Assembly: GCA_030706685.1 (NCBI GenBank)
Contig: JAUZOA010000019.1
Coordinates: forward strand, 1-64,000
Direction: 5' to 3'
DNA length: 64,000 nucleotides
From: Bacteroidota bacterium
GTDB taxonomy: Bacteria; Bacteroidota; Bacteroidia; Chitinophagales; Chitinophagaceae
Shown here: one piece after another, positions 1 through 64,000 of the stretch
Layout of the letters: the number at the start of each line of letters is the position of its first letter
Numbering within the stretch: the first letter of the stretch is position 1
Notes under the pieces: model-generated
Seen by the model: only the letters and a program-made list of their open reading frames with translations
The model's database searches: none
What the model was told of the DNA's origin: nothing
Program-made: the position numbers and the translations under genes

Positions 1-103
1 ATTGACAACCGGGTGTTGATAAGCCCAGAGGAAAAACTAACGGTCATTCATTAACAGTAGTTAATTATTTGCCTTCACATTTCTCCCAATAGGAGAATAA
101 AAA

Positions 104-122
104 AACCTGCTGATAGCAGGTT
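104..122 (-). terminator. Rho-independent terminator, minus strand
   Basis: An 8-bp perfect stem (AACCTGCT / AGCAGGTT) with a 3-nt loop is followed on the minus strand by a run of T. It lies just downstream of the decayed tRNA-Phe fragment at 125-170, in the place where a tRNA terminator would be. It could also end transcription of the 257-1048 gene. Confidence 0.6.
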
Positions 123-124
123 CA

Positions 125-170
125 TTCTGTGGGGCGGGATCAAATCACCGACACAAGAATTTTTAGTCAT
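125..170 (-). pseudogene. Decayed 3' half of tRNA-Phe (att-like remnant)
   Basis: Aligned without gaps to the intact tRNA-Phe at 14081-14153, this stretch matches the T arm, variable loop and anticodon arm. Most differences are C-to-T or G-to-A transitions. The 5' half of a tRNA is missing, so it cannot be functional. A lone 3' tRNA half is the usual footprint of a tyrosine-recombinase integration at a tRNA gene. No integrase is visible nearby, so that origin is inferred. Confidence 0.7.
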
Positions 171-256
171 ATACTGCAGCGAAAGAATTGCGATAAGAAG
201 TACCGGCTTTACCAAAAAAGTAAATAAATTTTCCCGGGTTGCCCTGTAGTTTACAT

Positions 257-1048
257 TCATTCTTTCGCCTTCACCCGCACTACATTTTCAATTTCGTTTT
301 GCGGGTCAGGCTTTGCGTTAATGGCTTCCTTTTTCTTCTGCCATATCTCTTGCTCTTTTTTATCAAAAGTTCCTACTTCTGCAATTTGCATGCCTTCGGT
401 AACCATATAATCTAACAACTTTCGGTTCGCGCCTAACCGGGTGCGCAGAAGCAATAGCCAATGGGTGGCTGCGGCAGGCCTGGAAAATATAAATTCAAAT
501 TTTGGCTCTTTCCCGTTCACCGATATCCAATCGCTGTATTGACGGGAATGAACAGCCCCTGGTTTATTTTTCAACCAATGCACCCATGTGACTTCATAAA
601 AATAACCATCCGCGTTATACCGGCCGGGCAGTGGATGAGATTTTATAACAAGTTTCACGGCGACCTTATTTTTCATTTCTTCCAGCCTTACTTCACAGGA
701 ACCCAGGCTGCCAAAACGATGATCAGGATTTATTTCCATTTGCCGCAATGGCGATAACAGGAGGAAACGATCATTCTCCTGTGTTCGCCGGAATATCTTC
801 AGGAGTTTATGGTAAAAACCGGTTGGCTTTAGCCGGCCGCTATAAGATTTCACAATATTGTTCAGCTCGCTGGCGAGCTGGTTAAAAATCGGCGCGCTTT
901 TATTCTGCTTCTTAAAAGAAGGATGAGTCTCTTGCTTTTTTTTGGTATCCGCCTTGCGAACATGATCCTTGTAAGAACCGCCACTCACCAAAACTTTGTC
1001 ATCTACCTTCCCGCTGATAGAAATAATTCCACGTTTGATCTTTGCCAT
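257..1048 (-). CDS. Hypothetical protein, DUF6266-like start
   Basis: This 263-residue protein has no signal peptide or membrane segment. Its start (MAKIKRGIISISGKVDD...) and early basic segment resemble a Bacteroidota-restricted family (DUF6266-like) whose members begin with a similar 'GxxGK...vvv..wk' pattern. That match is from memory and weak. The C-terminus is rich in Lys, Glu and Gln and probably helical. It lies between a decayed tRNA-Phe fragment and an 11-bp-phased repeat array that begins about 90 bp upstream of its start. Function unknown. Confidence 0.7.
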   Translation of the reverse strand: MAKIKRGIISISGKVDDKVLVSGGSYKDHVRKADTKKKQETHPSFKKQNKSAPIFNQLASELNNIVKSYSGRLKPTGFYHKLLKIFRRTQENDRFLLLSPLRQMEINPDHRFGSLGSCEVRLEEMKNKVAVKLVIKSHPLPGRYNADGYFYEVTWVHWLKNKPGAVHSRQYSDWISVNGKEPKFEFIFSRPAAATHWLLLLRTRLGANRKLLDYMVTEGMQIAEVGTFDKKEQEIWQKKKEAINAKPDPQNEIENVVRVKAKE

Positions 1049-1140
1049 AGCTGTTTTTTTTGTAAATTGAAAGATGGAAACAAGGCTATGAAAGTTACAG
1101 AAGCAGCCACCGGGTTTCCAAGATATTTTTCCCTTTTTTT

Positions 1141-1305
1141 ACGTGATTTTCACGAGACCTTTGCCTGACTCCCGCCTGATTTTTGCCTGACCCTTCCCTG
1201 ACTCTTCCCTGACCCTGTCCTGACCCTTCCCTGACCCTGACGAGATTCTCCTGTATAGTATCTATATAGCTCCCATACTCCTTCTATATCCCTTCCATAT
1301 GGCAG
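1141..1305. repeat. Array of fifteen 11-bp units in exact phase
   Basis: Read in steps of 11 from 1141, each unit follows without a single-base indel. Two ACG(T/A)GA-type units are followed by seven of the type (G/C/T)CCTGACYCTT (1163-1239). Then comes one ACGAGATTCTC unit (1240-1250), and then five of the type CYATAYCCCTT (1251-1305). Sequence drifts between sub-blocks while the 11-bp register is kept. The array fills most of the gap upstream of the minus-strand gene starting at 1048. Confidence 0.85.
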
Positions 1306-1410
1306 AGAGCACCTTTAGCTTATCCGGGCAGGATGGTAATAAGATTATGAGTATTTATGGATAATTATCTGAATACGAATGTAAAATCGCCCAAGATCAC
1401 CCCGGGCATC

Positions 1411-1497
1411 TTTTACACCAAAGGTTGCTGGTGTTCCCTGCAGGTCTCCATAGTTGAAATTTTCTTTGCTTTAACGGGAAACACTAACTGCGTAAAG
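1411..1497. repeat. Degenerate hairpin repeat, copy A
   Basis: The left arm (TTTTAC...GGTGTTCCCTG) and right arm (ACGGGAAACACTAAC...CGTAAA) form an imperfect inverted repeat of about 87 bp. The arms match those of copies B (6194) and C (13795) in this window. This is the most decayed of the three. It lies between the phased array and the end of the lipoprotein gene. Confidence 0.6.
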
Positions 1498-1507
1498 GGT
1501 AAATTGA

Positions 1508-2344
1508 TCAATAATAAGTATAGGCAGCGTTTGTCTGGAATCTTTGTCCTGCATCAGGCCCGGCGGTAAATAATAAATCACCCGTCTTTGTTGAAGGTGT
1601 ATTATCATTATTATAGGTATAGGTATAATCGATAGTATAGGCAATAGGGACAACTCCTCCTGAAAAAGTTTCTTGCCTGGGATTGTTTCTCTGTAAACGA
1701 AACCCCTGTAACAGGAAAAGGTGGTCATGTATGCCGTCATGAATAAGACTGAAATCGTCTACGTTGACTTTGTCGTCATATTGCTCAAACTGCCTGGTAG
1801 AGGTAAACTCCGGCGAACCGGTTTGGGCAGGACGGTGTTCGGTAATTGTTCTTACATTACCATCAGGATGGTAAGTAAATGTCAATGTACGGTCGATAAT
1901 AAAACCGGCATTGCCTTCCTGGTGGTCCCAATCTATTTCTCTGACCAGGTCGCCATTGTAAGCAAAAGCAACATGTCTATAAGTGACATTTGCATCGTTT
2001 ATAAATTTAATCATGGCCACTTTGCCTGCGCCATCATATAAATAACGCAATGTGTCGTGATTTACCAGGATGTTGTCTCTCATCTCGGCGATCTTATTTC
2101 CGTTATAAAAAACATCATAGATAGTAAACCCGGAACTAAAATCCGCTTTGGTGACCATACTGTCTGCATTGTATTCGAAATGATAAAAAGGAGAAGGAAG
2201 ACTCGGTATCGTAATGTCTTTCAATAGTACCTTCTTAGCTGGTTCTGATGGCGGAGGAATTTGGGGGTTAGCAGTATGTTCTTTTCTGCATGAAAAAAGT
2301 AACAATATAAAAGTCACTATCAGCAAAATCTTGCCATACCGCAT
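1508..2344 (-). CDS. Putative lipoprotein of unknown function
   Basis: The ATG at 2344 gives 278 residues beginning with a short basic n-region, a hydrophobic stretch and a lipobox ending LFSC (Cys19), so the mature protein is probably lipid-anchored. A longer reading from a TTG at 2362 is possible but would bury the signal peptide. The mature part has repeated beta-rich elements such as FEYNADSMVTKA, VFYNGNKIAEM and LTFTYHPDGNVRTI. These resemble the YD-like or DUF4595-type repeats common in Bacteroidota lipoproteins. No enzyme motif is seen. It stands alone on the minus strand. Confidence 0.75.
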   Translation of the reverse strand: MRYGKILLIVTFILLLFSCRKEHTANPQIPPPSEPAKKVLLKDITIPSLPSPFYHFEYNADSMVTKADFSSGFTIYDVFYNGNKIAEMRDNILVNHDTLRYLYDGAGKVAMIKFINDANVTYRHVAFAYNGDLVREIDWDHQEGNAGFIIDRTLTFTYHPDGNVRTITEHRPAQTGSPEFTSTRQFEQYDDKVNVDDFSLIHDGIHDHLFLLQGFRLQRNNPRQETFSGGVVPIAYTIDYTYTYNNDNTPSTKTGDLLFTAGPDAGQRFQTNAAYTYY

Positions 2345-2502
2345 ATTTATTTTTGGGAGCAAAAATAAACTGCTGCCAGGTCAACTTTTGGCGCAAACTG
2401 TTGAAATGTGAAGAGTGGTGTACGAGTGGGGCATTTCATTTTTCTAACGGTATTTTGTCAAAACCCTCCCCTGCAGGGGCGAATAGCCCTGATTTTCATA
2501 AA

Positions 2503-2565
2503 AATCGTTTCTCCTTCTTCGTGGTGTCGGGCGGGACCAAACCGCCGATACAAGGATTTTCAATC
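2503..2565 (-). pseudogene. Second decayed 3' half of tRNA-Phe with downstream flank
   Basis: The stretch aligns without gaps to 14062-14124. It covers the 3' 44 nt of tRNA-Phe plus about 19 nt beyond the tRNA end, at roughly 85% identity by eye. Like the intact gene it carries A at tRNA position 68. A remnant stem (GATTTT/AAAATC, 2491-2506) sits where the tRNA terminator would be. The 5' half of the tRNA is absent. It is read as the distal att repeat of an element between here and 14081. Confidence 0.75.
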
Positions 2566-2783
2566 TTAAAAAACTGGTTTCATATGGTTTGATCTGACAT
2601 CTATTGGCTGACAATTAACAACGCGCTATTCATATCAATACACATGAATCCATATCACTTTGGGGAATGTTGTACCTCTTTTATAGCGTTTCCTGCCGGC
2701 TCGCCTTAAGATAGTGAGTGGGGCAAGTTCTCTAAAACTTCTATGAAGTTCAGTACGGGTCAGTGGTAGTATTTATCAGCCTG

Positions 2784-3455
2784 CTACAGCAACTGCTCAA
2801 AGTAACCGCCAATATTGTTTGCCCTATCCACAAATTGAAGTTCTAAAATCCAGTGTCGGCTGTTTCCTTGTTTGTCCGCCTGTAGTATGTCACTATGATT
2901 ATCGGGATGTATATCTAAGCCCAAATCTCCCGGTTCCAGTTGCTCATGGGGAAAATGACCTACAATGTGACCGGCTATCTCTCCTCCAAACTCCCAACCG
3001 TAGCGTTTTGCAAGCTCAGTAACATATTTAAAATAGGCTGCCCCTGTAAGACTGCTCTGTTTAGCATGCCAGGTTTTCGCTTCGTGCCAGGCAGCTTCTA
3101 CATCTCTTTTCAGCTTTAGTTTTAAGGGGTCCTTGCCAATAACATAGGTTCTTCCCAGGTCCGCCTCCCAGCCTTCGAAAATGGGACCAAAGTCTAAAAA
3201 CAGGATATCATCTTTTTGAATAACCAGATCAGGAGGATTTCCACTGTAAGGCTGAAGCGTATTAGGTCCGGTTCTTACAATTTTTTTATGCCAGTACTGT
3301 TCTATTCCGAAAAGATCGCTGGCAAGTTTGACTACTTCCTCAGTCAATTCCCGTTCAGACTTTCCGGGAACTATTAATCCCCGTTCCTCTACGGCATTAA
3401 ATAATTCTTTCGACTTCTGTTCTGCAAGCACCAGTTTTTGTTTTGCTTCATTCAT
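2784..3455 (-). CDS. M24 family metallopeptidase-like protein
   Basis: This 223-residue protein has the pita-bread fold signature of the methionyl/Xaa-Pro aminopeptidase family. The expected metal ligands are in order: Asp88 (FLDFGP), Asp99 (ADLGRT), His163/His167 (GHIVGHFPHE), Glu205 (ILEL) and probably Glu220 near the C-terminus. It lacks the N-terminal creatinase domain of Xaa-Pro dipeptidases, so it is a single-domain cytosolic form. The substrate cannot be told. It lies 38 nt downstream of the DUF2911 gene on the same strand and may be the last gene of that unit. Confidence 0.8.
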   Translation of the reverse strand: MNEAKQKLVLAEQKSKELFNAVEERGLIVPGKSERELTEEVVKLASDLFGIEQYWHKKIVRTGPNTLQPYSGNPPDLVIQKDDILFLDFGPIFEGWEADLGRTYVIGKDPLKLKLKRDVEAAWHEAKTWHAKQSSLTGAAYFKYVTELAKRYGWEFGGEIAGHIVGHFPHEQLEPGDLGLDIHPDNHSDILQADKQGNSRHWILELQFVDRANNIGGYFEQLL

Positions 3456-3493
3456 GGTTTCATTTTTTTCGAAGTTTGTGTAAACCGTAACAG

Positions 3494-4618
3494 CTAATTA
3501 TTCATGTCCTTACCATTTTGCAGGTCCCTTATATTCCTTTCCACTTCCAATTTATTTCCACCCATGGCCTGGGGCAGGGCTTTTTGTGCAAAGTCAAGCG
3601 CTCTTTTGTAATCGCCCAGTGCCGAATAGCCGCTTGCCATACCTATATTGGTAAAAAGTGTATTCGGAAACCTGTCATAATTCATCTTAAACACTTCGAG
3701 TGCCTCTTTCGGCCGTTTCGCGGCCACCAAACCGGAAGCGTAAACGTAGGCTTCGATCTGGTCGGCATAAGGCAAGGCTTTTTTCATTATCTCGTCAGCC
3801 TCCGCCTTTCGTCCCAGGCTGTCTAGTATGGCTGCTTTGGTTTGCCAGGGGGTGAAGGTTGTAGTTCCGCCGAAACGAAAGCTTGTCGCGCTATCGGCCC
3901 ACATTAAACCTTCCTCCAAATTGGTATTATTAGCCGCACAATAAGCCGCCGCTTCGTTCCATCCCTGCCACAATCCCGGCAAAGCTCTGTCTCCGCGCAA
4001 TTCCATCCTGAACGATGCGATCTGCGTTTTTATCACATCAACATCAATTCTAAAAGGGATCGCCAGCTTTTCCCATTGTAATTGTACGGTTGCGCCCGAT
4101 GGGGTCTGATCGGTAAATTCATATTTCAGCCATTCCACGCTTTTATCGGTCTTTACCGGTTTTACTTTTACCCGCAAAGCATCTTCCGCGGGATCATAAA
4201 AGAAGTTACCCCACGATGTTGAATTTCTTGAGAAGATCAGGGTGCATTCATTGGGATCATACGCAATAAAAAAACCGTACTTGCCAGCCGGCAGATCCTG
4301 CCCCTCAATTTTTACTGCAGTAGTAAACTCAATGGTCGTATTCTCATTGGCGCCGGCACGCCAGGGCGCCGGTTTTTTTGCCCCGTACCCAAGCTCGGTA
4401 AAACCAACGGGTATAAGTTCTCCCCAAATATGGCCATCCCTTTTTTTAACACCCGGCCGGCTGTAATGAATGCTGACATCCGTAATACCGATCTGCTCGC
4501 TGACAGATGCTCTTTTATTACCTCCGCGCGGGAGCGTGGTCAATTGTGCCTTACTCATACCGGCGAAAGCCAGTTGAAAGGACAGCAACAGTAAACAAGA
4601 TTTAAATAAATTTTTCAT
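3494..4618 (-). CDS. DUF2911 protein with C-terminal TPR-like helices
   Basis: The 374-residue protein has a signal peptide of about 24 residues ending near SKAQ. Residues 25-165 match DUF2911 by recall (VSEQIGITDVSIHYSRPGVK..., IWGELIPVG, PWRAGANENTTIEF, LPAGKYGFF). Residues from about 210 form helix pairs like TPR repeats (LEVFKMNYDRFPN, YKRALDFAQKALPQA). It is likely exported to the periplasm; function unknown. Its start overlaps the stop of the upstream cysteine hydrolase by 4 nt (ATGA), so the two are probably co-translated. Confidence 0.85.
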   Translation of the reverse strand: MKNLFKSCLLLLSFQLAFAGMSKAQLTTLPRGGNKRASVSEQIGITDVSIHYSRPGVKKRDGHIWGELIPVGFTELGYGAKKPAPWRAGANENTTIEFTTAVKIEGQDLPAGKYGFFIAYDPNECTLIFSRNSTSWGNFFYDPAEDALRVKVKPVKTDKSVEWLKYEFTDQTPSGATVQLQWEKLAIPFRIDVDVIKTQIASFRMELRGDRALPGLWQGWNEAAAYCAANNTNLEEGLMWADSATSFRFGGTTTFTPWQTKAAILDSLGRKAEADEIMKKALPYADQIEAYVYASGLVAAKRPKEALEVFKMNYDRFPNTLFTNIGMASGYSALGDYKRALDFAQKALPQAMGGNKLEVERNIRDLQNGKDMNN

Positions 4619-5187
4619 TGTATGCTTTGCTTTATAATATCTGATGTTACAATCGTTGCAAACTCTTTATTCAGGCTTGCCAATGCTGTTTCATGAATAA
4701 GTTCGGCCGGGTAATTTTGCCCATCAAGGCCTTTTTTATTAAACGTAGCAGTGGCGTCAGCAACAAGGAAAGTTTCATACCCTAAATTACCGGCCATCCT
4801 TGTAGTTGTGGAAATGCAGTGGTCGGTAGTTAAGCCGACAATGACAAGCGTAGTGATATCATCGATGTCTAGCTGAGTTTGTAAATCAGTACCGATGAAT
4901 GCGCTGTTTACATGCTTAATTATTATTGGTTCCCCCGCAAGCGGAGTAACCAGGTCATTGAATTCATTTCCGGCATTCGTTTCATGAAGCAAAGAAGTTG
5001 GAATGGTGGAGCAATGCCTGATATGAAAAATGGGAAGATGATGCGTTCTCCAGATTTTTAGCATTTCGCTTGCCCGTAATTCAGCATCAGGATTATTTCG
5101 CTGTCCTCCCCAATATTCAATGTTCTCAAACCCCTTTTGAATGTCGACAAGGATTAATGCAGGCCTGGCTGATTTTGTTATACTCAT
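4615..5187 (-). CDS. Isochorismatase-family cysteine hydrolase
   Basis: From the ATG at 5187 (190 residues; a longer reading to 5223 adds an unconserved dozen) the protein carries the family's triad: Asp15 in LVDIQ, Lys91 in IIIKHVNSAF, and Cys124 in TTDHCIST. These enzymes hydrolyse amides or N-carbamoyl compounds, or the ether of isochorismate. The substrate here is unknown. It is divergent from a LysR regulator, a common arrangement for an inducible detoxifying hydrolase, and it leads into the DUF2911 gene through a 4-nt overlap. Confidence 0.85.
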   Translation of the reverse strand: MSITKSARPALILVDIQKGFENIEYWGGQRNNPDAELRASEMLKIWRTHHLPIFHIRHCSTIPTSLLHETNAGNEFNDLVTPLAGEPIIIKHVNSAFIGTDLQTQLDIDDITTLVIVGLTTDHCISTTTRMAGNLGYETFLVADATATFNKKGLDGQNYPAELIHETALASLNKEFATIVTSDIIKQSIQ

Positions 5188-5228
5188 GTGTTTCTCCCGG
5201 AAGATTTTTTCCAGGCAAAGCAAGGCAG

Positions 5229-5286
5229 TTTACGTGATAAAATATAATGCTTAATTTTGATTAATTGATAACTTATTCTGATTAAT
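5229..5286. promoter_or_regulatory. Divergent control region of LysR and hydrolase genes
   Basis: A TAATTTTG (5252-5259) fits the Bacteroidota -7 box TAnnTTTG for the LysR gene. A weak -33 match (TTTA, 5229-5232) lies 19 nt upstream. Two direct copies of TGATTAAT (5258-5265 and 5279-5286) are 21 bp apart, two helical turns, and are candidate LysR contacts. No RBS is evident. Confidence 0.4.
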
Positions 5287-6150
5287 ATGGATGTTCAGCA
5301 AATTAAAAATTTCCTGGTTTTATGTGATACGCTCAACTTCAGAAAAGCTGCTGAACAAATAAATATTGTTCAACCCGCTTTGAGCAAGCAAATACAATTG
5401 CTGGAAAATGAAGTGGGCGCCCTGTTGTTTAACAGGACTAAGCGAACGGTTATTTTAACTGAAGCAGGTATTTTTTTTCAGAAAGAAACGAACAGGATTT
5501 TACAGGATTTGAATAAAACAATTACCAGAACTGCACAACTACATAACGGCGAAGCAGGTGAAATAAGGTTTACACATGCAAGTTCTGCTATGAACACCGT
5601 GGTACCTTCCTTTTTGGTTAAACTGAAGCATAAATGGCCAAATTTAAAAACCATTGTCCAGGAAACATCAAACTTTCAACAAATTGAAATGTTGCAGGCA
5701 AGAAAAACAGATATTGGTATTGCTCCCAATATCCTGGTGCCCCCGGAATTCAACTCTAAAATCTTATACAAAGAGAACTTTGTTTTGATTTTGCCCAATA
5801 ATCACTCTTTATCAAAAAAGAAGATTACCGATTTGTCTGTCTTAAAAAATGAGACATTTATCTTGCCGCAACTTTCTACCGGCATCGGTTACGTTGAAGC
5901 CATTCTGCAGATTTGTCAGGGCTTTGGCTTTAAGCCCAAAGTGGCACATGAGTCGGCTCATTCCATAGGTGTGTTGCGCCTGGTAGAAGCCGGCCTTGGT
6001 ATTTCCATTGAACCCATCTCTTCTGTAAGTGGTGCAAATATGAATATCAAACTGGTTGAATTGAAAAACCTGCCCCAAAAAGTAACGATGACACTTTTTT
6101 GGCTGCGGGAACGCGAAGAAGAATTAAGCAGATTTATAGAAATGTTTTGA
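5287..6150 (+). CDS. LysR-family transcriptional regulator
   Basis: The 287-residue protein has the winged helix-turn-helix of LysR regulators at residues 1-60 (FLVLCDTLNFRKAAEQINIVQPALSKQIQLLE, split here only in naming, then FNRTKRTVILTEAG). The effector-binding domain follows from about residue 90 to the end. It diverges from the cysteine hydrolase at 4615-5187 across a 99-bp gap and most likely controls it, with itself, in response to an unknown ligand. Length and layout are normal for the family. Confidence 0.9.
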   Translation: MDVQQIKNFLVLCDTLNFRKAAEQINIVQPALSKQIQLLENEVGALLFNRTKRTVILTEAGIFFQKETNRILQDLNKTITRTAQLHNGEAGEIRFTHASSAMNTVVPSFLVKLKHKWPNLKTIVQETSNFQQIEMLQARKTDIGIAPNILVPPEFNSKILYKENFVLILPNNHSLSKKKITDLSVLKNETFILPQLSTGIGYVEAILQICQGFGFKPKVAHESAHSIGVLRLVEAGLGISIEPISSVSGANMNIKLVELKNLPQKVTMTLFWLREREEELSRFIEMF

Positions 6151-6193
6151 AACTCAACCCCGATAATAAAATAGAGACGTTTCTATCCCCTGG

Positions 6194-6290
6194 TTTTTAC
6201 GCCATCGGTTGGTGTTTCCCGCTAAATTGATGGTAGGTCAGATTTTAGAATAATACGGGAGCGCCAACGACCTGTCGTTCTCTTCGATAC
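6194..6290. repeat. Hairpin repeat, copy B (half element)
   Basis: The stem GTTGGTGTTTCCCG (6208-6221) pairs with CGGGAGCGCCAAC (6256-6268). It is preceded by TTTTTACGCCATCG, as in copy C. After the hairpin the sequence CCAACGAC...TTC.CTTCGAT also matches the centre of copy C. Copy B therefore looks like the left half of that roughly 200-bp element. Confidence 0.7.
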
Positions 6291-6414
6291 ACCTATTTAT
6301 CTAAATGAAAGATCTTTATACTTTTTTTCCAACTTTATATGACTGATAAGTGGTTTCAGGATTGCCCGTAGTATTCTTCTGATATTTATCTTAGCCATTT
6401 GACTCATCGAATTA

Positions 6415-6993
6415 CTAATCATTTAATCCCTTTCCATTGAGAATTTGCTGTATACATTTTTCAACCCTTGACTCCCGGGTTTTGGATTGTTTGGGTTGAG
6501 AAAAATAAAAAATGTATGCTTTTTGCCGTCCCGGCGTCAATGCTTTAAAAGCGGTTTTCAGGGCAGGGTTCCTATTTAATTTGGTTTGAAATTCTTCGGG
6601 AATGGTGAAGTCTGAAGTCTTTTTTAATTTCACTTTCAAACCGGCTTTTTCCACTTCAATAGCTTCATAGATATAGGCTTTCAGGATGCGTTCTACCCTG
6701 GCTATTTCTTTAACACTGGTGAACCGAACCTGGCGCGCCGCCTGCACATTCCCGGTTTGTTGGATCAGAATTCCATTGGTATCCTTTAACAAGGCGCCTT
6801 TGAAAAACAAAACCGCACAGTATTCTTTAAATACATGTATTAATACTATGTTAGTTTTCCGGAACGTGTAGCAAGGACAGCCCCATTTCAATTCTTCGTT
6901 CAATCCACAATCAAGAATGATCATTCTCAGTTTCCTGATTTCTTCCTGCCACTTTTTGGCTTTATCAAAATAAAAATCAACCTTAGGATTCAT
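6415..6993 (-). CDS. YdeI/DUF1801 family protein
   Basis: The 192-residue protein has an N-terminal DUF1801 domain (to about residue 105; ELKWGCPCYTF and VLFFKGALLKD are typical). A helical, basic C-terminal part follows (LTPGRQKAYIFYFSQPKQSKTRESRVEK), typical of the YdeI/OmpD-associated family. In that family the tail reads 'spsrrreyv.wI..AKr.eTR..Ri', which this matches. The role is poorly known (members are linked to stress or bacteriocin protection). It is a single gene with its own flanking gaps. Confidence 0.85.
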   Translation of the reverse strand: MNPKVDFYFDKAKKWQEEIRKLRMIILDCGLNEELKWGCPCYTFRKTNIVLIHVFKEYCAVLFFKGALLKDTNGILIQQTGNVQAARQVRFTSVKEIARVERILKAYIYEAIEVEKAGLKVKLKKTSDFTIPEEFQTKLNRNPALKTAFKALTPGRQKAYIFYFSQPKQSKTRESRVEKCIQQILNGKGLND

Positions 6994-7026
6994 GCTATTC
7001 TTTGTTATAGTATATTATTGCAAAAA

Positions 7027-7602
7027 TCAGACCCTCAGCGAGCCGCGGAACCCCCTGGCGGCATAGTAAGATTCTGCGCCGTTGTGATACACGAAGACAG
7101 TGTTATAGCGACGGTCACAAAAGAGGGCGCCGCCGAGTTTTCTGATATCAGAAGGTGTTATTATCCAGCTGGACGTCTTCGTATCGAAATTTCCAAGTTG
7201 CTGCAACTCCCGGTATTGTTCTTCCGTTAAAAGCTCAATGCCCATGGCAGCGGCCATATCAATAGCGTTATTTTCCGGTTTATGTTCTTTCCTTGACTCC
7301 AGCGCTTCACGGTCGTAACAAAGACTTCTGCGGCCTTTCGGGCTCTCCGCTGAACAATCATAAAAAAGGTATTCGCCCGTCTTTTTATCCTGGCCAACAA
7401 CATCCGGTTCACCGCCGGTTCTTTCCATTTCATTGAGCGACCACAGTCTTTCATTATCAGCTTCCAGCTTTGCCTGTACTTTGGACCATTCAAGACCTTT
7501 ATGACGGCTCCTGTTTTTTTCAAAACGGGCTTTCAATGCGCTGAGTAGTTCTTCATGTTGTTTGGGTGACAACTTCTTTTCATTGCTCTTCATGTTGTTC
7601 AT
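7027..7602 (-). CDS. DUF4256 domain-containing protein
   Basis: The 191-residue cytosolic protein matches the DUF4256 family over nearly its whole length. Recalled family motifs include LEWSKVQAKL, GGEPDVVGQD, YDCSAESPKGRRSLCYDREAL, ELLTEEQYRELQ, and a C-terminal segment with FCDRRYNTVFVYHNGA. The function of the family is unknown. A second ATG three codons in (MKSNEKK) is an alternative start. It lies downstream of the ArsR-AHSA1-DoxX unit, with a 78-bp gap. Confidence 0.85.
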   Translation of the reverse strand: MNNMKSNEKKLSPKQHEELLSALKARFEKNRSRHKGLEWSKVQAKLEADNERLWSLNEMERTGGEPDVVGQDKKTGEYLFYDCSAESPKGRRSLCYDREALESRKEHKPENNAIDMAAAMGIELLTEEQYRELQQLGNFDTKTSSWIITPSDIRKLGGALFCDRRYNTVFVYHNGAESYYAARGFRGSLRV

Positions 7603-7680
7603 ATTTTTATATTATCTCTGTTGAATAGGTGTGTCAAATGTATAATTGCCTGAATTCATTTCAAGGATTTATTCATCTAT

Positions 7681-8076
7681 TCATTTAGTAGCTAACTGAA
7701 ATGATCTTCTATCTGCAGGCCTGAAATACCACGATACCACAGTCAGGATCAGAAGTAACAACGAAGGAAATACTTCATTCGCCGGATCACCCGAGGCGAT
7801 ATGCGAAAATACCGCTCCCGACATGGCAAAGAAAAAGCCTGCATAAGCCCATTCCTTTAGTAAAGGAAATTTAGGAATAAGCACTGCTACAACTCCCAAA
7901 ATTTTCCAGATACCTATTATTATCAGAAAATAGGCAGGATAGCCCAATTGTGTAATACTATCTGCTCCTCCCGCTCCTGTTTTCTCTTTGAATAACTGTA
8001 CTATTCCGGTTGATAGCATTCCTAATGCAAGCCAGATAGTAGCAATCCAATAGATAAATTTATTTCTCTTTGTCAT
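7681..8076 (-). CDS. DoxX-like integral membrane protein
   Basis: The 131-residue protein has four hydrophobic helices, at about residues 8-28, 47-68, 73-92 and 97-115, with the GIWKILG..A.L.P..P.LKEWAYAG pattern of DoxX/DUF4260-like small membrane proteins. Family members often sit beside ArsR and AHSA1 genes, as here: it begins 6 nt after the AHSA1 gene, so the three form an operon. The biochemical role is uncertain; an inner-membrane redox or transport helper has been proposed for relatives. Confidence 0.8.
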   Translation of the reverse strand: MTKRNKFIYWIATIWLALGMLSTGIVQLFKEKTGAGGADSITQLGYPAYFLIIIGIWKILGVVAVLIPKFPLLKEWAYAGFFFAMSGAVFSHIASGDPANEVFPSLLLLILTVVSWYFRPADRRSFQLATK

Positions 8077-8082
8077 GAGGTG

Positions 8083-8547
8083 TTATTTTAATTTGCTTAC
8101 GATGTCTTGTAATCGGTTATGTGCCATGTTTATGCCTTTAGCAAAGGGTAGCTGCAGCATTTGGTCTCTGAGTGCTACTGATCTATATAGCACATGCATT
8201 GTGAGTTTGCTGGTGTCGTCAGTAAGTTGTTCAAATTCATAGAACTCAAGCTGCACGTCAAAAGGCGTATGATCCATTTCAAATGTCTTTGTGATCTTCT
8301 GGTTAGGGATAAACTCATGGATTACCCCATTGAACCCGTATTTGTTTCCTTTGGCATCGGTTGTTTCAAATTGATAAGAGCCGTGCTTTTTACTTTCAAG
8401 TTTCAGTACTTTCGTTCCCATCCATTGCTCAACAATGCCGGGGTCTGTATACGCTTTGAAAAGTAATTCCAATGGCAAATCAAATTCCCTCGTAATCACT
8501 AATTCCTGTTTGCCTTCTTCGGCATTGATTTTTGTTTTTTGTTCCAT
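8083..8547 (-). CDS. SRPBCC / AHSA1-like START-fold protein
   Basis: The 154-residue protein shows the AHSA1 pattern: ITREFDLPLELLFKAYTDPGIVEQWMG near the N-terminus, and a closing helix (KGINMAHNRLQDIVSKL). The fold binds hydrophobic ligands in a deep cavity, and the ligand is not known. It lies between its likely regulator ArsR (6 nt upstream) and DoxX (6 nt downstream) in one operon. It is a distant paralogue of the AHSA1 protein at 9533-10033. Confidence 0.85.
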   Translation of the reverse strand: MEQKTKINAEEGKQELVITREFDLPLELLFKAYTDPGIVEQWMGTKVLKLESKKHGSYQFETTDAKGNKYGFNGVIHEFIPNQKITKTFEMDHTPFDVQLEFYEFEQLTDDTSKLTMHVLYRSVALRDQMLQLPFAKGINMAHNRLQDIVSKLK

Positions 8548-8553
8548 ATTATT

Positions 8554-8877
8554 CTAATTTTTTGTTTTGTATTTTTTCATGATGGTTTCCAATTTATTGA
8601 ACCGATCATCCCACATTTTGCGGAATGGTTCAATAAAGTCGGCTACTTCTTTCATTTTTTTTGCATTGATGTGATAGTAAATTTCCCTGCCGTTTTGCTC
8701 TTGTTCAAGCAATTCGCACTCGGTGAGTATTTGCAGGTGTTTTGAAACAGTCGGTCTTGCTGTGTCAAAATTTGCGGCTATTGCACCTGCTGTCATTGCT
8801 TGCGAAGCAACCAACAGAAGTATAGCCCTTCTTGTCGGGTCTGCCAGGGCTTGAAATACGTCTCGTCTTAAATTCAT
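8554..8877 (-). CDS. ArsR-family repressor of the AHSA1-DoxX operon
   Basis: The 107-residue winged-helix protein has the ArsR-family start ([17 protein letters not shown]) and recognition helix ([31 protein letters not shown]). It has no CxC metal-binding motif, so it is not an evident metal sensor. It leads the operon ArsR-AHSA1-DoxX. Its promoter lies between two copies of a 16-bp dyad (8881-8922), pointing to autorepression. It is close to the ArsR at 9216-9536 (roughly 60% identical by eye) but has a different operator. Confidence 0.9.
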
Positions 8878-8880
8878 TGC

Positions 8881-8927
8881 GTAGCTATTTGACTACAAAT
8901 ATATGTGTAGTTATTTGACTACGCAAA
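8881..8927 (-). promoter_or_regulatory. Promoter with tandem GTAG-N8-CTAC operators
   Basis: On the minus strand, -33 TTTG (plus 8924-8927) and -7 TATATTTG (plus 8896-8903) are 20 nt apart. Two near-identical 16-mers of the form GTAGYTATTTGACTAC (8881-8896 and 8907-8922) flank or overlap the -7 box. Each is an inverted repeat GTAG-N8-CTAC. Binding of ArsR to both would block the polymerase. The boxes are seen directly; the binding is inferred. Confidence 0.65.
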
Positions 8928-9147
8928 TTTTTCTGCGAAGTCAGGGAAGGACTGTCCTGCGAAAGTTGGTTGAGAGATGTTGTGCTGTTGAAGTCCTGCT
9001 ATGTCTGCCGGATAGGGAACTATTATCGGATAGTTCACCTATGACTTTACAAGTGTTGGGTTGTGCGGTCGTTTAGCCTTGCTGCGGCACCCTGCAACTT
9101 CAAACTTTCCCACATTTTCTCTTTGAAAAGAAATATTTTGCAAAAAA

Positions 9148-9199
9148 TTTGCGAAACCGAATAGTTGCGCATATATTTGCAACCGATCGGCTTCGCAAA
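9148..9199 (+). promoter_or_regulatory. Promoter inside a nested 52-bp dyad
   Basis: The -33 TTTG (9148-9151) and -7 TATATTTG (9172-9179) are 20 nt apart. Outer arms TTTGCGAAACCGA (9148-9160) and TCGGCTTCGCAAA (9187-9199) pair at 12 of 13 positions. Inner arms GTTGC (9164-9168) and GCAAC (9179-9183) share the same axis at 9173.5. The whole promoter thus lies inside one symmetric operator, presumably for the ArsR encoded at 9216. Confidence 0.65.
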
Positions 9200-9215
9200 C
9201 AAAAATTTAAGCACT

Positions 9216-9536
9216 ATGAGACGAGATGTTTTCCAGGCAATAGCCGACCCAACAAGGCGGGCAATCATTGCCCTAATTGCGTTGCAGGCAATGACTCCAA
9301 ACGCTATTGCCGACAACTTCAACACTACCCGGCAATCTGTTTCTAAACACCTCCGCATACTCACGGAATGCGAACTGGTAAAACAGGAACAACAAGGAAG
9401 GGAAATTTATTACTCACTTGAAATTGAAAAAATGAAAGAGATCGATAAATGGTTAATCCAATTCAGAAAGATCTGGGAAACCAGGTTTGATCAACTCGAC
9501 AATGTATTAGCAACAATTAAAAAACCAAAAAAATGA
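9216..9536 (+). CDS. ArsR-family regulator of a second AHSA1 module
   Basis: The ATG at 9216 (106 residues) matches the start of the paralogue at 8877. The upstream reading from 9165 begins with TTG inside the promoter and is rejected. The recognition helix is [31 protein letters not shown], with no metal-binding cysteines. Its stop overlaps the AHSA1 start by 4 nt (ATGA). The two ArsR modules are head to head but have separate promoters and different operators, so they may answer to different signals. Confidence 0.9.
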
Positions 9537-10033
9537 CAAACAATTTGCTATTTGATTTTACCGTTGACAAAGCAAAAAAAACGGTATTCATAACCAGGGA
9601 ATTTGACGCCGACCTCTCGCTGGTATGGGATGCTTTCACCAAACAGGAACTACTGGACCAATGGTTGGCCCCTAAGCCATGGTCATCTAAAACAAAATAC
9701 ATGGATTTCAAAGTTGGTGGCAAAAGATTTTATGCAATGGTAAGCCCTGAAGGGCAGGAGCGTTGGGCAATCCAGGAATACACTTCCATTACTCCGAAAA
9801 CCAACTTTAAAATGTATAATGCCTTTGCAGACAAGAATGAAAACCCAGAATTGCCGGGCTCTGAATGGGATCATACTTTCAGCGAACAAAACGGAACAAC
9901 AAAAGTGAGTATTACTATTTATAATGAATCTCTTGCCCGTATGGAGAAGATGATTGAAATGGGCTTTAAAGAAGGATTCACTATGAGCATGACCAACCTG
10001 GAAAACCTATTGGCAACTTTATCCAAAAAATGA
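9533..10033 (+). CDS. SRPBCC / AHSA1-like START-fold protein
   Basis: The 166-residue protein carries the AHSA1 pattern [32 protein letters not shown] near the N-terminus and a C-terminal ligand-cavity helix ([18 protein letters not shown]). It is co-translated with the upstream ArsR (4-nt overlap). The ligand is unknown. Proteins of this type often act with an ArsR partner in small operons of Bacteroidota. It is longer than, and only distantly related to, the paralogue at 8083-8547. Confidence 0.85.
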
Positions 10034-10082
10034 TAGGATTGCTAAATATTCACAAACTTAACTACGAAAAATAGGATTAAAA

Positions 10083-10517
10083 ATGAACGTAAAAGAACAG
10101 GTCAAAAAGTATATTACCGGCCAACCAGAACCAAAACGTAGTGATATGCAAGAGTTGCACGGCATTATTCTGCAAATAATGCCAGCATGTAAATTATGGT
10201 TCCTGGATGGTAAAGACAGCGAAGGTAAAATTGTTTCTAATCCTAACATAGGATATGGATCTTACACCATAAAATATACTGATGCAACAACCCGGGAGTT
10301 TTATCAAATTGGTTTGAGTGCAAACACAACCGGGATCTCTGTTTACATCATGGGCATCGAGGATAAGAAATATTTACTCAATACCTATGGAAAAAAAATA
10401 GGCAAGGCAAGTGTAACCGGGTATTGCATCAAGTTCAAAACTATAAAAGATATCGATCTTGATATATTGGAAGCGGCTATACAGGATGGCATTACGCTAA
10501 CGAATAAAAAAAAGTGA
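10083..10517 (+). CDS. DUF1801 domain-containing protein
   Basis: The 144-residue protein matches the DUF1801 fold: a helical start (QVKKYITGQPEPKRSDMQELHGIILQIMP), a central sheet (KLWFLDGKD..., NIGYGSYTIKYTD), and a C-terminal helix following KFKTIKDIDLDILEAAI. Its role is unknown. It begins 49 nt after the AHSA1 gene on the same strand and may be the third gene of that operon. It is a different sub-type from the YdeI-fused DUF1801 at 6415-6993. Confidence 0.8.
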   Translation: MNVKEQVKKYITGQPEPKRSDMQELHGIILQIMPACKLWFLDGKDSEGKIVSNPNIGYGSYTIKYTDATTREFYQIGLSANTTGISVYIMGIEDKKYLLNTYGKKIGKASVTGYCIKFKTIKDIDLDILEAAIQDGITLTNKKK

Positions 10518-10575
10518 TCTGATGAAGTCCTGCATAACGGTAATGTATGGCGTGATTTCCCCCCGATATTGTCGT

Positions 10576-10615
10576 TTTTACACAGTGTAAAATCCTGAAA
10601 CAGCTTCTATTTTTG
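10576..10615 (+). promoter_or_regulatory. Promoter and perfect dyad upstream of VOC gene
   Basis: A 17-bp perfect palindrome TTTTACACAGTGTAAAA (10576-10592) lies 15 nt before a -7 box TATTTTTG (10608-10615). It covers the -33 region, where no TTTG is seen, so it is a candidate activator or repressor site for the VOC gene at 10671. No matching regulator is adjacent. Confidence 0.45.
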
Positions 10616-10670
10616 TATTGTCAATAAAATTAAAAATAAAATATCCCTGCACGGAATAAAAATTAAAATT

Positions 10671-11105
10671 ATGGCAAGTATCAATCCTCACGTTAACTTC
10701 AACGGAAATGCCGAAGAAGCATTTACCTTTTACAAATCAGTATTTGGTGGAGAGTTTACAAAGATTATTCGTTTCAAAGACCTTGCAAGTGCTGGATTCA
10801 GCGTTGCGAAAAATGAAGAAAATAAAATTATGCATATTGCTTTGCCTATCGGTAAAAGTAGTATGCTGATGGCAAATGATGTTCCGGATATTATGGGAAA
10901 AACAAACGAAAATGAGAACAGGAGTAAAATTGTAATAACTGCAGAAAGTAAAGAAGAAGCAGATAAATTATTTAACGGGCTTTCAGTAGGTGGACAAATA
11001 GAAGGGCCTATTGGTGATAGTCCGTGGGGTACATATTTTGGTATGTTCAGGGACAAATACGGTATTGAATGGATGGTGGACTTTGACCCAAGAAATAAAG
11101 GGTAA
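10671..11105 (+). CDS. VOC family protein, PhnB-like
   Basis: The 144-residue protein has the PhnB/glyoxalase-like start (INPHVNFNGNAEEAFTFYKSVFGGEF), the MADVP-type segment (MLMANDVPDIMG) and the closing ...GTYFGMFRDKYGIEWMVDF. Proteins with this vicinal-oxygen-chelate fold form dimers and bind metal or small molecules. This subfamily is widespread but mostly uncharacterised. It has its own promoter with a 17-bp palindrome upstream. Confidence 0.9.
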   Translation: MASINPHVNFNGNAEEAFTFYKSVFGGEFTKIIRFKDLASAGFSVAKNEENKIMHIALPIGKSSMLMANDVPDIMGKTNENENRSKIVITAESKEEADKLFNGLSVGGQIEGPIGDSPWGTYFGMFRDKYGIEWMVDFDPRNKG

Positions 11106-11235
11106 ATAAATAACAGTTCCCCCACTAAGTTTTAAGCCAACAAACATTTTGGTTACTCTAATCGCTGTGATCTTCCTATTACAGGCGAACCGGGCAAGTA
11201 TTGCCTAAAAAATTATAGCATTTAAACAACATATA

Positions 11236-13710
11236 ATGAAAAAGTTAATATTGTTTCTAACAGTAGTGGTATTGCTGTGTTCAGCAGCAATGGCACAGCA
11301 AAAAATAACCGGGGTAGTAAAAGATGTACAGGGAAAAGCGGTGGAAAAAGCTACTGTGTCTTTGCTGAAGGGAAAAGATTCTTCAGTAGTAAAACTGGCA
11401 GTTACTTCATCAGACGGTAAATTTAATTTTAGTGTATCCGACAACGGTAGTTACATTATCAGCGTTTCCCATGTTGGCTTTACACCGCTTTATACTGCGC
11501 TGCCGCAAGTGGCTGCATCCGGAGATATATCCATACCCGACATTGTTCTTGAAAAAAGTACAGGCGATCTTGATAGCGTAACTGTATCAAGTAAAAAACC
11601 AATGGTGGAGGTAAAGGCAGATAAAACCATCCTGAATGTGGAAGGTACTATTAATGCCACAGGTACTGATGTACTCGGCTTGCTGCGTAAGTCGCCAGGA
11701 GTATTGGTGGATAAAGATGATAACCTGAGCCTTGCCGGCAAAAATGGAGTAAAGGTTTATATAGACGGAAAACCTACGCCGCTGGCAGGTGCCGACCTTG
11801 CCAATTACCTGAGATCAATTCAGTCAGCACAGGTGGAAGCGATAGAGCTTATCACCAATCCTTCTGCAAAATATGATGCTGCCGGCAATGCGGGTATTAT
11901 CAACATTAAACTAAAGAAGAATAAAGCATTTGGCACCAATGGTTCGGTAAATGCAGGTTATAATATCGGCGTATATCCAAAGTATAATGGCGGCATCAAT
12001 TTCAACCACCGTAACAAAGGCATTAATGTTTTTGGCGACTATAATTACAGCAACAATAAAGTCAATACAGTTTTTAACGTCTACAGGAGTGTTCTGGATA
12101 CCCTCTTTGAGAATAGCACCGACGCCATTATGCGTAATAAAAACCATGTTTTTAAAACCGGCGCTGATTTCTTCATTGATAAGAAAAATATATTTGGTAT
12201 ACTGATAAACGGGGATATTTCAGAAAACAGTTTTAATAACAACAGCCGCACCCCCATCAGCTTTGAACCCACCGGCTTGGTGGACAGGGTGCTGGTGGCC
12301 AATAATGTTAATAAGATGAAGGGGAACAATGTAAACTTCAACCTGAACTACCGATTTGCCGACACTGTCGGGCATGAACTTAACTTAGATGCTGACTATG
12401 GCCTCTTCAGGAATAAAGGAAACCAGTTGCAGCCCAATTTTTATTATAATGCAGCCGGGACCTCGTTGCTGAGCCGGGTGATGTACCGCTTTATTAGCCC
12501 TACCAATATTGATATTTACACCTTCAAAGCAGATTACGAGCAGAATTTCAAAAAAGGAAGACTTGGTATCGGCGGTAAAATTTCAGCAATAAATACCGGG
12601 AATAATTTTCAGCGGTATAATGTCAGCGAGTTGAAACCGGAAGTGAAATCACTGGACGTTTCAAGAAGCAACCAGTTTGATTACAAAGAAAATATCAACG
12701 CTTTATATGTAAACTACAACCGTCAGTTGAAAGGTAAAATGATACAGTTTGGGGTGCGTATGGAAAACACGGTTTCCGCCGGTGATTCCTATGGCCTTAA
12801 TACAAACGGCACTATTAATACGGGCAGCAAACAAACATTTAAACGCAATTATACCGACCTGTTCCCCAGTGCCGCCATTACCTTCAATAAAAACCCGATG
12901 AACCAATGGGGGCTTTCTTACAGTCGGAGGATTGACAGACCCGCCTACCAGGACCTGAACCCTTTTGAATTCAAATTAGACGAATATACTTTTCTGAAGG
13001 GGAACCCCAATCTGAGACCACAATACACCAATATTGTAACACTGACCAATACCTATAAGTACAAACTAAATACATCATTCAGCTACAGCCATATAAAAGA
13101 TGTGTTTGCCTTCCTGGCGGATACAACAGAAAAATCAAAGGGTTTTCTAACCCGCAAGAACCTGGCGACCCAGGATGTGGTGGCACTGAATATCAGCTAT
13201 CCTTTTATGTACAAAACCTATATGGCTTTTGTAAACTTTAGCGGTAATTATTCTCATTATAAAGCTGACTTTGGCGGCGGTAACAGGGTAGTGGATTTAA
13301 ATGCAGCTTCGTTTAATATTTATATGCAGCACAGCTATAAGTTTGGAAAGAAACAGGAATGGACAGCAGAAGTAAGCGGCTGGTATAATTCACCGGCTAT
13401 CTGGGAAGGCGCTTTCAAAAGCAAATCTATGTGGACGATGGATGCCGGTATGCAGAAAACAATATTAAAAGGCAAAGGCACTTTCAAAGTTTCGGTATCT
13501 GATATTTTCTTCAGTATGAAGTTCAGCGGCTACAGCAATTTTGCCGGACAATACAGCAGGTTCAGCGGAACCTTTGAAAGCCGCCAGATTAAAACAGCGC
13601 TTACATGGAGGTTTGGCAGTAATACCGTGAATGCCGCCCGCCAGCGCAAAGATGCTTCCGAAGAAGAAAAGAAAAGAACCAAGAGCAGCGGCGGATTTGG
13701 AAATAACTGA
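11236..13710 (+). CDS. Outer-membrane beta-barrel protein, TonB-receptor-like
   Basis: The 824-residue protein has a signal peptide cleaved near AMAQ (residue 20). A carboxypeptidase-regulatory-like beta-sandwich follows (about 22-105; ITGVVKDVQGKAVEKATVSLL). Then come a plug-like domain (about 110-225; VYIDGKPTPLAGADLANYLR) and a long beta-barrel to about residue 790, ending in a short charged tail. This is the OMP_b-brl_3 family, related to TonB-dependent receptors but without a visible SusD partner. It ends at a strong hairpin terminator. Substrate unknown. Confidence 0.9.
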   Translation: MKKLILFLTVVVLLCSAAMAQQKITGVVKDVQGKAVEKATVSLLKGKDSSVVKLAVTSSDGKFNFSVSDNGSYIISVSHVGFTPLYTALPQVAASGDISIPDIVLEKSTGDLDSVTVSSKKPMVEVKADKTILNVEGTINATGTDVLGLLRKSPGVLVDKDDNLSLAGKNGVKVYIDGKPTPLAGADLANYLRSIQSAQVEAIELITNPSAKYDAAGNAGIINIKLKKNKAFGTNGSVNAGYNIGVYPKYNGGINFNHRNKGINVFGDYNYSNNKVNTVFNVYRSVLDTLFENSTDAIMRNKNHVFKTGADFFIDKKNIFGILINGDISENSFNNNSRTPISFEPTGLVDRVLVANNVNKMKGNNVNFNLNYRFADTVGHELNLDADYGLFRNKGNQLQPNFYYNAAGTSLLSRVMYRFISPTNIDIYTFKADYEQNFKKGRLGIGGKISAINTGNNFQRYNVSELKPEVKSLDVSRSNQFDYKENINALYVNYNRQLKGKMIQFGVRMENTVSAGDSYGLNTNGTINTGSKQTFKRNYTDLFPSAAITFNKNPMNQWGLSYSRRIDRPAYQDLNPFEFKLDEYTFLKGNPNLRPQYTNIVTLTNTYKYKLNTSFSYSHIKDVFAFLADTTEKSKGFLTRKNLATQDVVALNISYPFMYKTYMAFVNFSGNYSHYKADFGGGNRVVDLNAASFNIYMQHSYKFGKKQEWTAEVSGWYNSPAIWEGAFKSKSMWTMDAGMQKTILKGKGTFKVSVSDIFFSMKFSGYSNFAGQYSRFSGTFESRQIKTALTWRFGSNTVNAARQRKDASEEEKKRTKSSGGFGNN

Positions 13711-13727
13711 TAAAGTGTGATAATATT

Positions 13728-13773
13728 AAATAATAAAGGTGCTTACAGAGTGCCTTTATTATTTAAGTTTTTT
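13728..13773 (+). terminator. Terminator after the outer-membrane protein gene
   Basis: A 12-bp perfect stem AAATAATAAAGG / CCTTTATTATTT (13728-13739 and 13753-13764) is followed by AAGTTTTTT. It starts 17 nt after the stop of the gene at 11236-13710. The A/T-rich stem base makes it potentially bidirectional. Confidence 0.75.
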
Positions 13774-13794
13774 ACATAGGCTATTGTCGTTCCT

Positions 13795-13998
13795 TTACGC
13801 TATCGTTGGTGTTTCCCGCTGAGTTGATACCGGATCAAACGTTGGGAGACTAAGGGAGCACCAACGACAATCCATGGTTCGCTTCGATGCGTTTTTTTGT
13901 CAAAAGGGAAGATCGCTATATTTCGCTTGTTGGTGCTCCCTTGCCTTACTAATTCACAAGACGCATTGGGATTGACGGGAAACACCAACGGCGTAAAA
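13795..13998. repeat. Double-hairpin repeat, copy C (complete element)
   Basis: The outer ends TTTACGC..CGTTGGTGTTTCCCG (13795) and CGGGAAACACCAACGGCGTAAA (to 13998) are inverted. Inside are two hairpins: GTTGGTGTTTCCC with GGGAGCACCAAC (13805-13817 and 13854-13865), and GTTGGTGCTCCC with GGGAAACACCAAC (13929-13940 and 13977-13989). No ORF fits. It has the look of a REP-doublet or MITE-like element; copies A and B are partial. Confidence 0.7.
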
Positions 13999-14010
13999 TA
14001 GCCATTCCAT

Positions 14011-14032
14011 TGTTGTACCTATGTTGTACCTC
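14011..14032. repeat. Tandem TGTTGTACCT repeats beside tRNA-Phe
   Basis: TGTTGTACCT (14011-14020) is followed directly by ATGTTGTACCTC (14021-14032). The same 12-mer ATGTTGTACCTC occurs at 2667-2678, about 100 bp inside the second tRNA-Phe fragment. Direct repeats next to an att site can be integrase arm sites; that role is inferred only. Confidence 0.5.
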
Positions 14033-14035
14033 AAT

Positions 14036-14068
14036 AAAAAAGCGATCACAACTTTCGTTATAATCGCT
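14036..14068 (-). terminator. Terminator of tRNA-Phe
   Basis: On the minus strand AGCGAT (plus 14063-14068) pairs with ATCGCT (plus 14041-14046), with AAC/GTT extending the stem, followed by a run of six T. It lies 13 nt after the tRNA 3' end. Confidence 0.65.
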
Positions 14069-14080
14069 TCTTTTTCTTCG

Positions 14081-14153
14081 TGGTGTGGGGCGGGATCGAA
14101 CCGCCGACACAAGGATTTTCAGTCCTTTGCTCTACCGACTGAGCTACCGCACC
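14081..14153 (-). tRNA. tRNA-Phe (anticodon GAA)
   Basis: The minus strand folds as a 73-nt cloverleaf: acceptor GGTGCGG/CCACACC, D stem GCTC/GAGC, anticodon stem AAGGA/TCCTT with loop CTGAAAA (anticodon GAA), variable GTGTC, T stem GGCGG/CCGCC with loop TTCGATC, and discriminator A. CCA is not encoded. One acceptor pair, C5-A68, is a mismatch. The two decayed 3' halves in this window also carry A68, which fits a 3' half delivered by an integrated element. Confidence 0.93.
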
Positions 14154-14272
14154 ATCCTTATTGAATACCTGCCGGTTAAAGATTTTAGCCCGCTCCTTAA
14201 ATCGGGCTGCAAAAATAAGGTTATCACGCTAAAATTGAAAACTTTTAAGCTAAAAGCTAATGGCTAATAGCC

Positions 14273-16558
14273 CTACATCCCATATTCGCTTAAAAACTTG
14301 ATCCGCATGATCTTTAATTGCTCCCAGTTAAAATCATGCTCCGCCAATTCTTCCCGGGCTACCTGCAAAGAAGATGTCTCGCAGCCCTTGAAATACTCAA
14401 TGATCTCATCCTGGTCATCCGCATCCAGCATTTCATCAATGGCATAATCAAGGTTTAGCTTGGTGCCGCTGGCCGCGATAGTTTCCATCTCTTCCAGCAT
14501 CTCATCCATTCTCCAGCCTTTATTTTTGGCGATCGTTTCCAGGGAAACTTTCTTATCCGTATTTTGAATGATATAAACCTTGTTGCCGCTTTTATTCACA
14601 ACGCTTTTCATCACAAAATCATCGGGCTTCTCAATATTATTCTCTTCAACGTATTTTGCGATAAGATCAATAAACGGTTTGCCATAGCGCAGGGCTTTCC
14701 CCTTGCTCACTCCCTGGCATTTTTCCAGATCTGTAAGGGTAGTAGGGTACAAAGTCGCCATATCCTGCAGGGATGATTCAAGGAAAATGACAAAAGGCGG
14801 AAGCCCTTTCTTTTTCGCTTCTTTCTGGCGTATCTCTTTCAGCATCTCAAAAAGCTTTTCGTCCGCGGCGGCGCCGCCTGCTGCTTCTGCTCCTTCCTCA
14901 TCATCGGCATTGGCTTCTTCAAATAAATTATTCAGAACGATCTTAAATGTCTTCGGCTTTTTGAGAAAAGCTTCCCCGGCTTTGGTGATCTTTAATACCC
15001 CGTATTCTTCAATATCTTTTTTCAACAATCCCTCCAGCAGCATCTGGCGGATCAACGAATTCCAGAAATAGCTTTCCCTTTGATTCCCGCTGGCAAATGC
15101 TTCCAGCCCATCATGCCGGTACATTTGTATCTGCGGGGTAAGCCTTCCCGTAATAATATTTACCGTGTAATCTGTGGCAAAGCTTTCATTCAACGCTTTT
15201 ATCGCTTTCAGCGCTATTACAACCTCGTCCTTTGCTTCTATTCTTTCTTTAGGATTTTTACAGTTATCGCAGTTACCACAAGCCTCCTTCTTATATTCTT
15301 CTCCGAAATAACTCAGCACCACTTTGCGCCGGCATACCCCGCTTTCGGCATAGGCCACCGTTTCATTAATCAATTGCGCTCCTACTTCTCTTTCACTAAG
15401 AGGCTTGTCGCGCATCAGGTGTTCCAGCTTGCTTACATCCTTATGCGAGTAATAAAGAACACATTTCCCTTCCAGTCCATCGCGGCCGGCACGACCTGTT
15501 TCCTGGTAATAATTTTCAATAGACTTGGGAATATTATAATGAATAACAAAGCGGATATCGGGTTTGTCGATCCCCATTCCAAAAGCAATGGTAGCCACGA
15601 TTACCTGTACATCTTCATTCAGGAACTGGTCCTGTCTTTCTGTTCTCAGCTTGCTGTCAAGCCCCGCATGATAAGCCACGGCCTTTATGCCGTTTGCCAT
15701 TAATATATCCGCCAGCTCCTCTGTTGTTTTACGGTTCAGCGTATAAATAATCCCGCTTTTAAGTTTCATTCCTTTGATAAAGCGGACAATGCTTTCATCG
15801 GTCTGGCTTTTTTTAATCTTGGGCTGGATCTCGTAATAAAGATTGGGCCGGTTGAAGGAGGAAATATAAATATGCGGATCGTGCAGGTCGAGGTTCTTTA
15901 CAATGTCGCTTTGCACCTTGGGTGTGGCAGTAGCCGTCAACGCGATTACCGGGAGATCGGGGTTTATCTGGACCATCATCTCCCTTAGTCTCCGGTACTC
16001 GGGACGGAAATCATGACCCCACTCCGAGATACAATGCGCTTCATCAACAGCAAAAAAAGATATTTTAAGGTCGGAGAAAAATTCAAGGTTTTCCTGTTTG
16101 GTCAATGTTTCGGGAGCTACATAGAGCATTTTTGTTTTACCCGTCAACAGGTCATCATGTACCTCTTTTATCTCTTTTTTTGTCAAAGTAGAATTAAGGA
16201 AATGCGCTACCTCGTCATTGCTGCTGTATCCACGGACCAGGTCCACCTGGTTCTTCATCAAAGCGATCAGGGGAGAAACAATGATGGCCACTCCTTCGCT
16301 GATCATGGCCGGGAGCTGGTAACAAAGGCTCTTACCTCCGCCGGTTGGCATAATCACAAATGTATCATGCCCGGCCAGCAGCGACTCAATGATCTTCTCC
16401 TGGTTGTCTTTGAACTTACTGAAGCCAAAATACTCCTGCAATGATTTGTGAAGATCAAGCCGTTTGATTCCGTTGGAGGATGTTTTTTCTTTTGCAGATC
16501 CTGAAGAAGCGGATTTCTTGTTTCCGCCCGATGATCTTTTCTCACTTGTTGTTGCCAT
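14273..16558 (-). CDS. recQ: ATP-dependent DNA helicase RecQ
   Basis: The 761-residue enzyme unwinds DNA 3'-5' in recombination and fork repair. After a Ser/Lys-rich tail of about 30 residues come the helicase core with Walker A (PTGGGKS, residues 71-77), DEAH (172-175) with HCISEWGHDFRPEY, and motif VI (QETGRAGRDG). The RQC zinc site follows (CRRKVVLSYFGEE, CGNCDNC) with its winged helix. An HRDC domain comes next (FVIFLESSLQDMATLYPTTL), then a C-terminal helix-turn-helix-like extension. The length and the extra C-terminal part are usual for Bacteroidota RecQ. It stands alone, divergent from kdsD. Confidence 0.95.
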   Translation of the reverse strand: MATTSEKRSSGGNKKSASSGSAKEKTSSNGIKRLDLHKSLQEYFGFSKFKDNQEKIIESLLAGHDTFVIMPTGGGKSLCYQLPAMISEGVAIIVSPLIALMKNQVDLVRGYSSNDEVAHFLNSTLTKKEIKEVHDDLLTGKTKMLYVAPETLTKQENLEFFSDLKISFFAVDEAHCISEWGHDFRPEYRRLREMMVQINPDLPVIALTATATPKVQSDIVKNLDLHDPHIYISSFNRPNLYYEIQPKIKKSQTDESIVRFIKGMKLKSGIIYTLNRKTTEELADILMANGIKAVAYHAGLDSKLRTERQDQFLNEDVQVIVATIAFGMGIDKPDIRFVIHYNIPKSIENYYQETGRAGRDGLEGKCVLYYSHKDVSKLEHLMRDKPLSEREVGAQLINETVAYAESGVCRRKVVLSYFGEEYKKEACGNCDNCKNPKERIEAKDEVVIALKAIKALNESFATDYTVNIITGRLTPQIQMYRHDGLEAFASGNQRESYFWNSLIRQMLLEGLLKKDIEEYGVLKITKAGEAFLKKPKTFKIVLNNLFEEANADDEEGAEAAGGAAADEKLFEMLKEIRQKEAKKKGLPPFVIFLESSLQDMATLYPTTLTDLEKCQGVSKGKALRYGKPFIDLIAKYVEENNIEKPDDFVMKSVVNKSGNKVYIIQNTDKKVSLETIAKNKGWRMDEMLEEMETIAASGTKLNLDYAIDEMLDADDQDEIIEYFKGCETSSLQVAREELAEHDFNWEQLKIMRIKFLSEYGM

Positions 16559-16898
16559 TACTCTGGTTTTCTTTCCCTCAACAAATAAAATTGGATTTAT
16601 ATTGTTGTTTTCAAAAGATAATGCTTTTTTCTTAAACTATTGAATTGATCGCCGGTTCTTTTCGCAGCAACCATTCTAAATACCCGATATTGATGACAGG
16701 AAATATTCTTTACACCGGATCCGGGAGCCTGGCCGCGCAGCGACCCTCAGCCACATCATCATACTGGCACCCGCGCAAGCAGCAGGACGGCGAATGTACG
16801 AAATGACTCTTGCTTTAGGAAGCCTTAAAGGTTAAAATCGGGCGAATATCCTTTATCTGCTTACTTCATGGCAAAACCTATAATTTTGCGCCTTGTCA
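16559..16898. promoter_or_regulatory. Divergent recQ / kdsD intergenic region
   Basis: This gap of 340 bp holds no ORF that looks real. A TAATTTTG (16881-16888) fits the -7 box for kdsD but lies only 10 nt before the ATG, so the message may be leaderless or nearly so. No clear -33 TTTG was found. Nothing else stands out. Confidence 0.4.
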
Positions 16899-17861
16899 AT
16901 GAAAGTTTCCATTAAACAGATTGCCCTTACTACCATCGAGTTGGAAGCCGGAGCTATTGCTGCTCTCGCTGATTATATAAATGATGATTTTGAAAAAGCC
17001 GTACAGGCCATGGCCGGCTGCAAGGGCCGAGTCGTGATCAGCGGTATGGGTAAAAGCGCTGTCATTGCTCAAAAAATAGTGGCCACGTTAAATTCAACCG
17101 GCACTCCTTCCATTTTTATGCACGCGGGAGACGCCATTCATGGCGATCTCGGTATGATTCAGCAGGAAGATGTGGTGATCATTCTCAGCAAAAGCGGTGA
17201 AAGCACGGAAATAAAAGTGCTGGTTCCGCTGATAAAAAATTTTGGAAATACCATTATCGCTATCGTGGGAAATGTTGAATCCTACCTTGCCAAACAATCC
17301 GATATTGTTCTTAATACAAGTGTAAGCCAGGAAGCATGCCCGAATAATCTTGCGCCAACATCCAGCACTACCGCCCAATTGGTCATGGGTGATGCGCTAG
17401 CGGTCTGCTTAATGGAGCTCCGGGGTTTTCGGTCGGATGATTTCGCGAAGTTTCACCCCGGCGGAGCATTGGGAAAAAAATTATACCTGAGAGTCTCTGA
17501 TCTTTATATACATAATGAAAAGCCGGCTGTTCTCCCCCTGCAAACGTTAAAAGAAGCGATTGTAGAGATGACCCGGAAAAGACTGGGAGTAACAGCAGTC
17601 GTAGATAAGGAAAATAATTTACTGGGAATAATTACAGATGGCGACCTGAGGAGAATGCTGGAAAAAAGCGTGGCCATTGATTCTATAAAAGTGAAGGATA
17701 TTATGTCTCCCAAGCCGAAAACGATAGAGCCCGGCAGGCTGGCGGTAGATGCATTGGATATTTTACGCAAAAATGAAATATCGCAATTAGTGGTCGCCGA
17801 AAATGGAAAATATCTTGGTATTATTCATATACATGATTTAATAAAAGAAGGATTAATTTAA
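16899..17861 (+). CDS. kdsD: Arabinose-5-phosphate isomerase, KpsF/GutQ family
   Basis: This 320-residue enzyme interconverts ribulose-5-phosphate and arabinose-5-phosphate, the first step toward Kdo for lipopolysaccharide. Residues 1-200 form the SIS domain (VVISGMGKSAVIAQKI, HAGDAIHGDLGMI, LSKSGESTEI, LAPTSSTTAQLVMGDALAV, FHPGGALGKKL). A CBS pair follows (LGVTAVVDKENNLLGIITDGDLRRML, QLVVAENGKYLGIIHIHDL). The start is the ATG at 16899; a TTG two codons earlier is possible. manC follows 61 nt downstream. Later Kdo genes (kdnA, kdnB, kdsB) lie 22-28 kb away. Confidence 0.93.
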   Translation: MKVSIKQIALTTIELEAGAIAALADYINDDFEKAVQAMAGCKGRVVISGMGKSAVIAQKIVATLNSTGTPSIFMHAGDAIHGDLGMIQQEDVVIILSKSGESTEIKVLVPLIKNFGNTIIAIVGNVESYLAKQSDIVLNTSVSQEACPNNLAPTSSTTAQLVMGDALAVCLMELRGFRSDDFAKFHPGGALGKKLYLRVSDLYIHNEKPAVLPLQTLKEAIVEMTRKRLGVTAVVDKENNLLGIITDGDLRRMLEKSVAIDSIKVKDIMSPKPKTIEPGRLAVDALDILRKNEISQLVVAENGKYLGIIHIHDLIKEGLI

Positions 17862-17922
17862 ACCGGTGGGGAAAAACAACGGGGTTTACTCCCCGTTCAT
17901 CACTCACCATTCACTATTCACA

Positions 17923-19005
17923 ATGAACAAACACAACTATGTAGCAATAATGGCGGGTGGTATCGGGAGCCGCTTCTGGCCGATGAGCCGTACCAATATG
18001 CCTAAACAGTTTTTGGATATTTTGGATACCGGCAAAACCCTGATACAGGAAACTTTTGAACGGTATAAAAAATTAGTGCCGGCCGAAAATATTTACATCA
18101 TCACTTCGCAGGAATATGTTGATATAGTAAAAAACCAGTTGCCGGCCCTGCCCATTGAAAATATTGTTGCCGAGCCCTCCAAAAAAAACACAGCGCCCTG
18201 TATCGCCTATATTGCCTTTAAACTCCTGCAAAGAGATCCTGAAGCATTAATGGTAGCGGCTCCTGCTGATAACCTGATCCTCGATTCGGATGCATTTATT
18301 AAAACAGCCGCAAAAGCCCTGGATTTTGTCGGTCATATCAATGCCCTGGTAACGCTTGGCATTAAACCCACTTATCCCAATACCGGCTATGGATATATTC
18401 AGCATGAAATGGCGGAAGCGGCCCCGGCTATTCATAAAGTAAAAACCTTTACGGAAAAGCCCAATATCGACATGGCCAAAACCTTTGTCGCCAGTGGTGA
18501 TTTTTTATGGAATGCCGGCATCTTTACCTGGAAAGTAAAAACATTGCTGGCCGCCTTTGAAAAGCATTTACCGGAAATGTATGAAGTCTTTGCCGCAGAA
18601 AAAGAGAAATTCAATACGCCGGAAGAGCCGGCCATTATTGAGCAAATCTATCCGCAGTGTACGAGCATCTCTATCGATTTCGGTATCATGGAAAAGGCCG
18701 ACAATGTCTATGTGATCCCCGCTTCTTTTTCCTGGAGCGATCTCGGTACCTGGAACAGCGCATGGGAAAATATGGATAAAGACTATTTCAATAATGCGGT
18801 AGCCGGCAATACGGTAATGATAGTAGATGCCAAAAACTGCATGGTTCATGTTCCTGACAATAAGCTGGTCGTTCTGCAGGGACTGGATGATTTCATTATA
18901 GTAGAGACCAAAGACGTCTTGCTGATCTGTAAAAAGGAAAAAGAACAGGAAATAAAAGAATATGTGGCGGAGATAAAAAGAAATAAAGGAGATAAATACT
19001 TATAA
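17923..19005 (+). CDS. manC: Mannose-1-phosphate guanylyltransferase
   Basis: The ATG at 17923 (360 residues) begins MNKHNYVAIMAGGIGSRFWPMSR, with the nucleotidyltransferase signature GGxGSRxWPxSR-like and MPKQF. It makes GDP-mannose from mannose-1-phosphate and GTP for surface polysaccharide and glycan synthesis. Other family motifs are EPSKKNTAPCIAY, TLGIKPTYPNTGYGYI, VKTFTEKP, FLWNAGIFTWK and FSWSDLGTWNS. It lacks the C-terminal isomerase domain of bifunctional enzymes. It probably forms one transcription unit with kdsD; the next gene starts 3 nt after its stop. Confidence 0.92.
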   Translation: MNKHNYVAIMAGGIGSRFWPMSRTNMPKQFLDILDTGKTLIQETFERYKKLVPAENIYIITSQEYVDIVKNQLPALPIENIVAEPSKKNTAPCIAYIAFKLLQRDPEALMVAAPADNLILDSDAFIKTAAKALDFVGHINALVTLGIKPTYPNTGYGYIQHEMAEAAPAIHKVKTFTEKPNIDMAKTFVASGDFLWNAGIFTWKVKTLLAAFEKHLPEMYEVFAAEKEKFNTPEEPAIIEQIYPQCTSISIDFGIMEKADNVYVIPASFSWSDLGTWNSAWENMDKDYFNNAVAGNTVMIVDAKNCMVHVPDNKLVVLQGLDDFIIVETKDVLLICKKEKEQEIKEYVAEIKRNKGDKYL

Positions 19006-19008
19006 TCT

Positions 19009-19356
19009 ATGCTTAAAAAACTGCGTACCATTATTTATCATGTCAGCGATATCGCTGTCGCTAAGGACTGGTATCGAAAAGCAACCGGTATTGATCCTTA
19101 TTTTGATGAACCTTTTTATGCTGGCTTTGACATTAATGGTTATGAGCTGGGCCTTGACCCGGATACATTATCCGTGGTCCCGGGAAATCAAACTGTTTCT
19201 TACTGGGCGGTTGACGATACAGACGCAGCAGCAAAAAAATTAGCAGCGATCGGCGGGCACCTGGTACAACCCGGGACAAATGTCGGCGGAGAAATCTTTG
19301 TCGCCATTGTCGGCGACCCATTTGGCAACCATATCGGCCTGATTGAAGGAGCATAA
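19009..19356 (+). CDS. VOC family (glyoxalase-like) protein
   Basis: The 115-residue protein has a single vicinal-oxygen-chelate repeat pair: RTIIYHVSDIAVAKDWYRKATGIDPYFDEPFYAGFDINGYELGL at the start (described in pieces) and GDPFGNHIGLIE at the end. It probably dimerises and binds a small molecule or metal. The specific reaction is unknown. It starts 3 nt after manC and is likely co-transcribed with it, though no functional link is evident. Confidence 0.88.
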   Translation: MLKKLRTIIYHVSDIAVAKDWYRKATGIDPYFDEPFYAGFDINGYELGLDPDTLSVVPGNQTVSYWAVDDTDAAAKKLAAIGGHLVQPGTNVGGEIFVAIVGDPFGNHIGLIEGA

Positions 19357-19418
19357 TACCTAAAACCTCCGTTTTAATCCCGGCCTCAACTCAACAGGGT
19401 TCTTTATTTTTAAATAAA

Positions 19419-20141
19419 ATGTCTTCTTTTCCCCTCAATAATATTCTTTTCCTGGATATAGAAACGGTTCCGCAACGGCCGGACTATCATTCGCTGCCGG
19501 AAGATTGGAAAGAATTGTGGAATAGTAAATCTTCTTCTCTTTTAAAGTACCACGAAGAAGAAACCAGGGAATCCCTTTACCCCCGCGCAGGCATTTATGC
19601 CGAGTTTGGCAAGATCGTTTGTATCAGTTGCGGAGTAATACAGGGAGCGGGTGAGCAAAAGAGAATAACACTCAAATCTTTCTTTGGTGATGATGAAAAG
19701 CAGGTACTGTTCGAATTTTCGGAGATGCTGAAGAAGTGGACCCTTGGTGAACCGAAATTTCTCTGTGCCCACAACGGGAAAGAATTTGATTTCCCTTACC
19801 TCTGCCGCCGGCTGATCATTAATGACTTGCCGATCCCTTCCCTTCTTAACATGTCCGGTAAAAAACCCTGGGAGGTAAATCATCTGGATACTTTGGAGCT
19901 GTGGAAATTCGGAGATTTTAAAAACTATACTTCTTTAAACCTCCTGGCTCATACACTGGGCATACCTACTCCCAAGGACGATATTGATGGCAGTAAAGTC
20001 TGGGAAGTATACTGGAAAGAAAAAAACCTGCCACGTATCGTTACCTATTGCCAGAAGGATGTGATAACTGTAGCACAGGTCTTTTTAAAAATGCAGGGAG
20101 AGTCGTTGATTAAAGAAGAAAATGTTGAGATCAAGGGCTAA
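19419..20141 (+). CDS. PolB-type 3'-5' exonuclease-like protein
   Basis: This 240-residue protein has the RNase H-like DEDD exonuclease fold. Exo I is LFLDIETVP (Asp13/Glu15), exo II is FLCAHNGKEFDFPYL, and exo III is YCQKDVITVAQVF near the C-terminus. It matches the predicted PolB-like exonuclease family (PF10108) common as a stand-alone protein in Bacteroidota. It probably trims DNA 3' ends, but no polymerase partner is adjacent. It is on the same strand as its neighbours, with a 62-bp gap upstream. Confidence 0.88.
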   Translation: MSSFPLNNILFLDIETVPQRPDYHSLPEDWKELWNSKSSSLLKYHEEETRESLYPRAGIYAEFGKIVCISCGVIQGAGEQKRITLKSFFGDDEKQVLFEFSEMLKKWTLGEPKFLCAHNGKEFDFPYLCRRLIINDLPIPSLLNMSGKKPWEVNHLDTLELWKFGDFKNYTSLNLLAHTLGIPTPKDDIDGSKVWEVYWKEKNLPRIVTYCQKDVITVAQVFLKMQGESLIKEENVEIKG

Positions 20142-20280
20142 GAACGATCCTTCGACAAGCCGGGGAGAGAAAGAATGTCTGGGGGATATCCCGGTTTTTT
20201 TCCTCTTTACTATCTTCGCTAAATATAAAACATCTGACCGCTATATTCTTTTTCTCCTTATCTCTTTTAACCTCTTAGCT

Positions 20281-20667
20281 ATGGAAAGAACTAATTATTC
20301 CTCTGGTGTAAAATGGGAAAATATTGTCGGCTATAGCCGTGCTGTAAAAGTCGGGAACACCATTGAAGTGACAGGAACAGTAGCGGCCGACGATAACACT
20401 ATGCTTGTCGGGGGTAACAGCGCTTACGAACAAACAAAGTTCATTATCGGGAAAATTGAAAAAATATTAAAGGAGGCTGGGGCTTCGCTGAAAGATGTAG
20501 TGAGGACAAGAATGTTTGTCACTGATATTTCCCGATGGGAAGAATACGGAAAAGCTCACGGAGAGTTTTTTAAGGATATCAGGCCCTGTACCAGCATGAT
20601 CGAAGTAAAGGGGCTGATAGCGCCGGAGTATTTGATCGAAATCGAAGCAACGGCGATTATTATCTGA
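20281..20667 (+). CDS. RidA family protein
   Basis: From the ATG at 20281 (128 residues; an upstream reading from 20122 runs through non-conserved, repeat-containing DNA) the protein matches the YjgF/YER057c/UK114 family. Motifs are GVKWENIVGYSRAVKVGNTIEVTGTVA, the loop DVVRTRMFVTDIS, and the C-terminal segment RPCTSMIEVKGLIAPEYLIEIEATAI. RidA proteins hydrolyse reactive enamine/imine intermediates of PLP enzymes. The conserved arginine of RidA (R105 type, preceding P.R) is not evident, so it may belong to an Rid2-7 subgroup. Confidence 0.88.
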   Translation: MERTNYSSGVKWENIVGYSRAVKVGNTIEVTGTVAADDNTMLVGGNSAYEQTKFIIGKIEKILKEAGASLKDVVRTRMFVTDISRWEEYGKAHGEFFKDIRPCTSMIEVKGLIAPEYLIEIEATAIII

Positions 20668-20684
20668 ACGATTATTGGGGGTAT

Positions 20685-21017
20685 ATGAATATTGAATCGC
20701 TTCGTGAATATTGCTTATCAAAGCCGGGAGTGGAAGAAACATTGCCTTTCGGGCCGGATACACTTGTTTATAAAGTAGGGGGCAAGGCTTTCTTATTAAC
20801 GGGTCTTGATAGCGAAGACCTTCGCTTTAATGTAAAATGTGACCCGGATAAAGCGATCGAATTAAGAGAAGAATATTCCTGTGTGTTGCCCGGCTGGCAC
20901 ATGAATAAAAAACACTGGAATACGATCGTGGTGGATGGTTCTGTTTCTTCAAAGCAGCTGAAAGAATGGATTGACTGGTCGTATGAATTGGTGACGAAAA
21001 AAAATAAGAAAAAATGA
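20685..21017 (+). CDS. MmcQ/YjbR family protein
   Basis: The 110-residue protein matches the MmcQ/YjbR fold, a CyaY-like double-wing. Motifs are LREYCLSKPGVEETLPFGPDTLVYKVGGKAFLL (given in part), NVKCDPDKAIELREEY, PGWHMNKKHWNTIVVDG, and a final amphipathic helix. The family has been suggested to bind DNA, but its role is unclear. It begins 17 nt after the RidA gene and is probably co-transcribed. Confidence 0.9.
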   Translation: MNIESLREYCLSKPGVEETLPFGPDTLVYKVGGKAFLLTGLDSEDLRFNVKCDPDKAIELREEYSCVLPGWHMNKKHWNTIVVDGSVSSKQLKEWIDWSYELVTKKNKKK

Positions 21018-21072
21018 TACGCTGCGCGTATTTAAGTTGCTGCTAATTTTACACGTCCTTTCATTTTTAAAC

Positions 21073-21096
21073 TATCCTGAGCTTAGCGAAGGATCA
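21073..21096. repeat. REP-like TATCCTGAGC...CGAAGGAT unit
   Basis: The sequence ctatcctgagcttagcgaagg is an imperfect version of the widespread bacterial palindrome TCCTTCGACAAGCTCAGGA. A second, shorter copy (GATCCTTCGACAAGCCGG) lies at 20147-20164. This copy stops only 12 nt before the TTG start of the aminotransferase gene. Confidence 0.55.
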
Positions 21097-21107
21097 AATC
21101 CTCTTGT

Positions 21108-22250
21108 TTGCACATTAATTCCAAACTTCCCTCCGTCGGCACCACCATCTTTACCATCATGAGTGGCCTGGCTGCCGAATACAAAGCCGTTAACCTTGGC
21201 CAGGGTTTTCCAGATTTCCCGATGAGTGAAGAACTGGTCGCTTTGGTAAACGAGGCGATGAAAAATAATTATAACCAGTATCCTCCCATGCCCGGCTGGC
21301 TGCCGCTCCGGGAAGCCATCGCGGAGAAGGTTGAATTTCTTTATCAAACAAAGGTTCATCCCGATAGCGAGATCACTATCACTCCGGGGGGCACTTATGC
21401 TATCTATTCTTCCCTGACAGCTATTCTTCAGCCGGGGGATGAAGTGATTGTCTTTGAGCCCGCTTATGACAGCTATATTCCCAACGTAGAGATCAACGGG
21501 GCAAAAGCGGTTCCCATCAGTCTTATTTATCCCGGTTATAAAATTGACTGGGCCGCGGTGAAGAAAGCGATTAATCTCAAAACAAAAGCCATTCTTATTA
21601 ATTCGCCGCATAATCCTACAGGTTCGGTAATTGGCAAAGAGGATATTGAACAGCTCCGTTCCGTGGTCAAAGACACAAATATCTTTATCGTAAGCGATGA
21701 AGTATATGAGCATCTCATCTTTGACAATATCCCCCACCAGTCCATTCTCCGCTATACGGATCTGTTGCAAAGAAGCTTTGTTTGCTTCTCTTTCGGCAAA
21801 ACATATAATTGCACAGGCTGGAAGCTGGGTTATTGCGTAGCGCCGGCGGAATTGACGAGAGAATTCCGGAAGGTTCATCAATTCAATGCCTTTTCTTGTT
21901 TTACCCCAACACAGGTAGCTTTAACGGCTTTTCTTAAAAACAAAGACGCTTATCTCGGTCTTGCTTCTGTCATGCAGCAAAAAAGAGACCGCTTCAGGGA
22001 ATTGATGAAGCAGACAAGATTCAGCATGCATGACTCTTTTGGCAGTTATTTTATCTGCGGGTCCTATGAGCGTATCAGTAATGAAAGCGATAAGGATCTT
22101 GCCATCCGTATTACCAAAGAAGCGGGAGTGGCAACTATTCCTGTATCCGCTTTTTACCATGATGGCAAGGATGATAAAGTGCTGCGTTTTTGTTTTTCAA
22201 AAAAAGAGGAAACATTGGAAGCCGCAGTAGAAAGACTAATTAAATTATAA
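21108..22250 (+). CDS. PLP-dependent methionine aminotransferase-like protein
   Basis: This 380-residue class I aminotransferase has the YbdL/methionine aminotransferase-type start (NSKLPSVGTTIFTIMSGLAAEY, in part), NLGQGFPDFP, YPPMPGWLPLREAI, NSPHNPTGSV, DEVYEHLIFD and SFGKTYNCTGWKLGY (the PLP-binding Lys). It probably transaminates methionine or glutamine-linked keto acids in the salvage pathway. The only start that keeps the conserved N-terminus is the TTG at 21108; the first in-frame ATG (21159) would delete it. A REP-like repeat lies immediately upstream. Confidence 0.9.
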   Translation: MHINSKLPSVGTTIFTIMSGLAAEYKAVNLGQGFPDFPMSEELVALVNEAMKNNYNQYPPMPGWLPLREAIAEKVEFLYQTKVHPDSEITITPGGTYAIYSSLTAILQPGDEVIVFEPAYDSYIPNVEINGAKAVPISLIYPGYKIDWAAVKKAINLKTKAILINSPHNPTGSVIGKEDIEQLRSVVKDTNIFIVSDEVYEHLIFDNIPHQSILRYTDLLQRSFVCFSFGKTYNCTGWKLGYCVAPAELTREFRKVHQFNAFSCFTPTQVALTAFLKNKDAYLGLASVMQQKRDRFRELMKQTRFSMHDSFGSYFICGSYERISNESDKDLAIRITKEAGVATIPVSAFYHDGKDDKVLRFCFSKKEETLEAAVERLIKL

Positions 22251-22287
22251 TAACTTTTCGCGTGTCCGTCGCAACGAATTTAGGGGT

Positions 22288-23190
22288 ATGACAATAGACC
22301 ACCGATATAAAGGAATTTTTTACATGCTGCTGGCTGCTCTCGGTTTTTCGATCATGGGCGGCGCGGCTAAATCTTTAAAAGGAAGTCTCGGGGCCGGTCA
22401 ATTGGTATTTTTAAGAAACCTTGTTGGTCTTATCGTTTTGACACCCGGCCTGTTGATAAAACCCCCCGTACAACCCGGAGGAAAATTTTTGAGACTGGCT
22501 TTCCGCGGTATCATGGGCACCATCGCTCTGTATACCTTATTGTATTGCGTCCTGCATATACCGCTCGGAACCGCGATGAGTTATAATCTTACGTCCGCGT
22601 TGTTCATTGCTATCTTTTCGTTTTTTCTTTTTGGAGAATATCATGGCAAAAAAGTCTTATTCGCGGTGTTGCTTGGTTTTACCGGCATGTTGCTAATCTA
22701 TAAACCCATCATGTATTTCCCCTGGTATTATCATTTGGCCGGTTTAATCTCGGGAATCGTTTCGGCCATTGCTTACTTAACGCTTGGGCGGCTGGCTGGG
22801 TATTATGAACCCCGTGTCATTGTTTTATCCTTCCTGCTCAGCGGGTTTATCATCCCGCTTATTACCCTGATCATTCATTACACAACCGGCATTCGTGCTG
22901 ATGGTCTTTTTATTATTGACTGGCAATGGCCGCAGGGTATTGGTTGGTTGTCTGTATTAATTCTTGGGTTGGCGGCTTTATTCGGCCAATATTTTGTAAC
23001 AAAGGCCTATGGAGCGGATAAAGCCGGCATTGTATCCGCTATCGGCTATGCCAATATTGTTTACTCTGTTTTTATCGGGATGGCATTAGGCGACGCTTTT
23101 CCGGACTGGATGTCGCTTTCCGGCATTATTTGTATCATTTCCAGCGGCGTGATCATCTCTTTGGTTAAACGCAAATCATCCGTTTCCTGA
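22288..23190 (+). CDS. DMT superfamily (EamA) transporter
   Basis: The 300-residue inner-membrane protein has about ten hydrophobic helices arranged as two EamA repeats. The first begins GIFYMLLAALGFSIMGGAAKSL, with LVFLRNLVGLIVLTPGL and GTAMSYNLTSALFIAIFSFFLFGE. The second begins near residue 150. It likely exports or exchanges a small metabolite or nucleotide sugar; the substrate is not predictable. It ends upstream of the arsenic-type cluster but has its own context, so an arsenic link is not supported. Confidence 0.88.
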   Translation: MTIDHRYKGIFYMLLAALGFSIMGGAAKSLKGSLGAGQLVFLRNLVGLIVLTPGLLIKPPVQPGGKFLRLAFRGIMGTIALYTLLYCVLHIPLGTAMSYNLTSALFIAIFSFFLFGEYHGKKVLFAVLLGFTGMLLIYKPIMYFPWYYHLAGLISGIVSAIAYLTLGRLAGYYEPRVIVLSFLLSGFIIPLITLIIHYTTGIRADGLFIIDWQWPQGIGWLSVLILGLAALFGQYFVTKAYGADKAGIVSAIGYANIVYSVFIGMALGDAFPDWMSLSGIICIISSGVIISLVKRKSSVS

Positions 23191-23219
23191 CAATTAATTC
23201 ATTTTTCTTTCAAAAAAAG

Positions 23220-23262
23220 TTGCCCGTCTCAATTTATTAATCGTATATTTGCGATATAAGAT
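23220..23262 (+). promoter_or_regulatory. Promoter/operator of the arsR-arsM-arsC cluster
   Basis: A TTG near 23220 and a -7 box TATATTTG (23244-23251) are about 21 nt apart. The -7 box lies inside the inverted repeat AATCG...CGAT (23239-23256), extended by ATTAAT/AGATTAAT flanks. This is a reasonable ArsR operator that would hide the -7 box. Confidence 0.5.
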
Positions 23263-23297
23263 TAATACCCTCCTTGCGGAGGAAAAAAGAGGGGTAT

Positions 23298-23633
23298 ATG
23301 GCATTTCACAAAAAAGAAGAGTTTTCATCAAAAGAGCAATCCCTGGCAGCTTTTGCCAAAGCGATCAGCCACCCGGCCCGTATCGCTATTTTAAATGTGC
23401 TGGCTAAAAAGAATGAATGTATTTGCGGAGAAATCGTGGACATATTGCCATTGGCACAAAGCACCGTCAGCCAGCATCTCAAAGAATTGAAGAGTGCCGG
23501 TCTCATTAACGGAACCATTGACGGGCCGCGCAGTTGCTACTGCATCAACTGGAAAGCTTTTGAAAAATTCAACCATGAATTCAACTCCCTTTTCGATATG
23601 CTTAAAACAAAGAACGAAAAAGCCTGTTGCTGA
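23298..23633 (+). CDS. arsR: ArsR-family arsenic-type repressor
   Basis: From the ATG at 23298 (111 residues; the longer reading starts at a TTG) the winged-helix protein has [11 protein letters not shown], a C-x-C placed like the ELCVCDL arsenite-binding site of classical ArsR. The recognition helix is [18 protein letters not shown]. Two vicinal cysteines end the protein. With arsM 23 nt downstream and an arsenate-reductase-like gene after it, it is most simply an As(III)-responsive repressor of this cluster. The stop overlaps an extended reading of arsM but not its likely ATG. Confidence 0.9.
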
Positions 23634-23656
23634 TCATCACCAAAAAAAGTAGAATC

Positions 23657-24511
23657 ATGAATACAAATGCAGAAATTAAAAAAACAGTCCGCGAAAAATA
23701 TGCGGAGATTGCCAGCCAGTCAAAAAATCAAAATCTTAGTTCCTGTTGCGGCGCTACGGGTTGTTGCGGAGATGATGTTTATAACATTATGGCCGATGAT
23801 TATTCAGCCCTTGAGGGATACAATCCCGATGCTGACCTTGGATTAGGTTGCGGCCTTCCGACAGAATTTGCAAAGATCAAAGAAGGCGATACAGTCATAG
23901 ACCTTGGAAGCGGAGCTGGTAATGATGCTTTTGTGGCAAGAAAGATAGCCGGCGAAAAAGGAAAAGTTATCGGTATTGATTTTACTGAGCCTATGATCGC
24001 CAGGGCAAGAGAGAATGCAGAAAAGCTTGGGCTCAATAACGTGGAATTCCGCCTCGGTGATATTGAAGATATACCTGTTACTGCCAACAAAGCCGATGTG
24101 ATCGTAAGTAATTGCGTACTGAATCTTGTTCCGAATAAACATAAGGTATTCAGCGAAGTTTATCGTGTACTAAAACCCGGTGCACATTTTTCCATTTCTG
24201 ATATTGTGTTGGAAGGAGAATTGCCCGCCAAATGGAAGGAAGTAGCAGAGTTATATGCCGGCTGTGTATCAGGGGCCATTCAAAAAAACGAATACCTGAA
24301 AATTATTGAAGAAGCGGGTTTTAAAAATATTACCCTTCAAAAAGACAAAACGATAAATATTCCTGACGATATTTTAAGTAACTATTTCACCGAAGAAGAA
24401 ATTGTGGCTTTTAAAAACAGCCATACCAGGATAACCAGTATCACGGTATACGCGGAAAAGCCCGCAAAGGATGATCGCAATTGCTGTGAGCCGGGAAGCG
24501 GTTGCTGCTGA
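23657..24511 (+). CDS. arsM: Arsenite S-adenosylmethionine methyltransferase
   Basis: The ATG at 23657 (284 residues) starts a class I methyltransferase with the SAM motif VIDLGSGAGNDAF. Arsenic-binding cysteines lie in GLGCGLPT, VSNCVLNLVPNKH and AGCVSGAI, as in known ArsM proteins. These enzymes methylate As(III) to mono-, di- and trimethyl forms. Two extra vicinal-Cys clusters stand out: SSCCGATGCCGD near residue 35 and NCCEPGSGCC at the C-terminus. Both are common in bacterial ArsM and may collect As(III). It follows arsR directly. Confidence 0.95.
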   Translation: MNTNAEIKKTVREKYAEIASQSKNQNLSSCCGATGCCGDDVYNIMADDYSALEGYNPDADLGLGCGLPTEFAKIKEGDTVIDLGSGAGNDAFVARKIAGEKGKVIGIDFTEPMIARARENAEKLGLNNVEFRLGDIEDIPVTANKADVIVSNCVLNLVPNKHKVFSEVYRVLKPGAHFSISDIVLEGELPAKWKEVAELYAGCVSGAIQKNEYLKIIEEAGFKNITLQKDKTINIPDDILSNYFTEEEIVAFKNSHTRITSITVYAEKPAKDDRNCCEPGSGCC

Positions 24512-24526
24512 ACCTCCAAGCCTAAG

Positions 24527-24565
24527 CTGGGCCTCCGGGTATTCTTTCAAATACTGGGAGCCCGC
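24527..24565. terminator. Imperfect hairpin after arsM
   Basis: GGGCCTCCGGGTATT and AATACTGGGAGCCC pair with two interruptions around a 6-nt loop. No T run follows closely, so it may be a weak terminator, an attenuating or processing hairpin between arsM and the arsC-like gene, or simply a dispersed repeat. Confidence 0.35.
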
Positions 24566-24590
24566 ATAACGATTATTTAATTTTTCTCTG

Positions 24591-24983
24591 ATGAAGAAAA
24601 AGATCCTTTTTGTTTGTATTGAAAATAGTAACCGCTCGCAGATGAGCGAAGCCTTTGCTAAAATGCTCGGCGGAGAAAATATCGGGGCTTATAGCTCGGG
24701 CTCGCGCCCATCCGGAAAGATCAACCCTAAAGCTATTGCGGCTATGAAAGAGCTTGGCTATGATCTTTCCTTGCATCATTCAAAATCTTTAGACGAAGTA
24801 AAACAATATGCTCCTTTCGACGCAGTGGTTACTATGGGCTGTGGCGATGCCTGCCCCTGGATGCCCGCCAAACAATTTATCGATTGGCAAATTCCCGATC
24901 CAAAAGATATGAATGAAGATGATTTTAGAAAAGTAAGGGACCAAATAAAGGATAAAGTAAAAGACCTGCTGGGTTCCCTGTAA
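24591..24983 (+). CDS. arsC: Arsenate reductase, low-Mr phosphatase fold
   Basis: The 130-residue protein begins with the CX5R catalytic loop CIENSNRS (Cys9, Arg15) of low-molecular-weight phosphatase-type arsenate reductases. It has the general acid in IPDP (Asp103) and the resolving cysteines Cys84 and Cys88 in MGCGDACPW. It would reduce As(V) to As(III) for the ArsM upstream. The electron donor cannot be told from sequence: the MGCGDACP form occurs in thioredoxin- and mycothiol-dependent branches, and the latter is unlikely in Bacteroidota. No arsenite efflux gene follows. Confidence 0.88.
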   Translation: MKKKILFVCIENSNRSQMSEAFAKMLGGENIGAYSSGSRPSGKINPKAIAAMKELGYDLSLHHSKSLDEVKQYAPFDAVVTMGCGDACPWMPAKQFIDWQIPDPKDMNEDDFRKVRDQIKDKVKDLLGSL

Positions 24984-25071
24984 AAATTTCCTCTTCTCCC
25001 TTGCGGCCGAAATGCTTAATGCCCGCTGTTACTATCCAGTTACCATATTTTATCCGCTTGTTAAGAATTGA

Positions 25072-26082
25072 TCAAAGTCCGGCCTTCTTACTTATCTCCA
25101 GCATCCTGTCAATGGGCTTCCTGGCCGCCAGTCTAAGCTCTTCATCCATCGTTATTTCCGGCGTTTCATATTCCATGCAGAGATAAATTTTCTCCAGCGT
25201 ATTGCGCTTCATGTGCGGACAATCATTACAGGCGCAGCTATTATCAGGGGGAGCAGGAATAAATGTTTTGCCGGGATTCGCTTTCATCATCTGGTGAAGA
25301 ATACCCGTCTCTGTAGCCACGATATATTCTTGTGATGAATCCGTTTGCGTATACTTTAATAACCCTGTGGTGGAACCGATATAATCCGCAATGCGAAGGA
25401 TCGGGTCTTCACATTCGGGATGAGCAATCAGTTTAGCATTTGGATGTCTCACTTTTAATTTCGTGATTTTTTCCAGGCTGAATATCTCGTGCACCATACA
25501 AGCGCCGTTCCATAGCACCATATTTCTTCCCGTCACTTTGTTGATATAAGCCCCGAGATTTTTATCAGGCGCAAAGATTATTTTCTGGTCCCTGGGAAAA
25601 CTTTCCACTACTGCTTTCGCATTGCTGCTGGTACAGATCACATCGCTCAATGCTTTGATGCCGGCGCTGCAGTTGATATAGCTGACTACCACATGGCCCG
25701 GGTGCTGTTCTTTGAATTTTTTAAAAAGAGGCGGCGGACAACTATCGCTGAGCGAACATCCGGCTTTCAGATCAGGTATCACTACTTTTTTTCCCGGGTT
25801 GAGTATCTTAGCTGTTTCGGCCATGAAGTGAACCCCGGCAAAAACAATCATGTCGGCTGTAGTTTTTTCGGCCTGCTGCGCCAGGCCAAGACTATCCCCG
25901 ATATAATCCGCCACATCCTGGATATCCGGTTCCTGGTAGTAATGAGCCAGCAGGATAGCATTCTTCTCTTTTTTTAAGCGTTCGATCTCCTGGAAAAGAT
26001 CCAGTGCAGGATCCAGCTCGATATCAAGGAAACCATTTGTGGCTAATTCTCTTTTGGCAACTATCAGTTCTTCAGCGAGCAT
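25072..26082 (-). CDS. nadA: Quinolinate synthase A
   Basis: The ATG at 26082 gives 336 residues (a TTG nine codons upstream is possible). It condenses iminoaspartate and dihydroxyacetone phosphate to quinolinate for NAD. Family motifs: [28 protein letters not shown] (in part), [53 protein letters not shown], and [13 protein letters not shown], which hold the three Cys of the 4Fe-4S cluster. No nadB or nadC is adjacent. It is followed upstream by a long gap. Confidence 0.95.
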
Positions 26083-26565
26083 ACAGGCGTTTTTTTGAAG
26101 CGTGGGCAATATTCCGTCAACCTCCGCATATTTTCAAAAGAATTTTCTTTTTATACTTTTCTTTATAATAATAGTATTAATACAATTATATAAAAAAGAG
26201 TTTATTATTATTATAGGTGTGAATTCGTGGAAAACTAATATTTCGTTGTCCCTGCAAAATTACCAATTCACAGCTATCCACATTTAAAACAGGGAAATCC
26301 ACATACTGGTTTACAGCCCATGCTGGTTTTAGTAAACTGTTTTAACAGGAATGTGGGAAACCCGGAAAGTTATTATTGAATAACTTTTGAAGCCGAACCG
26401 ATGTTAATCTGCGTTGAATAACCTGCCATCTATATACAAAGACCCGGATTCTTTACATCAGTGAGGAGGTTTGTATCCAACAAAGAAGTTTCATATTAAC
26501 GTTTCACAGCAGGTTATTCACAGGATTTATGATTTCTTCACGCCTGATCGTGAAGAAAAAGTTTT

Positions 26566-26718
26566 ATGAGAACTGGTAAAGGAGGCCTGTTTTGGAACAA
26601 TAATACCGTTCTTTTCAAATCCTATAATTTTTATTATAGGAAACTTGTCAGATTAGTATTTATCAGTGTAATTATATTCCTGTCTTCGGCCGCTATCGCC
26701 AACGATGAGCGATATTAA
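26566..26718 (+). CDS. Possible small secreted or membrane peptide, 50 aa
   Basis: An ATG at 26566 opens a 50-codon frame ending TAA at 26718. The first 25 residues are basic and aromatic. Residues 26-45 form a classic signal-peptide shape: KLVR, a hydrophobic core VFISVIIFL, then SSAAIA, followed by NDERY and stop. It could be a small exported peptide, a single-pass membrane peptide, or the surviving 5' end of a lost gene. A purine-rich AAGAAAAAG sits upstream. No family is recognised. Confidence 0.35.
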   Translation: MRTGKGGLFWNNNTVLFKSYNFYYRKLVRLVFISVIIFLSSAAIANDERY

Positions 26719-26960
26719 CTATGATCCATCGGTTTGTCGCAACATCATGGAGGATATCCGTTATATATTATTTATTAGTGATAAATATGCCGGGTCTGGT
26801 TATTTGATCAAAGAAATGAAACTGGTTCATTCAAAAAGAAACCCTGTCCCCTAAAGGGTGACTTGGGCCGAACTCGCTTTAAAAAGACTGCTATTTTAAA
26901 ATAAATCCAGCTTGTAATTCAAGCCCGAAAAGGGTTTTTCGGGAATTCAGGACCGTTCGG

Positions 26961-26985
26961 AAGCCCCTTTAGGGGTTTGGGGCTT
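26961..26985. repeat. AAGCCCC...GGGGCTT palindrome
   Basis: A 7-bp perfect stem surrounds TTTAGGGGTTT, with a partial relative at about 26847-26862 (CCCCTAAAGGGTGACTTGGG). Such C4/G4 palindromes are common dispersed repeats between Bacteroidota genes. It lies 50 bp before ppiD. The rest of the 26083-27036 gap, apart from the small ORF at 26566, shows only A/T-rich DNA. Confidence 0.5.
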
Positions 26986-27036
26986 CATCCCAAATACCCT
27001 ATTTTTGCCATCCGTTTTTAAACCCTACATAATATT

Positions 27037-29199
27037 ATGTCAGTTATTCAAAGAATACAGGAACGGTATGCAAAATTAATGGCCATCATTATTGCGCTAG
27101 CCCTTATCATTTTTGTAGTGATGCTTGCTTTTGAAAATGGCGGACGGCTTTTCAGGGGGGGTAATTCTACTTCGATCGGCAGGGTAAACGGCCAATCGAT
27201 TGAGTATGCGGATTTCCAGAAAAAAGTAGACGAACAGGAAAACAGCATGCAATCCAACCCTTATGGGGGTGGATCGGGGCCTATGTTGCAGGAACGGGCA
27301 ATCGAGGGGGCCTGGAACCAGGAAGTGAACGAAACACTGTTAAATAGCGAACTGAGAAAACTCGGAATAAAGGTTGGTAAAAAAGAAATGGGCGATATCC
27401 TATACGGGCCCAACGCTCCGGACGATATTAAAAAGAGTTTTACTGATCCGCAAACAGGTCAATATAATGGTCGCGCCGCCAAACAAAATATTGACCAGAT
27501 CCTTAAAATGAAAAGCGGAACAGAAAAACAGTTGAAAGAAAGGGATCAATTGATTGCTTATATCGATTACCTGGAAAATAAACGCTTAAACGATAAATAT
27601 AGTTCTTTATTTGCCAATAGTGTCAACTATCCCAGATGGTTTATTGAAAGGCAAAATGCGGACAATAGCCAAATCGCAAAAGTCTCTTATGTAAGAGAGT
27701 TTTATTCGGTCACGAATGATAGTACAATTAAAATAAGCGATAAAGAGATTGAAGATTATATCAGCAAACATAAAAAGGACTTTAAACAAGAAGAAAGTCG
27801 TGGTATCGCCTATGTTACTTTCAGCGCTTTGCCGAGCTCCGCAGATACTGCCGATGCAAAAACTAAAATATTGACGCTGAAACCCCAGTTTGACACTATA
27901 AAAAATACCCAGGAATTTCTTGCCGCACAAGGGGTCACCAACTTTTATGATGGTTATATTAATGATAGTATAATTAAGGTGCCCTTTAAAGATTCTATTT
28001 TTAAGCTGTCTGTTAATGGCGTGTATGGTCCTTATTTGGATGGCGGTTCATTCACTCTCGCGAAATTGCTGGGCACAAGACAGCAGCCCGATACCGTAAA
28101 GGCTCGTCATATTCTCATTTCAACCCAGCAACGGGATGATGCTACCGCAAAAAAATTGGTTGATAGTATTCAAAAGGCTATTGCCGGTGGAGCCAATTTT
28201 GATACACTATGCTTAAAATATTCTGAAGATCCCGGTAAAAATGACAGGGCAACCGGCAAATTTAACGGAGGCGTCTATGATAAAGTCACTTCCGGAGGAA
28301 TGGTTCCAGAGTTCAACAATTTCATATTCGGGAAACCAGTTGGAACAAAAGATGTGGTGAAGACGGATTATGGGTATCACTATATTGAAATCCTCTCTCA
28401 AAAAGGTAATTCCACAGCCTACAAGATTGCCTACCTGACCAAACCGATAGAAACAAGCCAGGAAACAGAGAATAATGCAAGCAACGAAGCAGCTCTGTTC
28501 GCCGGCGATAGCCGCGATTCAAAATCATTTGATGCTAATGCAGAGAAGCTAAAAGCAAAAGGGATCAATAAAAGCTTTGCCGCGGATATTAAGCCAATGG
28601 CGTTTACGGTACCCGGGCTCGGAACAAAACGGGCTTTTGTAAAAAATATTTACAAAGCGAGTTTGGGAGAAGTGCTTGAGCCGGAAAAAGTGGGCGATAA
28701 TTATGTGGTGGCTATTGTAACAGAGGTTAATGAAGAAGGAACTACGCCGGTTGCAAAAGCGAGACCGCAGATCGAACCGCTTTTAAAAAACAGGAAAGCA
28801 GCTGAGAAAATAAAACAAAAGATCGGCAAAATAACGACACTGGAAGCTGCTGCGGCTGCCTTAGGCGGTAAGCCGATTGAAACGGCAGACAGCCTTCGTA
28901 TGAGCGGAGCACAAAGCGCCTTCTCCGCAAGACCGCTGGCGTCAGAATCAAAAGTAATCGGCGCGGCATTTAATCCTTCAAACAAGGGCAAAGTGGTAGC
29001 GGAGGCAATAGAAGGATCAGCCGGGGTATATGTGGTGCGGGTTGATAATGTAATGGCAACTTCATTGGGTGATGCGAATGTTGCCGAGCAACGCAAGGCC
29101 AGGTACCAGCAGCAAAAACAGCAAGAGCAATATAATCCGCCAACACAACCGCTCCGTGATGCGGCAACTATAAAAGACAAGCGGAGAGATTTCTATTAA
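27037..29199 (+). CDS. ppiD: Peptidylprolyl isomerase, PpiD/SurA type
   Basis: The 720-residue membrane-anchored periplasmic chaperone has one N-terminal helix (residues 13-31), then a SurA_N-like domain (GRVNGQSIEYADFQKKVDEQ). A parvulin rotamase domain lies at about 350-450 (VKARHILIST, KYSEDPGK, GGVYDKVTSGGMVPEFNNFIF, VVKTDYGYHYIEIL). A long C-terminal helical and beta region follows. It assists folding of outer-membrane and secreted proteins such as the type IX cargo encoded nearby. It stands alone, followed by a clear terminator. Confidence 0.92.
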   Translation: MSVIQRIQERYAKLMAIIIALALIIFVVMLAFENGGRLFRGGNSTSIGRVNGQSIEYADFQKKVDEQENSMQSNPYGGGSGPMLQERAIEGAWNQEVNETLLNSELRKLGIKVGKKEMGDILYGPNAPDDIKKSFTDPQTGQYNGRAAKQNIDQILKMKSGTEKQLKERDQLIAYIDYLENKRLNDKYSSLFANSVNYPRWFIERQNADNSQIAKVSYVREFYSVTNDSTIKISDKEIEDYISKHKKDFKQEESRGIAYVTFSALPSSADTADAKTKILTLKPQFDTIKNTQEFLAAQGVTNFYDGYINDSIIKVPFKDSIFKLSVNGVYGPYLDGGSFTLAKLLGTRQQPDTVKARHILISTQQRDDATAKKLVDSIQKAIAGGANFDTLCLKYSEDPGKNDRATGKFNGGVYDKVTSGGMVPEFNNFIFGKPVGTKDVVKTDYGYHYIEILSQKGNSTAYKIAYLTKPIETSQETENNASNEAALFAGDSRDSKSFDANAEKLKAKGINKSFAADIKPMAFTVPGLGTKRAFVKNIYKASLGEVLEPEKVGDNYVVAIVTEVNEEGTTPVAKARPQIEPLLKNRKAAEKIKQKIGKITTLEAAAAALGGKPIETADSLRMSGAQSAFSARPLASESKVIGAAFNPSNKGKVVAEAIEGSAGVYVVRVDNVMATSLGDANVAEQRKARYQQQKQQEQYNPPTQPLRDAATIKDKRRDFY

Positions 29200-29224
29200 T
29201 AAGAGCCAAAACCAACAGAAACGG

Positions 29225-29258
29225 CAGCTGCCCTGATATGGGCAGCTGTTTCTTTTTT
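29225..29258 (+). terminator. Rho-independent terminator after ppiD
   Basis: A 9-bp perfect stem CAGCTGCCC / GGGCAGCTG (29225-29233 and 29240-29248) with loop TGATAT is followed by TTTCTTTTTT. It starts 26 nt past the ppiD stop. Confidence 0.9.
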
Positions 29259-29374
29259 CAGGAATAGTAAACAAGACCTTTTACAAATTGTTATTTTTAC
29301 AGTACCCGCCGAAGCAAATTTGTTCTCCTGGTTTTACTGAAAAGTTGTGGCAAAGGCGGATCCTGACAGCAGCA

Positions 29375-29881
29375 ATGAATGATCCCATTATAAATAAAGT
29401 AGCCGAAAGCGGGTTGATAACTATCGACCCGGAGAAATATTATCCCAAAGGTGAAACGTCGGTATTTGATCTGAAAGATTTTCTTTTCCTGGGAATGATA
29501 TTAAAAGAAAAAGATTACCGGGAATCGCTCAAAACTTATGACTGGGAAAAACACAGGGATAAAAATGTAGCGGTCACCTGTAGCGCCGATGCGATTATTC
29601 CCGTATGGGCCTGGATGCTGGCCGCCTCTTACCTGCAGCCTGTTGCCAGGGAAATTGTGATGGGGGATGAAAAAGAATTGCACAAAGCTATTTTTATTAA
29701 GAATCTTTCACAGATCAACCTTGATGAATTCAACGACAAAAAGATTGTGATAAAGGGCTGTGGAGACACGCCTATCGGGGATTTCGTGTATTTGGAACTG
29801 GCCAAATTACTGCGGCCTGTTGCCAAAAGCATCATGTATGGCGAACCTTGCAGTACTGTACCTGTGTTTAAAAAGAAATAA
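29375..29881 (+). CDS. DUF2480 family protein
   Basis: From the ATG at 29375 (168 residues; a longer reading begins upstream in non-conserved sequence) the protein matches the Bacteroidota family DUF2480. Motifs: LITIDPEKYYPKGE, FDLKDFLFLGMILKEKDYR, CSADAIIPVWAWMLAASYLQ, and VIKGCGDTPIGDFVYLELAKLLRPVAKSIMYGEPCSTVP. Several cysteines are conserved, which suggests a metal or Fe-S link, but the function is not established. It precedes cydAB by 146 bp. Confidence 0.9.
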   Translation: MNDPIINKVAESGLITIDPEKYYPKGETSVFDLKDFLFLGMILKEKDYRESLKTYDWEKHRDKNVAVTCSADAIIPVWAWMLAASYLQPVAREIVMGDEKELHKAIFIKNLSQINLDEFNDKKIVIKGCGDTPIGDFVYLELAKLLRPVAKSIMYGEPCSTVPVFKKK

Positions 29882-30027
29882 ACTTATAAGGGCCGCTTCA
29901 AACGGCCAGAGAAAAAATAATCTTGCAACATCGCGAAACCGCAAAGGATGAAACCGTTTTTTATTCTTTGTGTTAAAGCGTCTATGCGAGAAATTAACTC
30001 TCACAAACAGGCCGCAAATCTTCGCTT

Positions 30028-31413
30028 ATGGACGCAGAAGTTTTAGCCCGCATTCAGTTCGCTTTCACCATTGCATTTCATTATATCTACCCGCCATTAA
30101 GCATCGGTCTCGGTTTATTGCTGGTTGTTTTTGAAGGCATGTATTTGAAAACAGGCAATAAACTATATGAAGAGATAACGCGGTTCTGGATAAAAATCTT
30201 CGCACTCATTTTCGGTATTGGTGTAGCCACCGGCATCATTATGGAATTTGAGTTTGGAACCAACTGGGCAACTTATTCAAAATATGTAGGAGATATTTTT
30301 GGCAGCGCTTTGGCCGCGGAAGGGATATTTGCGTTTGCGCTGGAAGCAGGATTCCTTGGCATTCTGATCTTTGGATGGAATCGCGTAGGCCCTAAAATAC
30401 ATTTCTTCTCTGCCATAATGGTCTTTCTTGGTTCTTTGTTCTCGGCTATATGGATCGTAGTGGCCAACTCATGGCAGCAAACTCCCGCCGGTTTCCATAT
30501 CGTCGGCGAAGGAATCAATGCAAGAGCCGAGATCACCGATTTCCGGGCCATGGTATTCAACCCTTCCAGTGCAGACAGGCTGATTCATGTATGGATAGGA
30601 GCATTTCTTGCCGGGGCATTCCTGGTATTAAGCGTTAATGCATGGTACATTTTAAAGAAACGTCACCTGGATATTGCAAAACCATCTTTTAAGATCGCGC
30701 TGGTAGTGGCCACCATCTTTTCTTTATTGCAACTGGTCGCAGGCAGCCGCAGCGCCGATGGCGTAGCAAAAAACCAACCCGCAAAACTGGCGGCGATGGA
30801 GGGACATTATGATTCTTCGTCAAAAGCGGATATGTATGTGCTCGGGTTTGTAAACAATAAAGAGCAAAAAACAACCGGGATAAAGATCCCCGGGGGACTA
30901 TCCTTTTTAGTGCATGGAAATTTTAATGAACCCATTAAAGGATTGAATGCGTTTAAGGAAGATGAAAGACCAAAACAGGTCAATGCTATTTTCCAGGTCT
31001 ATCACTTAATGATCGGCATTGGAACCCTGTTAATCATCCTGACGCTCTACGCCTGTATACAATGGACAAGAAAAAAATTGTTTGATCAGAAATGGTTGCT
31101 GGTCATTTTTGCCTGGAGTGTTTTGCTTCCGCAGGCCGCCAACCAGGCAGGCTGGTTTACCGCGGAAATGGGAAGACAGCCCTGGGTCGTGTATGGGCTG
31201 CTAAAGACATCGGATGCATTGTCCAAAACGGTAAAAGCCAACCAGGTTGTTTTCTCTTTGATACTATTTATCATTGTATATGCTTTATTATTCGTGTTGT
31301 TTTTATACTTGCTCAACAAGAAAATACAACACGGTCCCGGTGATCACGGGGAAAGGGAAGAAATCGAAGAGGGCTCAAAAAGAAATAACCCTGTTTTACA
31401 ACAACAAAGCTGA
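30028..31413 (+). CDS. cydA: Cytochrome bd ubiquinol oxidase subunit I
   Basis: The 461-residue membrane protein is the quinol-oxidising, haem-binding subunit of the high-affinity terminal oxidase. It begins with the family start (RIQFAFTIAFHYIYPPLSIGL; His ligand of haem). GVATGIIMEFEFGTNWATYSKYVGDIFGSALAAEGIFAFALEAGFLGILIFGW follows (in pieces), then NSWQQTPAGF and GRQPWVVYGLLKTSDAL. The modest length implies a short Q-loop. Its stop TGA overlaps the cydB ATG by one base, giving tight co-translation. Confidence 0.96.
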   Translation: MDAEVLARIQFAFTIAFHYIYPPLSIGLGLLLVVFEGMYLKTGNKLYEEITRFWIKIFALIFGIGVATGIIMEFEFGTNWATYSKYVGDIFGSALAAEGIFAFALEAGFLGILIFGWNRVGPKIHFFSAIMVFLGSLFSAIWIVVANSWQQTPAGFHIVGEGINARAEITDFRAMVFNPSSADRLIHVWIGAFLAGAFLVLSVNAWYILKKRHLDIAKPSFKIALVVATIFSLLQLVAGSRSADGVAKNQPAKLAAMEGHYDSSSKADMYVLGFVNNKEQKTTGIKIPGGLSFLVHGNFNEPIKGLNAFKEDERPKQVNAIFQVYHLMIGIGTLLIILTLYACIQWTRKKLFDQKWLLVIFAWSVLLPQAANQAGWFTAEMGRQPWVVYGLLKTSDALSKTVKANQVVFSLILFIIVYALLFVLFLYLLNKKIQHGPGDHGEREEIEEGSKRNNPVLQQQS

Positions 31414-32447
31414 TGGGAAGTTTTCTTGGCATAGAATATAATGTTTGGTGGTTCCTGGTTTTTGGCGCCGTGATTACCGGGTATGCCATACTCGACGGCT
31501 TCGATCTTGGAGCAGGGGCACTTCATTTGTTCTTAAACAAAGAACAGAGCCGTCGCATTGCGCTTAATGCTATTGGCCCTGTATGGGACGGAAACGAAGT
31601 ATGGCTGGTAATCGGCGGGGGCGCCATGTTTGCCGGGTTCCCGGTCGCTTATGCGGCCATCTTCTCCGCTTTTTATATTCCATTTATGATCTTTTTGATG
31701 GGGATTATTTTCAGGGCCGTGGCCATCGAGTTCAGGAGTAAAGAGCCCATGCTTTGGTGGCGGAAAACATGGGATATTGTTTATTGTGTTTCCTCTGTCA
31801 TTATTGCTTTGTCACTTGGATTGATGCTGGGTAATGTAGCCTATGGCCTTCCCCTGAATGCAGAAAAGGAGTTTGCCGGGAATAATTATTCTTTCTTTCA
31901 TCCTTTTACAATTATGGTGGCCATTACCACACTGGCTCTTTTTATGATGCACGGCGCGATCTATCTTACTATGAAAACGGAAAACAGGTTATATACGAAG
32001 CTGCATTTACTGGCAAATAATTTTACTGTTTTCTTTGTGCTGAGTTTTGTAATTACAACGCTTTATACACTACTTTATATCCCCCATCTCTGTGATTATT
32101 TTAAAACCCATCCTGTTTCTTTCATTATTCCCATTTTAATGATACTCGCGATTGCGAATATCCCCCGCCAGATCAAGAAAGGTAAATATCGTTATGCTTT
32201 TCTCAGTTCGGCCATTACGATTGCCCTGCTGCTGATAATGGTAGCCATTGAGGTATTTCCTTATTTATTGTATTCGGCCGGCGCCCCTGAAAATAGTATC
32301 ACCGTATATAATGCCGCCGCTTCGGCCAAAACGATGAAGATACTACTGGTCATTGCACTGATAGGAACGCCGCTGGTAGCCATTTATACGGTATTTGTCT
32401 TCTGGACCTTTAAAGGTAAAGTGAAGCTGGATGAAACAAGCTATTGA
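31413..32447 (+). CDS. cydB: Cytochrome bd ubiquinol oxidase subunit II
   Basis: The 344-residue protein has eight or nine membrane helices and the CydB pattern VWWFLVFGAVITGYAILDGFDLGAGALHLFL (in part), NAIGPVWDGNEVWLVIGGGAMFAGFPVAYA, and MHGAIYLTMKTE. With CydA it forms the bd oxidase, used at low oxygen or under respiratory stress. It overlaps cydA by one base. The next gene is convergent, with its stop 6 bp away, so no room exists for a cydX-like small subunit here. Confidence 0.96.
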   Translation: MGSFLGIEYNVWWFLVFGAVITGYAILDGFDLGAGALHLFLNKEQSRRIALNAIGPVWDGNEVWLVIGGGAMFAGFPVAYAAIFSAFYIPFMIFLMGIIFRAVAIEFRSKEPMLWWRKTWDIVYCVSSVIIALSLGLMLGNVAYGLPLNAEKEFAGNNYSFFHPFTIMVAITTLALFMMHGAIYLTMKTENRLYTKLHLLANNFTVFFVLSFVITTLYTLLYIPHLCDYFKTHPVSFIIPILMILAIANIPRQIKKGKYRYAFLSSAITIALLLIMVAIEVFPYLLYSAGAPENSITVYNAAASAKTMKILLVIALIGTPLVAIYTVFVFWTFKGKVKLDETSY

Positions 32448-32453
32448 ATAATT

Positions 32454-33560
32454 TTATCTTATCGGGCATGCGTTCTGACTACTGATCTTCGGTTTGCACG
32501 GATCCTCCGCATCCTGGTTATAGCTGCTGTGATCCCATACAAACCCGATCTCTGAACTACCTGCTGTATATGAATAACTGTTTCTGCCAACTTGCGCATC
32601 CTGTGCAATGCCTACTCTTACCCTGTCACGATCATTATCTCTTCCGTTTAAATTAAAAGAAAGGGTGAGGCTGATCGTATTCATATCCCTGAAGTTGACG
32701 GTACCGCGATACCAAAGCCCAAGACTGATGTTAAACTGGTTTTGGGTTACTTCTGTTCCTATTTGATAACTGCTGTGAGTGGCCTGGCGATAACCTATTG
32801 CCGCGATACTGAATGACCAGATCCTTTCCGGGTTAGTGTATGTATATAAAAGATTACCCGACCACAATACTGGCAGTTGACTTCTTACAGTATCGGAAGT
32901 ATTGGTAAGTGATTCATCGGGCTTGTTAATATGGTGTGCGCTGAAGCCGGTCAGCAAGCGGCTATTTTCGGTAAAGTGATAGCTGAAGAAAGTGCCGGCG
33001 GCAAAGTCGGGGTATAGTTTTCCGCTATTGAGAGGGGGATCTGCCGCCGAGATAGCGCCGGGAATAATGCCGTTAACGTCCAGTTCGTCGGCAAAAACAA
33101 GTTTGCTGTAATCAATTCTTCTTTGCGCTACCCCAAACTGTACAGCGCCCGTCCAGAACCATTTTGGCAAACCGCCATTCTCAGCTACACTGGCTGTTCC
33201 TGAACATACCGTATATGAATACGAACCATATACTCCCGCTTTCCTTAAATAGCCTTCGCTTGAATTAGTCGCGAGAAGGCCAAGACCGCTGCTGATTTTT
33301 GGAAAGAATTTATCAATAGAAACAGCCGTATAGTTCATTTGCGAAGGAATGGTCCACCATTGGCGGCGATAGATAGCGCTGATGCGTAAGTCGTGCTCGC
33401 CGGCGCCGGTTGCAGCCGGGTTTAAATAGATAGGAGACAAATAAGCCTGCGAAAAAACAGGGTCCTGGGCGATGGCAGGATCACCCGACAGGTAAAATGC
33501 AAACAGCACCACTGCAACGGCTTTAATCTTTTGGGTATCTAATAAGGTTTGCATAGACAT
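32454..33560 (-). CDS. PorP/SprF-family type IX secretion membrane protein
   Basis: The ATG at 33560 (368 residues) shares its A with the TAA stop of the upstream PKD gene (TAATG), so it is translationally coupled. A signal peptide (about 30 residues, ending AIAQ) is followed by the PorP/SprF start DPVFSQAYLSPIYLNPAATG. Then come repeated amphipathic strands of an outer-membrane barrel. Members of this family pair with type B CTD cargo and help its export or attachment. A longer reading to 33629 is rejected because it overlaps the PKD gene. Confidence 0.9.
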   Translation of the reverse strand: MSMQTLLDTQKIKAVAVVLFAFYLSGDPAIAQDPVFSQAYLSPIYLNPAATGAGEHDLRISAIYRRQWWTIPSQMNYTAVSIDKFFPKISSGLGLLATNSSEGYLRKAGVYGSYSYTVCSGTASVAENGGLPKWFWTGAVQFGVAQRRIDYSKLVFADELDVNGIIPGAISAADPPLNSGKLYPDFAAGTFFSYHFTENSRLLTGFSAHHINKPDESLTNTSDTVRSQLPVLWSGNLLYTYTNPERIWSFSIAAIGYRQATHSSYQIGTEVTQNQFNISLGLWYRGTVNFRDMNTISLTLSFNLNGRDNDRDRVRVGIAQDAQVGRNSYSYTAGSSEIGFVWDHSSYNQDAEDPCKPKISSQNACPIR

Positions 33561-36500
33561 TATTTTATGATTGTAATGAAACCGGCTTTGATTGGCTTGT
33601 TGCTGCCGGGAAATAACATTCCTTTCCATTCGGTACCATTGATGTAAGTAGCTTCAATTTGCCAGCTATACACATCCTGCTGCAGGATCTGTCCATTGAC
33701 GGTACCGTTCCACGGTTCACTTGGCGACCCGTTTGCATCCAGTTTATCGGTTTCAAATAATTTTTGACCCCAGGCATTATAAATGCGCAGGCGATATGTT
33801 TTCAGCCCTTTTGCCAAAGGCAAAAATTGCCGCAGCCCGGCATTACTGCAACCAAGACACATAGCATTAGGTACATACAAATAACCGGGCACATAGAGAA
33901 TTGTCACATTAACCGAATCAAACGCTTTGCAGCCGGTTGAAAAATCTGTAACCAGGAGCTTCACTTTATATTTTCCTGTATCCGCGTATTCATAAGTTAC
34001 TTCTCTTCCATTCCGCGTTTGGAGGCTACGATCGCCCATGTACCATATATAAGTTTTATTGGGATTGGCCGTCACCGTGTCCTTGAAGGTGAAACCGCGA
34101 TCCGGTTGTTGAATGACCAGTGAAGGACTTACATCAATATGGGGGAAAGGCAGGGGTTGAATAGTTAATTTTCCGGCCAATGAAGTGTCTCCGCAACCCG
34201 CTATATTCTCCGCCAATGCCTGTATGGTAAACTCATAGGGAAAGGCATTGCTTAATGGCGCCTGGAAATTATAACCAAAGGGATTGTTTGTTCCTTCAAT
34301 GGATCCGTTCACAAACCATTTATAATTTACGGCATCTGAACCATTGTTCGTTGTAACAGCCATATAGGTTACTGTAGTGTCGTGGCTGCAGGTTTTAATG
34401 AGTTCAGGACCGAATGTTGTTTTTGGGGTGCTATACACATGGAATGGATAGGTAGTGCTATCCGAGCATCCCGATGTTGTATGAACGATCAATTTTACAG
34501 AATAGGTTCCGGCAACATCATACACATGAGAAGCCGATAACCCGGTTAAATGAAATTCTCCCTGTGTAGTGCTGCTGTCATAGATCACCCATTCAACAAG
34601 GCTATAGCCGGAAATACTACCTGCGCTTACATGGAGAGCATAAGGCGCACAAAGCTTACCCGGCTCAATTGTAATTTGTGCCGGGATTTTATCAACAACA
34701 GTTATTGGCCGGGAAGCAGTATCATAACAGGTAAACCCGGATGGATGAACTTTCATTGCGATAAGAGTAATCGTATAAATGCCCGGGGTATTGTAACTAT
34801 GTTGCCCGTTTATAAACGAGGAGGAGTTGCCGTCTCCCCAAAACCACTCGTAAGAATTGGCGTTGACCGAAGTATTATTGACCGTTACAAATTGGTTCGT
34901 ACATATTTTTATGGGCGCCGCTGTGAAATTCGCCCCAGGAGGATCATAAACGACTAAAGTCCTTTGTATAGTTGTATCTGAACAGTCATTTTGAAGCCTT
35001 ATGGTCACCGTATAGTTTCCGGGTGCCGTATAAAGATGCGTTATGCTGTTCTGGTTGTTGGGAATAATAACAAGCGGCGAATTGTCGCCGAAGTTCCAGG
35101 TCAGCTGCGCCGCGCCAACGGAGCTGTTATTAAATGTCACTAGATGTGGCGCACATCCGGACAATTGATTGCCATTGGCAGTAATATAAGGCTGTATCGT
35201 GTTGGGATTTACTACCAGGTTAATTGTTTGCGTATCCCTTGTACACTGGTTTTCTGATATCAGCCGGATAGGAAATATAGTAATGGAGCTTGTATTATAG
35301 GTATGTGTAAACGACGATAGCGTATGTGTCGTATCGGTTTGCCCATCGCCGAAATCCCAGTAATAAGCAAAATTGCTCCCAAGGGAAGTATTTAGTATGT
35401 GTACAGTGAATGGCGAGCAACCCCTTGTCGTATCTACAGCGAATCTTGCTTTTGAATTCGCAAATACCTTTACGCTGTCGCGGTAATAACTTGTATCACA
35501 ACCATTGTATGCTTTTAATACAATATGGTAAACCGTATCCCTGAAAGCCGGACTTGTTGTAAAAGTGACAGTACCCGGTTGTACAGCCGTAGTGGTAATG
35601 CTGTTTCCAAAATTCCAGGAGAATTGGATATTGCTTGTTAATAAAGTCGAAGTGTTGGTGAATAATACGTTGAGCGGAGCACAGGAGCTGTCCTTGTCTT
35701 TGGTAAAAGCAGCGGTTACAGCAGGTCTTGTAATAAATGTTTTTTGCAGGCTATCGGCTTTGCAGCCATAGGGACTGGTTGCAACCAGTTTTATGGTTAC
35801 GGTGTCTCCCGGAAGATTGATCACATACGAAGGAACAATCCCTGTTGTATTAGATGCGATCAATAGATTATCCGCATACCAGTTATAGGCTCCGTTGCCT
35901 GCAGGGTAAAGGATATTAGTAATTAAAGTGTCTATGTTTAGGGGGGCACACCGTAAAGTATCGCCAACAGTGAAGTTGGCATCGGCGTCCGGGTTAACCG
36001 TTATTGTAACGGTTTTAGTAGCGAAGCATCCATTTGTCAGTGTACCGGCAACGGTATAAGTTGTTGTAGTAAGCGGTGAAGCCAGCACGGTTGCAGCAGC
36101 AGGATTATCCAAAGCAGTCGCAGGTGACCACAAATAGGTATCCGCCCCGCTTGCAGTAATGCTTACAGTATTTCCAATACAGATCGTTGCCGCAGGTGGG
36201 TTAACTGTAACAAGTGGCATTCGTTTTACAGTGATTTTTACAGAATCAATGTTTGAGCAATTGACCCCGATAGAAGCCGACAGGTAATAAGTATAGGTAG
36301 TATCACTGGCCGTTCCTGTATAATTGGCCGTAAGCGTTGGATTGGCTATAGCAGGATTACTTAAACCTATGGCCGGGCTCCATTGGTAGGTTACACCAGC
36401 GACTCCCGGTATACCCAATGGAACAATAGTGCCGCTGCAAACAGATGCATTATTGCCAGCTTCCGCAACAGGGGCGGGATAAATGGTTACATTGGTTGTC

Positions 36501-38659
36501 GCCGTATCACTTAACAGGCAGCTGCTGTCGGTTACTATCAATTGAACAGGAAAAGTCCCTGTATTGCTATAGGATATATTTCCCGGCGACGCGCCTGATG
36601 ATGTCGCCGGGTTACCATTTGCAAATGTCCATTGGTAACCGAATGGCCCCGGAGCATAACAATTGTTGACAGATGCTACCGGCGAGATATTGTTGTTTGC
36701 ACAAATAGGAGAAATAGCAGCAAGAGACGCGACTGGCGGCCCCTTTATATAAAAGGTGTCGGTAGAAAACACTTCAGGACAACCATAGGGAGAATTGTGT
36801 GCCTTGACGGAAAGGCGTATAGCGTAGCGTCCAACCCTGCTGAGTAGTACCGACGGAAAAGCGGAGAAAGCCGTTGTTCCATTGACGAACGAATAGGTAG
36901 CAATATTTGCCGGTGCGCACCCTTGCGGATCAGAATAAGTTATCTGCCATTCATAATCATCTCCCTGGCAGCCGCCTGCGGACGAGGTATTGTTCAGGTT
37001 AAGTGTGATGGGACCGCAACTGCTGTGCTGGTTCATCGTAAAAGAAGACTGCGGAGGATTGCGAACGCAGATTGTTCTTGTCGTACTATCAAAGCCGCAA
37101 CGGTCATTATAAATAAATATCTTAATGGTGTATATGCCTGTAGAAGTAAATTGAACATTGAGGGAATTGCTTCCATCGGTCCACGCCGCACCATTGAAGG
37201 GATTACCATTGAAAGAGCCGAAGGAGCCGGCAAGGAGAGTATATCCTGTGGAAGGAGATATAGCCCAGACCTTTTTACCATTATTCAGGCAATCCGATGT
37301 AAAAGTCCCTGTTGGACTGACTACGTTTCCATAGCTGGAAGAGTTTAGTATGTTGACAACTGTATTAACACAAACCACCGGGGTCGGCAAATAAATACTC
37401 GGTCTCGGTTTTCCGGAGACATAGATGGGCACAACCGAAGCGCTGTTGGATCCGCAGGGATTTTCTATTGTCAAATAGGCGCCAAAAGAATTTTGATAGG
37501 TTTGAATACCATTGTTGCTGGAATAAAGACAGGACCCGACATCAAAGTGATGGGCAACCGTTGCCGGAGGCGGATGCTGAAATACCTGGGGGCCCGTACC
37601 ATCATTAATCAAAAAAGAATAAGTAGTGCCCGGCGGATTATTATCAATATTAGTAATAAGAAAACGCAGTGAGTCAGAGGAACAAATATCTGTATTGCCG
37701 AGGCTGGCAAGACCACCCGCGGGGATAGTCCCAAGAAAAATGAGATATTTTTTTATACCGATACATCCATCCGGGCCCGCCACACTTACTGTCATCGTAT
37801 TGCTCCCCAATGGAAAATTATGCGCAGCTACCTGGCCAACCGGCCAGGTAGTAAAAACAGAATCCGGGGAACTATCTCCCCAGTGTATGGTATAGGACAC
37901 ATTGATTGGAAGAGTAGAAGAAGCATTTTGAAATTTAAAATTGTAATAAGGAATATTATTACATTTTTTAAATGTGGAAATTCCATTAAATGGACCAAAT
38001 GATACAGAGGGGTCAGCGTTGCCGATTGATGCATCCGGAACTTTTTTTATCGTAACAGGATGAGTTACGGAATCCTTACACCCGTATACATTGGTGACCA
38101 GCAGTTTTACCGGGAACACCTGTGTTCCCGGCATGCCCACAGCTGAAAGAAATTGATGAACCGGGTGTTGTAATGTGGTAGTGCTTGCATCTGCAAAACT
38201 CCAGGAATAAGTTAATGGCTCTCCTGTTATTGAAGTGTTGGTAAATTGAATGTTCTCATTCCCGCAAACATTGTCGGGAGAAAAAGTATAGCCCGCAACC
38301 GGGTAAACATCAGAAACAAAAACGATAATGAATGTAGAATCAGAAAATGGCCCTCCGGTTACTTTTTGAAAAGTTGTATCAAACCCGTTGGTTGTATAGG
38401 TGATGGTGACCGGCCCGATACCCGTCGCCGTAGTGGTGACGCCCCCATTCGTAAATCGCCAGTCAATAACCAAGGAACCCTGTGCAACGCTTAAGTAAGT
38501 TATCGAACTCCCCCTGCAGACATTGATCGTATCGCCATGCTCCATGATTCTTCCATTGGCCCGGATGCCCGCTATTACTTGTGAATAGCCCGAATAGGCT
38601 GAGAGAAGAAAAAGTATCAGACAGGGCAAAAATGCCTGCAGTTTGTGGTTTTGGTACAT
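33560..38659 (-). CDS. Giant PKD-repeat protein with gliding-type C-terminal domain
   Basis: The 1699-residue protein has a signal peptide ending near YSGYSQ (residue 27). It has many PKD or Ig-like beta-sandwich repeats (for example YTFSPDN...FTNTS, VSWNFGDNSP-type, YYWDFGDGQTDTTHTL, YEWFWGDGNSSSF, ending in G.Y.V.L). The last 100 residues are a type B C-terminal domain (YVPNAMCLGCSN..., YRLRIYNAWGQKLFETDKLD, PWNGTVNGQ, DVYSWQIEATYINGTEWKGM). It is predicted to be exported by the type IX system and retained with the coupled PorP/SprF protein as an adhesin or surface filament. Confidence 0.92.
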   Translation of the reverse strand: MYQNHKLQAFLPCLILFLLSAYSGYSQVIAGIRANGRIMEHGDTINVCRGSSITYLSVAQGSLVIDWRFTNGGVTTTATGIGPVTITYTTNGFDTTFQKVTGGPFSDSTFIIVFVSDVYPVAGYTFSPDNVCGNENIQFTNTSITGEPLTYSWSFADASTTTLQHPVHQFLSAVGMPGTQVFPVKLLVTNVYGCKDSVTHPVTIKKVPDASIGNADPSVSFGPFNGISTFKKCNNIPYYNFKFQNASSTLPINVSYTIHWGDSSPDSVFTTWPVGQVAAHNFPLGSNTMTVSVAGPDGCIGIKKYLIFLGTIPAGGLASLGNTDICSSDSLRFLITNIDNNPPGTTYSFLINDGTGPQVFQHPPPATVAHHFDVGSCLYSSNNGIQTYQNSFGAYLTIENPCGSNSASVVPIYVSGKPRPSIYLPTPVVCVNTVVNILNSSSYGNVVSPTGTFTSDCLNNGKKVWAISPSTGYTLLAGSFGSFNGNPFNGAAWTDGSNSLNVQFTSTGIYTIKIFIYNDRCGFDSTTRTICVRNPPQSSFTMNQHSSCGPITLNLNNTSSAGGCQGDDYEWQITYSDPQGCAPANIATYSFVNGTTAFSAFPSVLLSRVGRYAIRLSVKAHNSPYGCPEVFSTDTFYIKGPPVASLAAISPICANNNISPVASVNNCYAPGPFGYQWTFANGNPATSSGASPGNISYSNTGTFPVQLIVTDSSCLLSDTATTNVTIYPAPVAEAGNNASVCSGTIVPLGIPGVAGVTYQWSPAIGLSNPAIANPTLTANYTGTASDTTYTYYLSASIGVNCSNIDSVKITVKRMPLVTVNPPAATICIGNTVSITASGADTYLWSPATALDNPAAATVLASPLTTTTYTVAGTLTNGCFATKTVTITVNPDADANFTVGDTLRCAPLNIDTLITNILYPAGNGAYNWYADNLLIASNTTGIVPSYVINLPGDTVTIKLVATSPYGCKADSLQKTFITRPAVTAAFTKDKDSSCAPLNVLFTNTSTLLTSNIQFSWNFGNSITTTAVQPGTVTFTTSPAFRDTVYHIVLKAYNGCDTSYYRDSVKVFANSKARFAVDTTRGCSPFTVHILNTSLGSNFAYYWDFGDGQTDTTHTLSSFTHTYNTSSITIFPIRLISENQCTRDTQTINLVVNPNTIQPYITANGNQLSGCAPHLVTFNNSSVGAAQLTWNFGDNSPLVIIPNNQNSITHLYTAPGNYTVTIRLQNDCSDTTIQRTLVVYDPPGANFTAAPIKICTNQFVTVNNTSVNANSYEWFWGDGNSSSFINGQHSYNTPGIYTITLIAMKVHPSGFTCYDTASRPITVVDKIPAQITIEPGKLCAPYALHVSAGSISGYSLVEWVIYDSSTTQGEFHLTGLSASHVYDVAGTYSVKLIVHTTSGCSDSTTYPFHVYSTPKTTFGPELIKTCSHDTTVTYMAVTTNNGSDAVNYKWFVNGSIEGTNNPFGYNFQAPLSNAFPYEFTIQALAENIAGCGDTSLAGKLTIQPLPFPHIDVSPSLVIQQPDRGFTFKDTVTANPNKTYIWYMGDRSLQTRNGREVTYEYADTGKYKVKLLVTDFSTGCKAFDSVNVTILYVPGYLYVPNAMCLGCSNAGLRQFLPLAKGLKTYRLRIYNAWGQKLFETDKLDANGSPSEPWNGTVNGQILQQDVYSWQIEATYINGTEWKGMLFPGSNKPIKAGFITIIK

Positions 38660-39174
38660 TTCTAAAGGATTGGTCTAAAACACAGGTCAGGATTGATACG
38701 GAACTCGGTAATTGCGATAGGCTATTGGTGGGAAAGTAAGGACATACAAAATATAACTATTTCCAAATATTAGGAAATAATTTAAGGCCCTATTTTGATG
38801 TATTGCGGATCAGGAAAAGGAAGTTAATAAAAGGGAAGAAAATAAAACGGCGGGTACAAAGAATAAACTATTTTATTGGAAGCCCGTCTAACCCCAAAAT
38901 AATTACGTTGTAATAGTCGGTGCTTAATCTTACGGGCGCTGCCAGGTAAGTTTAAACCAATCGTACAATTTTAACCTTTGATATCTTCCTGTAAATAGTA
39001 AACCGTACTGGTACAGGGCGCCTGGCAGAAAATATATTTTTCTTATAAAACTGCTTCTTTTGAGCCATCATTTCCCTGCCACTACATCAATTTCCTTCAT
39101 TCCCCGGCAGGTAGTGGTCATGCCTTCCGCGTCGGCATAGCAACACCCGGTCAACGAGTTACAGCGTAAAAGCC
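38660..39174. other. Gap upstream of PKD gene, no gene found
   Basis: About 515 bp contain no plausible gene on either strand. The A/T-rich stretch 38740-38900 next to the PKD start presumably holds its promoter, but no exact TAnnTTTG was found on the minus strand. The gap continues through the phased array (39175-39301) to the end of kdnA at 39594. The last part (39310-39593) is G/C-richer and also shows no gene. Confidence 0.5.
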
Positions 39175-39301
39175 TCTTTGTCTCCTCTTTGCCTCCTCGA
39201 TTCTACCTTGATTTCACCTTGTTTCTCTTCGAATTTCGAGGAGGCAAAGAGGCTCCATCGAGGTTCCATCGAGGAGGCAAAGAGGAGAAATCGAGGAGAA
39301 A
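39175..39301. repeat. Inverted pair of 11-bp-phased arrays
   Basis: Five 11-bp units run from 39175 to 39229 (TCTTTGTCTCC, TCTTTGCCTCC, TCGATTCTACC, TTGATTTCACC, TTGTTTCTCTT). A 6-nt junction follows, then six 11-bp units of opposite polarity from 39236 to 39301 (TCGAGGAGGCA, AAGAGGCTCCA, TCGAGGTTCCA, TCGAGGAGGCA, AAGAGGAGAAA, TCGAGGAGAAA). The 13-mer TTTGCCTCCTCGA (39188-39200) is perfectly inverted at 39236-39248 and at 39269-39281, so a large hairpin can form. Confidence 0.85.
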
Positions 39302-39593
39302 AAGATATTAGTCCCTGGTTTTGTCGAATTCCGTCCCGGGTTTCGGAGGACCCCGTCCCATTTTTGAGCAGGCGGCCCGGGATGGGTATTACATTTGCTT
39401 CTGCCGAAGGAGTTTTCGCTCAGGATTACCGGGAAGAGCGAACCCGGAAACCCTCTCCCTGGCAGTGACACAATGGAATAAAGGATATCACGGGATGGCT
39501 TCAGCTCTTTGACATAACGGATAAATTACCAGCCAAGTTTTTGTTCAACGGAATTAGTAGCCTGCCTGTTTCGTAATTATGAATGGGCAAAAA

Positions 39594-40811
39594 TTAAATA
39601 GCTTCTTTTTGCCCGCTCAGTGCTTTCTTAATGACATTTAAAATCTTTTCTCCTTTTTCCCTGATCTGTTCGTCTGTCCACAATAAACTGATGGCAGTAG
39701 AAATGCAACGGCTCATGACAGCATCACTGGCGGAAAAATCCTGTGACTTCAATTTATTTAATGCCGCTTCCTGCGCATCCGTCAACCGGTTAAGGGCGGT
39801 TACATTTTTTAAGTGATCCCATTTGCGGACATAATGCCAGTTGTTATCGTACCAATAAAAGTTACCCGCCAGGATTCCCTGTGCCCTTAACTCATTTACT
39901 ACGGACCTTGTTATTTCTTCAGTTGGAAGAAACCAGCTTAAGAAAGTACAACTATCACCGTCAGGATCGGGAATTTTCCGGAATGAAATTTCTGGTAACT
40001 GTGATAAGATATCTTTTAAAAAAGAATGATTTCTTTTCTGAATATCGAGGAAATCGTCCAGCCTTCTTATTTGTGCCAATCCCACAGCGGCATGCAATTC
40101 GGAAATACGATAATTATAACCGATGAAGGGATGTTGGTCGGCTCCCCGGTCGGAACCTTTATGATCATGTCCATGATCTGTATAGCCGTCACATTTTATA
40201 TATACCTCTTCACTGTTTGTCATCACTACCCCACCCTCGCCACAGGTAATTATTTTTACAAAATCAAAGGAAAAAGTTCCGGCATGACCAATGGTTCCCA
40301 CCTGTTTCCCTTTATACGTGGCGCCAATACTTTGACAGGCGTCTTCCAGCAGGATCAGGTTATATTTTTTACAAATCGCCGATAAGGCATCTATGTCTGC
40401 CATGCTGCCGCACATATGTACCGGTACTACGCATTTTGTTCTTGGGGTAATCGCTTTTTCTACAGCCGAAGGATCTAATGTCAGGGTCTCATCTACATCT
40501 GCAAGTACGGGGATAGCGCCTATGCTCAGCAGGGATTCAAAGCTGGCGACAAACGTGAACGATGGCATGATCACTTCGTCCCCCGCGCCGATTCCTAATG
40601 CGGCTAACGCAGTTGTCAGCGCTGATGTGCCGCTTGAGGTGAGTTGGGCATACTTGCTGCCAAACCTCCTGCAAATGGCTTCTTCTAATTGTTTCGATTT
40701 CCATATTCCTTTGCGGGGGCCATCAAATCCATAACGCATAAGAATACCGGTTTCAAGAACATCGTTTACTTCTTTTTTTTCTTCTTCACCCCATAATTCA
40801 AACCCGGGCAT
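39594..40811 (-). CDS. kdnA: Kdo 8-aminotransferase KdnA
   Basis: This 405-residue PLP enzyme of the DegT/DnrJ/EryC1 class is recognised as KdnA, which aminates 8-oxo-Kdo to 8-amino-3,8-dideoxy-manno-octulosonate (Kdo8N). It matches the remembered Shewanella KdnA in distinctive places: MPGFELWGEEEKKEV start, GAGDEVIMPSFTFVAS, VHMCGSMADIDA, FDFVKIITCGEGG (PLP Lys), DHGHDHKGSDRGADQHP, IPDPDGDSCTFLS, and FYWYDNNWHYVRKWDH. It lies 30 nt downstream of kdnB in one operon. Assignment is from family knowledge, not a search. Confidence 0.88.
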   Translation of the reverse strand: MPGFELWGEEEKKEVNDVLETGILMRYGFDGPRKGIWKSKQLEEAICRRFGSKYAQLTSSGTSALTTALAALGIGAGDEVIMPSFTFVASFESLLSIGAIPVLADVDETLTLDPSAVEKAITPRTKCVVPVHMCGSMADIDALSAICKKYNLILLEDACQSIGATYKGKQVGTIGHAGTFSFDFVKIITCGEGGVVMTNSEEVYIKCDGYTDHGHDHKGSDRGADQHPFIGYNYRISELHAAVGLAQIRRLDDFLDIQKRNHSFLKDILSQLPEISFRKIPDPDGDSCTFLSWFLPTEEITRSVVNELRAQGILAGNFYWYDNNWHYVRKWDHLKNVTALNRLTDAQEAALNKLKSQDFSASDAVMSRCISTAISLLWTDEQIREKGEKILNVIKKALSGQKEAI

Positions 40812-40841
40812 AATTTATTTTTTTTGAATGAATAAATCGGT

Positions 40842-41933
40842 TCATAATTTCTCATACAAGGCTCTCAGCTTTTCTTTGGTCATAATCTTCTCCCAGTTTT
40901 TACCAAGAGCATTTTCCCAAAGTGGTTTCATTCCCAGCGAAACATTGATCATGGTATCAAACTGCTCATTGGATAAACCGCGGCAAATGCCCTCTGGTAT
41001 ATCTACTTTATTTTTCTCCGCCATACACTTGAATTCTTTTACTCCTTCAGGATAATACTCCTCGAGATGATTCATGACAATACAATTGCCAATCCCATGT
41101 TTGGTACCGAGCAGGTAACTCAACCCATAACTTACCGCATGAGCCACGCCCACCTGGCTATAAGCGATGCTCATGCCACCGGCATAAGAAGCCATCATTA
41201 GTTGGTCGTCACTTTCATTGTCCCATTCTTTTTTTTGCAAGAATACCTTGCGGCACAGCTCAAGCGCTTTTTCTCCATAGCTTTTACTGAATTCGTTCAG
41301 GTAGGTTCCCTGCAAACTTTCAATACAGTGAATATAGCAGTCCATACCGGTATAGAAACGCTGATCCGAAGGTGCATTAGCTGTTAACTCCGGATCAAGA
41401 ATGATTTGGTTAAAAGGAGTAAAATCTGAGTTCATCCCCAGTTTTTTCGCAGGGCCTGTGAGTACTGTTGTCCTGGAAACCTCAGCTCCCGTACCGCTTA
41501 AAGTAGGAATGCCGGCTTTATATACACCGGGAAATTTTACGAGGTCCCAGCCCTGATAATCTGCCGAAGAACCGGGATTGTTCATCATTAATGAAACGGC
41601 TTTGGCGAGATCCATCGTGCTTCCGCCGCCAATGCCGATTATACCGCTTACTGTTCCGAATTCTTCTTTTAGTTGTTGCGATAGTTTATCTACATAAGAT
41701 GTTTTTGGTTCATGTGTCACATCAGCCAAAACTATTTTATCCTTTCCTTTTAAAGGAATGCGATTGAGCAGTGAGTTGTTTTGCCCCCCTGACCCTGCGG
41801 AGAAAAAATGATCGACCAAAAAAATCATGGGCCTTCCTTCTTTCCTGTGGGGCGCTATGATCTCGTCTAATTGATTAAAAGAACCCCGTCCATACACCAC
41901 GTAATCCACCATCTTGAAATTTCTAAACTTCAT
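40842..41933 (-). CDS. kdnB: Kdo 8-oxidase KdnB
   Basis: This 363-residue iron-type alcohol dehydrogenase oxidises the C8 hydroxyl of Kdo to an aldehyde for KdnA. Motifs: GIGGGSTMDLAKAVSLMM (nucleotide site), IPTLSGTGAEVSRTTVL, metal ligands in GMDCYIHCIESLQGTYLNEFS and VAHAVSYGLSYLLGTKHGIGN. The immediate coupling to a kdnA-like gene separates it from generic alcohol dehydrogenases. The gene begins about 140 bp from the divergent rhomboid gene. Confidence 0.87.
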   Translation of the reverse strand: MKFRNFKMVDYVVYGRGSFNQLDEIIAPHRKEGRPMIFLVDHFFSAGSGGQNNSLLNRIPLKGKDKIVLADVTHEPKTSYVDKLSQQLKEEFGTVSGIIGIGGGSTMDLAKAVSLMMNNPGSSADYQGWDLVKFPGVYKAGIPTLSGTGAEVSRTTVLTGPAKKLGMNSDFTPFNQIILDPELTANAPSDQRFYTGMDCYIHCIESLQGTYLNEFSKSYGEKALELCRKVFLQKKEWDNESDDQLMMASYAGGMSIAYSQVGVAHAVSYGLSYLLGTKHGIGNCIVMNHLEEYYPEGVKEFKCMAEKNKVDIPEGICRGLSNEQFDTMINVSLGMKPLWENALGKNWEKIMTKEKLRALYEKL

Positions 41934-42073
41934 GTACCCTTTATTTGAGCTGCGAAGATACTAACTATAAAAGACCTGTAAATGCGGAGCGGCAGAGTCC
42001 TCATGTCATCGGTGATCAGTAAAAAGGTATATTATAACCGGGAAATTTGTAGCATCTTGGGGAAAAATTTTAT

Positions 42074-43573
42074 ATGCCGGAAAAATCACAAACCGTCACT
42101 GTTAGCGGGTATGACGTTACCCGGCTGCAGGCCATTGCGTATGGAACATTGCAGCAACTTGGATGGGCTATTAAATATGCCGGCGATAATATTCTTATCG
42201 CGTATACACCCCGTAACTGGAATAAACATAGCGATGAGATAACCGTGAAAATAGCAGGGAACCAACTTACTGTTAACAGTAAAATGACACATGGAGAAGC
42301 ATTTGACATGACGGGGAGGAATAAAAAGCATATTACAGAATTTTTTGCTGCATTTGAACCCGTAAAGGCAAATGCAACGGATCAGCGTATCGGTGAATGG
42401 AACGAAAAGATCCTGTTATTGAAAGAGGAGACGATAAAAGTTGCTCAACAGGAAATAGAGCAGGCTAAAGAGGTGGACAAAGTGATGAATTTCTCAAAGG
42501 GTAACTTATATCTTACGTATGGCATTATTGCTGTTAATGTGCTGGTGTTCGTACTGATGGGTCTTGACGGCGTAAGTTTATTTTCGCCAACAGGTATTGA
42601 TATCATTCGCTGGGGTGCCAATTATGCTCCGCTCACATTGTCGGGAGACTGGTGGAGGCTGATATCCTGTGTGTTTGTACACATCGGTATCATTCACCTG
42701 GCATTTAATATGTATGCATTGTATATGGCAGGAGTTTACCTGGAGCGCATGATTGGAAAGCCCGGATATATTATAGCTTATTTGTGTACAGGAGTGTTTG
42801 CCAGTATGACGAGTTTGTGGTGGCACAAAGTTCCGGCAACCAGTGCAGGAGCGTCAGGGGCTATTTTTGGCCTGTATGGTGTTTTTTTAGCATTACTTAG
42901 TACCAATCTTATACCCAAACAAATACGGAATGGGTTGTTGCAAAGCATCGGCATTTTTGTTATCTATAATCTTGCCTATGGAATGAAATCAGGCGTAGAC
43001 AATGCAGCGCATATAGGCGGGTTATTAAGCGGTCTTATAGTGGGCTATTTATATTATATTATACTAAAGGCAGAAAATACCGCAAAGAAAATGATCCCGG
43101 TAGCTGCTCTTGTGACAGTATTGACGTTTGTTGCCACAATCTTTTTTCTTGAAAAAAATATAGTAACAACTGCGGAGAGAAATAGCACAAAAGAGGAAAT
43201 AGACATGTTTAGTTATAAGGATGCAGGTAAATTTAATACCCTGTTTAAAAGTATTCTTGAAATGCAGGATAGGGCCGAAGCGCCTCTCCATGACTCCTCG
43301 CTTAGAGGGGAAACGCTGGCAGAAGAACTGAATAATATTTCTTTGCCCGAATGGGAAAAAGCCGGCCAGGTAATAAAGGAAATGAAAACTTACAAAGTAT
43401 CAGGCAAGGCAATGCATAAAGCGGAGTTAATGGAAAAATATATAGAGATTAAAAAAGAGGAAATTCATCTGAGGATAAAGCTGATTAAAGAAAAAAATAG
43501 TATTGTAAATGATGAATTAACGGGAGTGATTGAAAAGAGAGATGAAATAATTGAGAAATTGAATAAACTATGA
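42074..43573 (+). CDS. Rhomboid intramembrane protease with extra domains
   Basis: This 499-residue protein has a six-helix rhomboid core at about 145-335: HIGIIHLAFNMYAL (His203, His208, Asn212), catalytic Ser261 in GASGAIFG, and His313 in NAAHIGG. It cleaves membrane proteins within the bilayer. About 140 residues precede the core: a soluble, beta-rich domain then a charged helix. Some 150 residues follow: one more membrane helix (338-356) and a long Lys/Glu-rich coiled region. These flanking domains are much larger than in a minimal rhomboid. Partners unknown. Confidence 0.9.
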   Translation: MPEKSQTVTVSGYDVTRLQAIAYGTLQQLGWAIKYAGDNILIAYTPRNWNKHSDEITVKIAGNQLTVNSKMTHGEAFDMTGRNKKHITEFFAAFEPVKANATDQRIGEWNEKILLLKEETIKVAQQEIEQAKEVDKVMNFSKGNLYLTYGIIAVNVLVFVLMGLDGVSLFSPTGIDIIRWGANYAPLTLSGDWWRLISCVFVHIGIIHLAFNMYALYMAGVYLERMIGKPGYIIAYLCTGVFASMTSLWWHKVPATSAGASGAIFGLYGVFLALLSTNLIPKQIRNGLLQSIGIFVIYNLAYGMKSGVDNAAHIGGLLSGLIVGYLYYIILKAENTAKKMIPVAALVTVLTFVATIFFLEKNIVTTAERNSTKEEIDMFSYKDAGKFNTLFKSILEMQDRAEAPLHDSSLRGETLAEELNNISLPEWEKAGQVIKEMKTYKVSGKAMHKAELMEKYIEIKKEEIHLRIKLIKEKNSIVNDELTGVIEKRDEIIEKLNKL

Positions 43574-43648
43574 CAAAACTTACCAGCAGTCATATTTCTC
43601 CTGGCGCTGACTAAAGGTAAGCATCATCATAACCTGCCGGTCCCGGCT

Positions 43649-44560
43649 CTATGCCATCAATGCCGCGGCGCCAAACACACCAGCGCTGTCTCCAAGGCTT
43701 GGCTTTACTATCGCCACATCTACCCTATTATTGAAAATAAATTCCTTTAAGGATATAAGACCCTCAACATAGATAGCATCAATATTCCCTACACCCCCAC
43801 CCACTACTATTACTTCCGGATCCAGCAAATTAGTTATCACAGAGACAGCCTTGCCAAAAAAATGACATAATCGCTGAATGGTTTGCGTGGCAGCCTCATC
43901 TGATTGTTGCTGGTGCTTAAGTACGATTTCTTTCAGAGGGATATTTTTACCGGTGATGCCCGCATAAAATCGTTGTAAGGCCGGCCCGGAAATAACGGTT
44001 TCTACACAACCTGTTTTACCACAGTAACAAGGGCCGCCGGATTCATCTAAATAATTATGTCCCCATTCTCCTGCAATACCATGGCGGCCGTTCCATACCT
44101 TACTGTTAAATACGATGCCTCCACCTACGCCTGAACCCATGATAATTCCGAATACCAGGGAAGCATCCGGGTATTTTTCCCTGACCACTCCCCAATGTGT
44201 TTCGGCTAATGCAAAACAGTTTGCATCATTCGCGAGCTCAACAGGAATACTGAGTGCTGCCTCAAGATCTTTTTTTAATGCCCGCCCGTTCAGGGCGGTG
44301 GTATTGCAGTTCTTCATCGTTTGCAGCACAGGATCCAATACACCGGGAGTACCAAAGCCAATTTTTTTAGGGGAGAGACCAGACTGCTGCTGCATTTCAC
44401 GAACCAGCCTTACTATTTGCTGAACGATATGCTTATAACCGTTGGACGCTTCGGTATCAATACGCGTTCGTAGTACCGGAATAGGGTTGCTGGTGGATGG
44501 AAGTATGACGCCCTCTATTTTAGTACCTCCCAGGTCAATACCCCATAATGGCTGGTTCAT
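43649..44560 (-). CDS. ROK family sugar kinase
   Basis: The 303-residue protein has the ROK start GIDLGGTKIEGVIL (phosphate loop), GFGTPGVLDP, ANDANCFALAE, the catalytic-loop region MGSGVGGGIV, and the zinc site GEWGHNYLDESGGPCYCGKTGCVETVISG (described in pieces, Cys-x-Cys-G..GC). It is probably a glucokinase or N-acetylhexosamine kinase. It lies 35 nt after kdsB at the end of a minus-strand gene string, so it might act in sugar supply for surface glycans, though this is inference. Confidence 0.9.
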   Translation of the reverse strand: MNQPLWGIDLGGTKIEGVILPSTSNPIPVLRTRIDTEASNGYKHIVQQIVRLVREMQQQSGLSPKKIGFGTPGVLDPVLQTMKNCNTTALNGRALKKDLEAALSIPVELANDANCFALAETHWGVVREKYPDASLVFGIIMGSGVGGGIVFNSKVWNGRHGIAGEWGHNYLDESGGPCYCGKTGCVETVISGPALQRFYAGITGKNIPLKEIVLKHQQQSDEAATQTIQRLCHFFGKAVSVITNLLDPEVIVVGGGVGNIDAIYVEGLISLKEFIFNNRVDVAIVKPSLGDSAGVFGAAALMA

Positions 44561-44595
44561 AGATGCAAAATTGTTTGATTAACCTAAACAGAGTT

Positions 44596-45312
44596 TTACA
44601 ATAACTTGCCGGCTTTTTCCAGGTCCTCCGGTGTATCAATTTCTACGCCCATATAATCTACAATCACCATGCGGAGAGGAATACCGTTTTCCAGATAGCG
44701 GAGACACTCTACTTTCTCTGCTGCTTCCAATGGCGTTATTGGCCAGTTTGTAAAATCAAGCAATGTTTTTTTGCGGAAAGCATATACGCCGATATGTTCG
44801 TAATACGTAACCGGGGCTTCCTTGTCCCTTGGGTAAGGAATGACGGACCGGCTGAAGAATAACGAATTCATATTCTTGTCAACGGCCACTTTTACAAAGT
44901 TGGGGTCATCAATTTCGGATTGTTTGGTCAGTACCTGCATAAGCGATGCTACCTGTACGGAAGGTTCATCAAACTGTTTCAATAATTTCTCCAGGGGCGC
45001 TCTTTTTATAAACGGGGTATCGCCCTGCACATTGACGATAATGCCGGCATTCATTTCTTTGGCAGCTTCAGCGATACGATCGGTACCACTCTCATGTTCT
45101 CTCTTACTCATAACTGCTTTACCGCCATGTGCAAGGATTTCATTGTAAATGATATCGCTGTCGGTGACAACGAACACTTCATCAAACAAACCTGTGGCTG
45201 TTGTCGCATCATAGGTATGACGGATAACCGTCTTATTACCCAGCAACTGCATCAGCTTGCCCGGAAACCTTGTAGCAGCATACCTGGCCGGTATCATGGC
45301 AACATTACTCAT
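44596..45312 (-). CDS. kdsB: CMP-Kdo (or CMP-Kdo8N) synthetase
   Basis: The 238-residue cytidylyltransferase activates Kdo with CTP before transfer to lipid A. Motifs: MIPARYAATRFPGKLMQLLG, VVTDSDIIYNEI, SGTDRIAEAAKEM, VNVQGDTPFI, and YYEHIGVYAFRKKTLLDF. In Shewanella the KdsB beside kdnAB prefers Kdo8N. With kdnA and kdnB only 3-5 kb away, the same preference is plausible here but cannot be read from sequence. It is within the minus-strand string with dnaN and the ROK kinase. Confidence 0.95.
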   Translation of the reverse strand: MSNVAMIPARYAATRFPGKLMQLLGNKTVIRHTYDATTATGLFDEVFVVTDSDIIYNEILAHGGKAVMSKREHESGTDRIAEAAKEMNAGIIVNVQGDTPFIKRAPLEKLLKQFDEPSVQVASLMQVLTKQSEIDDPNFVKVAVDKNMNSLFFSRSVIPYPRDKEAPVTYYEHIGVYAFRKKTLLDFTNWPITPLEAAEKVECLRYLENGIPLRMVIVDYMGVEIDTPEDLEKAGKLL

Positions 45313-45353
45313 TTAGCAAAACTAAACGTACAGACGATACAAAAAACAGGGAA

Positions 45354-46178
45354 TTATAATTCTAGTTTTTGAAAGGGTTTTTTCATCAACGCCATAATAT
45401 CTTCGTCTTTTTCATTAGGATAATACCGATCCAGCCCATACCGGATGTCTTTTGTATCCAGTTTCATAAATGTTCCGAGCACCCGGTCCCAGAATGAAAA
45501 TACGGCGCCATAATTACTATCGGTATAAGGTTGCTTCCAGTGATGATGCACTTTGTGCATATTCGGAGAAACCACTACATAACTTATTGCCTTGTCAAGC
45601 TTCGGAGGCAAACTGATATTAGCATGTGTAAAAGCGGTAGAAATAACAACGATAGTTTGATAGATCATCACACTGTACATCGGGGCGCCGGAAACAAAGA
45701 TCAATAAGATAAAAAAGATGCCCCGCAGCAAACTATCCCCGGGATGATGTCGCAGACCGGTTGTTACATCCACGTTATTATCGCTGTGATGGATAAGGTG
45801 AAACCGCCACAGGAATTTGTTCTTGTGCATAACGAAATGTACCAGCCAACTGCTGAAATCAAGCGCCAATACGCCAATAATGACGGTCATCAGCACGCCG
45901 GCATTAGACCAATAGACCAATCCAAAGCCATTGAGCAAACACCAGTCAGAAAGCATTACGATGAATACCGCAAGTCCCGTGTGAATAATGAGATGAATAA
46001 CGGTAAATGTAAAATTGACGCCGGCATGCCGGATTTTGCTTTTTTTATAATGCATCGGCAGTAAAGGAATGGCGCCTTCAATGATCCAGAACAACAGCAA
46101 ACCTGCGACAAGTATTGCCATTCGCTCAAGAGGACGGTGCTCCAGGGTTTGAAAATGGGCAATGATTTTTTCCCACAT
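45354..46178 (-). CDS. Sterol desaturase / fatty acid hydroxylase family protein
   Basis: The 274-residue membrane enzyme has about four helices and the eight-histidine di-iron motif of the family: HFVMHKN, FHLIHHSDNNVD, and NMHKVHHHWKQPYTDSNYG. It would hydroxylate or desaturate a lipid, carotenoid or sphingolipid precursor; the substrate is unknown. It lies 41 nt upstream of kdsB on the same strand, so a role in envelope lipid modification is reasonable. Confidence 0.9.
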   Translation of the reverse strand: MWEKIIAHFQTLEHRPLERMAILVAGLLLFWIIEGAIPLLPMHYKKSKIRHAGVNFTFTVIHLIIHTGLAVFIVMLSDWCLLNGFGLVYWSNAGVLMTVIIGVLALDFSSWLVHFVMHKNKFLWRFHLIHHSDNNVDVTTGLRHHPGDSLLRGIFFILLIFVSGAPMYSVMIYQTIVVISTAFTHANISLPPKLDKAISYVVVSPNMHKVHHHWKQPYTDSNYGAVFSFWDRVLGTFMKLDTKDIRYGLDRYYPNEKDEDIMALMKKPFQKLEL

Positions 46179-46229
46179 GATAAATCGTTTTCAGGTAAAA
46201 GTTACGAAGGAAAATCGTAGGATGAAAGG

Positions 46230-46442
46230 CTATTCTTCGGCCGGCTTCAATATATCTAATGCCCGCTCTGCTTGTGTTTCAGCTACCATTAATTTTATGG
46301 CAAAAGCGCTGGAAAACACAGGGGCGATTATGAAAGTATTTTCATCTTTCAGCCAGCAATTGATTCCCTCTTCCTGTAAGCGACCCATTATTATATTGGC
46401 GTCTATATAATTAGTATAGGATTGTAACACCACAAATTGCAT
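46230..46442 (-). CDS. DUF2007 family protein
   Basis: The 70-residue protein matches the small DUF2007 (putative signal-transducing) family: FVVLQSYTNYIDANIIMGRLQEEGINCWLKDENT (in part) and a C-terminal ALDIL helix. The fold is a ferredoxin-like domain often found as a stand-alone in Bacteroidota; its ligand is unknown. It lies between dnaN and the sterol desaturase gene on the same strand. Confidence 0.85.
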   Translation of the reverse strand: MQFVVLQSYTNYIDANIIMGRLQEEGINCWLKDENTFIIAPVFSSAFAIKLMVAETQAERALDILKPAEE

Positions 46443-46573
46443 AAGATCCTGTTATAGTCATTAAAAGCGACTTAGTAAGTTAAGAAAGTTCTTTTAAAAA
46501 AGAAGCTTACAACATTTGTCGTAAGCCTGTATATCCTCAAAACCTTTATGATCGTTTGAATACGGGGTCCGGG

Positions 46574-47689
46574 CTATTGATTCAGCATCAATGGCATTAC
46601 CAGCATCAGCAGTTCCTCGTTATCTTCCTGTTCTGCGGGCTTGATAAGCCCTGCTTTTGTAGGAGTAGATAATTCAAGGTTCACTTCATCGCTGTCCGCG
46701 GCATTCAGCATTTCTATCAGGAACCTTGCATTGAAAGCAATCACCAGATCCTCGCCATTGTACTGGCATTTCATTCTTTCATTTCCTTCAAAGCTGAAAT
46801 CAACATCCTGCGCGGCCAATTGTAACTCGCTTCCACTTATATTCAGTGCAACCTGGTTGGTACTTTTATTACTGAACACGCTTACACGGCGTAAGGCGCT
46901 TTGAAAATCATTTTTGTTAACAGTAAGACGATAAGGGTTATCGGAAGGAATTACCACTTTGTAATCGGGGAAACGGGCATCTATCAGGCGGCAACTCATT
47001 TGCGTAGTGCCGTGTTTTACAAATAAATGATTGTTGTTGTAGCTTAATGTTATTTCGTCTTCATTGGCAGGGATAGCCGCTTTTAATAAATTGAGGGGCT
47101 TGCGTGGAACGATAAAATTGTCACCCTTGGGTGCGCTGATATCCTTTCTTTTATAACGAACCAAACGATGGGCGTCGGTAGCCACGAATTGCAGGCCTTT
47201 TTTATCCAGCTCAAAGAAGACGCCGGTCATAGCGGGTCGCAGATCATCATTGCTGGTAGCAAACAGGGTTTTATTAATCGCAGTTACTAATGCCAGGGCT
47301 GTCATCTTAAATGAAGTCGTATCATCTGCTGCCGGTTCCTTGGGAAAGTTATCAGGGTTCTCCCCCATTACCTTATACTTGCCATTATCGCTGGTAATCT
47401 CAATGGCGAAATTCTTATCTATATTGAATGTCAGCGGCTGATCAGCGATATTCTTCAACGAATCTATCAGGATTCTCGCCGGGATACATACTTTGCCGTT
47501 GTCTTTGGCTTCAATATCCAATTGTACCCGCATTACGGTTTCCAGGTCCGTCGCTACCACCGTAAGCTTGTTTTTCTCTACTTCAAACAGGAAATCTTCC
47601 AGGATCGGCAATACTGTGTTGGCATTAATTACACCGGCAATATGCTGTAACTGTTTCAGCAAAGAAGAAGACGATACGATAAACTTCAT
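46574..47689 (-). CDS. dnaN: DNA polymerase III beta clamp
   Basis: The ATG at 47689 (372 residues) begins MKFIVSSSSLLKQLQHIAGVIN; an upstream TTG/ATG reading to 47740 adds an unconserved tail. This is the sliding clamp: three similar domains, with IPARILIDSLKNI in domain I, VATDAHRLVRY in domain II, and the C-terminal ...MLVMPLMLN clamp-loader and polymerase contact. No dnaA, recF or DnaA-box cluster is seen next to it, so this is not an obvious replication origin. DUF2007 follows 131 nt downstream. Confidence 0.96.
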   Translation of the reverse strand: MKFIVSSSSLLKQLQHIAGVINANTVLPILEDFLFEVEKNKLTVVATDLETVMRVQLDIEAKDNGKVCIPARILIDSLKNIADQPLTFNIDKNFAIEITSDNGKYKVMGENPDNFPKEPAADDTTSFKMTALALVTAINKTLFATSNDDLRPAMTGVFFELDKKGLQFVATDAHRLVRYKRKDISAPKGDNFIVPRKPLNLLKAAIPANEDEITLSYNNNHLFVKHGTTQMSCRLIDARFPDYKVVIPSDNPYRLTVNKNDFQSALRRVSVFSNKSTNQVALNISGSELQLAAQDVDFSFEGNERMKCQYNGEDLVIAFNARFLIEMLNAADSDEVNLELSTPTKAGLIKPAEQEDNEELLMLVMPLMLNQ

Positions 47690-48254
47690 AGTTATGATTG
47701 AGTGGGGCGAAACTACTGATTTTTGTATTACTGCAAGCACTTTATAAAGGGCAGTGGATTACTTGTCTGCCTGCTCGGCCGGAACCCCGCAGAGTACTGG
47801 TCACCGGCCGCAGGCCGACAGTTTATAGGATAGTAAAGTCCGGTAATTGTTACTTTTTGAACCTTGTTCCTTCTGCCATCTTTTGTATCCTGTCCTTTTG
47901 CAAATCCCGGGCTATGCTGGAGGAGGTTAAAAAAAATTCAATTGAAACCTAAGGAAGAGATATTTTCTTATTTATTCAGATCCAAATACACTTTTGCGAT
48001 TGTCGCGCCACAAGCCCATAAAGCTATTACCGGTTCCATTCATTCGGCGAATCAAAATATGCCCAGGTACCGTGATAATGGGCATCCTTTTATTGCTAAC
48101 CAGGTCACCGATTACGACGACTTTTTAAAAAAAGAATACAGTTGACCCGACCGGTTGGAAGAATGATTCCGGGATATTTGTGTATTGATTATTGACCGGC
48201 TATAGGATTTCGGAAAAACAATTTGTAGTTTTCTGACCCTAAAATCCAATCAGT
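47690..48254. other. Intergenic gap with possible gene remnant
   Basis: The gap of 565 bp separates divergent dnaN and the mosaic protein. A plus-strand frame (47864-48145, TTG start) ends with a coding-looking stretch of about 65 residues (KPKEEIFSYLFRSKYTFAIV...YDDFLKKEYS). It matches no family known to me. It may be a remnant of a lost gene or chance. Nothing else was found. Confidence 0.3.
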
Positions 48255-51200
48255 ATGATAACCACCATCCGGAGGCTATGCGCTATCCCCATCTCTTTTT
48301 TATTTTTTACCAATTCTCATTCACAGGATCTTCGCAGCTTTAATCAAAATGCTCCGGGAAGCAATCATACACGGGCATTTAACCAAAACTCTTCAAGAAG
48401 CAATTACGCCAGCGGGCTAAGCATTTCGTTTTCTCCCGGGTATTCAACTTCTCTCAATAGCAATAAAGACTCCCTTTTATTCCGGGGAAGCGGTGGCGGA
48501 TTTCGATTTGGAGCTGATTATTTTTTTGGTAAAGCGGGCATAGGCCTTAGCTCCGGGTTTGGATCATCTGTGGCTGATAATACAGCTATCAATAATTTTT
48601 TGAAGAATTCCGCTGTTCCGCCCGATCAACTACTTATCACTAAATCCGCCCAGCAAAATATGTATCTGCTGCTGGGTCCTTCCGTAAGATTCGGCAACAT
48701 TATACAATTATATGCCCAGGCCAAAGGAGGGCTATTCATCAACAATGCAGGATTGGTCAGCATCCAGCAACGTGGCGCAGTCAGGGCGGCGTATCGGAAT
48801 GAATCGACCGGGAAAAGTCTTTATCCGGGTTTCCAGGCAGGACTAAGCCTTCAATACAGTATAAAGTCTGATGTTTGGTCGTTTGGTATCAGTGCCGATT
48901 ATATAGGTACGAGGGCCGAAGTAACCAATTACGACGCCCGTCGCGGAAATGGTGTTGAAGGATTAAATCTTTCGCAACCTATCAGGGACATGGTGGCGGG
49001 TATCACGGTTCGCTATAATATTTTTTCGCCCAGAGACCAGGCAAGCGGCCAATCAACCGGCAGAAGATTACTTCCGACAGTCAATAAAAGAGAAATTACT
49101 TCTTCCAGGGATGCAGCAAGCGGTCAATCAACCGGCAGAAGATTGTTGCCCACTGTGAATAAAAAAGAAATCGCCATTGACGAACCGGGTACAGTCAATA
49201 CATCTCAAAGTTGCGGACCCGTTACCACAAAAATTACAAACCCGGATGGTTCTACCGAAGAAACAACATTTGCCTGCCCCGAAGATGCGGCAGCTTATTC
49301 ACGGCAAACACCTAAAAGAGATTTTGGTGACAGAATGAATAACCCCGATCAGCAACAAAACAATTTCAAAAAAGCATTCATATTGCCCCATGTTCTTGAA
49401 AAAAGCGGAATTATCTCCGGCAGGCTAACATGGGCGTCATCTGTTACCGGAGCCATTGTTACTAACAAATCGATAATGGCAGGTACAACCAGCGTAGCGG
49501 GAACAGCCAGCAACACAAGACAAACCAATCAATCTTCTTTTGGAACAATGCTAAGGTTGAGTGCAAGAGAAGCCGGTAGCGGTATGGCCACAGGAAGAAG
49601 GGCCAGGGAAGCCGGCAGCGGCATGGCTACGGGCAGGAGGCAATACGATCCTGTATTTATAGAAGGGCAAGGTGATGTTTGCAATCCATGCCTTGCAACA
49701 GCAAAAATGTCATCAGTAAAAAACAATCCATTATATAGGGATAACGGCTTATCAGGAACTAATCCTCTTTACGATAAGAGAACTACTGGCGGGGAAGATG
49801 AAGATTGCGATGGTGTGGCAGGGGCGGATATATTTTTGATAGATGCTCAAAGCGGCGATATAGTGGCTAAAACAAAGACGGAGTCCTGTGGCGATTTCTT
49901 CTTTGCCAATGTCCCCGGTGGAAATTATGTTGTTAGGGTAAGCGCGGTATTTTCAGGAAAGAAAGGATATGATGTGTATATGAAATCAAAGACTGATCTG
50001 CTTGGAGATATAAAACTGGGTGACGACTGGATGCAATTAATGATCAATACGGGTAGTGACGATAATAGTATGACACAGAGAGCGGGTGTAAGTACTTCAC
50101 GGTCCAATATAAGATGCCGGTCATTAACCATTATCGGGGCTGACCCGGATGGCGATGGAGAATTTGAATCAATAAAAGTGTTAGCAGATTTGTACGACGG
50201 GACTACTAGAGACATAACGGCTATGTCGAGGATGAGCCAGGCCGGTTTGGTCAAAAAGGTAACAGTGCGTGGCTGGGACCCTCAGAAAAAACAAGCAATC
50301 GCCGGTTCTGCCAATACTGTAAAAGAATTTACTATCAGTATTGACGGGGATAATGAAGTAATGCTTACTAGTCAATACGAAAACGGGACGAAAGAAGATA
50401 CAAGGGTAATGGCCCACATCAGTCACCATCCGAATGTAGTTCAGTTTTTAATTCCTATGGATGGCACGGAGAATAATGAAGCCGGTACAAATGATAAAAT
50501 AAAAACGAAATCCAATATCAAAAATGATCGTGTAGCCGCAAGCGATCTGAATGGAGATGGTACGGCGGAAACCATTATTAATACCAGCCGTTCAAATATC
50601 AAAAGTCAGAGAGTAGCGGCAGGTGATGTGGATGGGGATGGAATCTGGAGCCCGCGGTCAAATATTAAAATGATACATATTGCCGCGGGAGATGTAGATG
50701 GCGATGGAATAGCGGATATGACAGCAGGCAATATGCGTACGGAGTTTGCTGTATTAAGAGACCGCACAAAAAGCCACTTTGAAACCGGCGATAAACCAAC
50801 CCAGGAACAACGTCTTGTTGGCGGGGCTTTACCCGGCGGATCAGTTATATCAGCTGCGGTACGATCCGGTGATCCCATTCACGGCGTTGACGTAAAACTT
50901 AATCAAAGCACTGATGGAACTGCCGTCGGAACAACACATACAAACGAATCCGGCCAATTTGTGTTTGATAATGTAAAAGAAGGCAACTATACTATCACTT
51001 TGGGAATGAATTATTATATAGATGATGAAACGTTCGTGACAGTCGGGGAGGAAGCTGCGGACAACATCAATACAAGTGAATCAAATGTGGGAGGGAATAA
51101 AACAATGAAAGGTTGGGATGGAACGATCAAAGGCAATGCTACACAGCGTAAAATAGACCCTACCCCCGCCCGCATTTCTACCAACTTTACAGTAGCCAGG

Positions 51201-51953
51201 CAAACGCAGCAAGCCAGTTTTGGTGAAAGAATACTGCTGGAAGCTGATACAGACGGTGATGGAGAATTCGAAACCAGCTTTTTAAATTATAATGGAGAAA
51301 TAGCCACTATTTCTATTACCGAACCCGGAACATCCGGGTCAGCTATTTCCATTACGGAACCCGGTTCACACAAAGCAGCCGGGAAAGCCACCAGCGGGAT
51401 TAAACAAACCATGCAAACACAGGTAATGATAGCATCCAATCCTGGCCCGGTAAAATGGATGGCACCCGGAACGACTAACAAAAGAGTTTGGGGTGATCCG
51501 CATGTAGATGAAAAAGACGGCTCATTGAAAATGGGTGAAGGCGCATTGGGAAATATAGCTAAAGAAAGATGGAAAGGATCGGATGTCGCTATTAAAACGA
51601 TCAGGTGCCAGGATGGATCCTGTATTGTCATCACCGCTCACCCCGATGACTATCCTGACGATGCAGCCATTTCCTTGAATGGATTGCCTCCCGGAACCCC
51701 TGTCGGAAATGCACAAGTATGGTTCGTGGATGATAAAGGGAATGCGTATAAGCAAACTACTGATGCTTCGGGCAGGATAAACCTGAATGGCTTACCACCC
51801 GGGATACCGGTTGGAATGAAAATGAACCTTCTGGTAGCCGGCAATGAAGATGTGCTGGTCTGTTTTTCTATTGATGCAGCCGGTCGAACTGTCAGCAATG
51901 TTTTAAAAACAAAGCATGATACGGTTAAGAACTCGATCGGTAATATCCGATAA
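48255..51953 (+). CDS. Large mosaic surface-type protein with internal repeats
   Basis: The 1232-residue protein starts with a signal peptide (about 24 residues, ending NSHSQ), then a porin-like beta-barrel segment to about residue 255. A low-complexity region follows, with duplicated blocks ASGQSTGRRLLPTVNK (two copies) and AREAGSGMATGRR (two copies). Next come carboxypeptidase-regulatory/SdrD-B-like sandwiches near 515-585 and 865-925, and a calcium-type block in which SNIK...VAAGDVDGDG recurs. SITEPG recurs further on, and two NGLPPG(T/I)PVG copies close the protein. No sorting domain is evident. Function unknown. Confidence 0.8.
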   Translation: MITTIRRLCAIPISFLFFTNSHSQDLRSFNQNAPGSNHTRAFNQNSSRSNYASGLSISFSPGYSTSLNSNKDSLLFRGSGGGFRFGADYFFGKAGIGLSSGFGSSVADNTAINNFLKNSAVPPDQLLITKSAQQNMYLLLGPSVRFGNIIQLYAQAKGGLFINNAGLVSIQQRGAVRAAYRNESTGKSLYPGFQAGLSLQYSIKSDVWSFGISADYIGTRAEVTNYDARRGNGVEGLNLSQPIRDMVAGITVRYNIFSPRDQASGQSTGRRLLPTVNKREITSSRDAASGQSTGRRLLPTVNKKEIAIDEPGTVNTSQSCGPVTTKITNPDGSTEETTFACPEDAAAYSRQTPKRDFGDRMNNPDQQQNNFKKAFILPHVLEKSGIISGRLTWASSVTGAIVTNKSIMAGTTSVAGTASNTRQTNQSSFGTMLRLSAREAGSGMATGRRAREAGSGMATGRRQYDPVFIEGQGDVCNPCLATAKMSSVKNNPLYRDNGLSGTNPLYDKRTTGGEDEDCDGVAGADIFLIDAQSGDIVAKTKTESCGDFFFANVPGGNYVVRVSAVFSGKKGYDVYMKSKTDLLGDIKLGDDWMQLMINTGSDDNSMTQRAGVSTSRSNIRCRSLTIIGADPDGDGEFESIKVLADLYDGTTRDITAMSRMSQAGLVKKVTVRGWDPQKKQAIAGSANTVKEFTISIDGDNEVMLTSQYENGTKEDTRVMAHISHHPNVVQFLIPMDGTENNEAGTNDKIKTKSNIKNDRVAASDLNGDGTAETIINTSRSNIKSQRVAAGDVDGDGIWSPRSNIKMIHIAAGDVDGDGIADMTAGNMRTEFAVLRDRTKSHFETGDKPTQEQRLVGGALPGGSVISAAVRSGDPIHGVDVKLNQSTDGTAVGTTHTNESGQFVFDNVKEGNYTITLGMNYYIDDETFVTVGEEAADNINTSESNVGGNKTMKGWDGTIKGNATQRKIDPTPARISTNFTVARQTQQASFGERILLEADTDGDGEFETSFLNYNGEIATISITEPGTSGSAISITEPGSHKAAGKATSGIKQTMQTQVMIASNPGPVKWMAPGTTNKRVWGDPHVDEKDGSLKMGEGALGNIAKERWKGSDVAIKTIRCQDGSCIVITAHPDDYPDDAAISLNGLPPGTPVGNAQVWFVDDKGNAYKQTTDASGRINLNGLPPGIPVGMKMNLLVAGNEDVLVCFSIDAAGRTVSNVLKTKHDTVKNSIGNIR

Positions 51954-51973
51954 ACTAATTAGTTGCCCGAATG

Positions 51974-52010
51974 AAAGACCCTGCAAAGGAGGCAGGGTCT
52001 TTTTATTTTA
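51974..52010 (+). terminator. Terminator after the mosaic protein gene
   Basis: An 11-bp perfect stem AAAGACCCTGC / GCAGGGTCTTT (51974-51984 and 51992-52002), loop AAAGGAG, then TTTATTTT. It lies 20 nt past the stop, and it makes the upstream ATG at 51971 an unlikely start for recX. Confidence 0.9.
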
Positions 52011-52021
52011 GCTTTGTGACA

Positions 52022-52507
52022 ATGTTGTATAAAAAACTGCTGACAAAAGAACAAGCCCTTCAAAAGCTGAAGCATTATTGCGGTTACCAGGAACGTTGCC
52101 ACAGCGAGGTAAAGCAAAAGTTATACGACCTCGGCGTGTGGAAAAAAGATCATGATGAAATAATCGCTGCGCTGATCGAAGAGGGTTACCTGAACGAAGA
52201 ACGGTTTGCCATTGCCTTTGCGGGCGGTAAATTCCGGATGAAGCAATGGGGGCGCGTAAAGATTAAATATGAACTGAAACAAAGACAGGTAAGTGATTAC
52301 AGTATTAAGAAAGCATTGAAGCAGATCGGTGAAGAGGAATATTTAATAATAGTAAGGAATCTGGCAGGAGAAAAATATGCGTCACTGAAAAGTGAGCAAT
52401 ATCTGGCCAGGAAAAAGAAGACCATTGATTATTTAGTACAGAAAGGATTTGAAAATGAACTGGTGCTTGCCGCCATTCAATCTGTCATTGAAAAGAAGAG
52501 TCCTTAA
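52022..52507 (+). CDS. recX: RecX-type regulator of RecA
   Basis: From the ATG at 52022 (161 residues) the protein consists of the helical repeats typical of RecX: ALQKLKHYCGYQERCHSEVKQKLYDLGV, IIAALIEEGYLNEERFAIAFAGGKFRMKQWGRVKIKYELKQRQVS (in parts), and a C-terminal repeat with YLVQKGFENELVLAAI. RecX binds the RecA filament and limits recombination. The alternative start at 51971 lies inside the preceding terminator and is rejected. recA is not in the window. Confidence 0.92.
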   Translation: MLYKKLLTKEQALQKLKHYCGYQERCHSEVKQKLYDLGVWKKDHDEIIAALIEEGYLNEERFAIAFAGGKFRMKQWGRVKIKYELKQRQVSDYSIKKALKQIGEEEYLIIVRNLAGEKYASLKSEQYLARKKKTIDYLVQKGFENELVLAAIQSVIEKKSP

Positions 52508-52664
52508 GGATCCTTGTATTATTATAGCCGTCAGAAAAGCATAAAACCATTTAGCGGATCAAAAAATCGATAGCCTTTCAGCTCTTACATATACGATCCC
52601 CAGGCCAAAATTCAGGAGTATTCTAAATACAGCTAATTTTGCCTCCTCTACGAAACAATTAAAG

Positions 52665-53486
52665 ATGTCCACACTCAGTATCACGGTCATTCAAACAAAC
52701 CTCCGGTGGGAAGATAAGGCCGCCAACCTCCAAATACTTGAAAAAAAAATCAACAGTATTAAGGAAAAAACAGAAATCGTTGTACTTCCGGAGACTTTTT
52801 CAACAGGGTTCAGCATGCGGCCGGGGGAATTGGCCGAAACAATGAATGGTGATACGGTGCAATGGATGAAAAGAATAGCTGCCGGAAAGAAAATTATCCT
52901 TACAGGCAGCCTGATTATTGAAGAAAATGGTCACTATTTTAACCGCCTGGTCTGGATGCTGCCCAATGGAGAATATGGTGTTTATGATAAGCGTCACCGC
53001 TTTTCTTATGGAGGGGAAGATGATCAATTTACTGCGGGTACAAAAAGACTGGTAGCTTCTGTGAAAGGGTGGAAGATTAATTTGTTGGTTTGTTATGATT
53101 TGCGGTTTCCCGTATGGTCCCGGCAATTTCCTCCCCTATCGGGGGAGGCTGGGAGGCCGCCAGAATACGATGCATTAATCTATGTTGCCAATTGGCCCGA
53201 CCGCAGGGTCCATGCCTGGAAAACATTATTACAGGCAAGAGCTATCGAAAATCAATGTTATGTTGTAGGTGTGAACCGGGTAGGTAATGACGGCAATAAT
53301 ATCCATTACAGCGGCTACAGTATGGTTGTTGACCCCCTTGGGGAAGTGCTGTACCAAAAAGCTGGGGAAGAGGATATCTTCACCATTACACTCGATAAAG
53401 GAAACCTGGATTCAATAAGAGAAAAACTTCCTTTCTGGAGAGATGCTGATCATTTCAGGATAGTAAACGATGATAAGGAAGGCTGA
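52665..53486 (+). CDS. Nitrilase-family omega-amidase
   Basis: The 273-residue enzyme has the nitrilase triad Glu43 (LPETFSTGFS), Lys109 (YDKRHRF) and Cys143 (VCYDLRFPVWS), and YVANWPDRR. It is nearest to the YafV/omega-amidase group that hydrolyses 2-oxoglutaramate or 2-oxosuccinamate, the partner of methionine/glutamine transaminases such as the one at 21108. Residues 154-167 (QFPPLSGEAGRPPE) are not expected in the family and are encoded by a C/G palindrome (53130-53148), apparently a dispersed repeat inserted in frame. Confidence 0.92.
   Translation: MSTLSITVIQTNLRWEDKAANLQILEKKINSIKEKTEIVVLPETFSTGFSMRPGELAETMNGDTVQWMKRIAAGKKIILTGSLIIEENGHYFNRLVWMLPNGEYGVYDKRHRFSYGGEDDQFTAGTKRLVASVKGWKINLLVCYDLRFPVWSRQFPPLSGEAGRPPEYDALIYVANWPDRRVHAWKTLLQARAIENQCYVVGVNRVGNDGNNIHYSGYSMVVDPLGEVLYQKAGEEDIFTITLDKGNLDSIREKLPFWRDADHFRIVNDDKEG
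53130..53148. repeat. CCTCCCC...GGGGAGG palindrome inside a gene
   Basis: A 7-bp perfect stem with loop TATCG, followed by CTGGGAGG, looks like the C/G-rich dispersed palindromes common between Bacteroidota genes. Here it lies inside the amidase ORF and keeps the frame open, adding about 14 residues between the active-site Cys segment and the YVANWP segment. Confidence 0.6.
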
Positions 53487-53499
53487 GTAATGCGTTGTT

Positions 53500-53877
53500 T
53501 TATTCATCCTTTCTTTTTACAATAAGATACCAATCCCCGCCAAGAGGCAGATAGCCGTATTCATAACAAAAACAATATACAGCCCCCCTGTTGTTTTTAA
53601 TGAAATGGGTCAGGTAGTTGAACTGGAACCCGAGTTCTTGCAGTTTTTCTTTATTGGCTCTTGCCGTTTTTTCACCTGTTGGTAGCAGGCGTTCTAGTAT
53701 CCGGCGGTTCTTTAACAAGGCATTATTTACATTACGGACAAAATTAGTGCCTTCGCTTTTCAAACGATTATTATAGCTATTGCGGCAGCCGCTATCGCAA
53801 AACTTTTTGTCAGGACGGCCTTTAAGCGTCTTACCACAGGTCAGGCATTGCTTGTTTTTACTACCCGGCTGCAACAT
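53500..53877 (-). CDS. Small zinc-ribbon protein of unknown function
   Basis: The ATG at 53877 gives 125 residues; a longer reading from a TTG at 53949 runs into the repeat array. The N-terminus holds a zinc ribbon CLTCGKTLKGRPDKKFCDSGCRNSYNN (C-x2-C...C-x3-C) of the type in DUF2116-like proteins. A basic helix and a C-terminal part with YCFCYEYGYLPLGGDWYLIVKRK follow. It may bind nucleic acid. It is divergent from ssb, with a 10-bp-phased array between them; it converges on the amidase with a 13-bp gap. Confidence 0.75.
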   Translation of the reverse strand: MLQPGSKNKQCLTCGKTLKGRPDKKFCDSGCRNSYNNRLKSEGTNFVRNVNNALLKNRRILERLLPTGEKTARANKEKLQELGFQFNYLTHFIKNNRGAVYCFCYEYGYLPLGGDWYLIVKRKDE

Positions 53878-53927
53878 ACAACAGGGAAGCGTTTTGTCAG
53901 ATTCCCTACCAAAAATATTCCATGTAT

Positions 53928-53972
53928 AAACGTTTACAAACGCTTTCAAACGGATATAAACGGTTAAAAACG
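53928..53972. repeat. Five AAACG units at exact 10-bp spacing
   Basis: AAACG occurs at 53928, 53938, 53948, 53958 and 53968, each separated by five variable bases. The array lies between the divergent zinc-ribbon gene (start 53877) and ssb (start 54068). The exact one-turn phasing puts all copies on one face of the helix, as in iterons or phased protein-binding sites. Confidence 0.8.
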
Positions 53973-54067
53973 GCTATTGCGCTTTGGACGCCCCATCTTT
54001 GTTCCGTCAATTAATGGCCATTGATTGGCTGAGATAACAAGATCAATGATTTTAAAATGTATCAATT

Positions 54068-54415
54068 ATGTATGCACTAAGAAACAGTGTTCAACTGATC
54101 GGTAACCTGGGCAATGCCCCCGATGTACGTACCACAGAAAATGGAAAGAAGCTGGCGCAATTCAATGTAGCGACCACCGAAACCTGGCGCAACGCAAAAG
54201 GCGAAAAGGTGAAAGAGACCCAATGGCACAGAGTAGTGGCCTGGGGCAAAATAGCCGAGATAGCCGAAAAATTCCTGGATAAAGGAAAGGAAGTAGCCAT
54301 TGGCGGCAGGCTCGTCAACCGAAGCTATACCGATAAGGAAGGGGCTAAAAAGTATATCACGGAAATACAGGTCAATGAATTGCTGCTTCTGGGCGTCAAA
54401 ACTGTACTGGTATAG
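54068..54415 (+). CDS. ssb: Single-stranded DNA-binding protein, tail-less form
   Basis: The 115-residue protein is an OB-fold SSB: NSVQLIGNLGNAPDVRTTENGKKLAQFNVAT (in part), KETQWHRVVAWGKIAEIAEKFLDKGKEVAIGGRL, and ITEIQVNELLLLG. It ends at ...GVKTVLV, immediately after the OB fold. The acidic C-terminal tail of a canonical SSB (DDDIPF-like), used to recruit repair proteins, is absent. It is therefore probably an accessory paralogue, as on mobile elements. The ATG follows AAATGTATCAATT without a clear RBS. Confidence 0.9.
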   Translation: MYALRNSVQLIGNLGNAPDVRTTENGKKLAQFNVATTETWRNAKGEKVKETQWHRVVAWGKIAEIAEKFLDKGKEVAIGGRLVNRSYTDKEGAKKYITEIQVNELLLLGVKTVLV

Positions 54416-54424
54416 TTTGCTACA

Positions 54425-54485
54425 GATTACCCGGATTAACACAGATATGAATAAGTCTCAAAAAAAACTGTCGATCCGGGTAATC
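54425..54485. repeat. 12-bp perfect inverted repeat downstream of ssb
   Basis: GATTACCCGGAT (54425-54436) pairs perfectly with ATCCGGGTAATC (54474-54485) around a 37-nt loop. The words CAGATTACCCGGATTAACACAG and TAATCCATCGCGTTTAATCTGG resemble a dispersed repeat seen in many genomes. No T run, so it is a poor terminator. The rest of the 54486-54735 gap shows nothing. Confidence 0.55.
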
Positions 54486-54735
54486 CATCGCGTTTAATCT
54501 GGTTAAAGTGAAGAAATTTGACCTTAAGACAGAAACATAAATTCTGTGCAGCCCTGGCTGTTTGAATATATCACGTACTGAAATCGAATTAACCGGCAAT
54601 GGATAGCTGATGAAGATATGGGACAAAAACTTAATTATATGAAAGTTTCCTGATCTAATGTCGGACTGATTATTAATTTCGGAAAGAAATCGCCGGAAAA
54701 TAAACAATATGTGTTTTAAATCATTTGTATAATCT

Positions 54736-57267
54736 GTGGCTACTATAATTCCCGATACCAGCAATACCTTATTCCGGTTAGCAGTGGAATTGGTTAATCA
54801 GAGTTCCCGGAATATCTTTCTTACCGGCAAAGCAGGTACTGGTAAAACAACCTTTTTGAAATATATCCGCGAAAACTGTCCCAAGCAATTGGCAGTTGTT
54901 GCTCCCACCGGGGTAGCTGCTATCAACGCGGGCGGAGTTACTATACATTCATTCTTCCAATTACCCCTTTCCCCTTTCATCCCGGAAGCCAGGAGGTTTG
55001 CAAAAAATAATGAAGGACTTGTCAACCCGCACGGGCTTACCAGCCGTTTGCGCATTACTAAAGAAAAAAGGAAAGTACTGCAGCAGCTCGAACTGCTGAT
55101 CATTGATGAAATAAGCATGGTTCGCTGCGATATACCGGATGCCATTGATACTGTTTTGCGATACATTCGCAAGCGGCCCCATGAAAAATTTGGAGGAGTC
55201 CAGGTATTGTTCATTGGCGACATGTTCCAGTTGCCACCGGTAATAAAAGACCCTGAGTGGAAAGAGCTTTCGGAATTTTATGACAGCCCTTATTTCTTTA
55301 GCAGCCGGGTGATCCGGGAAGAATTGCCTGTCAATATCGAATTCAATAAGATCTACCGGCAAAGCGAAGAACGGTTTATCGGTGTGTTAAACCAGGTTCG
55401 CAACAACGAGCTGGATGAAGAAGGCATGAAGATCCTGGAAAGCAGGTATCAGCCAGCTTTCCGGCGCAGCGAAGGAGATGGATATATTTGCTTAACCACA
55501 CATAACGAAACAGCAAGAAATACTAATGCCGGGGAATTGGCTAAACTAAACAACCCGGTTTTTAACTATAAGGCGGAGATAAAAGGTGATTTCCCCGGGA
55601 ACTCGTACCCCGCAGATGAAATATTGCAACTGAAAACCGGGGCCCAGGTAATGTTCATTAAAAATGACGCCGATAAAAGCCGGCGATATTTTAATGGTAA
55701 AATAGGTGTGATAACTCAACTGGGAGACGATAAAATAATGGTTCAATGTAAAGACGACCCCGGTGAAATAGAAGTAAGTAAAGAAAAATGGGAAAATATC
55801 CGCTATACGTTGAATAAGACCTCGCAACAGATGGAAGAAGAAGTGCTGGGATCTTTTATTCAATATCCTTTAAGGCTCGCTTGGGCTATCACCATTCATA
55901 AAAGTCAGGGACTGACATTTGAAAAGGCGATTATTGACGCAGGTGAAGCATTTGCACCCGGGCAGGTATATGTAGCGCTCAGTCGCTGTACCAGTCTTGA
56001 AGGAATGATTTTGCAAAGTAAAATAAGACCCAATAGTTTTTTTAGCGATAAACGGATCGTACAATTTTCAAAAAGTTGCTCATCTCCTGATCTGTTGCAA
56101 CAGGAACTGGATTCGGCCAGGAAGCATTACCAGGAAAAAATAGTACTTGAGACATTTGATTTCAGAACTGCCCTCAGCAGTAGCAGAGAACTGCAGAACT
56201 ATGTAGCTGATAACGCAGCATCTTTTAATAATGAAACGGCTTCATGGGTAGATGAACTTTTGGACAATGTCAATAAACTCCAGGATACGGCAGGCAAATT
56301 TCATGGTTGGTTACAGGTACAATTCAAACTGCCTGGTTCGGTGGAAGAGAATACTACCCTGCTGGAGCGAACTACCAGGGCTGCGGAACACTTCGTTAAA
56401 GAACTTTCCGGGCAGATAGATTTTTTGCGACAGTCTCCTGCCATTACCGATAGCTGGCTTCATGCAAAAGAATATAATGAGAGTCTGAATGAGATATTTG
56501 CTGAATTATCAGCAAAAAAATTCCTGATTCAGGGATTCGACGGAAACTTTGATCCCGGGGCATGGCATAAAAGGAAGAAGAGTTTTGTTTTGCCTCCGTT
56601 TGCCACCAACGCTTATGCAGGGGCCGTGGTCTCACCGCAAAGGACGGAAAGCCCTCATCCCCGGTTACACCAGCAACTAAGAAAACTGAGAGACGCTATC
56701 TGTTTAAAAAAAGATGTGCCCATATATATTATAGCCGGCAGCAAGACGATTGATGAAATGGCCCGGTACCTGCCACAAACACTGGGCGAACTTAGAAAGA
56801 TAAGCGGCTTTGGTGATGCCAAGATTGAACAGTATGGCCAGCAGTTCCTGGAGGTGATCCTTGAATATTGTAAAGAAAATGGTCTTTCTTCCCTTGTACA
56901 GGAAAAACTGCTCAAAAGAGAAAGAAAGCAAAGCAACGGGGAAAAGAAGGCAAAGATTGATACGAAGGCAGAATCATTCCGGTTTTATAAACAAGGGATG
57001 TCAGTAACCGAAATAGCCAAAGCAAGAAACCTCGCCATTCAGACTATTGAGGGACATCTTGCCCATTATGTTTCTATAGGAGAGATTAAAATTGAAGAAC
57101 TGGTAAGCCCCGGGAAAATAGTACTGATACAGCCGGCGATCAAAAATTTTCAAGGTGGGCCTGTTACTCTCATAAAAGAAAAGCTTGGCAACGATATCAG
57201 TTACGGAGAAATAAGGCTTGTACTCGCCTCGCAAGAGTTCCAAAGAAGCCTCGCTGCAGGAGAGTAA
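54736..57267 (+). CDS. Pif1-like helicase with HRDC and helix-turn-helix domains
   Basis: The GTG at 54736 is the only start that keeps the conserved N-terminus (843 residues). It is a superfamily 1B helicase related to Pif1/RecD: Walker A GKAGTGKTT (31-39), APTGVAAINAGGVTIHSFFQLP, Walker B LLIIDEISMV, GDMFQLPPV, and the C-terminal motif WAITIHKSQGLTFEKAIID...YVALSRCTSL. After a linker come an HRDC-like domain (RKLRDAICLKKDVPIYIIAGSKTIDEMARYLP..., about 645-725) and a HTH (KQGMSVTEIAKARNLAIQTIEGHL). It probably unwinds 5'-3' at structured DNA. Confidence 0.92.
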   Translation: MATIIPDTSNTLFRLAVELVNQSSRNIFLTGKAGTGKTTFLKYIRENCPKQLAVVAPTGVAAINAGGVTIHSFFQLPLSPFIPEARRFAKNNEGLVNPHGLTSRLRITKEKRKVLQQLELLIIDEISMVRCDIPDAIDTVLRYIRKRPHEKFGGVQVLFIGDMFQLPPVIKDPEWKELSEFYDSPYFFSSRVIREELPVNIEFNKIYRQSEERFIGVLNQVRNNELDEEGMKILESRYQPAFRRSEGDGYICLTTHNETARNTNAGELAKLNNPVFNYKAEIKGDFPGNSYPADEILQLKTGAQVMFIKNDADKSRRYFNGKIGVITQLGDDKIMVQCKDDPGEIEVSKEKWENIRYTLNKTSQQMEEEVLGSFIQYPLRLAWAITIHKSQGLTFEKAIIDAGEAFAPGQVYVALSRCTSLEGMILQSKIRPNSFFSDKRIVQFSKSCSSPDLLQQELDSARKHYQEKIVLETFDFRTALSSSRELQNYVADNAASFNNETASWVDELLDNVNKLQDTAGKFHGWLQVQFKLPGSVEENTTLLERTTRAAEHFVKELSGQIDFLRQSPAITDSWLHAKEYNESLNEIFAELSAKKFLIQGFDGNFDPGAWHKRKKSFVLPPFATNAYAGAVVSPQRTESPHPRLHQQLRKLRDAICLKKDVPIYIIAGSKTIDEMARYLPQTLGELRKISGFGDAKIEQYGQQFLEVILEYCKENGLSSLVQEKLLKRERKQSNGEKKAKIDTKAESFRFYKQGMSVTEIAKARNLAIQTIEGHLAHYVSIGEIKIEELVSPGKIVLIQPAIKNFQGGPVTLIKEKLGNDISYGEIRLVLASQEFQRSLAAGE

Positions 57268-57874
57268 GAGCTGTCTTCATTAATACTGTAATCTCTTTCT
57301 GAGATATCCACTGTACAGGTAACAAATTATTAGCCGTCTCTCTGCCATTGCTGTCTTATTCTATTAAAAACCGGCGCTGTCATAACAGTTTTGAAACTGG
57401 TATAAGAAGATAGTAATAAGCGAAGCTTCAAGGCATGACCTGACCCGCATCGGGCTTTTATTATCCGGGACAAATAATCCGGCGAGACTCCGGTAGCCGG
57501 CATTGATGATCAGCTAAGCATAGTAATAATTGTTCAGGTTAGCCACCGGGCACCTGGTCATGTATTCCGGCAAAGGCTTAGTGGCGGCTGCTTTCAAGGC
57601 CATTCTTATTATAGGATAGTGCTTTAGTGGAGAAGCCATATTCCTGTATAGAAAGTAAGAGAAGTAATAAAAACTCAATAACATAATGATTTCCGAATAG
57701 AACTTTTAGGCGAACAGGTATTAGCACCGGAGGGGCTAACCAACCGGCCAATGGCTGTAAAAAAATGAATGAATAGTGCATTGAATCTATAAATTCGGGT
57801 ATGCTTTTATCATAATCGATCAATAATGTTATTAAGCTAATAACATAAATTATTAACATTTATGCCAATAAGAT
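57268..57874. other. Gap between helicase and SET genes, no gene found
   Basis: About 600 bp without a convincing gene. A minus-strand frame of 93 codons (57578-57859) is hydrophobic and has no family match or promoter, and is left out. Stop-rich, A/T-rich DNA continues to the promoter at 57875. Confidence 0.5.
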
Positions 57875-57905
57875 TTGTCAGATTAAAGTTTATATATATC
57901 TTTTC
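57875..57905 (+). promoter_or_regulatory. Likely promoter of the SET/ATP-grasp unit
   Basis: TTTG (57875-57878) and TATCTTTT (57898-57905; consensus TAnnTTTG with one mismatch) are 19 nt apart, 14 nt before the first ATG. The leader is A/T-rich with no Shine-Dalgarno. Confidence 0.45.
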
Positions 57906-57919
57906 ATAACGAATCAATC

Positions 57920-58429
57920 ATGATAACACTTACTAACCCCCAATATCGCATCATAAGCGATCATCATTTTGCCGTAGTCAGGCAAAATATAGTCAACAAC
58001 CAGAAAGCATTTTTTGCGCAACGTCCTTATCAGCCGGGAGATGTTATTACTAATTTTTCTGCCGGACAGGTTCTGTCAGAGCCAACCTACCTGACGGTCC
58101 AGGTGGATACTGATAAGCACATTATGCTGCAACCAGAACACCTGCAGTATATCAATCACAGTTGCGACCCCAATGTTTTCTTTGATACCTACACGATGCA
58201 GGTCATTGCACTTCGTCCTATTGAAGAAGGGGATGAAATGACATTCTTTTATCCTTCTACCGAATGGGACATGGCGCAGCCATTCACCTGTTATTGCGGA
58301 AGTCATAAGTGCCTTGGCGAAATAAAAGGAGCTGCACATATCAACGGGGAAGTTTTAAGTAATTACCGGCTGACCCGTTTTATTCAACAACAATTGCATG
58401 ATCGTTCAAACAAGGAAAAAAGGGCATAA
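57920..58429 (+). CDS. Stand-alone SET-domain protein
   Basis: The 169-residue protein is a minimal SET methyltransferase: the pseudo-knot motif NHSCDPN (79-85), the segment EEGDEMTFFYPSTEW in place of GEELT.DY, and a post-SET zinc site with Cys124, Cys126 and Cys131 (CYCGSHKC.G.I). The N-terminal SAM-binding G-x-G is not evident (NNQKAFFAQRPYQPGDVI), so activity may be weak or need a partner. It would methylate lysine on a protein; the target is unknown. It overlaps the next gene by 32 nt and starts a three-gene unit. Confidence 0.88.
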   Translation: MITLTNPQYRIISDHHFAVVRQNIVNNQKAFFAQRPYQPGDVITNFSAGQVLSEPTYLTVQVDTDKHIMLQPEHLQYINHSCDPNVFFDTYTMQVIALRPIEEGDEMTFFYPSTEWDMAQPFTCYCGSHKCLGEIKGAAHINGEVLSNYRLTRFIQQQLHDRSNKEKRA

Positions 58430-59543
58430 GAAAAAAAGTTCTTCCCGTGTATCGGTCGATCCCATCCGGAAATTAAAGATCTGGGTATTATACCCCTATC
58501 TTGAAACGGCCGACCCTAATCTTCAGCATTATTACGATTTTAAGCAAAGCCTGCAGGAGTATACAAAAGTTTTCAAAGAACTGGATGCAGATTGGATTTG
58601 GCAGCCGGTCACGATGGAAAACTATAAAGAAACGATCGGATCAATAAAAAGACGTTCAGGCAGGAAGGTTCCCGTAGTACTTAATCTTTGCGATGGCGAT
58701 GAAATAAACGGTACACCCGGAGTCTCCATTATTCATGAGCTGGAAAAGCATCAACTTATCTATACAGGGTCGGATGCCCATTACTATAATATAACTACAT
58801 CTAAAATCCCGATGAAACGGGCTTTTGATAAAGCCGGTGTTTCAAATGCCAAATGGGAAATTATAGATGGAAGCGAAGATTCTGTAAAGGGGTTGTGTAA
58901 AAAAATCGGCGCTCCATTAATCATCAAGCCGGCTGTTTCAGGCGGAAGTATGGGGGTATCAGTAAAAAATGTTGTCTATACAGATAAGGAACTACTCCAA
59001 AGGATCAGGGAAATAAAAGAAGGTTACCGCGGATGGAATTTACTGGCCGATGGATTATTTGTCGAACAATTCATTACCGGGCCTGAATTTACCTCACTCA
59101 TCGTAGGGTCATCCACCGAACCGGGCAAGTGTATTGTCTATCCCCCCGTTGAGAGGATATTTCATGAATCATTGCCCGCCGAAGAGAAATTTTTATCATT
59201 TGACCGGCTATGGGAGATCTATGAGAATGAAAACCCAATGCCCGGGAATGAAAGCTTTTACAATTATCATCGTCCTGATGCTTCCTTAATGAGTGCGTTG
59301 GAAAAAATCAGTCTTGATGCCTACGTTGCAGTTGGCGGCACCGGCTATGGGAGACTGGATATAAGAATGGAAGCAAATACAGGAAAACTGTATATGCTTG
59401 AAGTAAATGCCCAATGCGGTCTCAGCGAAGATGAAGATTATACCTCGATCGGGGCTATTTTAAGATATGCCGATAAATCCTTCACCCAATTGATCAGGGA
59501 GATTGTTTTCGATGCCTTTGCCAGAAGAAATTTAATCATCTAA
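58398..59543 (+). CDS. D-Ala-D-Ala-ligase-like ATP-grasp enzyme
   Basis: The 381-residue protein has an ATP-grasp fold: KIWVLYPYLE pre-ATP domain, NLCDGDEINGTPGVSIIHELE, ATP lysine and loop IIKPAVSGGSMGVSVK (174-190), FVEQFITGPEFTSLIVG, and metal ligands GYGRLDIRM and MLEVNAQC (Glu335, Asn337). Such enzymes join a carboxyl group to an amine via an acyl-phosphate. Cys340 replaces the Pro of the Ddl motif N-x-x-P-G. The first 20 residues are Lys/Arg/Ser-rich. It overlaps the SET gene by 32 nt and is 11 nt before the fusion gene. Substrates unknown. Confidence 0.9.
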   Translation: MIVQTRKKGHKKKSSSRVSVDPIRKLKIWVLYPYLETADPNLQHYYDFKQSLQEYTKVFKELDADWIWQPVTMENYKETIGSIKRRSGRKVPVVLNLCDGDEINGTPGVSIIHELEKHQLIYTGSDAHYYNITTSKIPMKRAFDKAGVSNAKWEIIDGSEDSVKGLCKKIGAPLIIKPAVSGGSMGVSVKNVVYTDKELLQRIREIKEGYRGWNLLADGLFVEQFITGPEFTSLIVGSSTEPGKCIVYPPVERIFHESLPAEEKFLSFDRLWEIYENENPMPGNESFYNYHRPDASLMSALEKISLDAYVAVGGTGYGRLDIRMEANTGKLYMLEVNAQCGLSEDEDYTSIGAILRYADKSFTQLIREIVFDAFARRNLII

Positions 59544-59554
59544 TTTTTATTGAC

Positions 59555-60994
59555 ATGAAGGTCTGTGTATTGCAAGCCGACTATTCCACTACGGGAGTTG
59601 ATTATAAAAACTATGATCCGGCCCGTAATCTTTCTGCCCTCCTTCCCGGCGCAGAAGTGGATCATGTTTTTTTGAATAAACTGACGACCTACCGGCAATT
59701 GAAGGAGCTAAAAAAGAAGAATTATGACATTTTCGTTAACCTCTGCGAAGGTTACCTGGAATGGGAAGTTCCCTCGATAGATGTAATTCATTGTTTTGAA
59801 CTGCTTGACCTGCCCCATACCGGTCCTACAGCCAAGCTATACGATCCGCCCAAGGAATTAATGAAATATGTGGCCCACTGTGAAGGTGTAAAAACACCTG
59901 CCTATTTTATTATAGATCAGCCAAAGGATATCGAAAAAGTGGAGCAATTCCTGTCTTACCCGATGTTTATAAAACCGGCAAAAGCAGGAGATAGTTTAGG
60001 CATTGATGAAAATTCTGTTTTGTATAATAAAGAAGATCTTCTTAAGAAAGTTGTAGAGATATATAATGAATATGGGCCTCTTCTCGTCGAAGAATATATA
60101 GATGGACGGGAGTTTACGGTACTGGTCGCGGCCAATGAAAACGGGAAGTCCTGCAAAGTATTTCAACCGGTTGAATATGTTTTTCCCGAAGGAAAATCTT
60201 TTAAAACCTATTCTTTAAAGACTTCTGAATTGCACCCGGATTGCAATTTTCCTTGCTCAGACCCTGTGCTGGATAAGAAATTAAGAAAGGCGGCTGAAAA
60301 AATATTTAACGGATTCAATGGCGTCGGGTATGCCCGGCTTGATTTCAGGGTGAATGATAAGAATGAGATATTTTTCCTCGAGATAAATTTTACCTGTTCT
60401 GTTTTTTATACAGATGGCTATGAAGGATCGGCTGACTTTGTTTTGAAATTCGATAGTGCAGGACAAAAGGGTTTCCTGGATCAAATCATTGCCGAAGGAA
60501 TTGCCAGGCATCGCAGAAAAAAGAAGCCTTATGTCATGAAAGGCAATTCCATATCAGGATTTGGTATATATGCTTCGCGACCGATCAGGAAAGGCGATAT
60601 TATTTTTAGCGGTGAAGGAAAAGCGCAACGGATCATTACCAAAAGATTCGTTGAGAAGAATTGGAATGAAGAGCAAAAGCTGAATTTCCGCCGGTATGCT
60701 TATGCGATCAGCGAAGAAATATTTGTTCTTTGGGATGATGACCCGTCTGAATGGGCGCCGCAGAATCATAGCTGTGATGCAAATACCGGGTTGGATGGGC
60801 TAAATGTTATTGCTTTAAGAAGCATCAGGAAGAATGAGGAACTAACACTCGATTATTCACAGTTCCTCGATGAAAATATGGAATCCTTTGATTGTAAATG
60901 CGGATCTCTCAATTGCAGGGGCTTGATCAAAGGAGTTATGGGCAACTCGGTTAACCAGCGCGAACAAAAAGTATATGTTGTTAACGGGAAATAG
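59555..60994 (+). CDS. ATP-grasp ligase fused to a C-terminal SET domain
   Basis: The 479-residue fusion has an ATP-grasp ligase at 1-320: NLCEGYLEWEVPSIDVI, FIKPAKAGDSLGID (138-151), LVEEYIDGREFTVLVA, GYARLDFRV, and FLEINFTC (Glu276, Asn278, Cys281). A complete SET domain follows at 327-460: SGFGIYASRPIRKGDII with G-x-G, NHSCDAN (404-410), NEELTLDYSQ with the catalytic Tyr434, and post-SET Cys447, Cys449 and Cys454. Putting a peptide-type ligase and a lysine methyltransferase in one chain suggests sequential modification of one substrate. It ends the three-gene unit. Confidence 0.9.
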   Translation: MKVCVLQADYSTTGVDYKNYDPARNLSALLPGAEVDHVFLNKLTTYRQLKELKKKNYDIFVNLCEGYLEWEVPSIDVIHCFELLDLPHTGPTAKLYDPPKELMKYVAHCEGVKTPAYFIIDQPKDIEKVEQFLSYPMFIKPAKAGDSLGIDENSVLYNKEDLLKKVVEIYNEYGPLLVEEYIDGREFTVLVAANENGKSCKVFQPVEYVFPEGKSFKTYSLKTSELHPDCNFPCSDPVLDKKLRKAAEKIFNGFNGVGYARLDFRVNDKNEIFFLEINFTCSVFYTDGYEGSADFVLKFDSAGQKGFLDQIIAEGIARHRRKKKPYVMKGNSISGFGIYASRPIRKGDIIFSGEGKAQRIITKRFVEKNWNEEQKLNFRRYAYAISEEIFVLWDDDPSEWAPQNHSCDANTGLDGLNVIALRSIRKNEELTLDYSQFLDENMESFDCKCGSLNCRGLIKGVMGNSVNQREQKVYVVNGK

Positions 60995-61000
60995 CTCTTA

Positions 61001-62863
61001 TTACCTGCCGATATAAACCATTAAAATTTGTACATCACTGGGGTTAATCCCGGAAATGCGACTGGCCTGGCCAAGAGTCTGGGGTTTTATACGGGTCAAC
61101 TTTTCTCTCGCTTCATTACCCAGCGACAGAATTTTTTTATAATCGAATGATTCGGGGATTTGAAGGCCATCCAACTGGCTCATCCTGGTAGCCAGATCTT
61201 TTTCTTTTTCAATATAAACTTCATATTTAACCTGGATCGAAGCCTGCGCGATAATTTCCGCAGGAAATTCTTTTAATGCGTCATGAAGCCGGGGGAGCGA
61301 GTTGATGAGGTCGCTTAATTCAATATCGGGCCGGAGTAAGAGTTTGGCAATTTTTTGTCTTTCAGTAAGAGTTGATGAGGTGATTTTTTCCAAAAAGGGA
61401 TTTATTTCATCCGGCTCTGCGGAAATTTCATTTAAAATGGATTTAATTTTTTCAACTCCATTTTTCTTTTTAATCACATCATCCATTCTTTCTTGTGAAG
61501 CAAGACCCAGACGATAACTCAATTCAGTAAGACGAAGATCTGCATTGTCTTGTCTCAGCAGGGTTCTGAATTCCGCTCTTGATGTAAACATCCTGTAAGG
61601 TTCTTCTGTTCCTTTGCTGATAAGATCATCAATTAAGACCCCGATATAGGCTTCATTTCTTTTTAAAATAACGGGTTCCAGGTTCCGGGATCTCTGATGA
61701 GCATTTATTCCGGCAATTAATCCCTGGCAAGCGGCCTCTTCATACCCGGTAGTTCCATTGATCTGGCCCGCGAAAAAAAGATTTTCAATAAGTTTTGTTT
61801 CCAGCGTATACTTTAGTTGTGTCGGTGGAAAATAATCATATTCAATAGCATATCCGGGCCTGAACATCTTGGCATTTTCAAAGCCAACAATATTACGAAT
61901 AGCTTCGTATTGTACTTCTTCCGGTAACGAGGTAGAAAACCCATTTATATAGACCTCGACTGTATTCCAACCCTCCGGCTCTACAAATAGCTGGTGTCTT
62001 TCTCTTTCTGCAAAACGGTTGATTTTATCTTCAATACTTGGACAATATCTGGGTCCTATTCCATCAATTTTTCCTGTGAACATAGGACTCTTATCGAAAC
62101 CGGTTTTTAGGATGTCATGAACTTTCTGGCTTGTATAAGTTATCCAGCAGCTTTTTTGCTCCCGGGGTTTGGGCGTATTAGTAAAAGAGAAGCCTGTTAT
62201 TTCCTGATCGCCCGGCTGTTCTTCCATTCTGCTATAATCCAGGCTGCGACCATCAATTCTTGGAGGAGTTCCGGTCTTTAGCCTGTTACTTTCAAACCCG
62301 ACTGAGACGAGTTGCTCTGTTATTCCTGTAGCTGCTTTTTCAGCTACCCTTCCGCCTCCGAAACTTTTTTCGCCAATATGGATAATGCCATTAAGAAATG
62401 TTCCATTCGTTAAGACAACAGCTTTAGCTTTTATCTTATGGCCTAAACCTGTGATTACTCCGGATACAATTCCATCTTCAATGAGTAATCCTTTGACCAT
62501 ATCCTGGTAAAAATCAACATTCGGAGTTTGTTCCAGCATTTCCCGCCATTTGGAAGCAAACAGCATCCGGTCATTTTGAGCTCTTGGGCTCCACATGGCA
62601 GGGCCCTTTGAACGGTTTAGCATTCGGAACTGTATCATGGAAAGATCAGTGACAATACCAGAATAACCGCCCATTGCATCAATTTCTCTCACAATTTGTC
62701 CTTTAGCGATACCTCCCATGGCGGGATTACAACTCATCTGAGCAATTGTCTGCATGTTCATGGTAATAAGCAAAACCTTTGATCCAAGGTTAGCGGCCGC
62801 GGCAGCTGCTTCGCAGCCGGCATGGCCGGCTCCAACAACTATTATATCGTAGGAAGTGAACAT
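61001..62863 (-). CDS. mnmG: tRNA uridine-34 carboxymethylaminomethyl enzyme MnmG
   Basis: The ATG at 62863 (620 residues) begins MFTSYDIIVVGAGHAGCEAA with the FAD-binding GAGHAG; a TTG four codons earlier is possible. With MnmE it installs the cmnm5 group on U34 of tRNAs. Motifs: MGGIAKGQIVREIDAMGG, RSKGPAMWSPRAQ, YCPSIEDKI, FAGQINGTTGYEEAACQGL, MFTSRAEFR, and the C-terminal LSLGNEAREKL...PQTLGQASRISGINPSDVQILM, typical of the full-length protein. In Bacteroidota it usually follows ybeY. Here an HNH-like gene lies between them. Confidence 0.97.
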   Translation of the reverse strand: MFTSYDIIVVGAGHAGCEAAAAAANLGSKVLLITMNMQTIAQMSCNPAMGGIAKGQIVREIDAMGGYSGIVTDLSMIQFRMLNRSKGPAMWSPRAQNDRMLFASKWREMLEQTPNVDFYQDMVKGLLIEDGIVSGVITGLGHKIKAKAVVLTNGTFLNGIIHIGEKSFGGGRVAEKAATGITEQLVSVGFESNRLKTGTPPRIDGRSLDYSRMEEQPGDQEITGFSFTNTPKPREQKSCWITYTSQKVHDILKTGFDKSPMFTGKIDGIGPRYCPSIEDKINRFAERERHQLFVEPEGWNTVEVYINGFSTSLPEEVQYEAIRNIVGFENAKMFRPGYAIEYDYFPPTQLKYTLETKLIENLFFAGQINGTTGYEEAACQGLIAGINAHQRSRNLEPVILKRNEAYIGVLIDDLISKGTEEPYRMFTSRAEFRTLLRQDNADLRLTELSYRLGLASQERMDDVIKKKNGVEKIKSILNEISAEPDEINPFLEKITSSTLTERQKIAKLLLRPDIELSDLINSLPRLHDALKEFPAEIIAQASIQVKYEVYIEKEKDLATRMSQLDGLQIPESFDYKKILSLGNEAREKLTRIKPQTLGQASRISGINPSDVQILMVYIGR

Positions 62864-62890
62864 TTGAACCTGCAAAGGTAGGAGGGATGC

Positions 62891-63508
62891 TTATTTCTCA
62901 AACTTTTTTAATAACTCTATTTCCTTCCCGATCTCAGTAATATCCCGGCCACTGTTAAGTAATTCGAATTCAAGCGCCGAATAGTTTTCAATCATAGCAA
63001 GGTATCCCCTGTTTTTTGTTATGAACGCCTGTTGGTTTTCAGAACTAACTATTTCAGCTAATTCTATTTTCTCTATTTTTTCAAGCAATTTTATATAGGG
63101 AGGATAGAGCGTTTTCTTGTATAGATCTTCAAAATAGCTTTTTGCGGCAAGTATATCCGGCCAATTTCCCCTGCCTTTATTTACTTCAAGCGTTTCTATT
63201 CGAAGGTTGGTGAAATTCCAGCATAGTTTGAGTTCAGATTCGACAGAAAAATCGAAGTAAGTGACTGGGATAATATGGCCGAATTGCCATTTTTTCCCAA
63301 AATCTTCCCAGCTTGTCCCGGGTTCAAACTGTATTTCAAACCATTTTCGCAGATTCTCGATATCAAGTGCGAAATAAGGAGCATAAAACACACAAATATT
63401 TCTATCCAAAACATAACGTCTCAGGGCAATTTGCCACTTTCTTTTCTCTCTGAATTTTAATAGAGCTGAAGTTATCTCTGTTTTAGCAGACCATCGTTTT
63501 CTTTCCAT
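62891..63508 (-). CDS. HNH-endonuclease-like protein, catalytic residue altered
   Basis: The ATG at 63508 gives 205 residues; the longer reading to 63595 translates the palindrome and is rejected. Residues from about 60 (ENLRKWFEIQFEPGTSWEDFGKKWQFGHIIPV..., then CWNFTNLRIETLEVNKGRGNW) follow the pattern of phage-type HNH nucleases, where 'W.IDHI.P...F....C.HYTNLQPL....N..KG' is usual. The Asp before His is Gly here (FGHII) and the HYTNLQP is NFTNLRI, so catalysis is doubtful. No zinc cysteines are visible. It is driven by a promoter under a palindrome and lies between ybeY and mnmG. Confidence 0.7.
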   Translation of the reverse strand: MERKRWSAKTEITSALLKFREKRKWQIALRRYVLDRNICVFYAPYFALDIENLRKWFEIQFEPGTSWEDFGKKWQFGHIIPVTYFDFSVESELKLCWNFTNLRIETLEVNKGRGNWPDILAAKSYFEDLYKKTLYPPYIKLLEKIEKIELAEIVSSENQQAFITKNRGYLAMIENYSALEFELLNSGRDITEIGKEIELLKKFEK

Positions 63509-63529
63509 CTGGCATGTTTTCACAAAGAT

Positions 63530-63582
63530 ATAGGTTTCACGGGACACTGTTTCTCTATGAAACAGTGTCCCGTGAAACCTAT
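63530..63582. repeat. 24-bp perfect palindrome at the HNH-gene promoter
   Basis: The arms 63530-63553 and 63559-63582 are perfect inverted copies around loop TCTAT. The outer ends read GTTTCACG and CGTGAAAC, like the halves of a parS site. Its right arm contains the ybeY stop. On the minus strand it is followed directly by TATCTTTG (plus 63523-63530), a -7 box for the HNH-like gene, so it covers the -33 region. It could be an operator, a bidirectional hairpin, or a disrupted parS. Confidence 0.85.
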
Positions 63583-64000
63583 TTAAAATAACCAACCAAA
63601 TAGAAATCTTCTTTCTCTCTAATTCTTTTTACTTCCCTCTCATTTTTGTCCCCAAAACCGCATAAATGTAAAACACCATGGAAAAGAACGCGATGAACCT
63701 CGTTATTAAAGGAAATACCTAATTTTTCTGCATTTTCCTTTACTCTTTCAACACTAATGTATATATCAGCAGAAACGGGAGAACCCGGTTCCGATAGGTC
63801 AAATGTGATAATGTCAGTATAATAATCATGTTTGAGATAATCCTTATTGATTTGCCTAAGCCTGGCATCTGAGCAAAAAATATAATTAAGGCAGTCAAGT
63901 TTTTTTCCTTCTTTTTGGAAAATTAGCTCGATATACCTTTTTAGAATTTTCCTGTTTTTAAGTGAAACAGTAATTTTATCAAAAAAGAAGTAAACTTTTG
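63579..64000 (-). CDS. ybeY: Endoribonuclease YbeY, C-terminal part (cut by window end)
   Basis: The frame is open from the right edge of the window to a TAG at 63579-63581 (140 codons). It has ADARLRQINKDYLKHDYYTDIITFDL-type sequence, SVERVKENAEKLGISFNNEVHRVLFHGVLHLCGFGDKNE and REKEDFYLVGYF (given in parts). The zinc motif reads HGxLHLxGFGDK, where most bacteria have HGxLHLxGYDH; Bacteroidota forms usually carry DK. YbeY matures the 16S rRNA 3' end. The N-terminus is outside the window. Confidence 0.93.
   Translation of the reverse strand, partial: KVYFFFDKITVSLKNRKILKRYIELIFQKEGKKLDCLNYIFCSDARLRQINKDYLKHDYYTDIITFDLSEPGSPVSADIYISVERVKENAEKLGISFNNEVHRVLFHGVLHLCGFGDKNEREVKRIREKEDFYLVGYFK

Follow-up and report, generated by a model that had tools for sequence, protein, structure and literature searches.

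A conserved SET/ATP-grasp gene unit of Chitinophagaceae that may make a methylated peptide-like metabolite without an NRPS

Three adjacent genes in the window, the 64,000-nucleotide stretch of Chitinophagaceae DNA analysed here as a whole, encode two SET methyltransferase domains and two ATP-grasp ligases, and our preferred reading, held with about as much belief as doubt, is that this unit makes, independently of an NRPS, a methylated metabolite that resembles a di- or tripeptide and is probably exported. All three genes lie on the + strand. Gene 1 (57920..58429) encodes a stand-alone SET methyltransferase of 169 aa (Pfam SET, 43.5 bits) and overlaps by 32 nt (58398..58429) with gene 2 (58398..59543), which encodes a Ddl-like ATP-grasp amino-acid ligase of 381 aa (PF07478, 49.7 bits). 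After a spacing of 11 nt, gene 3 (59555..60994) encodes an ATP-grasp-SET fusion of 479 aa (PF07478, 75.1 bits; SET, 40.7 bits), which comprises a Ddl-like ATP-grasp domain at residues 1-322 (59555..60520), assigned by invariant residues and Foldseek, and a SET plus post-SET region at residues 335-460 (60557..60934; Pfam SET at 335-434). Both SET matches (genes 1 and 3) and both Dala_Dala_lig_C matches (PF07478; genes 2 and 3) exceed the Pfam cut-offs of 22.4 and 24 bits, respectively. The open reading frames, strand, overlap, gap and domains of the original prediction were thus confirmed.

The three genes are a conserved unit that recurs in many relatives from soil and water, not an oddity of one strain. 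Among 294 genomes of Chitinophagaceae, 77 carry all three genes and 209 carry none. Gene 1 co-occurs with the other two even in genomes where it is unlinked from them; genome G135 has gene 1 without genes 2 and 3. The fusion is present in 83 of the 294 genomes and in at least four other families of Bacteroidota. In 32 of the 44 named loci, genes 1 and 2 precede the fusion in that order, and the median gap between genes 1 and 2 is 2.5 nt (46 adjacent pairs). This order and the near-total co-occurrence indicate that the arrangement is not due to chance. Among the outcomes that the original prediction named as refuting a system were homologues that never co-occur and a SET fusion confined to this strain; the counts show neither, and co-occurrence and synteny are strong.

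Besides a transporter, no constant partner gene was recognised among the annotated flanking genes. An ABC membrane gene follows the fusion in 15 of the 44 named loci (Pfam was run on three), and a distant variant of the unit carries a complete ABC exporter. No transporter adjoins the unit in the window, as in 29 of the 44 named loci, some of which end at contig ends. A common chromosomal site, with a PIF1-type helicase and an MnmG gene (by Pfam) and with FeoA, chromate transporter and M20 peptidase genes, recurs in many loci. At locus L142, a kynureninase-like gene adjoins the pair, and a Cupin_5 gene occurs in the neighbourhood of locus L136. Viral or plasmid carriage was rejected: viral contigs yielded no relative of the fusion, and none of the 464 plasmid records with a match has a place spanning 80% of it. 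The PADLOC defence models likewise gave no match (0 families for each of the three proteins at E 0.1), and an anti-phage defence system was rejected on this basis.

Among solved structures, BurB is the nearest to gene 1 by sequence and by fold, and it led in a profile search of the PDB (E 3.1e-19; 72.4 bits vs 38.3 for histone SETs), in Foldseek (E 2.1e-9 vs 1.8e-6) and in VIA-align (Z 14.4 vs 10.7); the predicted structure of gene 1 has a mean pLDDT of 90. BurB (PDB 9l4t/9l4v) is a SET methionine S-methyltransferase of Burkholderia thailandensis that acts on free methionine, according to the available text of PMC12542666. The two proteins are small stand-alone SETs of similar size (172 aa for BurB, 169 aa for gene 1) and have in common a YxSTE motif, HSCxPN, the post-SET cysteines and an IxGA tail. 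They are only about 23-25% identical in structural alignments, however, with NHSC in gene 1 where BurB has LHSC, and the GRGAG loop of BurB, to which Arg42 belongs, is absent from gene 1, which has a QKAFF/QKSLH-type stretch there instead. Their partners also differ, being an NRPS-PKS and a DMSP pathway for BurB and ATP-grasps for gene 1. Among the BurB contact residues listed in the available text of PMC12542666, the alignment has Thr73, His93 and Tyr124 kept in gene 1 and Arg42, His72, Arg133 and His138 not kept, the N-terminal loop lying outside the aligned stretch and having been placed by eye; in the same text, Arg42 is a SAM contact and the methionine contacts of BurB are main-chain. A Tyr-to-Phe exchange left BurB more than 60% of its activity, and a Tyr-to-Ala exchange removed almost all of it. 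The description of gene 1 as a minimal SET holds in part: the alignment reveals neither a GxG loop nor the long SET-I insert of the fusion SET, but the YPSTEW motif, NHSCxPN, the motif-IV Tyr and the post-SET CxC...C are present, and N79-H80-S81-C82, E106, Y111 and C124/C126/C131 are invariant in 17 rows.

The SET of gene 3 holds all four motifs, GxG, NHxC, the motif-IV Tyr and the post-SET cysteines, whereas gene 1 is without GxG; the invariant residues of the gene 3 SET in 18 rows are G335/G337, N404-H405, C407, E429, Y434 and C447/C449/C454. The presence of these motifs is no proof that the substrate is a lysine, and the domain scores about equally against KMT2A (46.6 bits) and BurB (45.8 bits). 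The predicted structure of the fusion has a mean pLDDT of 78, falling to 46 or below in blocks 351-360 and 381-400 of the SET half, and since these parts are poorly predicted we made no use of the domain packing. In the SET tree, the gene 1 rows, f18's included, form one clade (100/99) with no fusion SET inside, so that a tandem duplication of one SET is not supported; the bootstrap of this tree is unsettled, the branches of the two SETs from the genome itself are very long, and support for the deeper split (80/80) is weak.

Six neighbourhoods of gene-1-like SETs on plasmids were read. Two are clear amino-acid or natural-product clusters: that of Eleftheria, where a BurB orthologue (E 1.7e-73) sits in a PKS/TauD/aminotransferase/aldehyde-dehydrogenase cluster, and that of Tabrizicola, where the SET accompanies a GHMP kinase, a PLP enzyme and an alanine racemase. 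The other four contain little or nothing pointing to metabolism: the SETs of Sphingomonas and Deinococcus lie amid signalling genes, and the neighbourhoods in Streptomyces and Rhizobium are unclear; in all, one of the six SETs adjoins a diaminopimelate decarboxylase, amid signalling genes, and three are uninformative. The public label 'SET domain-containing protein-lysine N-methyltransferase', which several plasmid proteins of the gene 1 kind bear, the BurB orthologue among them, may mislead.

Both ligases resemble the fold of E. coli DdlB, and the best Foldseek matches of the gene 3 ATP-grasp domain are Ddl structures. DdlB Lys97, Lys144, Glu187, Arg255, Asp257, Glu270 and Asn272, its ATP/Mg-binding residues, have counterparts in gene 2 (K136, K177, E230, R319, D321, E335, N337; invariant in 17/17) and in gene 3 (K100, K140, E186, R261, D263, E276, N278; invariant in 18/18). 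At the positions of DdlB His63, Ser150 and Tyr216, the D-Ala-recognition residues, other residues are invariant in gene 2 (17/17) and gene 3 (18/18), a comparison that excludes the poorly aligned columns of E15 and S281. The invariant residue at the His63 position is acidic in both ligases, and that at the Ser150 position is acidic in gene 3. Both proteins fall far short of the cut-offs of the curated Ddl models, the best scores being 84.8 bits for gene 2 (cut-off 243) and 84.6 for gene 3 (cut-off 245.65).

Ddl-type ATP-grasps use free amino acids. In the synthesis that we favour, the two ligases would couple amino acids by way of acyl-phosphates, giving a compound that resembles a di- or tripeptide. 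Methyl groups would be added to a side chain or amino group, in a building block or in the product itself, by the BurB-like stand-alone SET and the fused SET, and the product would then be exported, probably by an ABC-type membrane protein. We infer the order of these steps, the export and the nature of the product as a free small molecule. The original proposal that one product is both ligated and methylated remains the natural reading of a conserved unit, but its protein-lysine target is weakened. Our guess is that the substrate is positively charged, such as S-methyl-methionine, methyl-lysine or another diamino acid, because of the acidic residues at the His63 and Ser150 positions and the diamino-acid enzymes near distant relatives. 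In three of the 13 loci read for distant ATP-grasp relatives, an enzyme of the lysine-2,3-aminomutase type accompanies tandem ATP-grasps, and two of these loci also have an acetyltransferase; one plasmid relative accompanies diaminobutyrate/diaminopropionate genes and KamA; the plasmid relatives are 24-33% identical. Since Ddl-like ATP-grasps are common, such neighbourhoods are weak evidence. A parallel in concept is carnosine, a dipeptide that is reportedly made by one enzyme, carnosine synthase, and then methylated to anserine by a second, carnosine N-methyltransferase. Compared by description, the likeness is confined to ligation followed by methylation: carnosine synthase is an ATP-grasp enzyme, but the N-methyltransferase has a different fold than SET, and the pair forms neither an operon nor a fusion, unlike the unit.

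Protein modification, in which the ligases tag a cellular protein with an amino acid or peptide and the SETs methylate its lysines, is unlikely. In its favour, the majority of SET enzymes studied so far methylate protein lysines, the score of the fusion SET with KMT2A is no lower than with BurB, and no dedicated building-block enzyme was recognised as a constant neighbour among the annotated flanking genes. On the other hand, the ligases belong to the Ddl type of ATP-grasp, which uses free amino acids, rather than to the RimK or TTL types, and the assumption that a SET means a protein lysine is weakened by gene 1, whose nearest solved relative acts on free methionine (PMC12542666, available text). 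The original suggestion that gene 2 might be its own substrate, through a Lys-rich N-terminus, was rejected: only 14 of 61 gene 2 N-termini have at least eight Lys/Arg and 44 have 0-4, in a count in which a few N-termini are mis-extended by ORF calling and locus L146 duplicates L073. Thirteen of these 14 belong to loci with a fusion at least 79% identical to that of the window, and the other is L068 (65%).

Modification of the envelope is improbable; in this reading the ligases would attach an unusual peptide or amide to a precursor of peptidoglycan or of lipid, which would be methylated and then transported by the ABC protein. The Ddl ancestry of the ligases and the membrane protein that follows the unit in many loci speak for it. 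The distribution of the unit is patchy, however, as 209 of 294 family genomes lack all three genes; among the annotated flanking genes no constant neighbour with an envelope function was recognised, and the D-Ala-recognition positions are changed in both ligases.

A RiPP system with a precursor encoded at a distant place in the genome, or with one too small to see, seems slightly more improbable still. Graspetides are made by ATP-grasps and ABC transporters are present in such loci (PMC8939145, available text), but the unit's ATP-grasps are Ddl-type rather than graspetide-type, and the term 'SET domain' occurs 0 times in the available main text of that survey. We searched 85 fusion loci, to a distance of 2 kb, for ORFs of 20-110 aa that do not lie in larger ORFs, and obtained 32 clusters, none in more than nine of the 85 loci; no dedicated precursor was recognised among the ten largest, and a precursor peptide beside the unit was rejected. 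The largest clusters look like ordinary genes, among them those for a PF12843 protein and, as identified by eye, a single-strand-binding protein and an acylphosphatase, or like antisense reads of such genes.

It is very improbable that the SETs serve as binding modules without catalysis. Such a role is reported for human TTLL12, which was compared by description only, is reported to lack both activities and belongs to the type of TTL, an ATP-grasp relative, rather than to the Ddl type. Gene 1 has no GxG loop, but its NHSC and its motif-IV Tyr are invariant (17/17), as are N404-H405, C407, Y434 and the post-SET cysteines in gene 3 (18/18), and it would be surprising to see these residues retained in a SET that was no longer catalytic.

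Returning to the small-molecule synthesis, a more specific version is tentative: a widespread NRPS-free pathway in which the BurB-like SET and the fusion produce a dipeptide-type metabolite that is exported and carries a permanent charge, being based on S-methylmethionine or an N-methylated diamino acid. If true, a pathway that combines SET enzymes with amino-acid ligases would be seen here for the first time, and its fusion would ligate and methylate within one chain. We found no description of such a SET/ATP-grasp unit among the papers listed by our literature search, most subscription papers being outside it; a 2009 survey of ATP-grasp amidoligases might mention related neighbourhoods, so the novelty of the unit is not certain. 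SET enzymes are the textbook protein-lysine methyltransferases, and natural-product methyltransferases were, according to the available text of the 2020 BurB paper (PMC7496086), until then known only from other classes. That a SET is joined to an amino-acid ligase in 83 of the 294 genomes suggests that the chemistry of SET enzymes on small molecules may extend more widely.

ORF reading placed the three plus-strand genes of the original prediction, with their 32-nt overlap and 11-nt gap, where they had been described: a 169-aa stand-alone SET protein (gene 1, 57920-58429), a 381-aa Ddl-like ATP-grasp protein (gene 2, 58398-59543) and a 479-aa ATP-grasp-SET protein (gene 3, hereafter the fusion, 59555-60994). 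Above its curated cut-offs, Pfam assigned SET to gene 1, Dala_Dala_lig_C to gene 2 and both domains to the fusion. The unit is flanked by a PIF1-type helicase gene on one side and mnmG on the other, and two more SET matches were found elsewhere in the genome (5.74 Mb, 226 contigs). The nearest named relatives were Chitinophagales/Chitinophagaceae MAGs (89-90% identity) and Terrimonas pollutisoli (86%).

We used 294 genomes of the family to evaluate co-occurrence, as raw counts that ignore kinship. The fusion, gene 2 and gene 1 were present in 83, 83 and 79 genomes, respectively, each in 37 of the 101 genera; 77 genomes had all three genes and 209 had none. The fusion shared 82 genomes with gene 2 and 77 with gene 1. 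As for the incomplete sets, G261 and G281 carry gene 2 and the fusion without gene 1, in G197 the fusion is accompanied by a partial gene 2 at the edge of a contig, G133 carries genes 1 and 2, the latter stopping at base 1 of its contig, and G135 has gene 1 without the other two. Since gene 1 is present yet unlinked in eight genomes (G021, G118, G220, G093, G264, G168, G053 and G203), the co-occurrence is not due to adjacency alone.

Among 44 fusion loci from named records, 32 showed the order gene 1-gene 2-fusion and a further eight gene 2-fusion; three start within the fusion at a contig end, and one (L047) is without gene 2 despite 8 kb of upstream sequence. Two of the eight gene 2-fusion loci (L042 and L049) are truncated upstream, four (L062, L065, L067 and L069) have gene 1 elsewhere in the same genomes, and for L061 and L066 a genome search yielded no gene 1 match. 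Across 105 loci, some duplicating the named ones, the median gap was 2.5 nt for the 46 pairs of genes 1 and 2, and 16.5 nt for the 68 pairs of gene 2 with the fusion. An ABC_membrane_3 protein follows the fusion in 15 of the 44 named loci, and all three such proteins run through Pfam matched PF13748. At L135:5773-9812 the order is gene 2-fusion-transporter-gene 1. In two loci of one genus (L127:6338-7330 and L128:6143-7135), a gene in the opposite orientation, an ABC ATPase by Pfam in L127, separates gene 2 from the fusion.

The genome-by-genome search beyond the family covered its phylum. At E <= 1e-30, 29 of 395 genomes had matches, of which 17 were fusions by bit score and length, including the window's own genome and four more of its family, and 12 were ATP-grasps without SET. 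Overlapping class-level draws gave matches in 4/175, 1/119, 8/81 and 3/146 genomes, one of the four in the first draw (G745) being an ATP-grasp without the SET part. In G498, from another class, the fusion and a gene 1-gene 2 pair are on separate contigs; in G497, G622 and G720 the matches listed were the fusion itself, with neither gene 1 nor gene 2 at the thresholds used. The uncultured Lewinella record L061 holds another fusion relative, with gene 2. An Ignavibacteriae MAG contig (L078) has fusion-transporter-mnmG as in Chitinophagaceae, at 69% identity, and is possibly mis-binned.

In nine genomes of a coded taxon outside the family (f18/g148), gene 1 adjoins the fusion in 9/9 and gene 2 is absent. 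The next gene is a complete ABC exporter by Pfam in the two loci run (L109 and L112), and an ORF of similar size takes its place in L113, L115, L177, L178 and L179. Downstream, a third short SET of ~118-123 aa was found in eight of the nine genomes, the ninth ending at a contig end; the seven loci named above read gene 1, fusion, exporter-sized ORF, third SET.

With the gene 1 profile, the top PDB match was BurB, the SET methionine S-methyltransferase of Burkholderia thailandensis (72.4 bits; runner-up, 38.3). BurB was also the best Foldseek match of the predicted gene 1 model (pLDDT 90; TM 0.62-0.64), and VIA-align superposed the two with Z 14.4 and rmsd 3.3 over 129 residues; the best other entry reached Z 10.7. 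BurB turns free Met into S-methylmethionine (PMC12542666). The alignment shares HSC-PN, the motif-IV Tyr (BurB Tyr124), STE, CxC...C and I-GA, but where BurB has the GRGAG loop gating SAM, gene 1 has, by eye, a QKAFF/QKSLH-type stretch. BurB is thus the nearest solved relative of gene 1, short of a proven functional equal.

Gene-1-like SETs occur on nine plasmid records, of which six neighbourhoods were read, the other three being Streptomyces records like one of these. Two of the six are metabolic. The Eleftheria terrae plasmid (L168:1-12306) carries a BurB orthologue (E 1.7e-73 against the PDB entry) amid PKS, TauD, aminotransferase and aldehyde dehydrogenase genes, a set resembling a DMSP-type starter pathway, here from a soil bacterium, and the 21-kb Tabrizicola piscis plasmid (L169:1124-6128) has a BurB-like SET with a GHMP kinase, a PLP enzyme, a DMT transporter and alanine racemase. 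The Sphingomonas SET adjoins diaminopimelate decarboxylase among signalling genes; the surroundings of the Deinococcus (signalling genes), Streptomyces and Rhizobium SETs have no clear functional lean. On Rhizobium bangladeshense plasmid p7 (L172:4871-6783), the BurB-like SET, annotated as hypothetical, is flanked by an asparagine-synthase-related gene and S-adenosylmethionine decarboxylase.

We compared both ligases with E. coli D-alanine-D-alanine ligase (DdlB), leaving out the poorly aligned Glu15 and Ser281 columns. Lys97, Lys144, Glu187, Arg255, Asp257, Glu270 and Asn272 were identical in 17/17 gene 2 and 18/18 gene 3 rows. The His63 position is an invariant Asp in gene 2 and an invariant Glu in gene 3; Ser150 is replaced by invariant Gly and Asp, and Tyr216 by invariant Trp and Thr, respectively; Gly276 is retained in gene 2 and replaced by Ser in gene 3. 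NCBIfam Ddl models matched the ligases far under cut-off. With the former residues kept and other positions changed, both ligases look, from the alignment, able to use ATP, not shaped for D-Ala, and unlike each other.

Distant ATP-grasp relatives were read in 13 loci of other families, with neighbour annotation chiefly for L120, L122 and L132. At least three of the 13 have Ddl-like ATP-grasps in tandem, together with a lysine-2,3-aminomutase-type radical SAM enzyme (L120:5593-9478, L122:5390-9518 and L132:4334-8080), and an acetyltransferase was detected in two; the three possibly encode an acetyl-beta-lysine peptide pathway. A relative on a Thioflavicoccus plasmid has diaminobutyrate transaminase, SbnA, ornithine cyclodeaminase and KamA as neighbours. 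At L108:3041-11099, genes for gamma-glutamyltranspeptidase, N-formylglutamate amidohydrolase, a MATCAP-type carboxypeptidase and a glutathione-synthetase-like ATP-grasp lie close to the fusion, on one strand; two loci from the same class, L110 and L175, lack this arrangement. The theme of these contexts is amino acids and small peptides, though the relatives are distant.

Most likely, gene 1 would methylate an amino acid, one amide bond each would come from gene 2 and from the fusion's ATP-grasp half by an acyl-phosphate route, the SET half would methylate a second group while the substrate is near, and an ABC protein would export the product; we infer the order of steps, the substrates and the export. 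Among the matches listed in a literature search, we recognised no description of a SET/ATP-grasp unit. Ddl-type ligases and BurB-type SET proteins are already known kinds; the combination, the fusion and the spread appear to be new. Because some genomes lack gene 2 (f18) and others gene 1, we suggest the fusion as the core of the system, with genes 1 and 2 setting the product variant.
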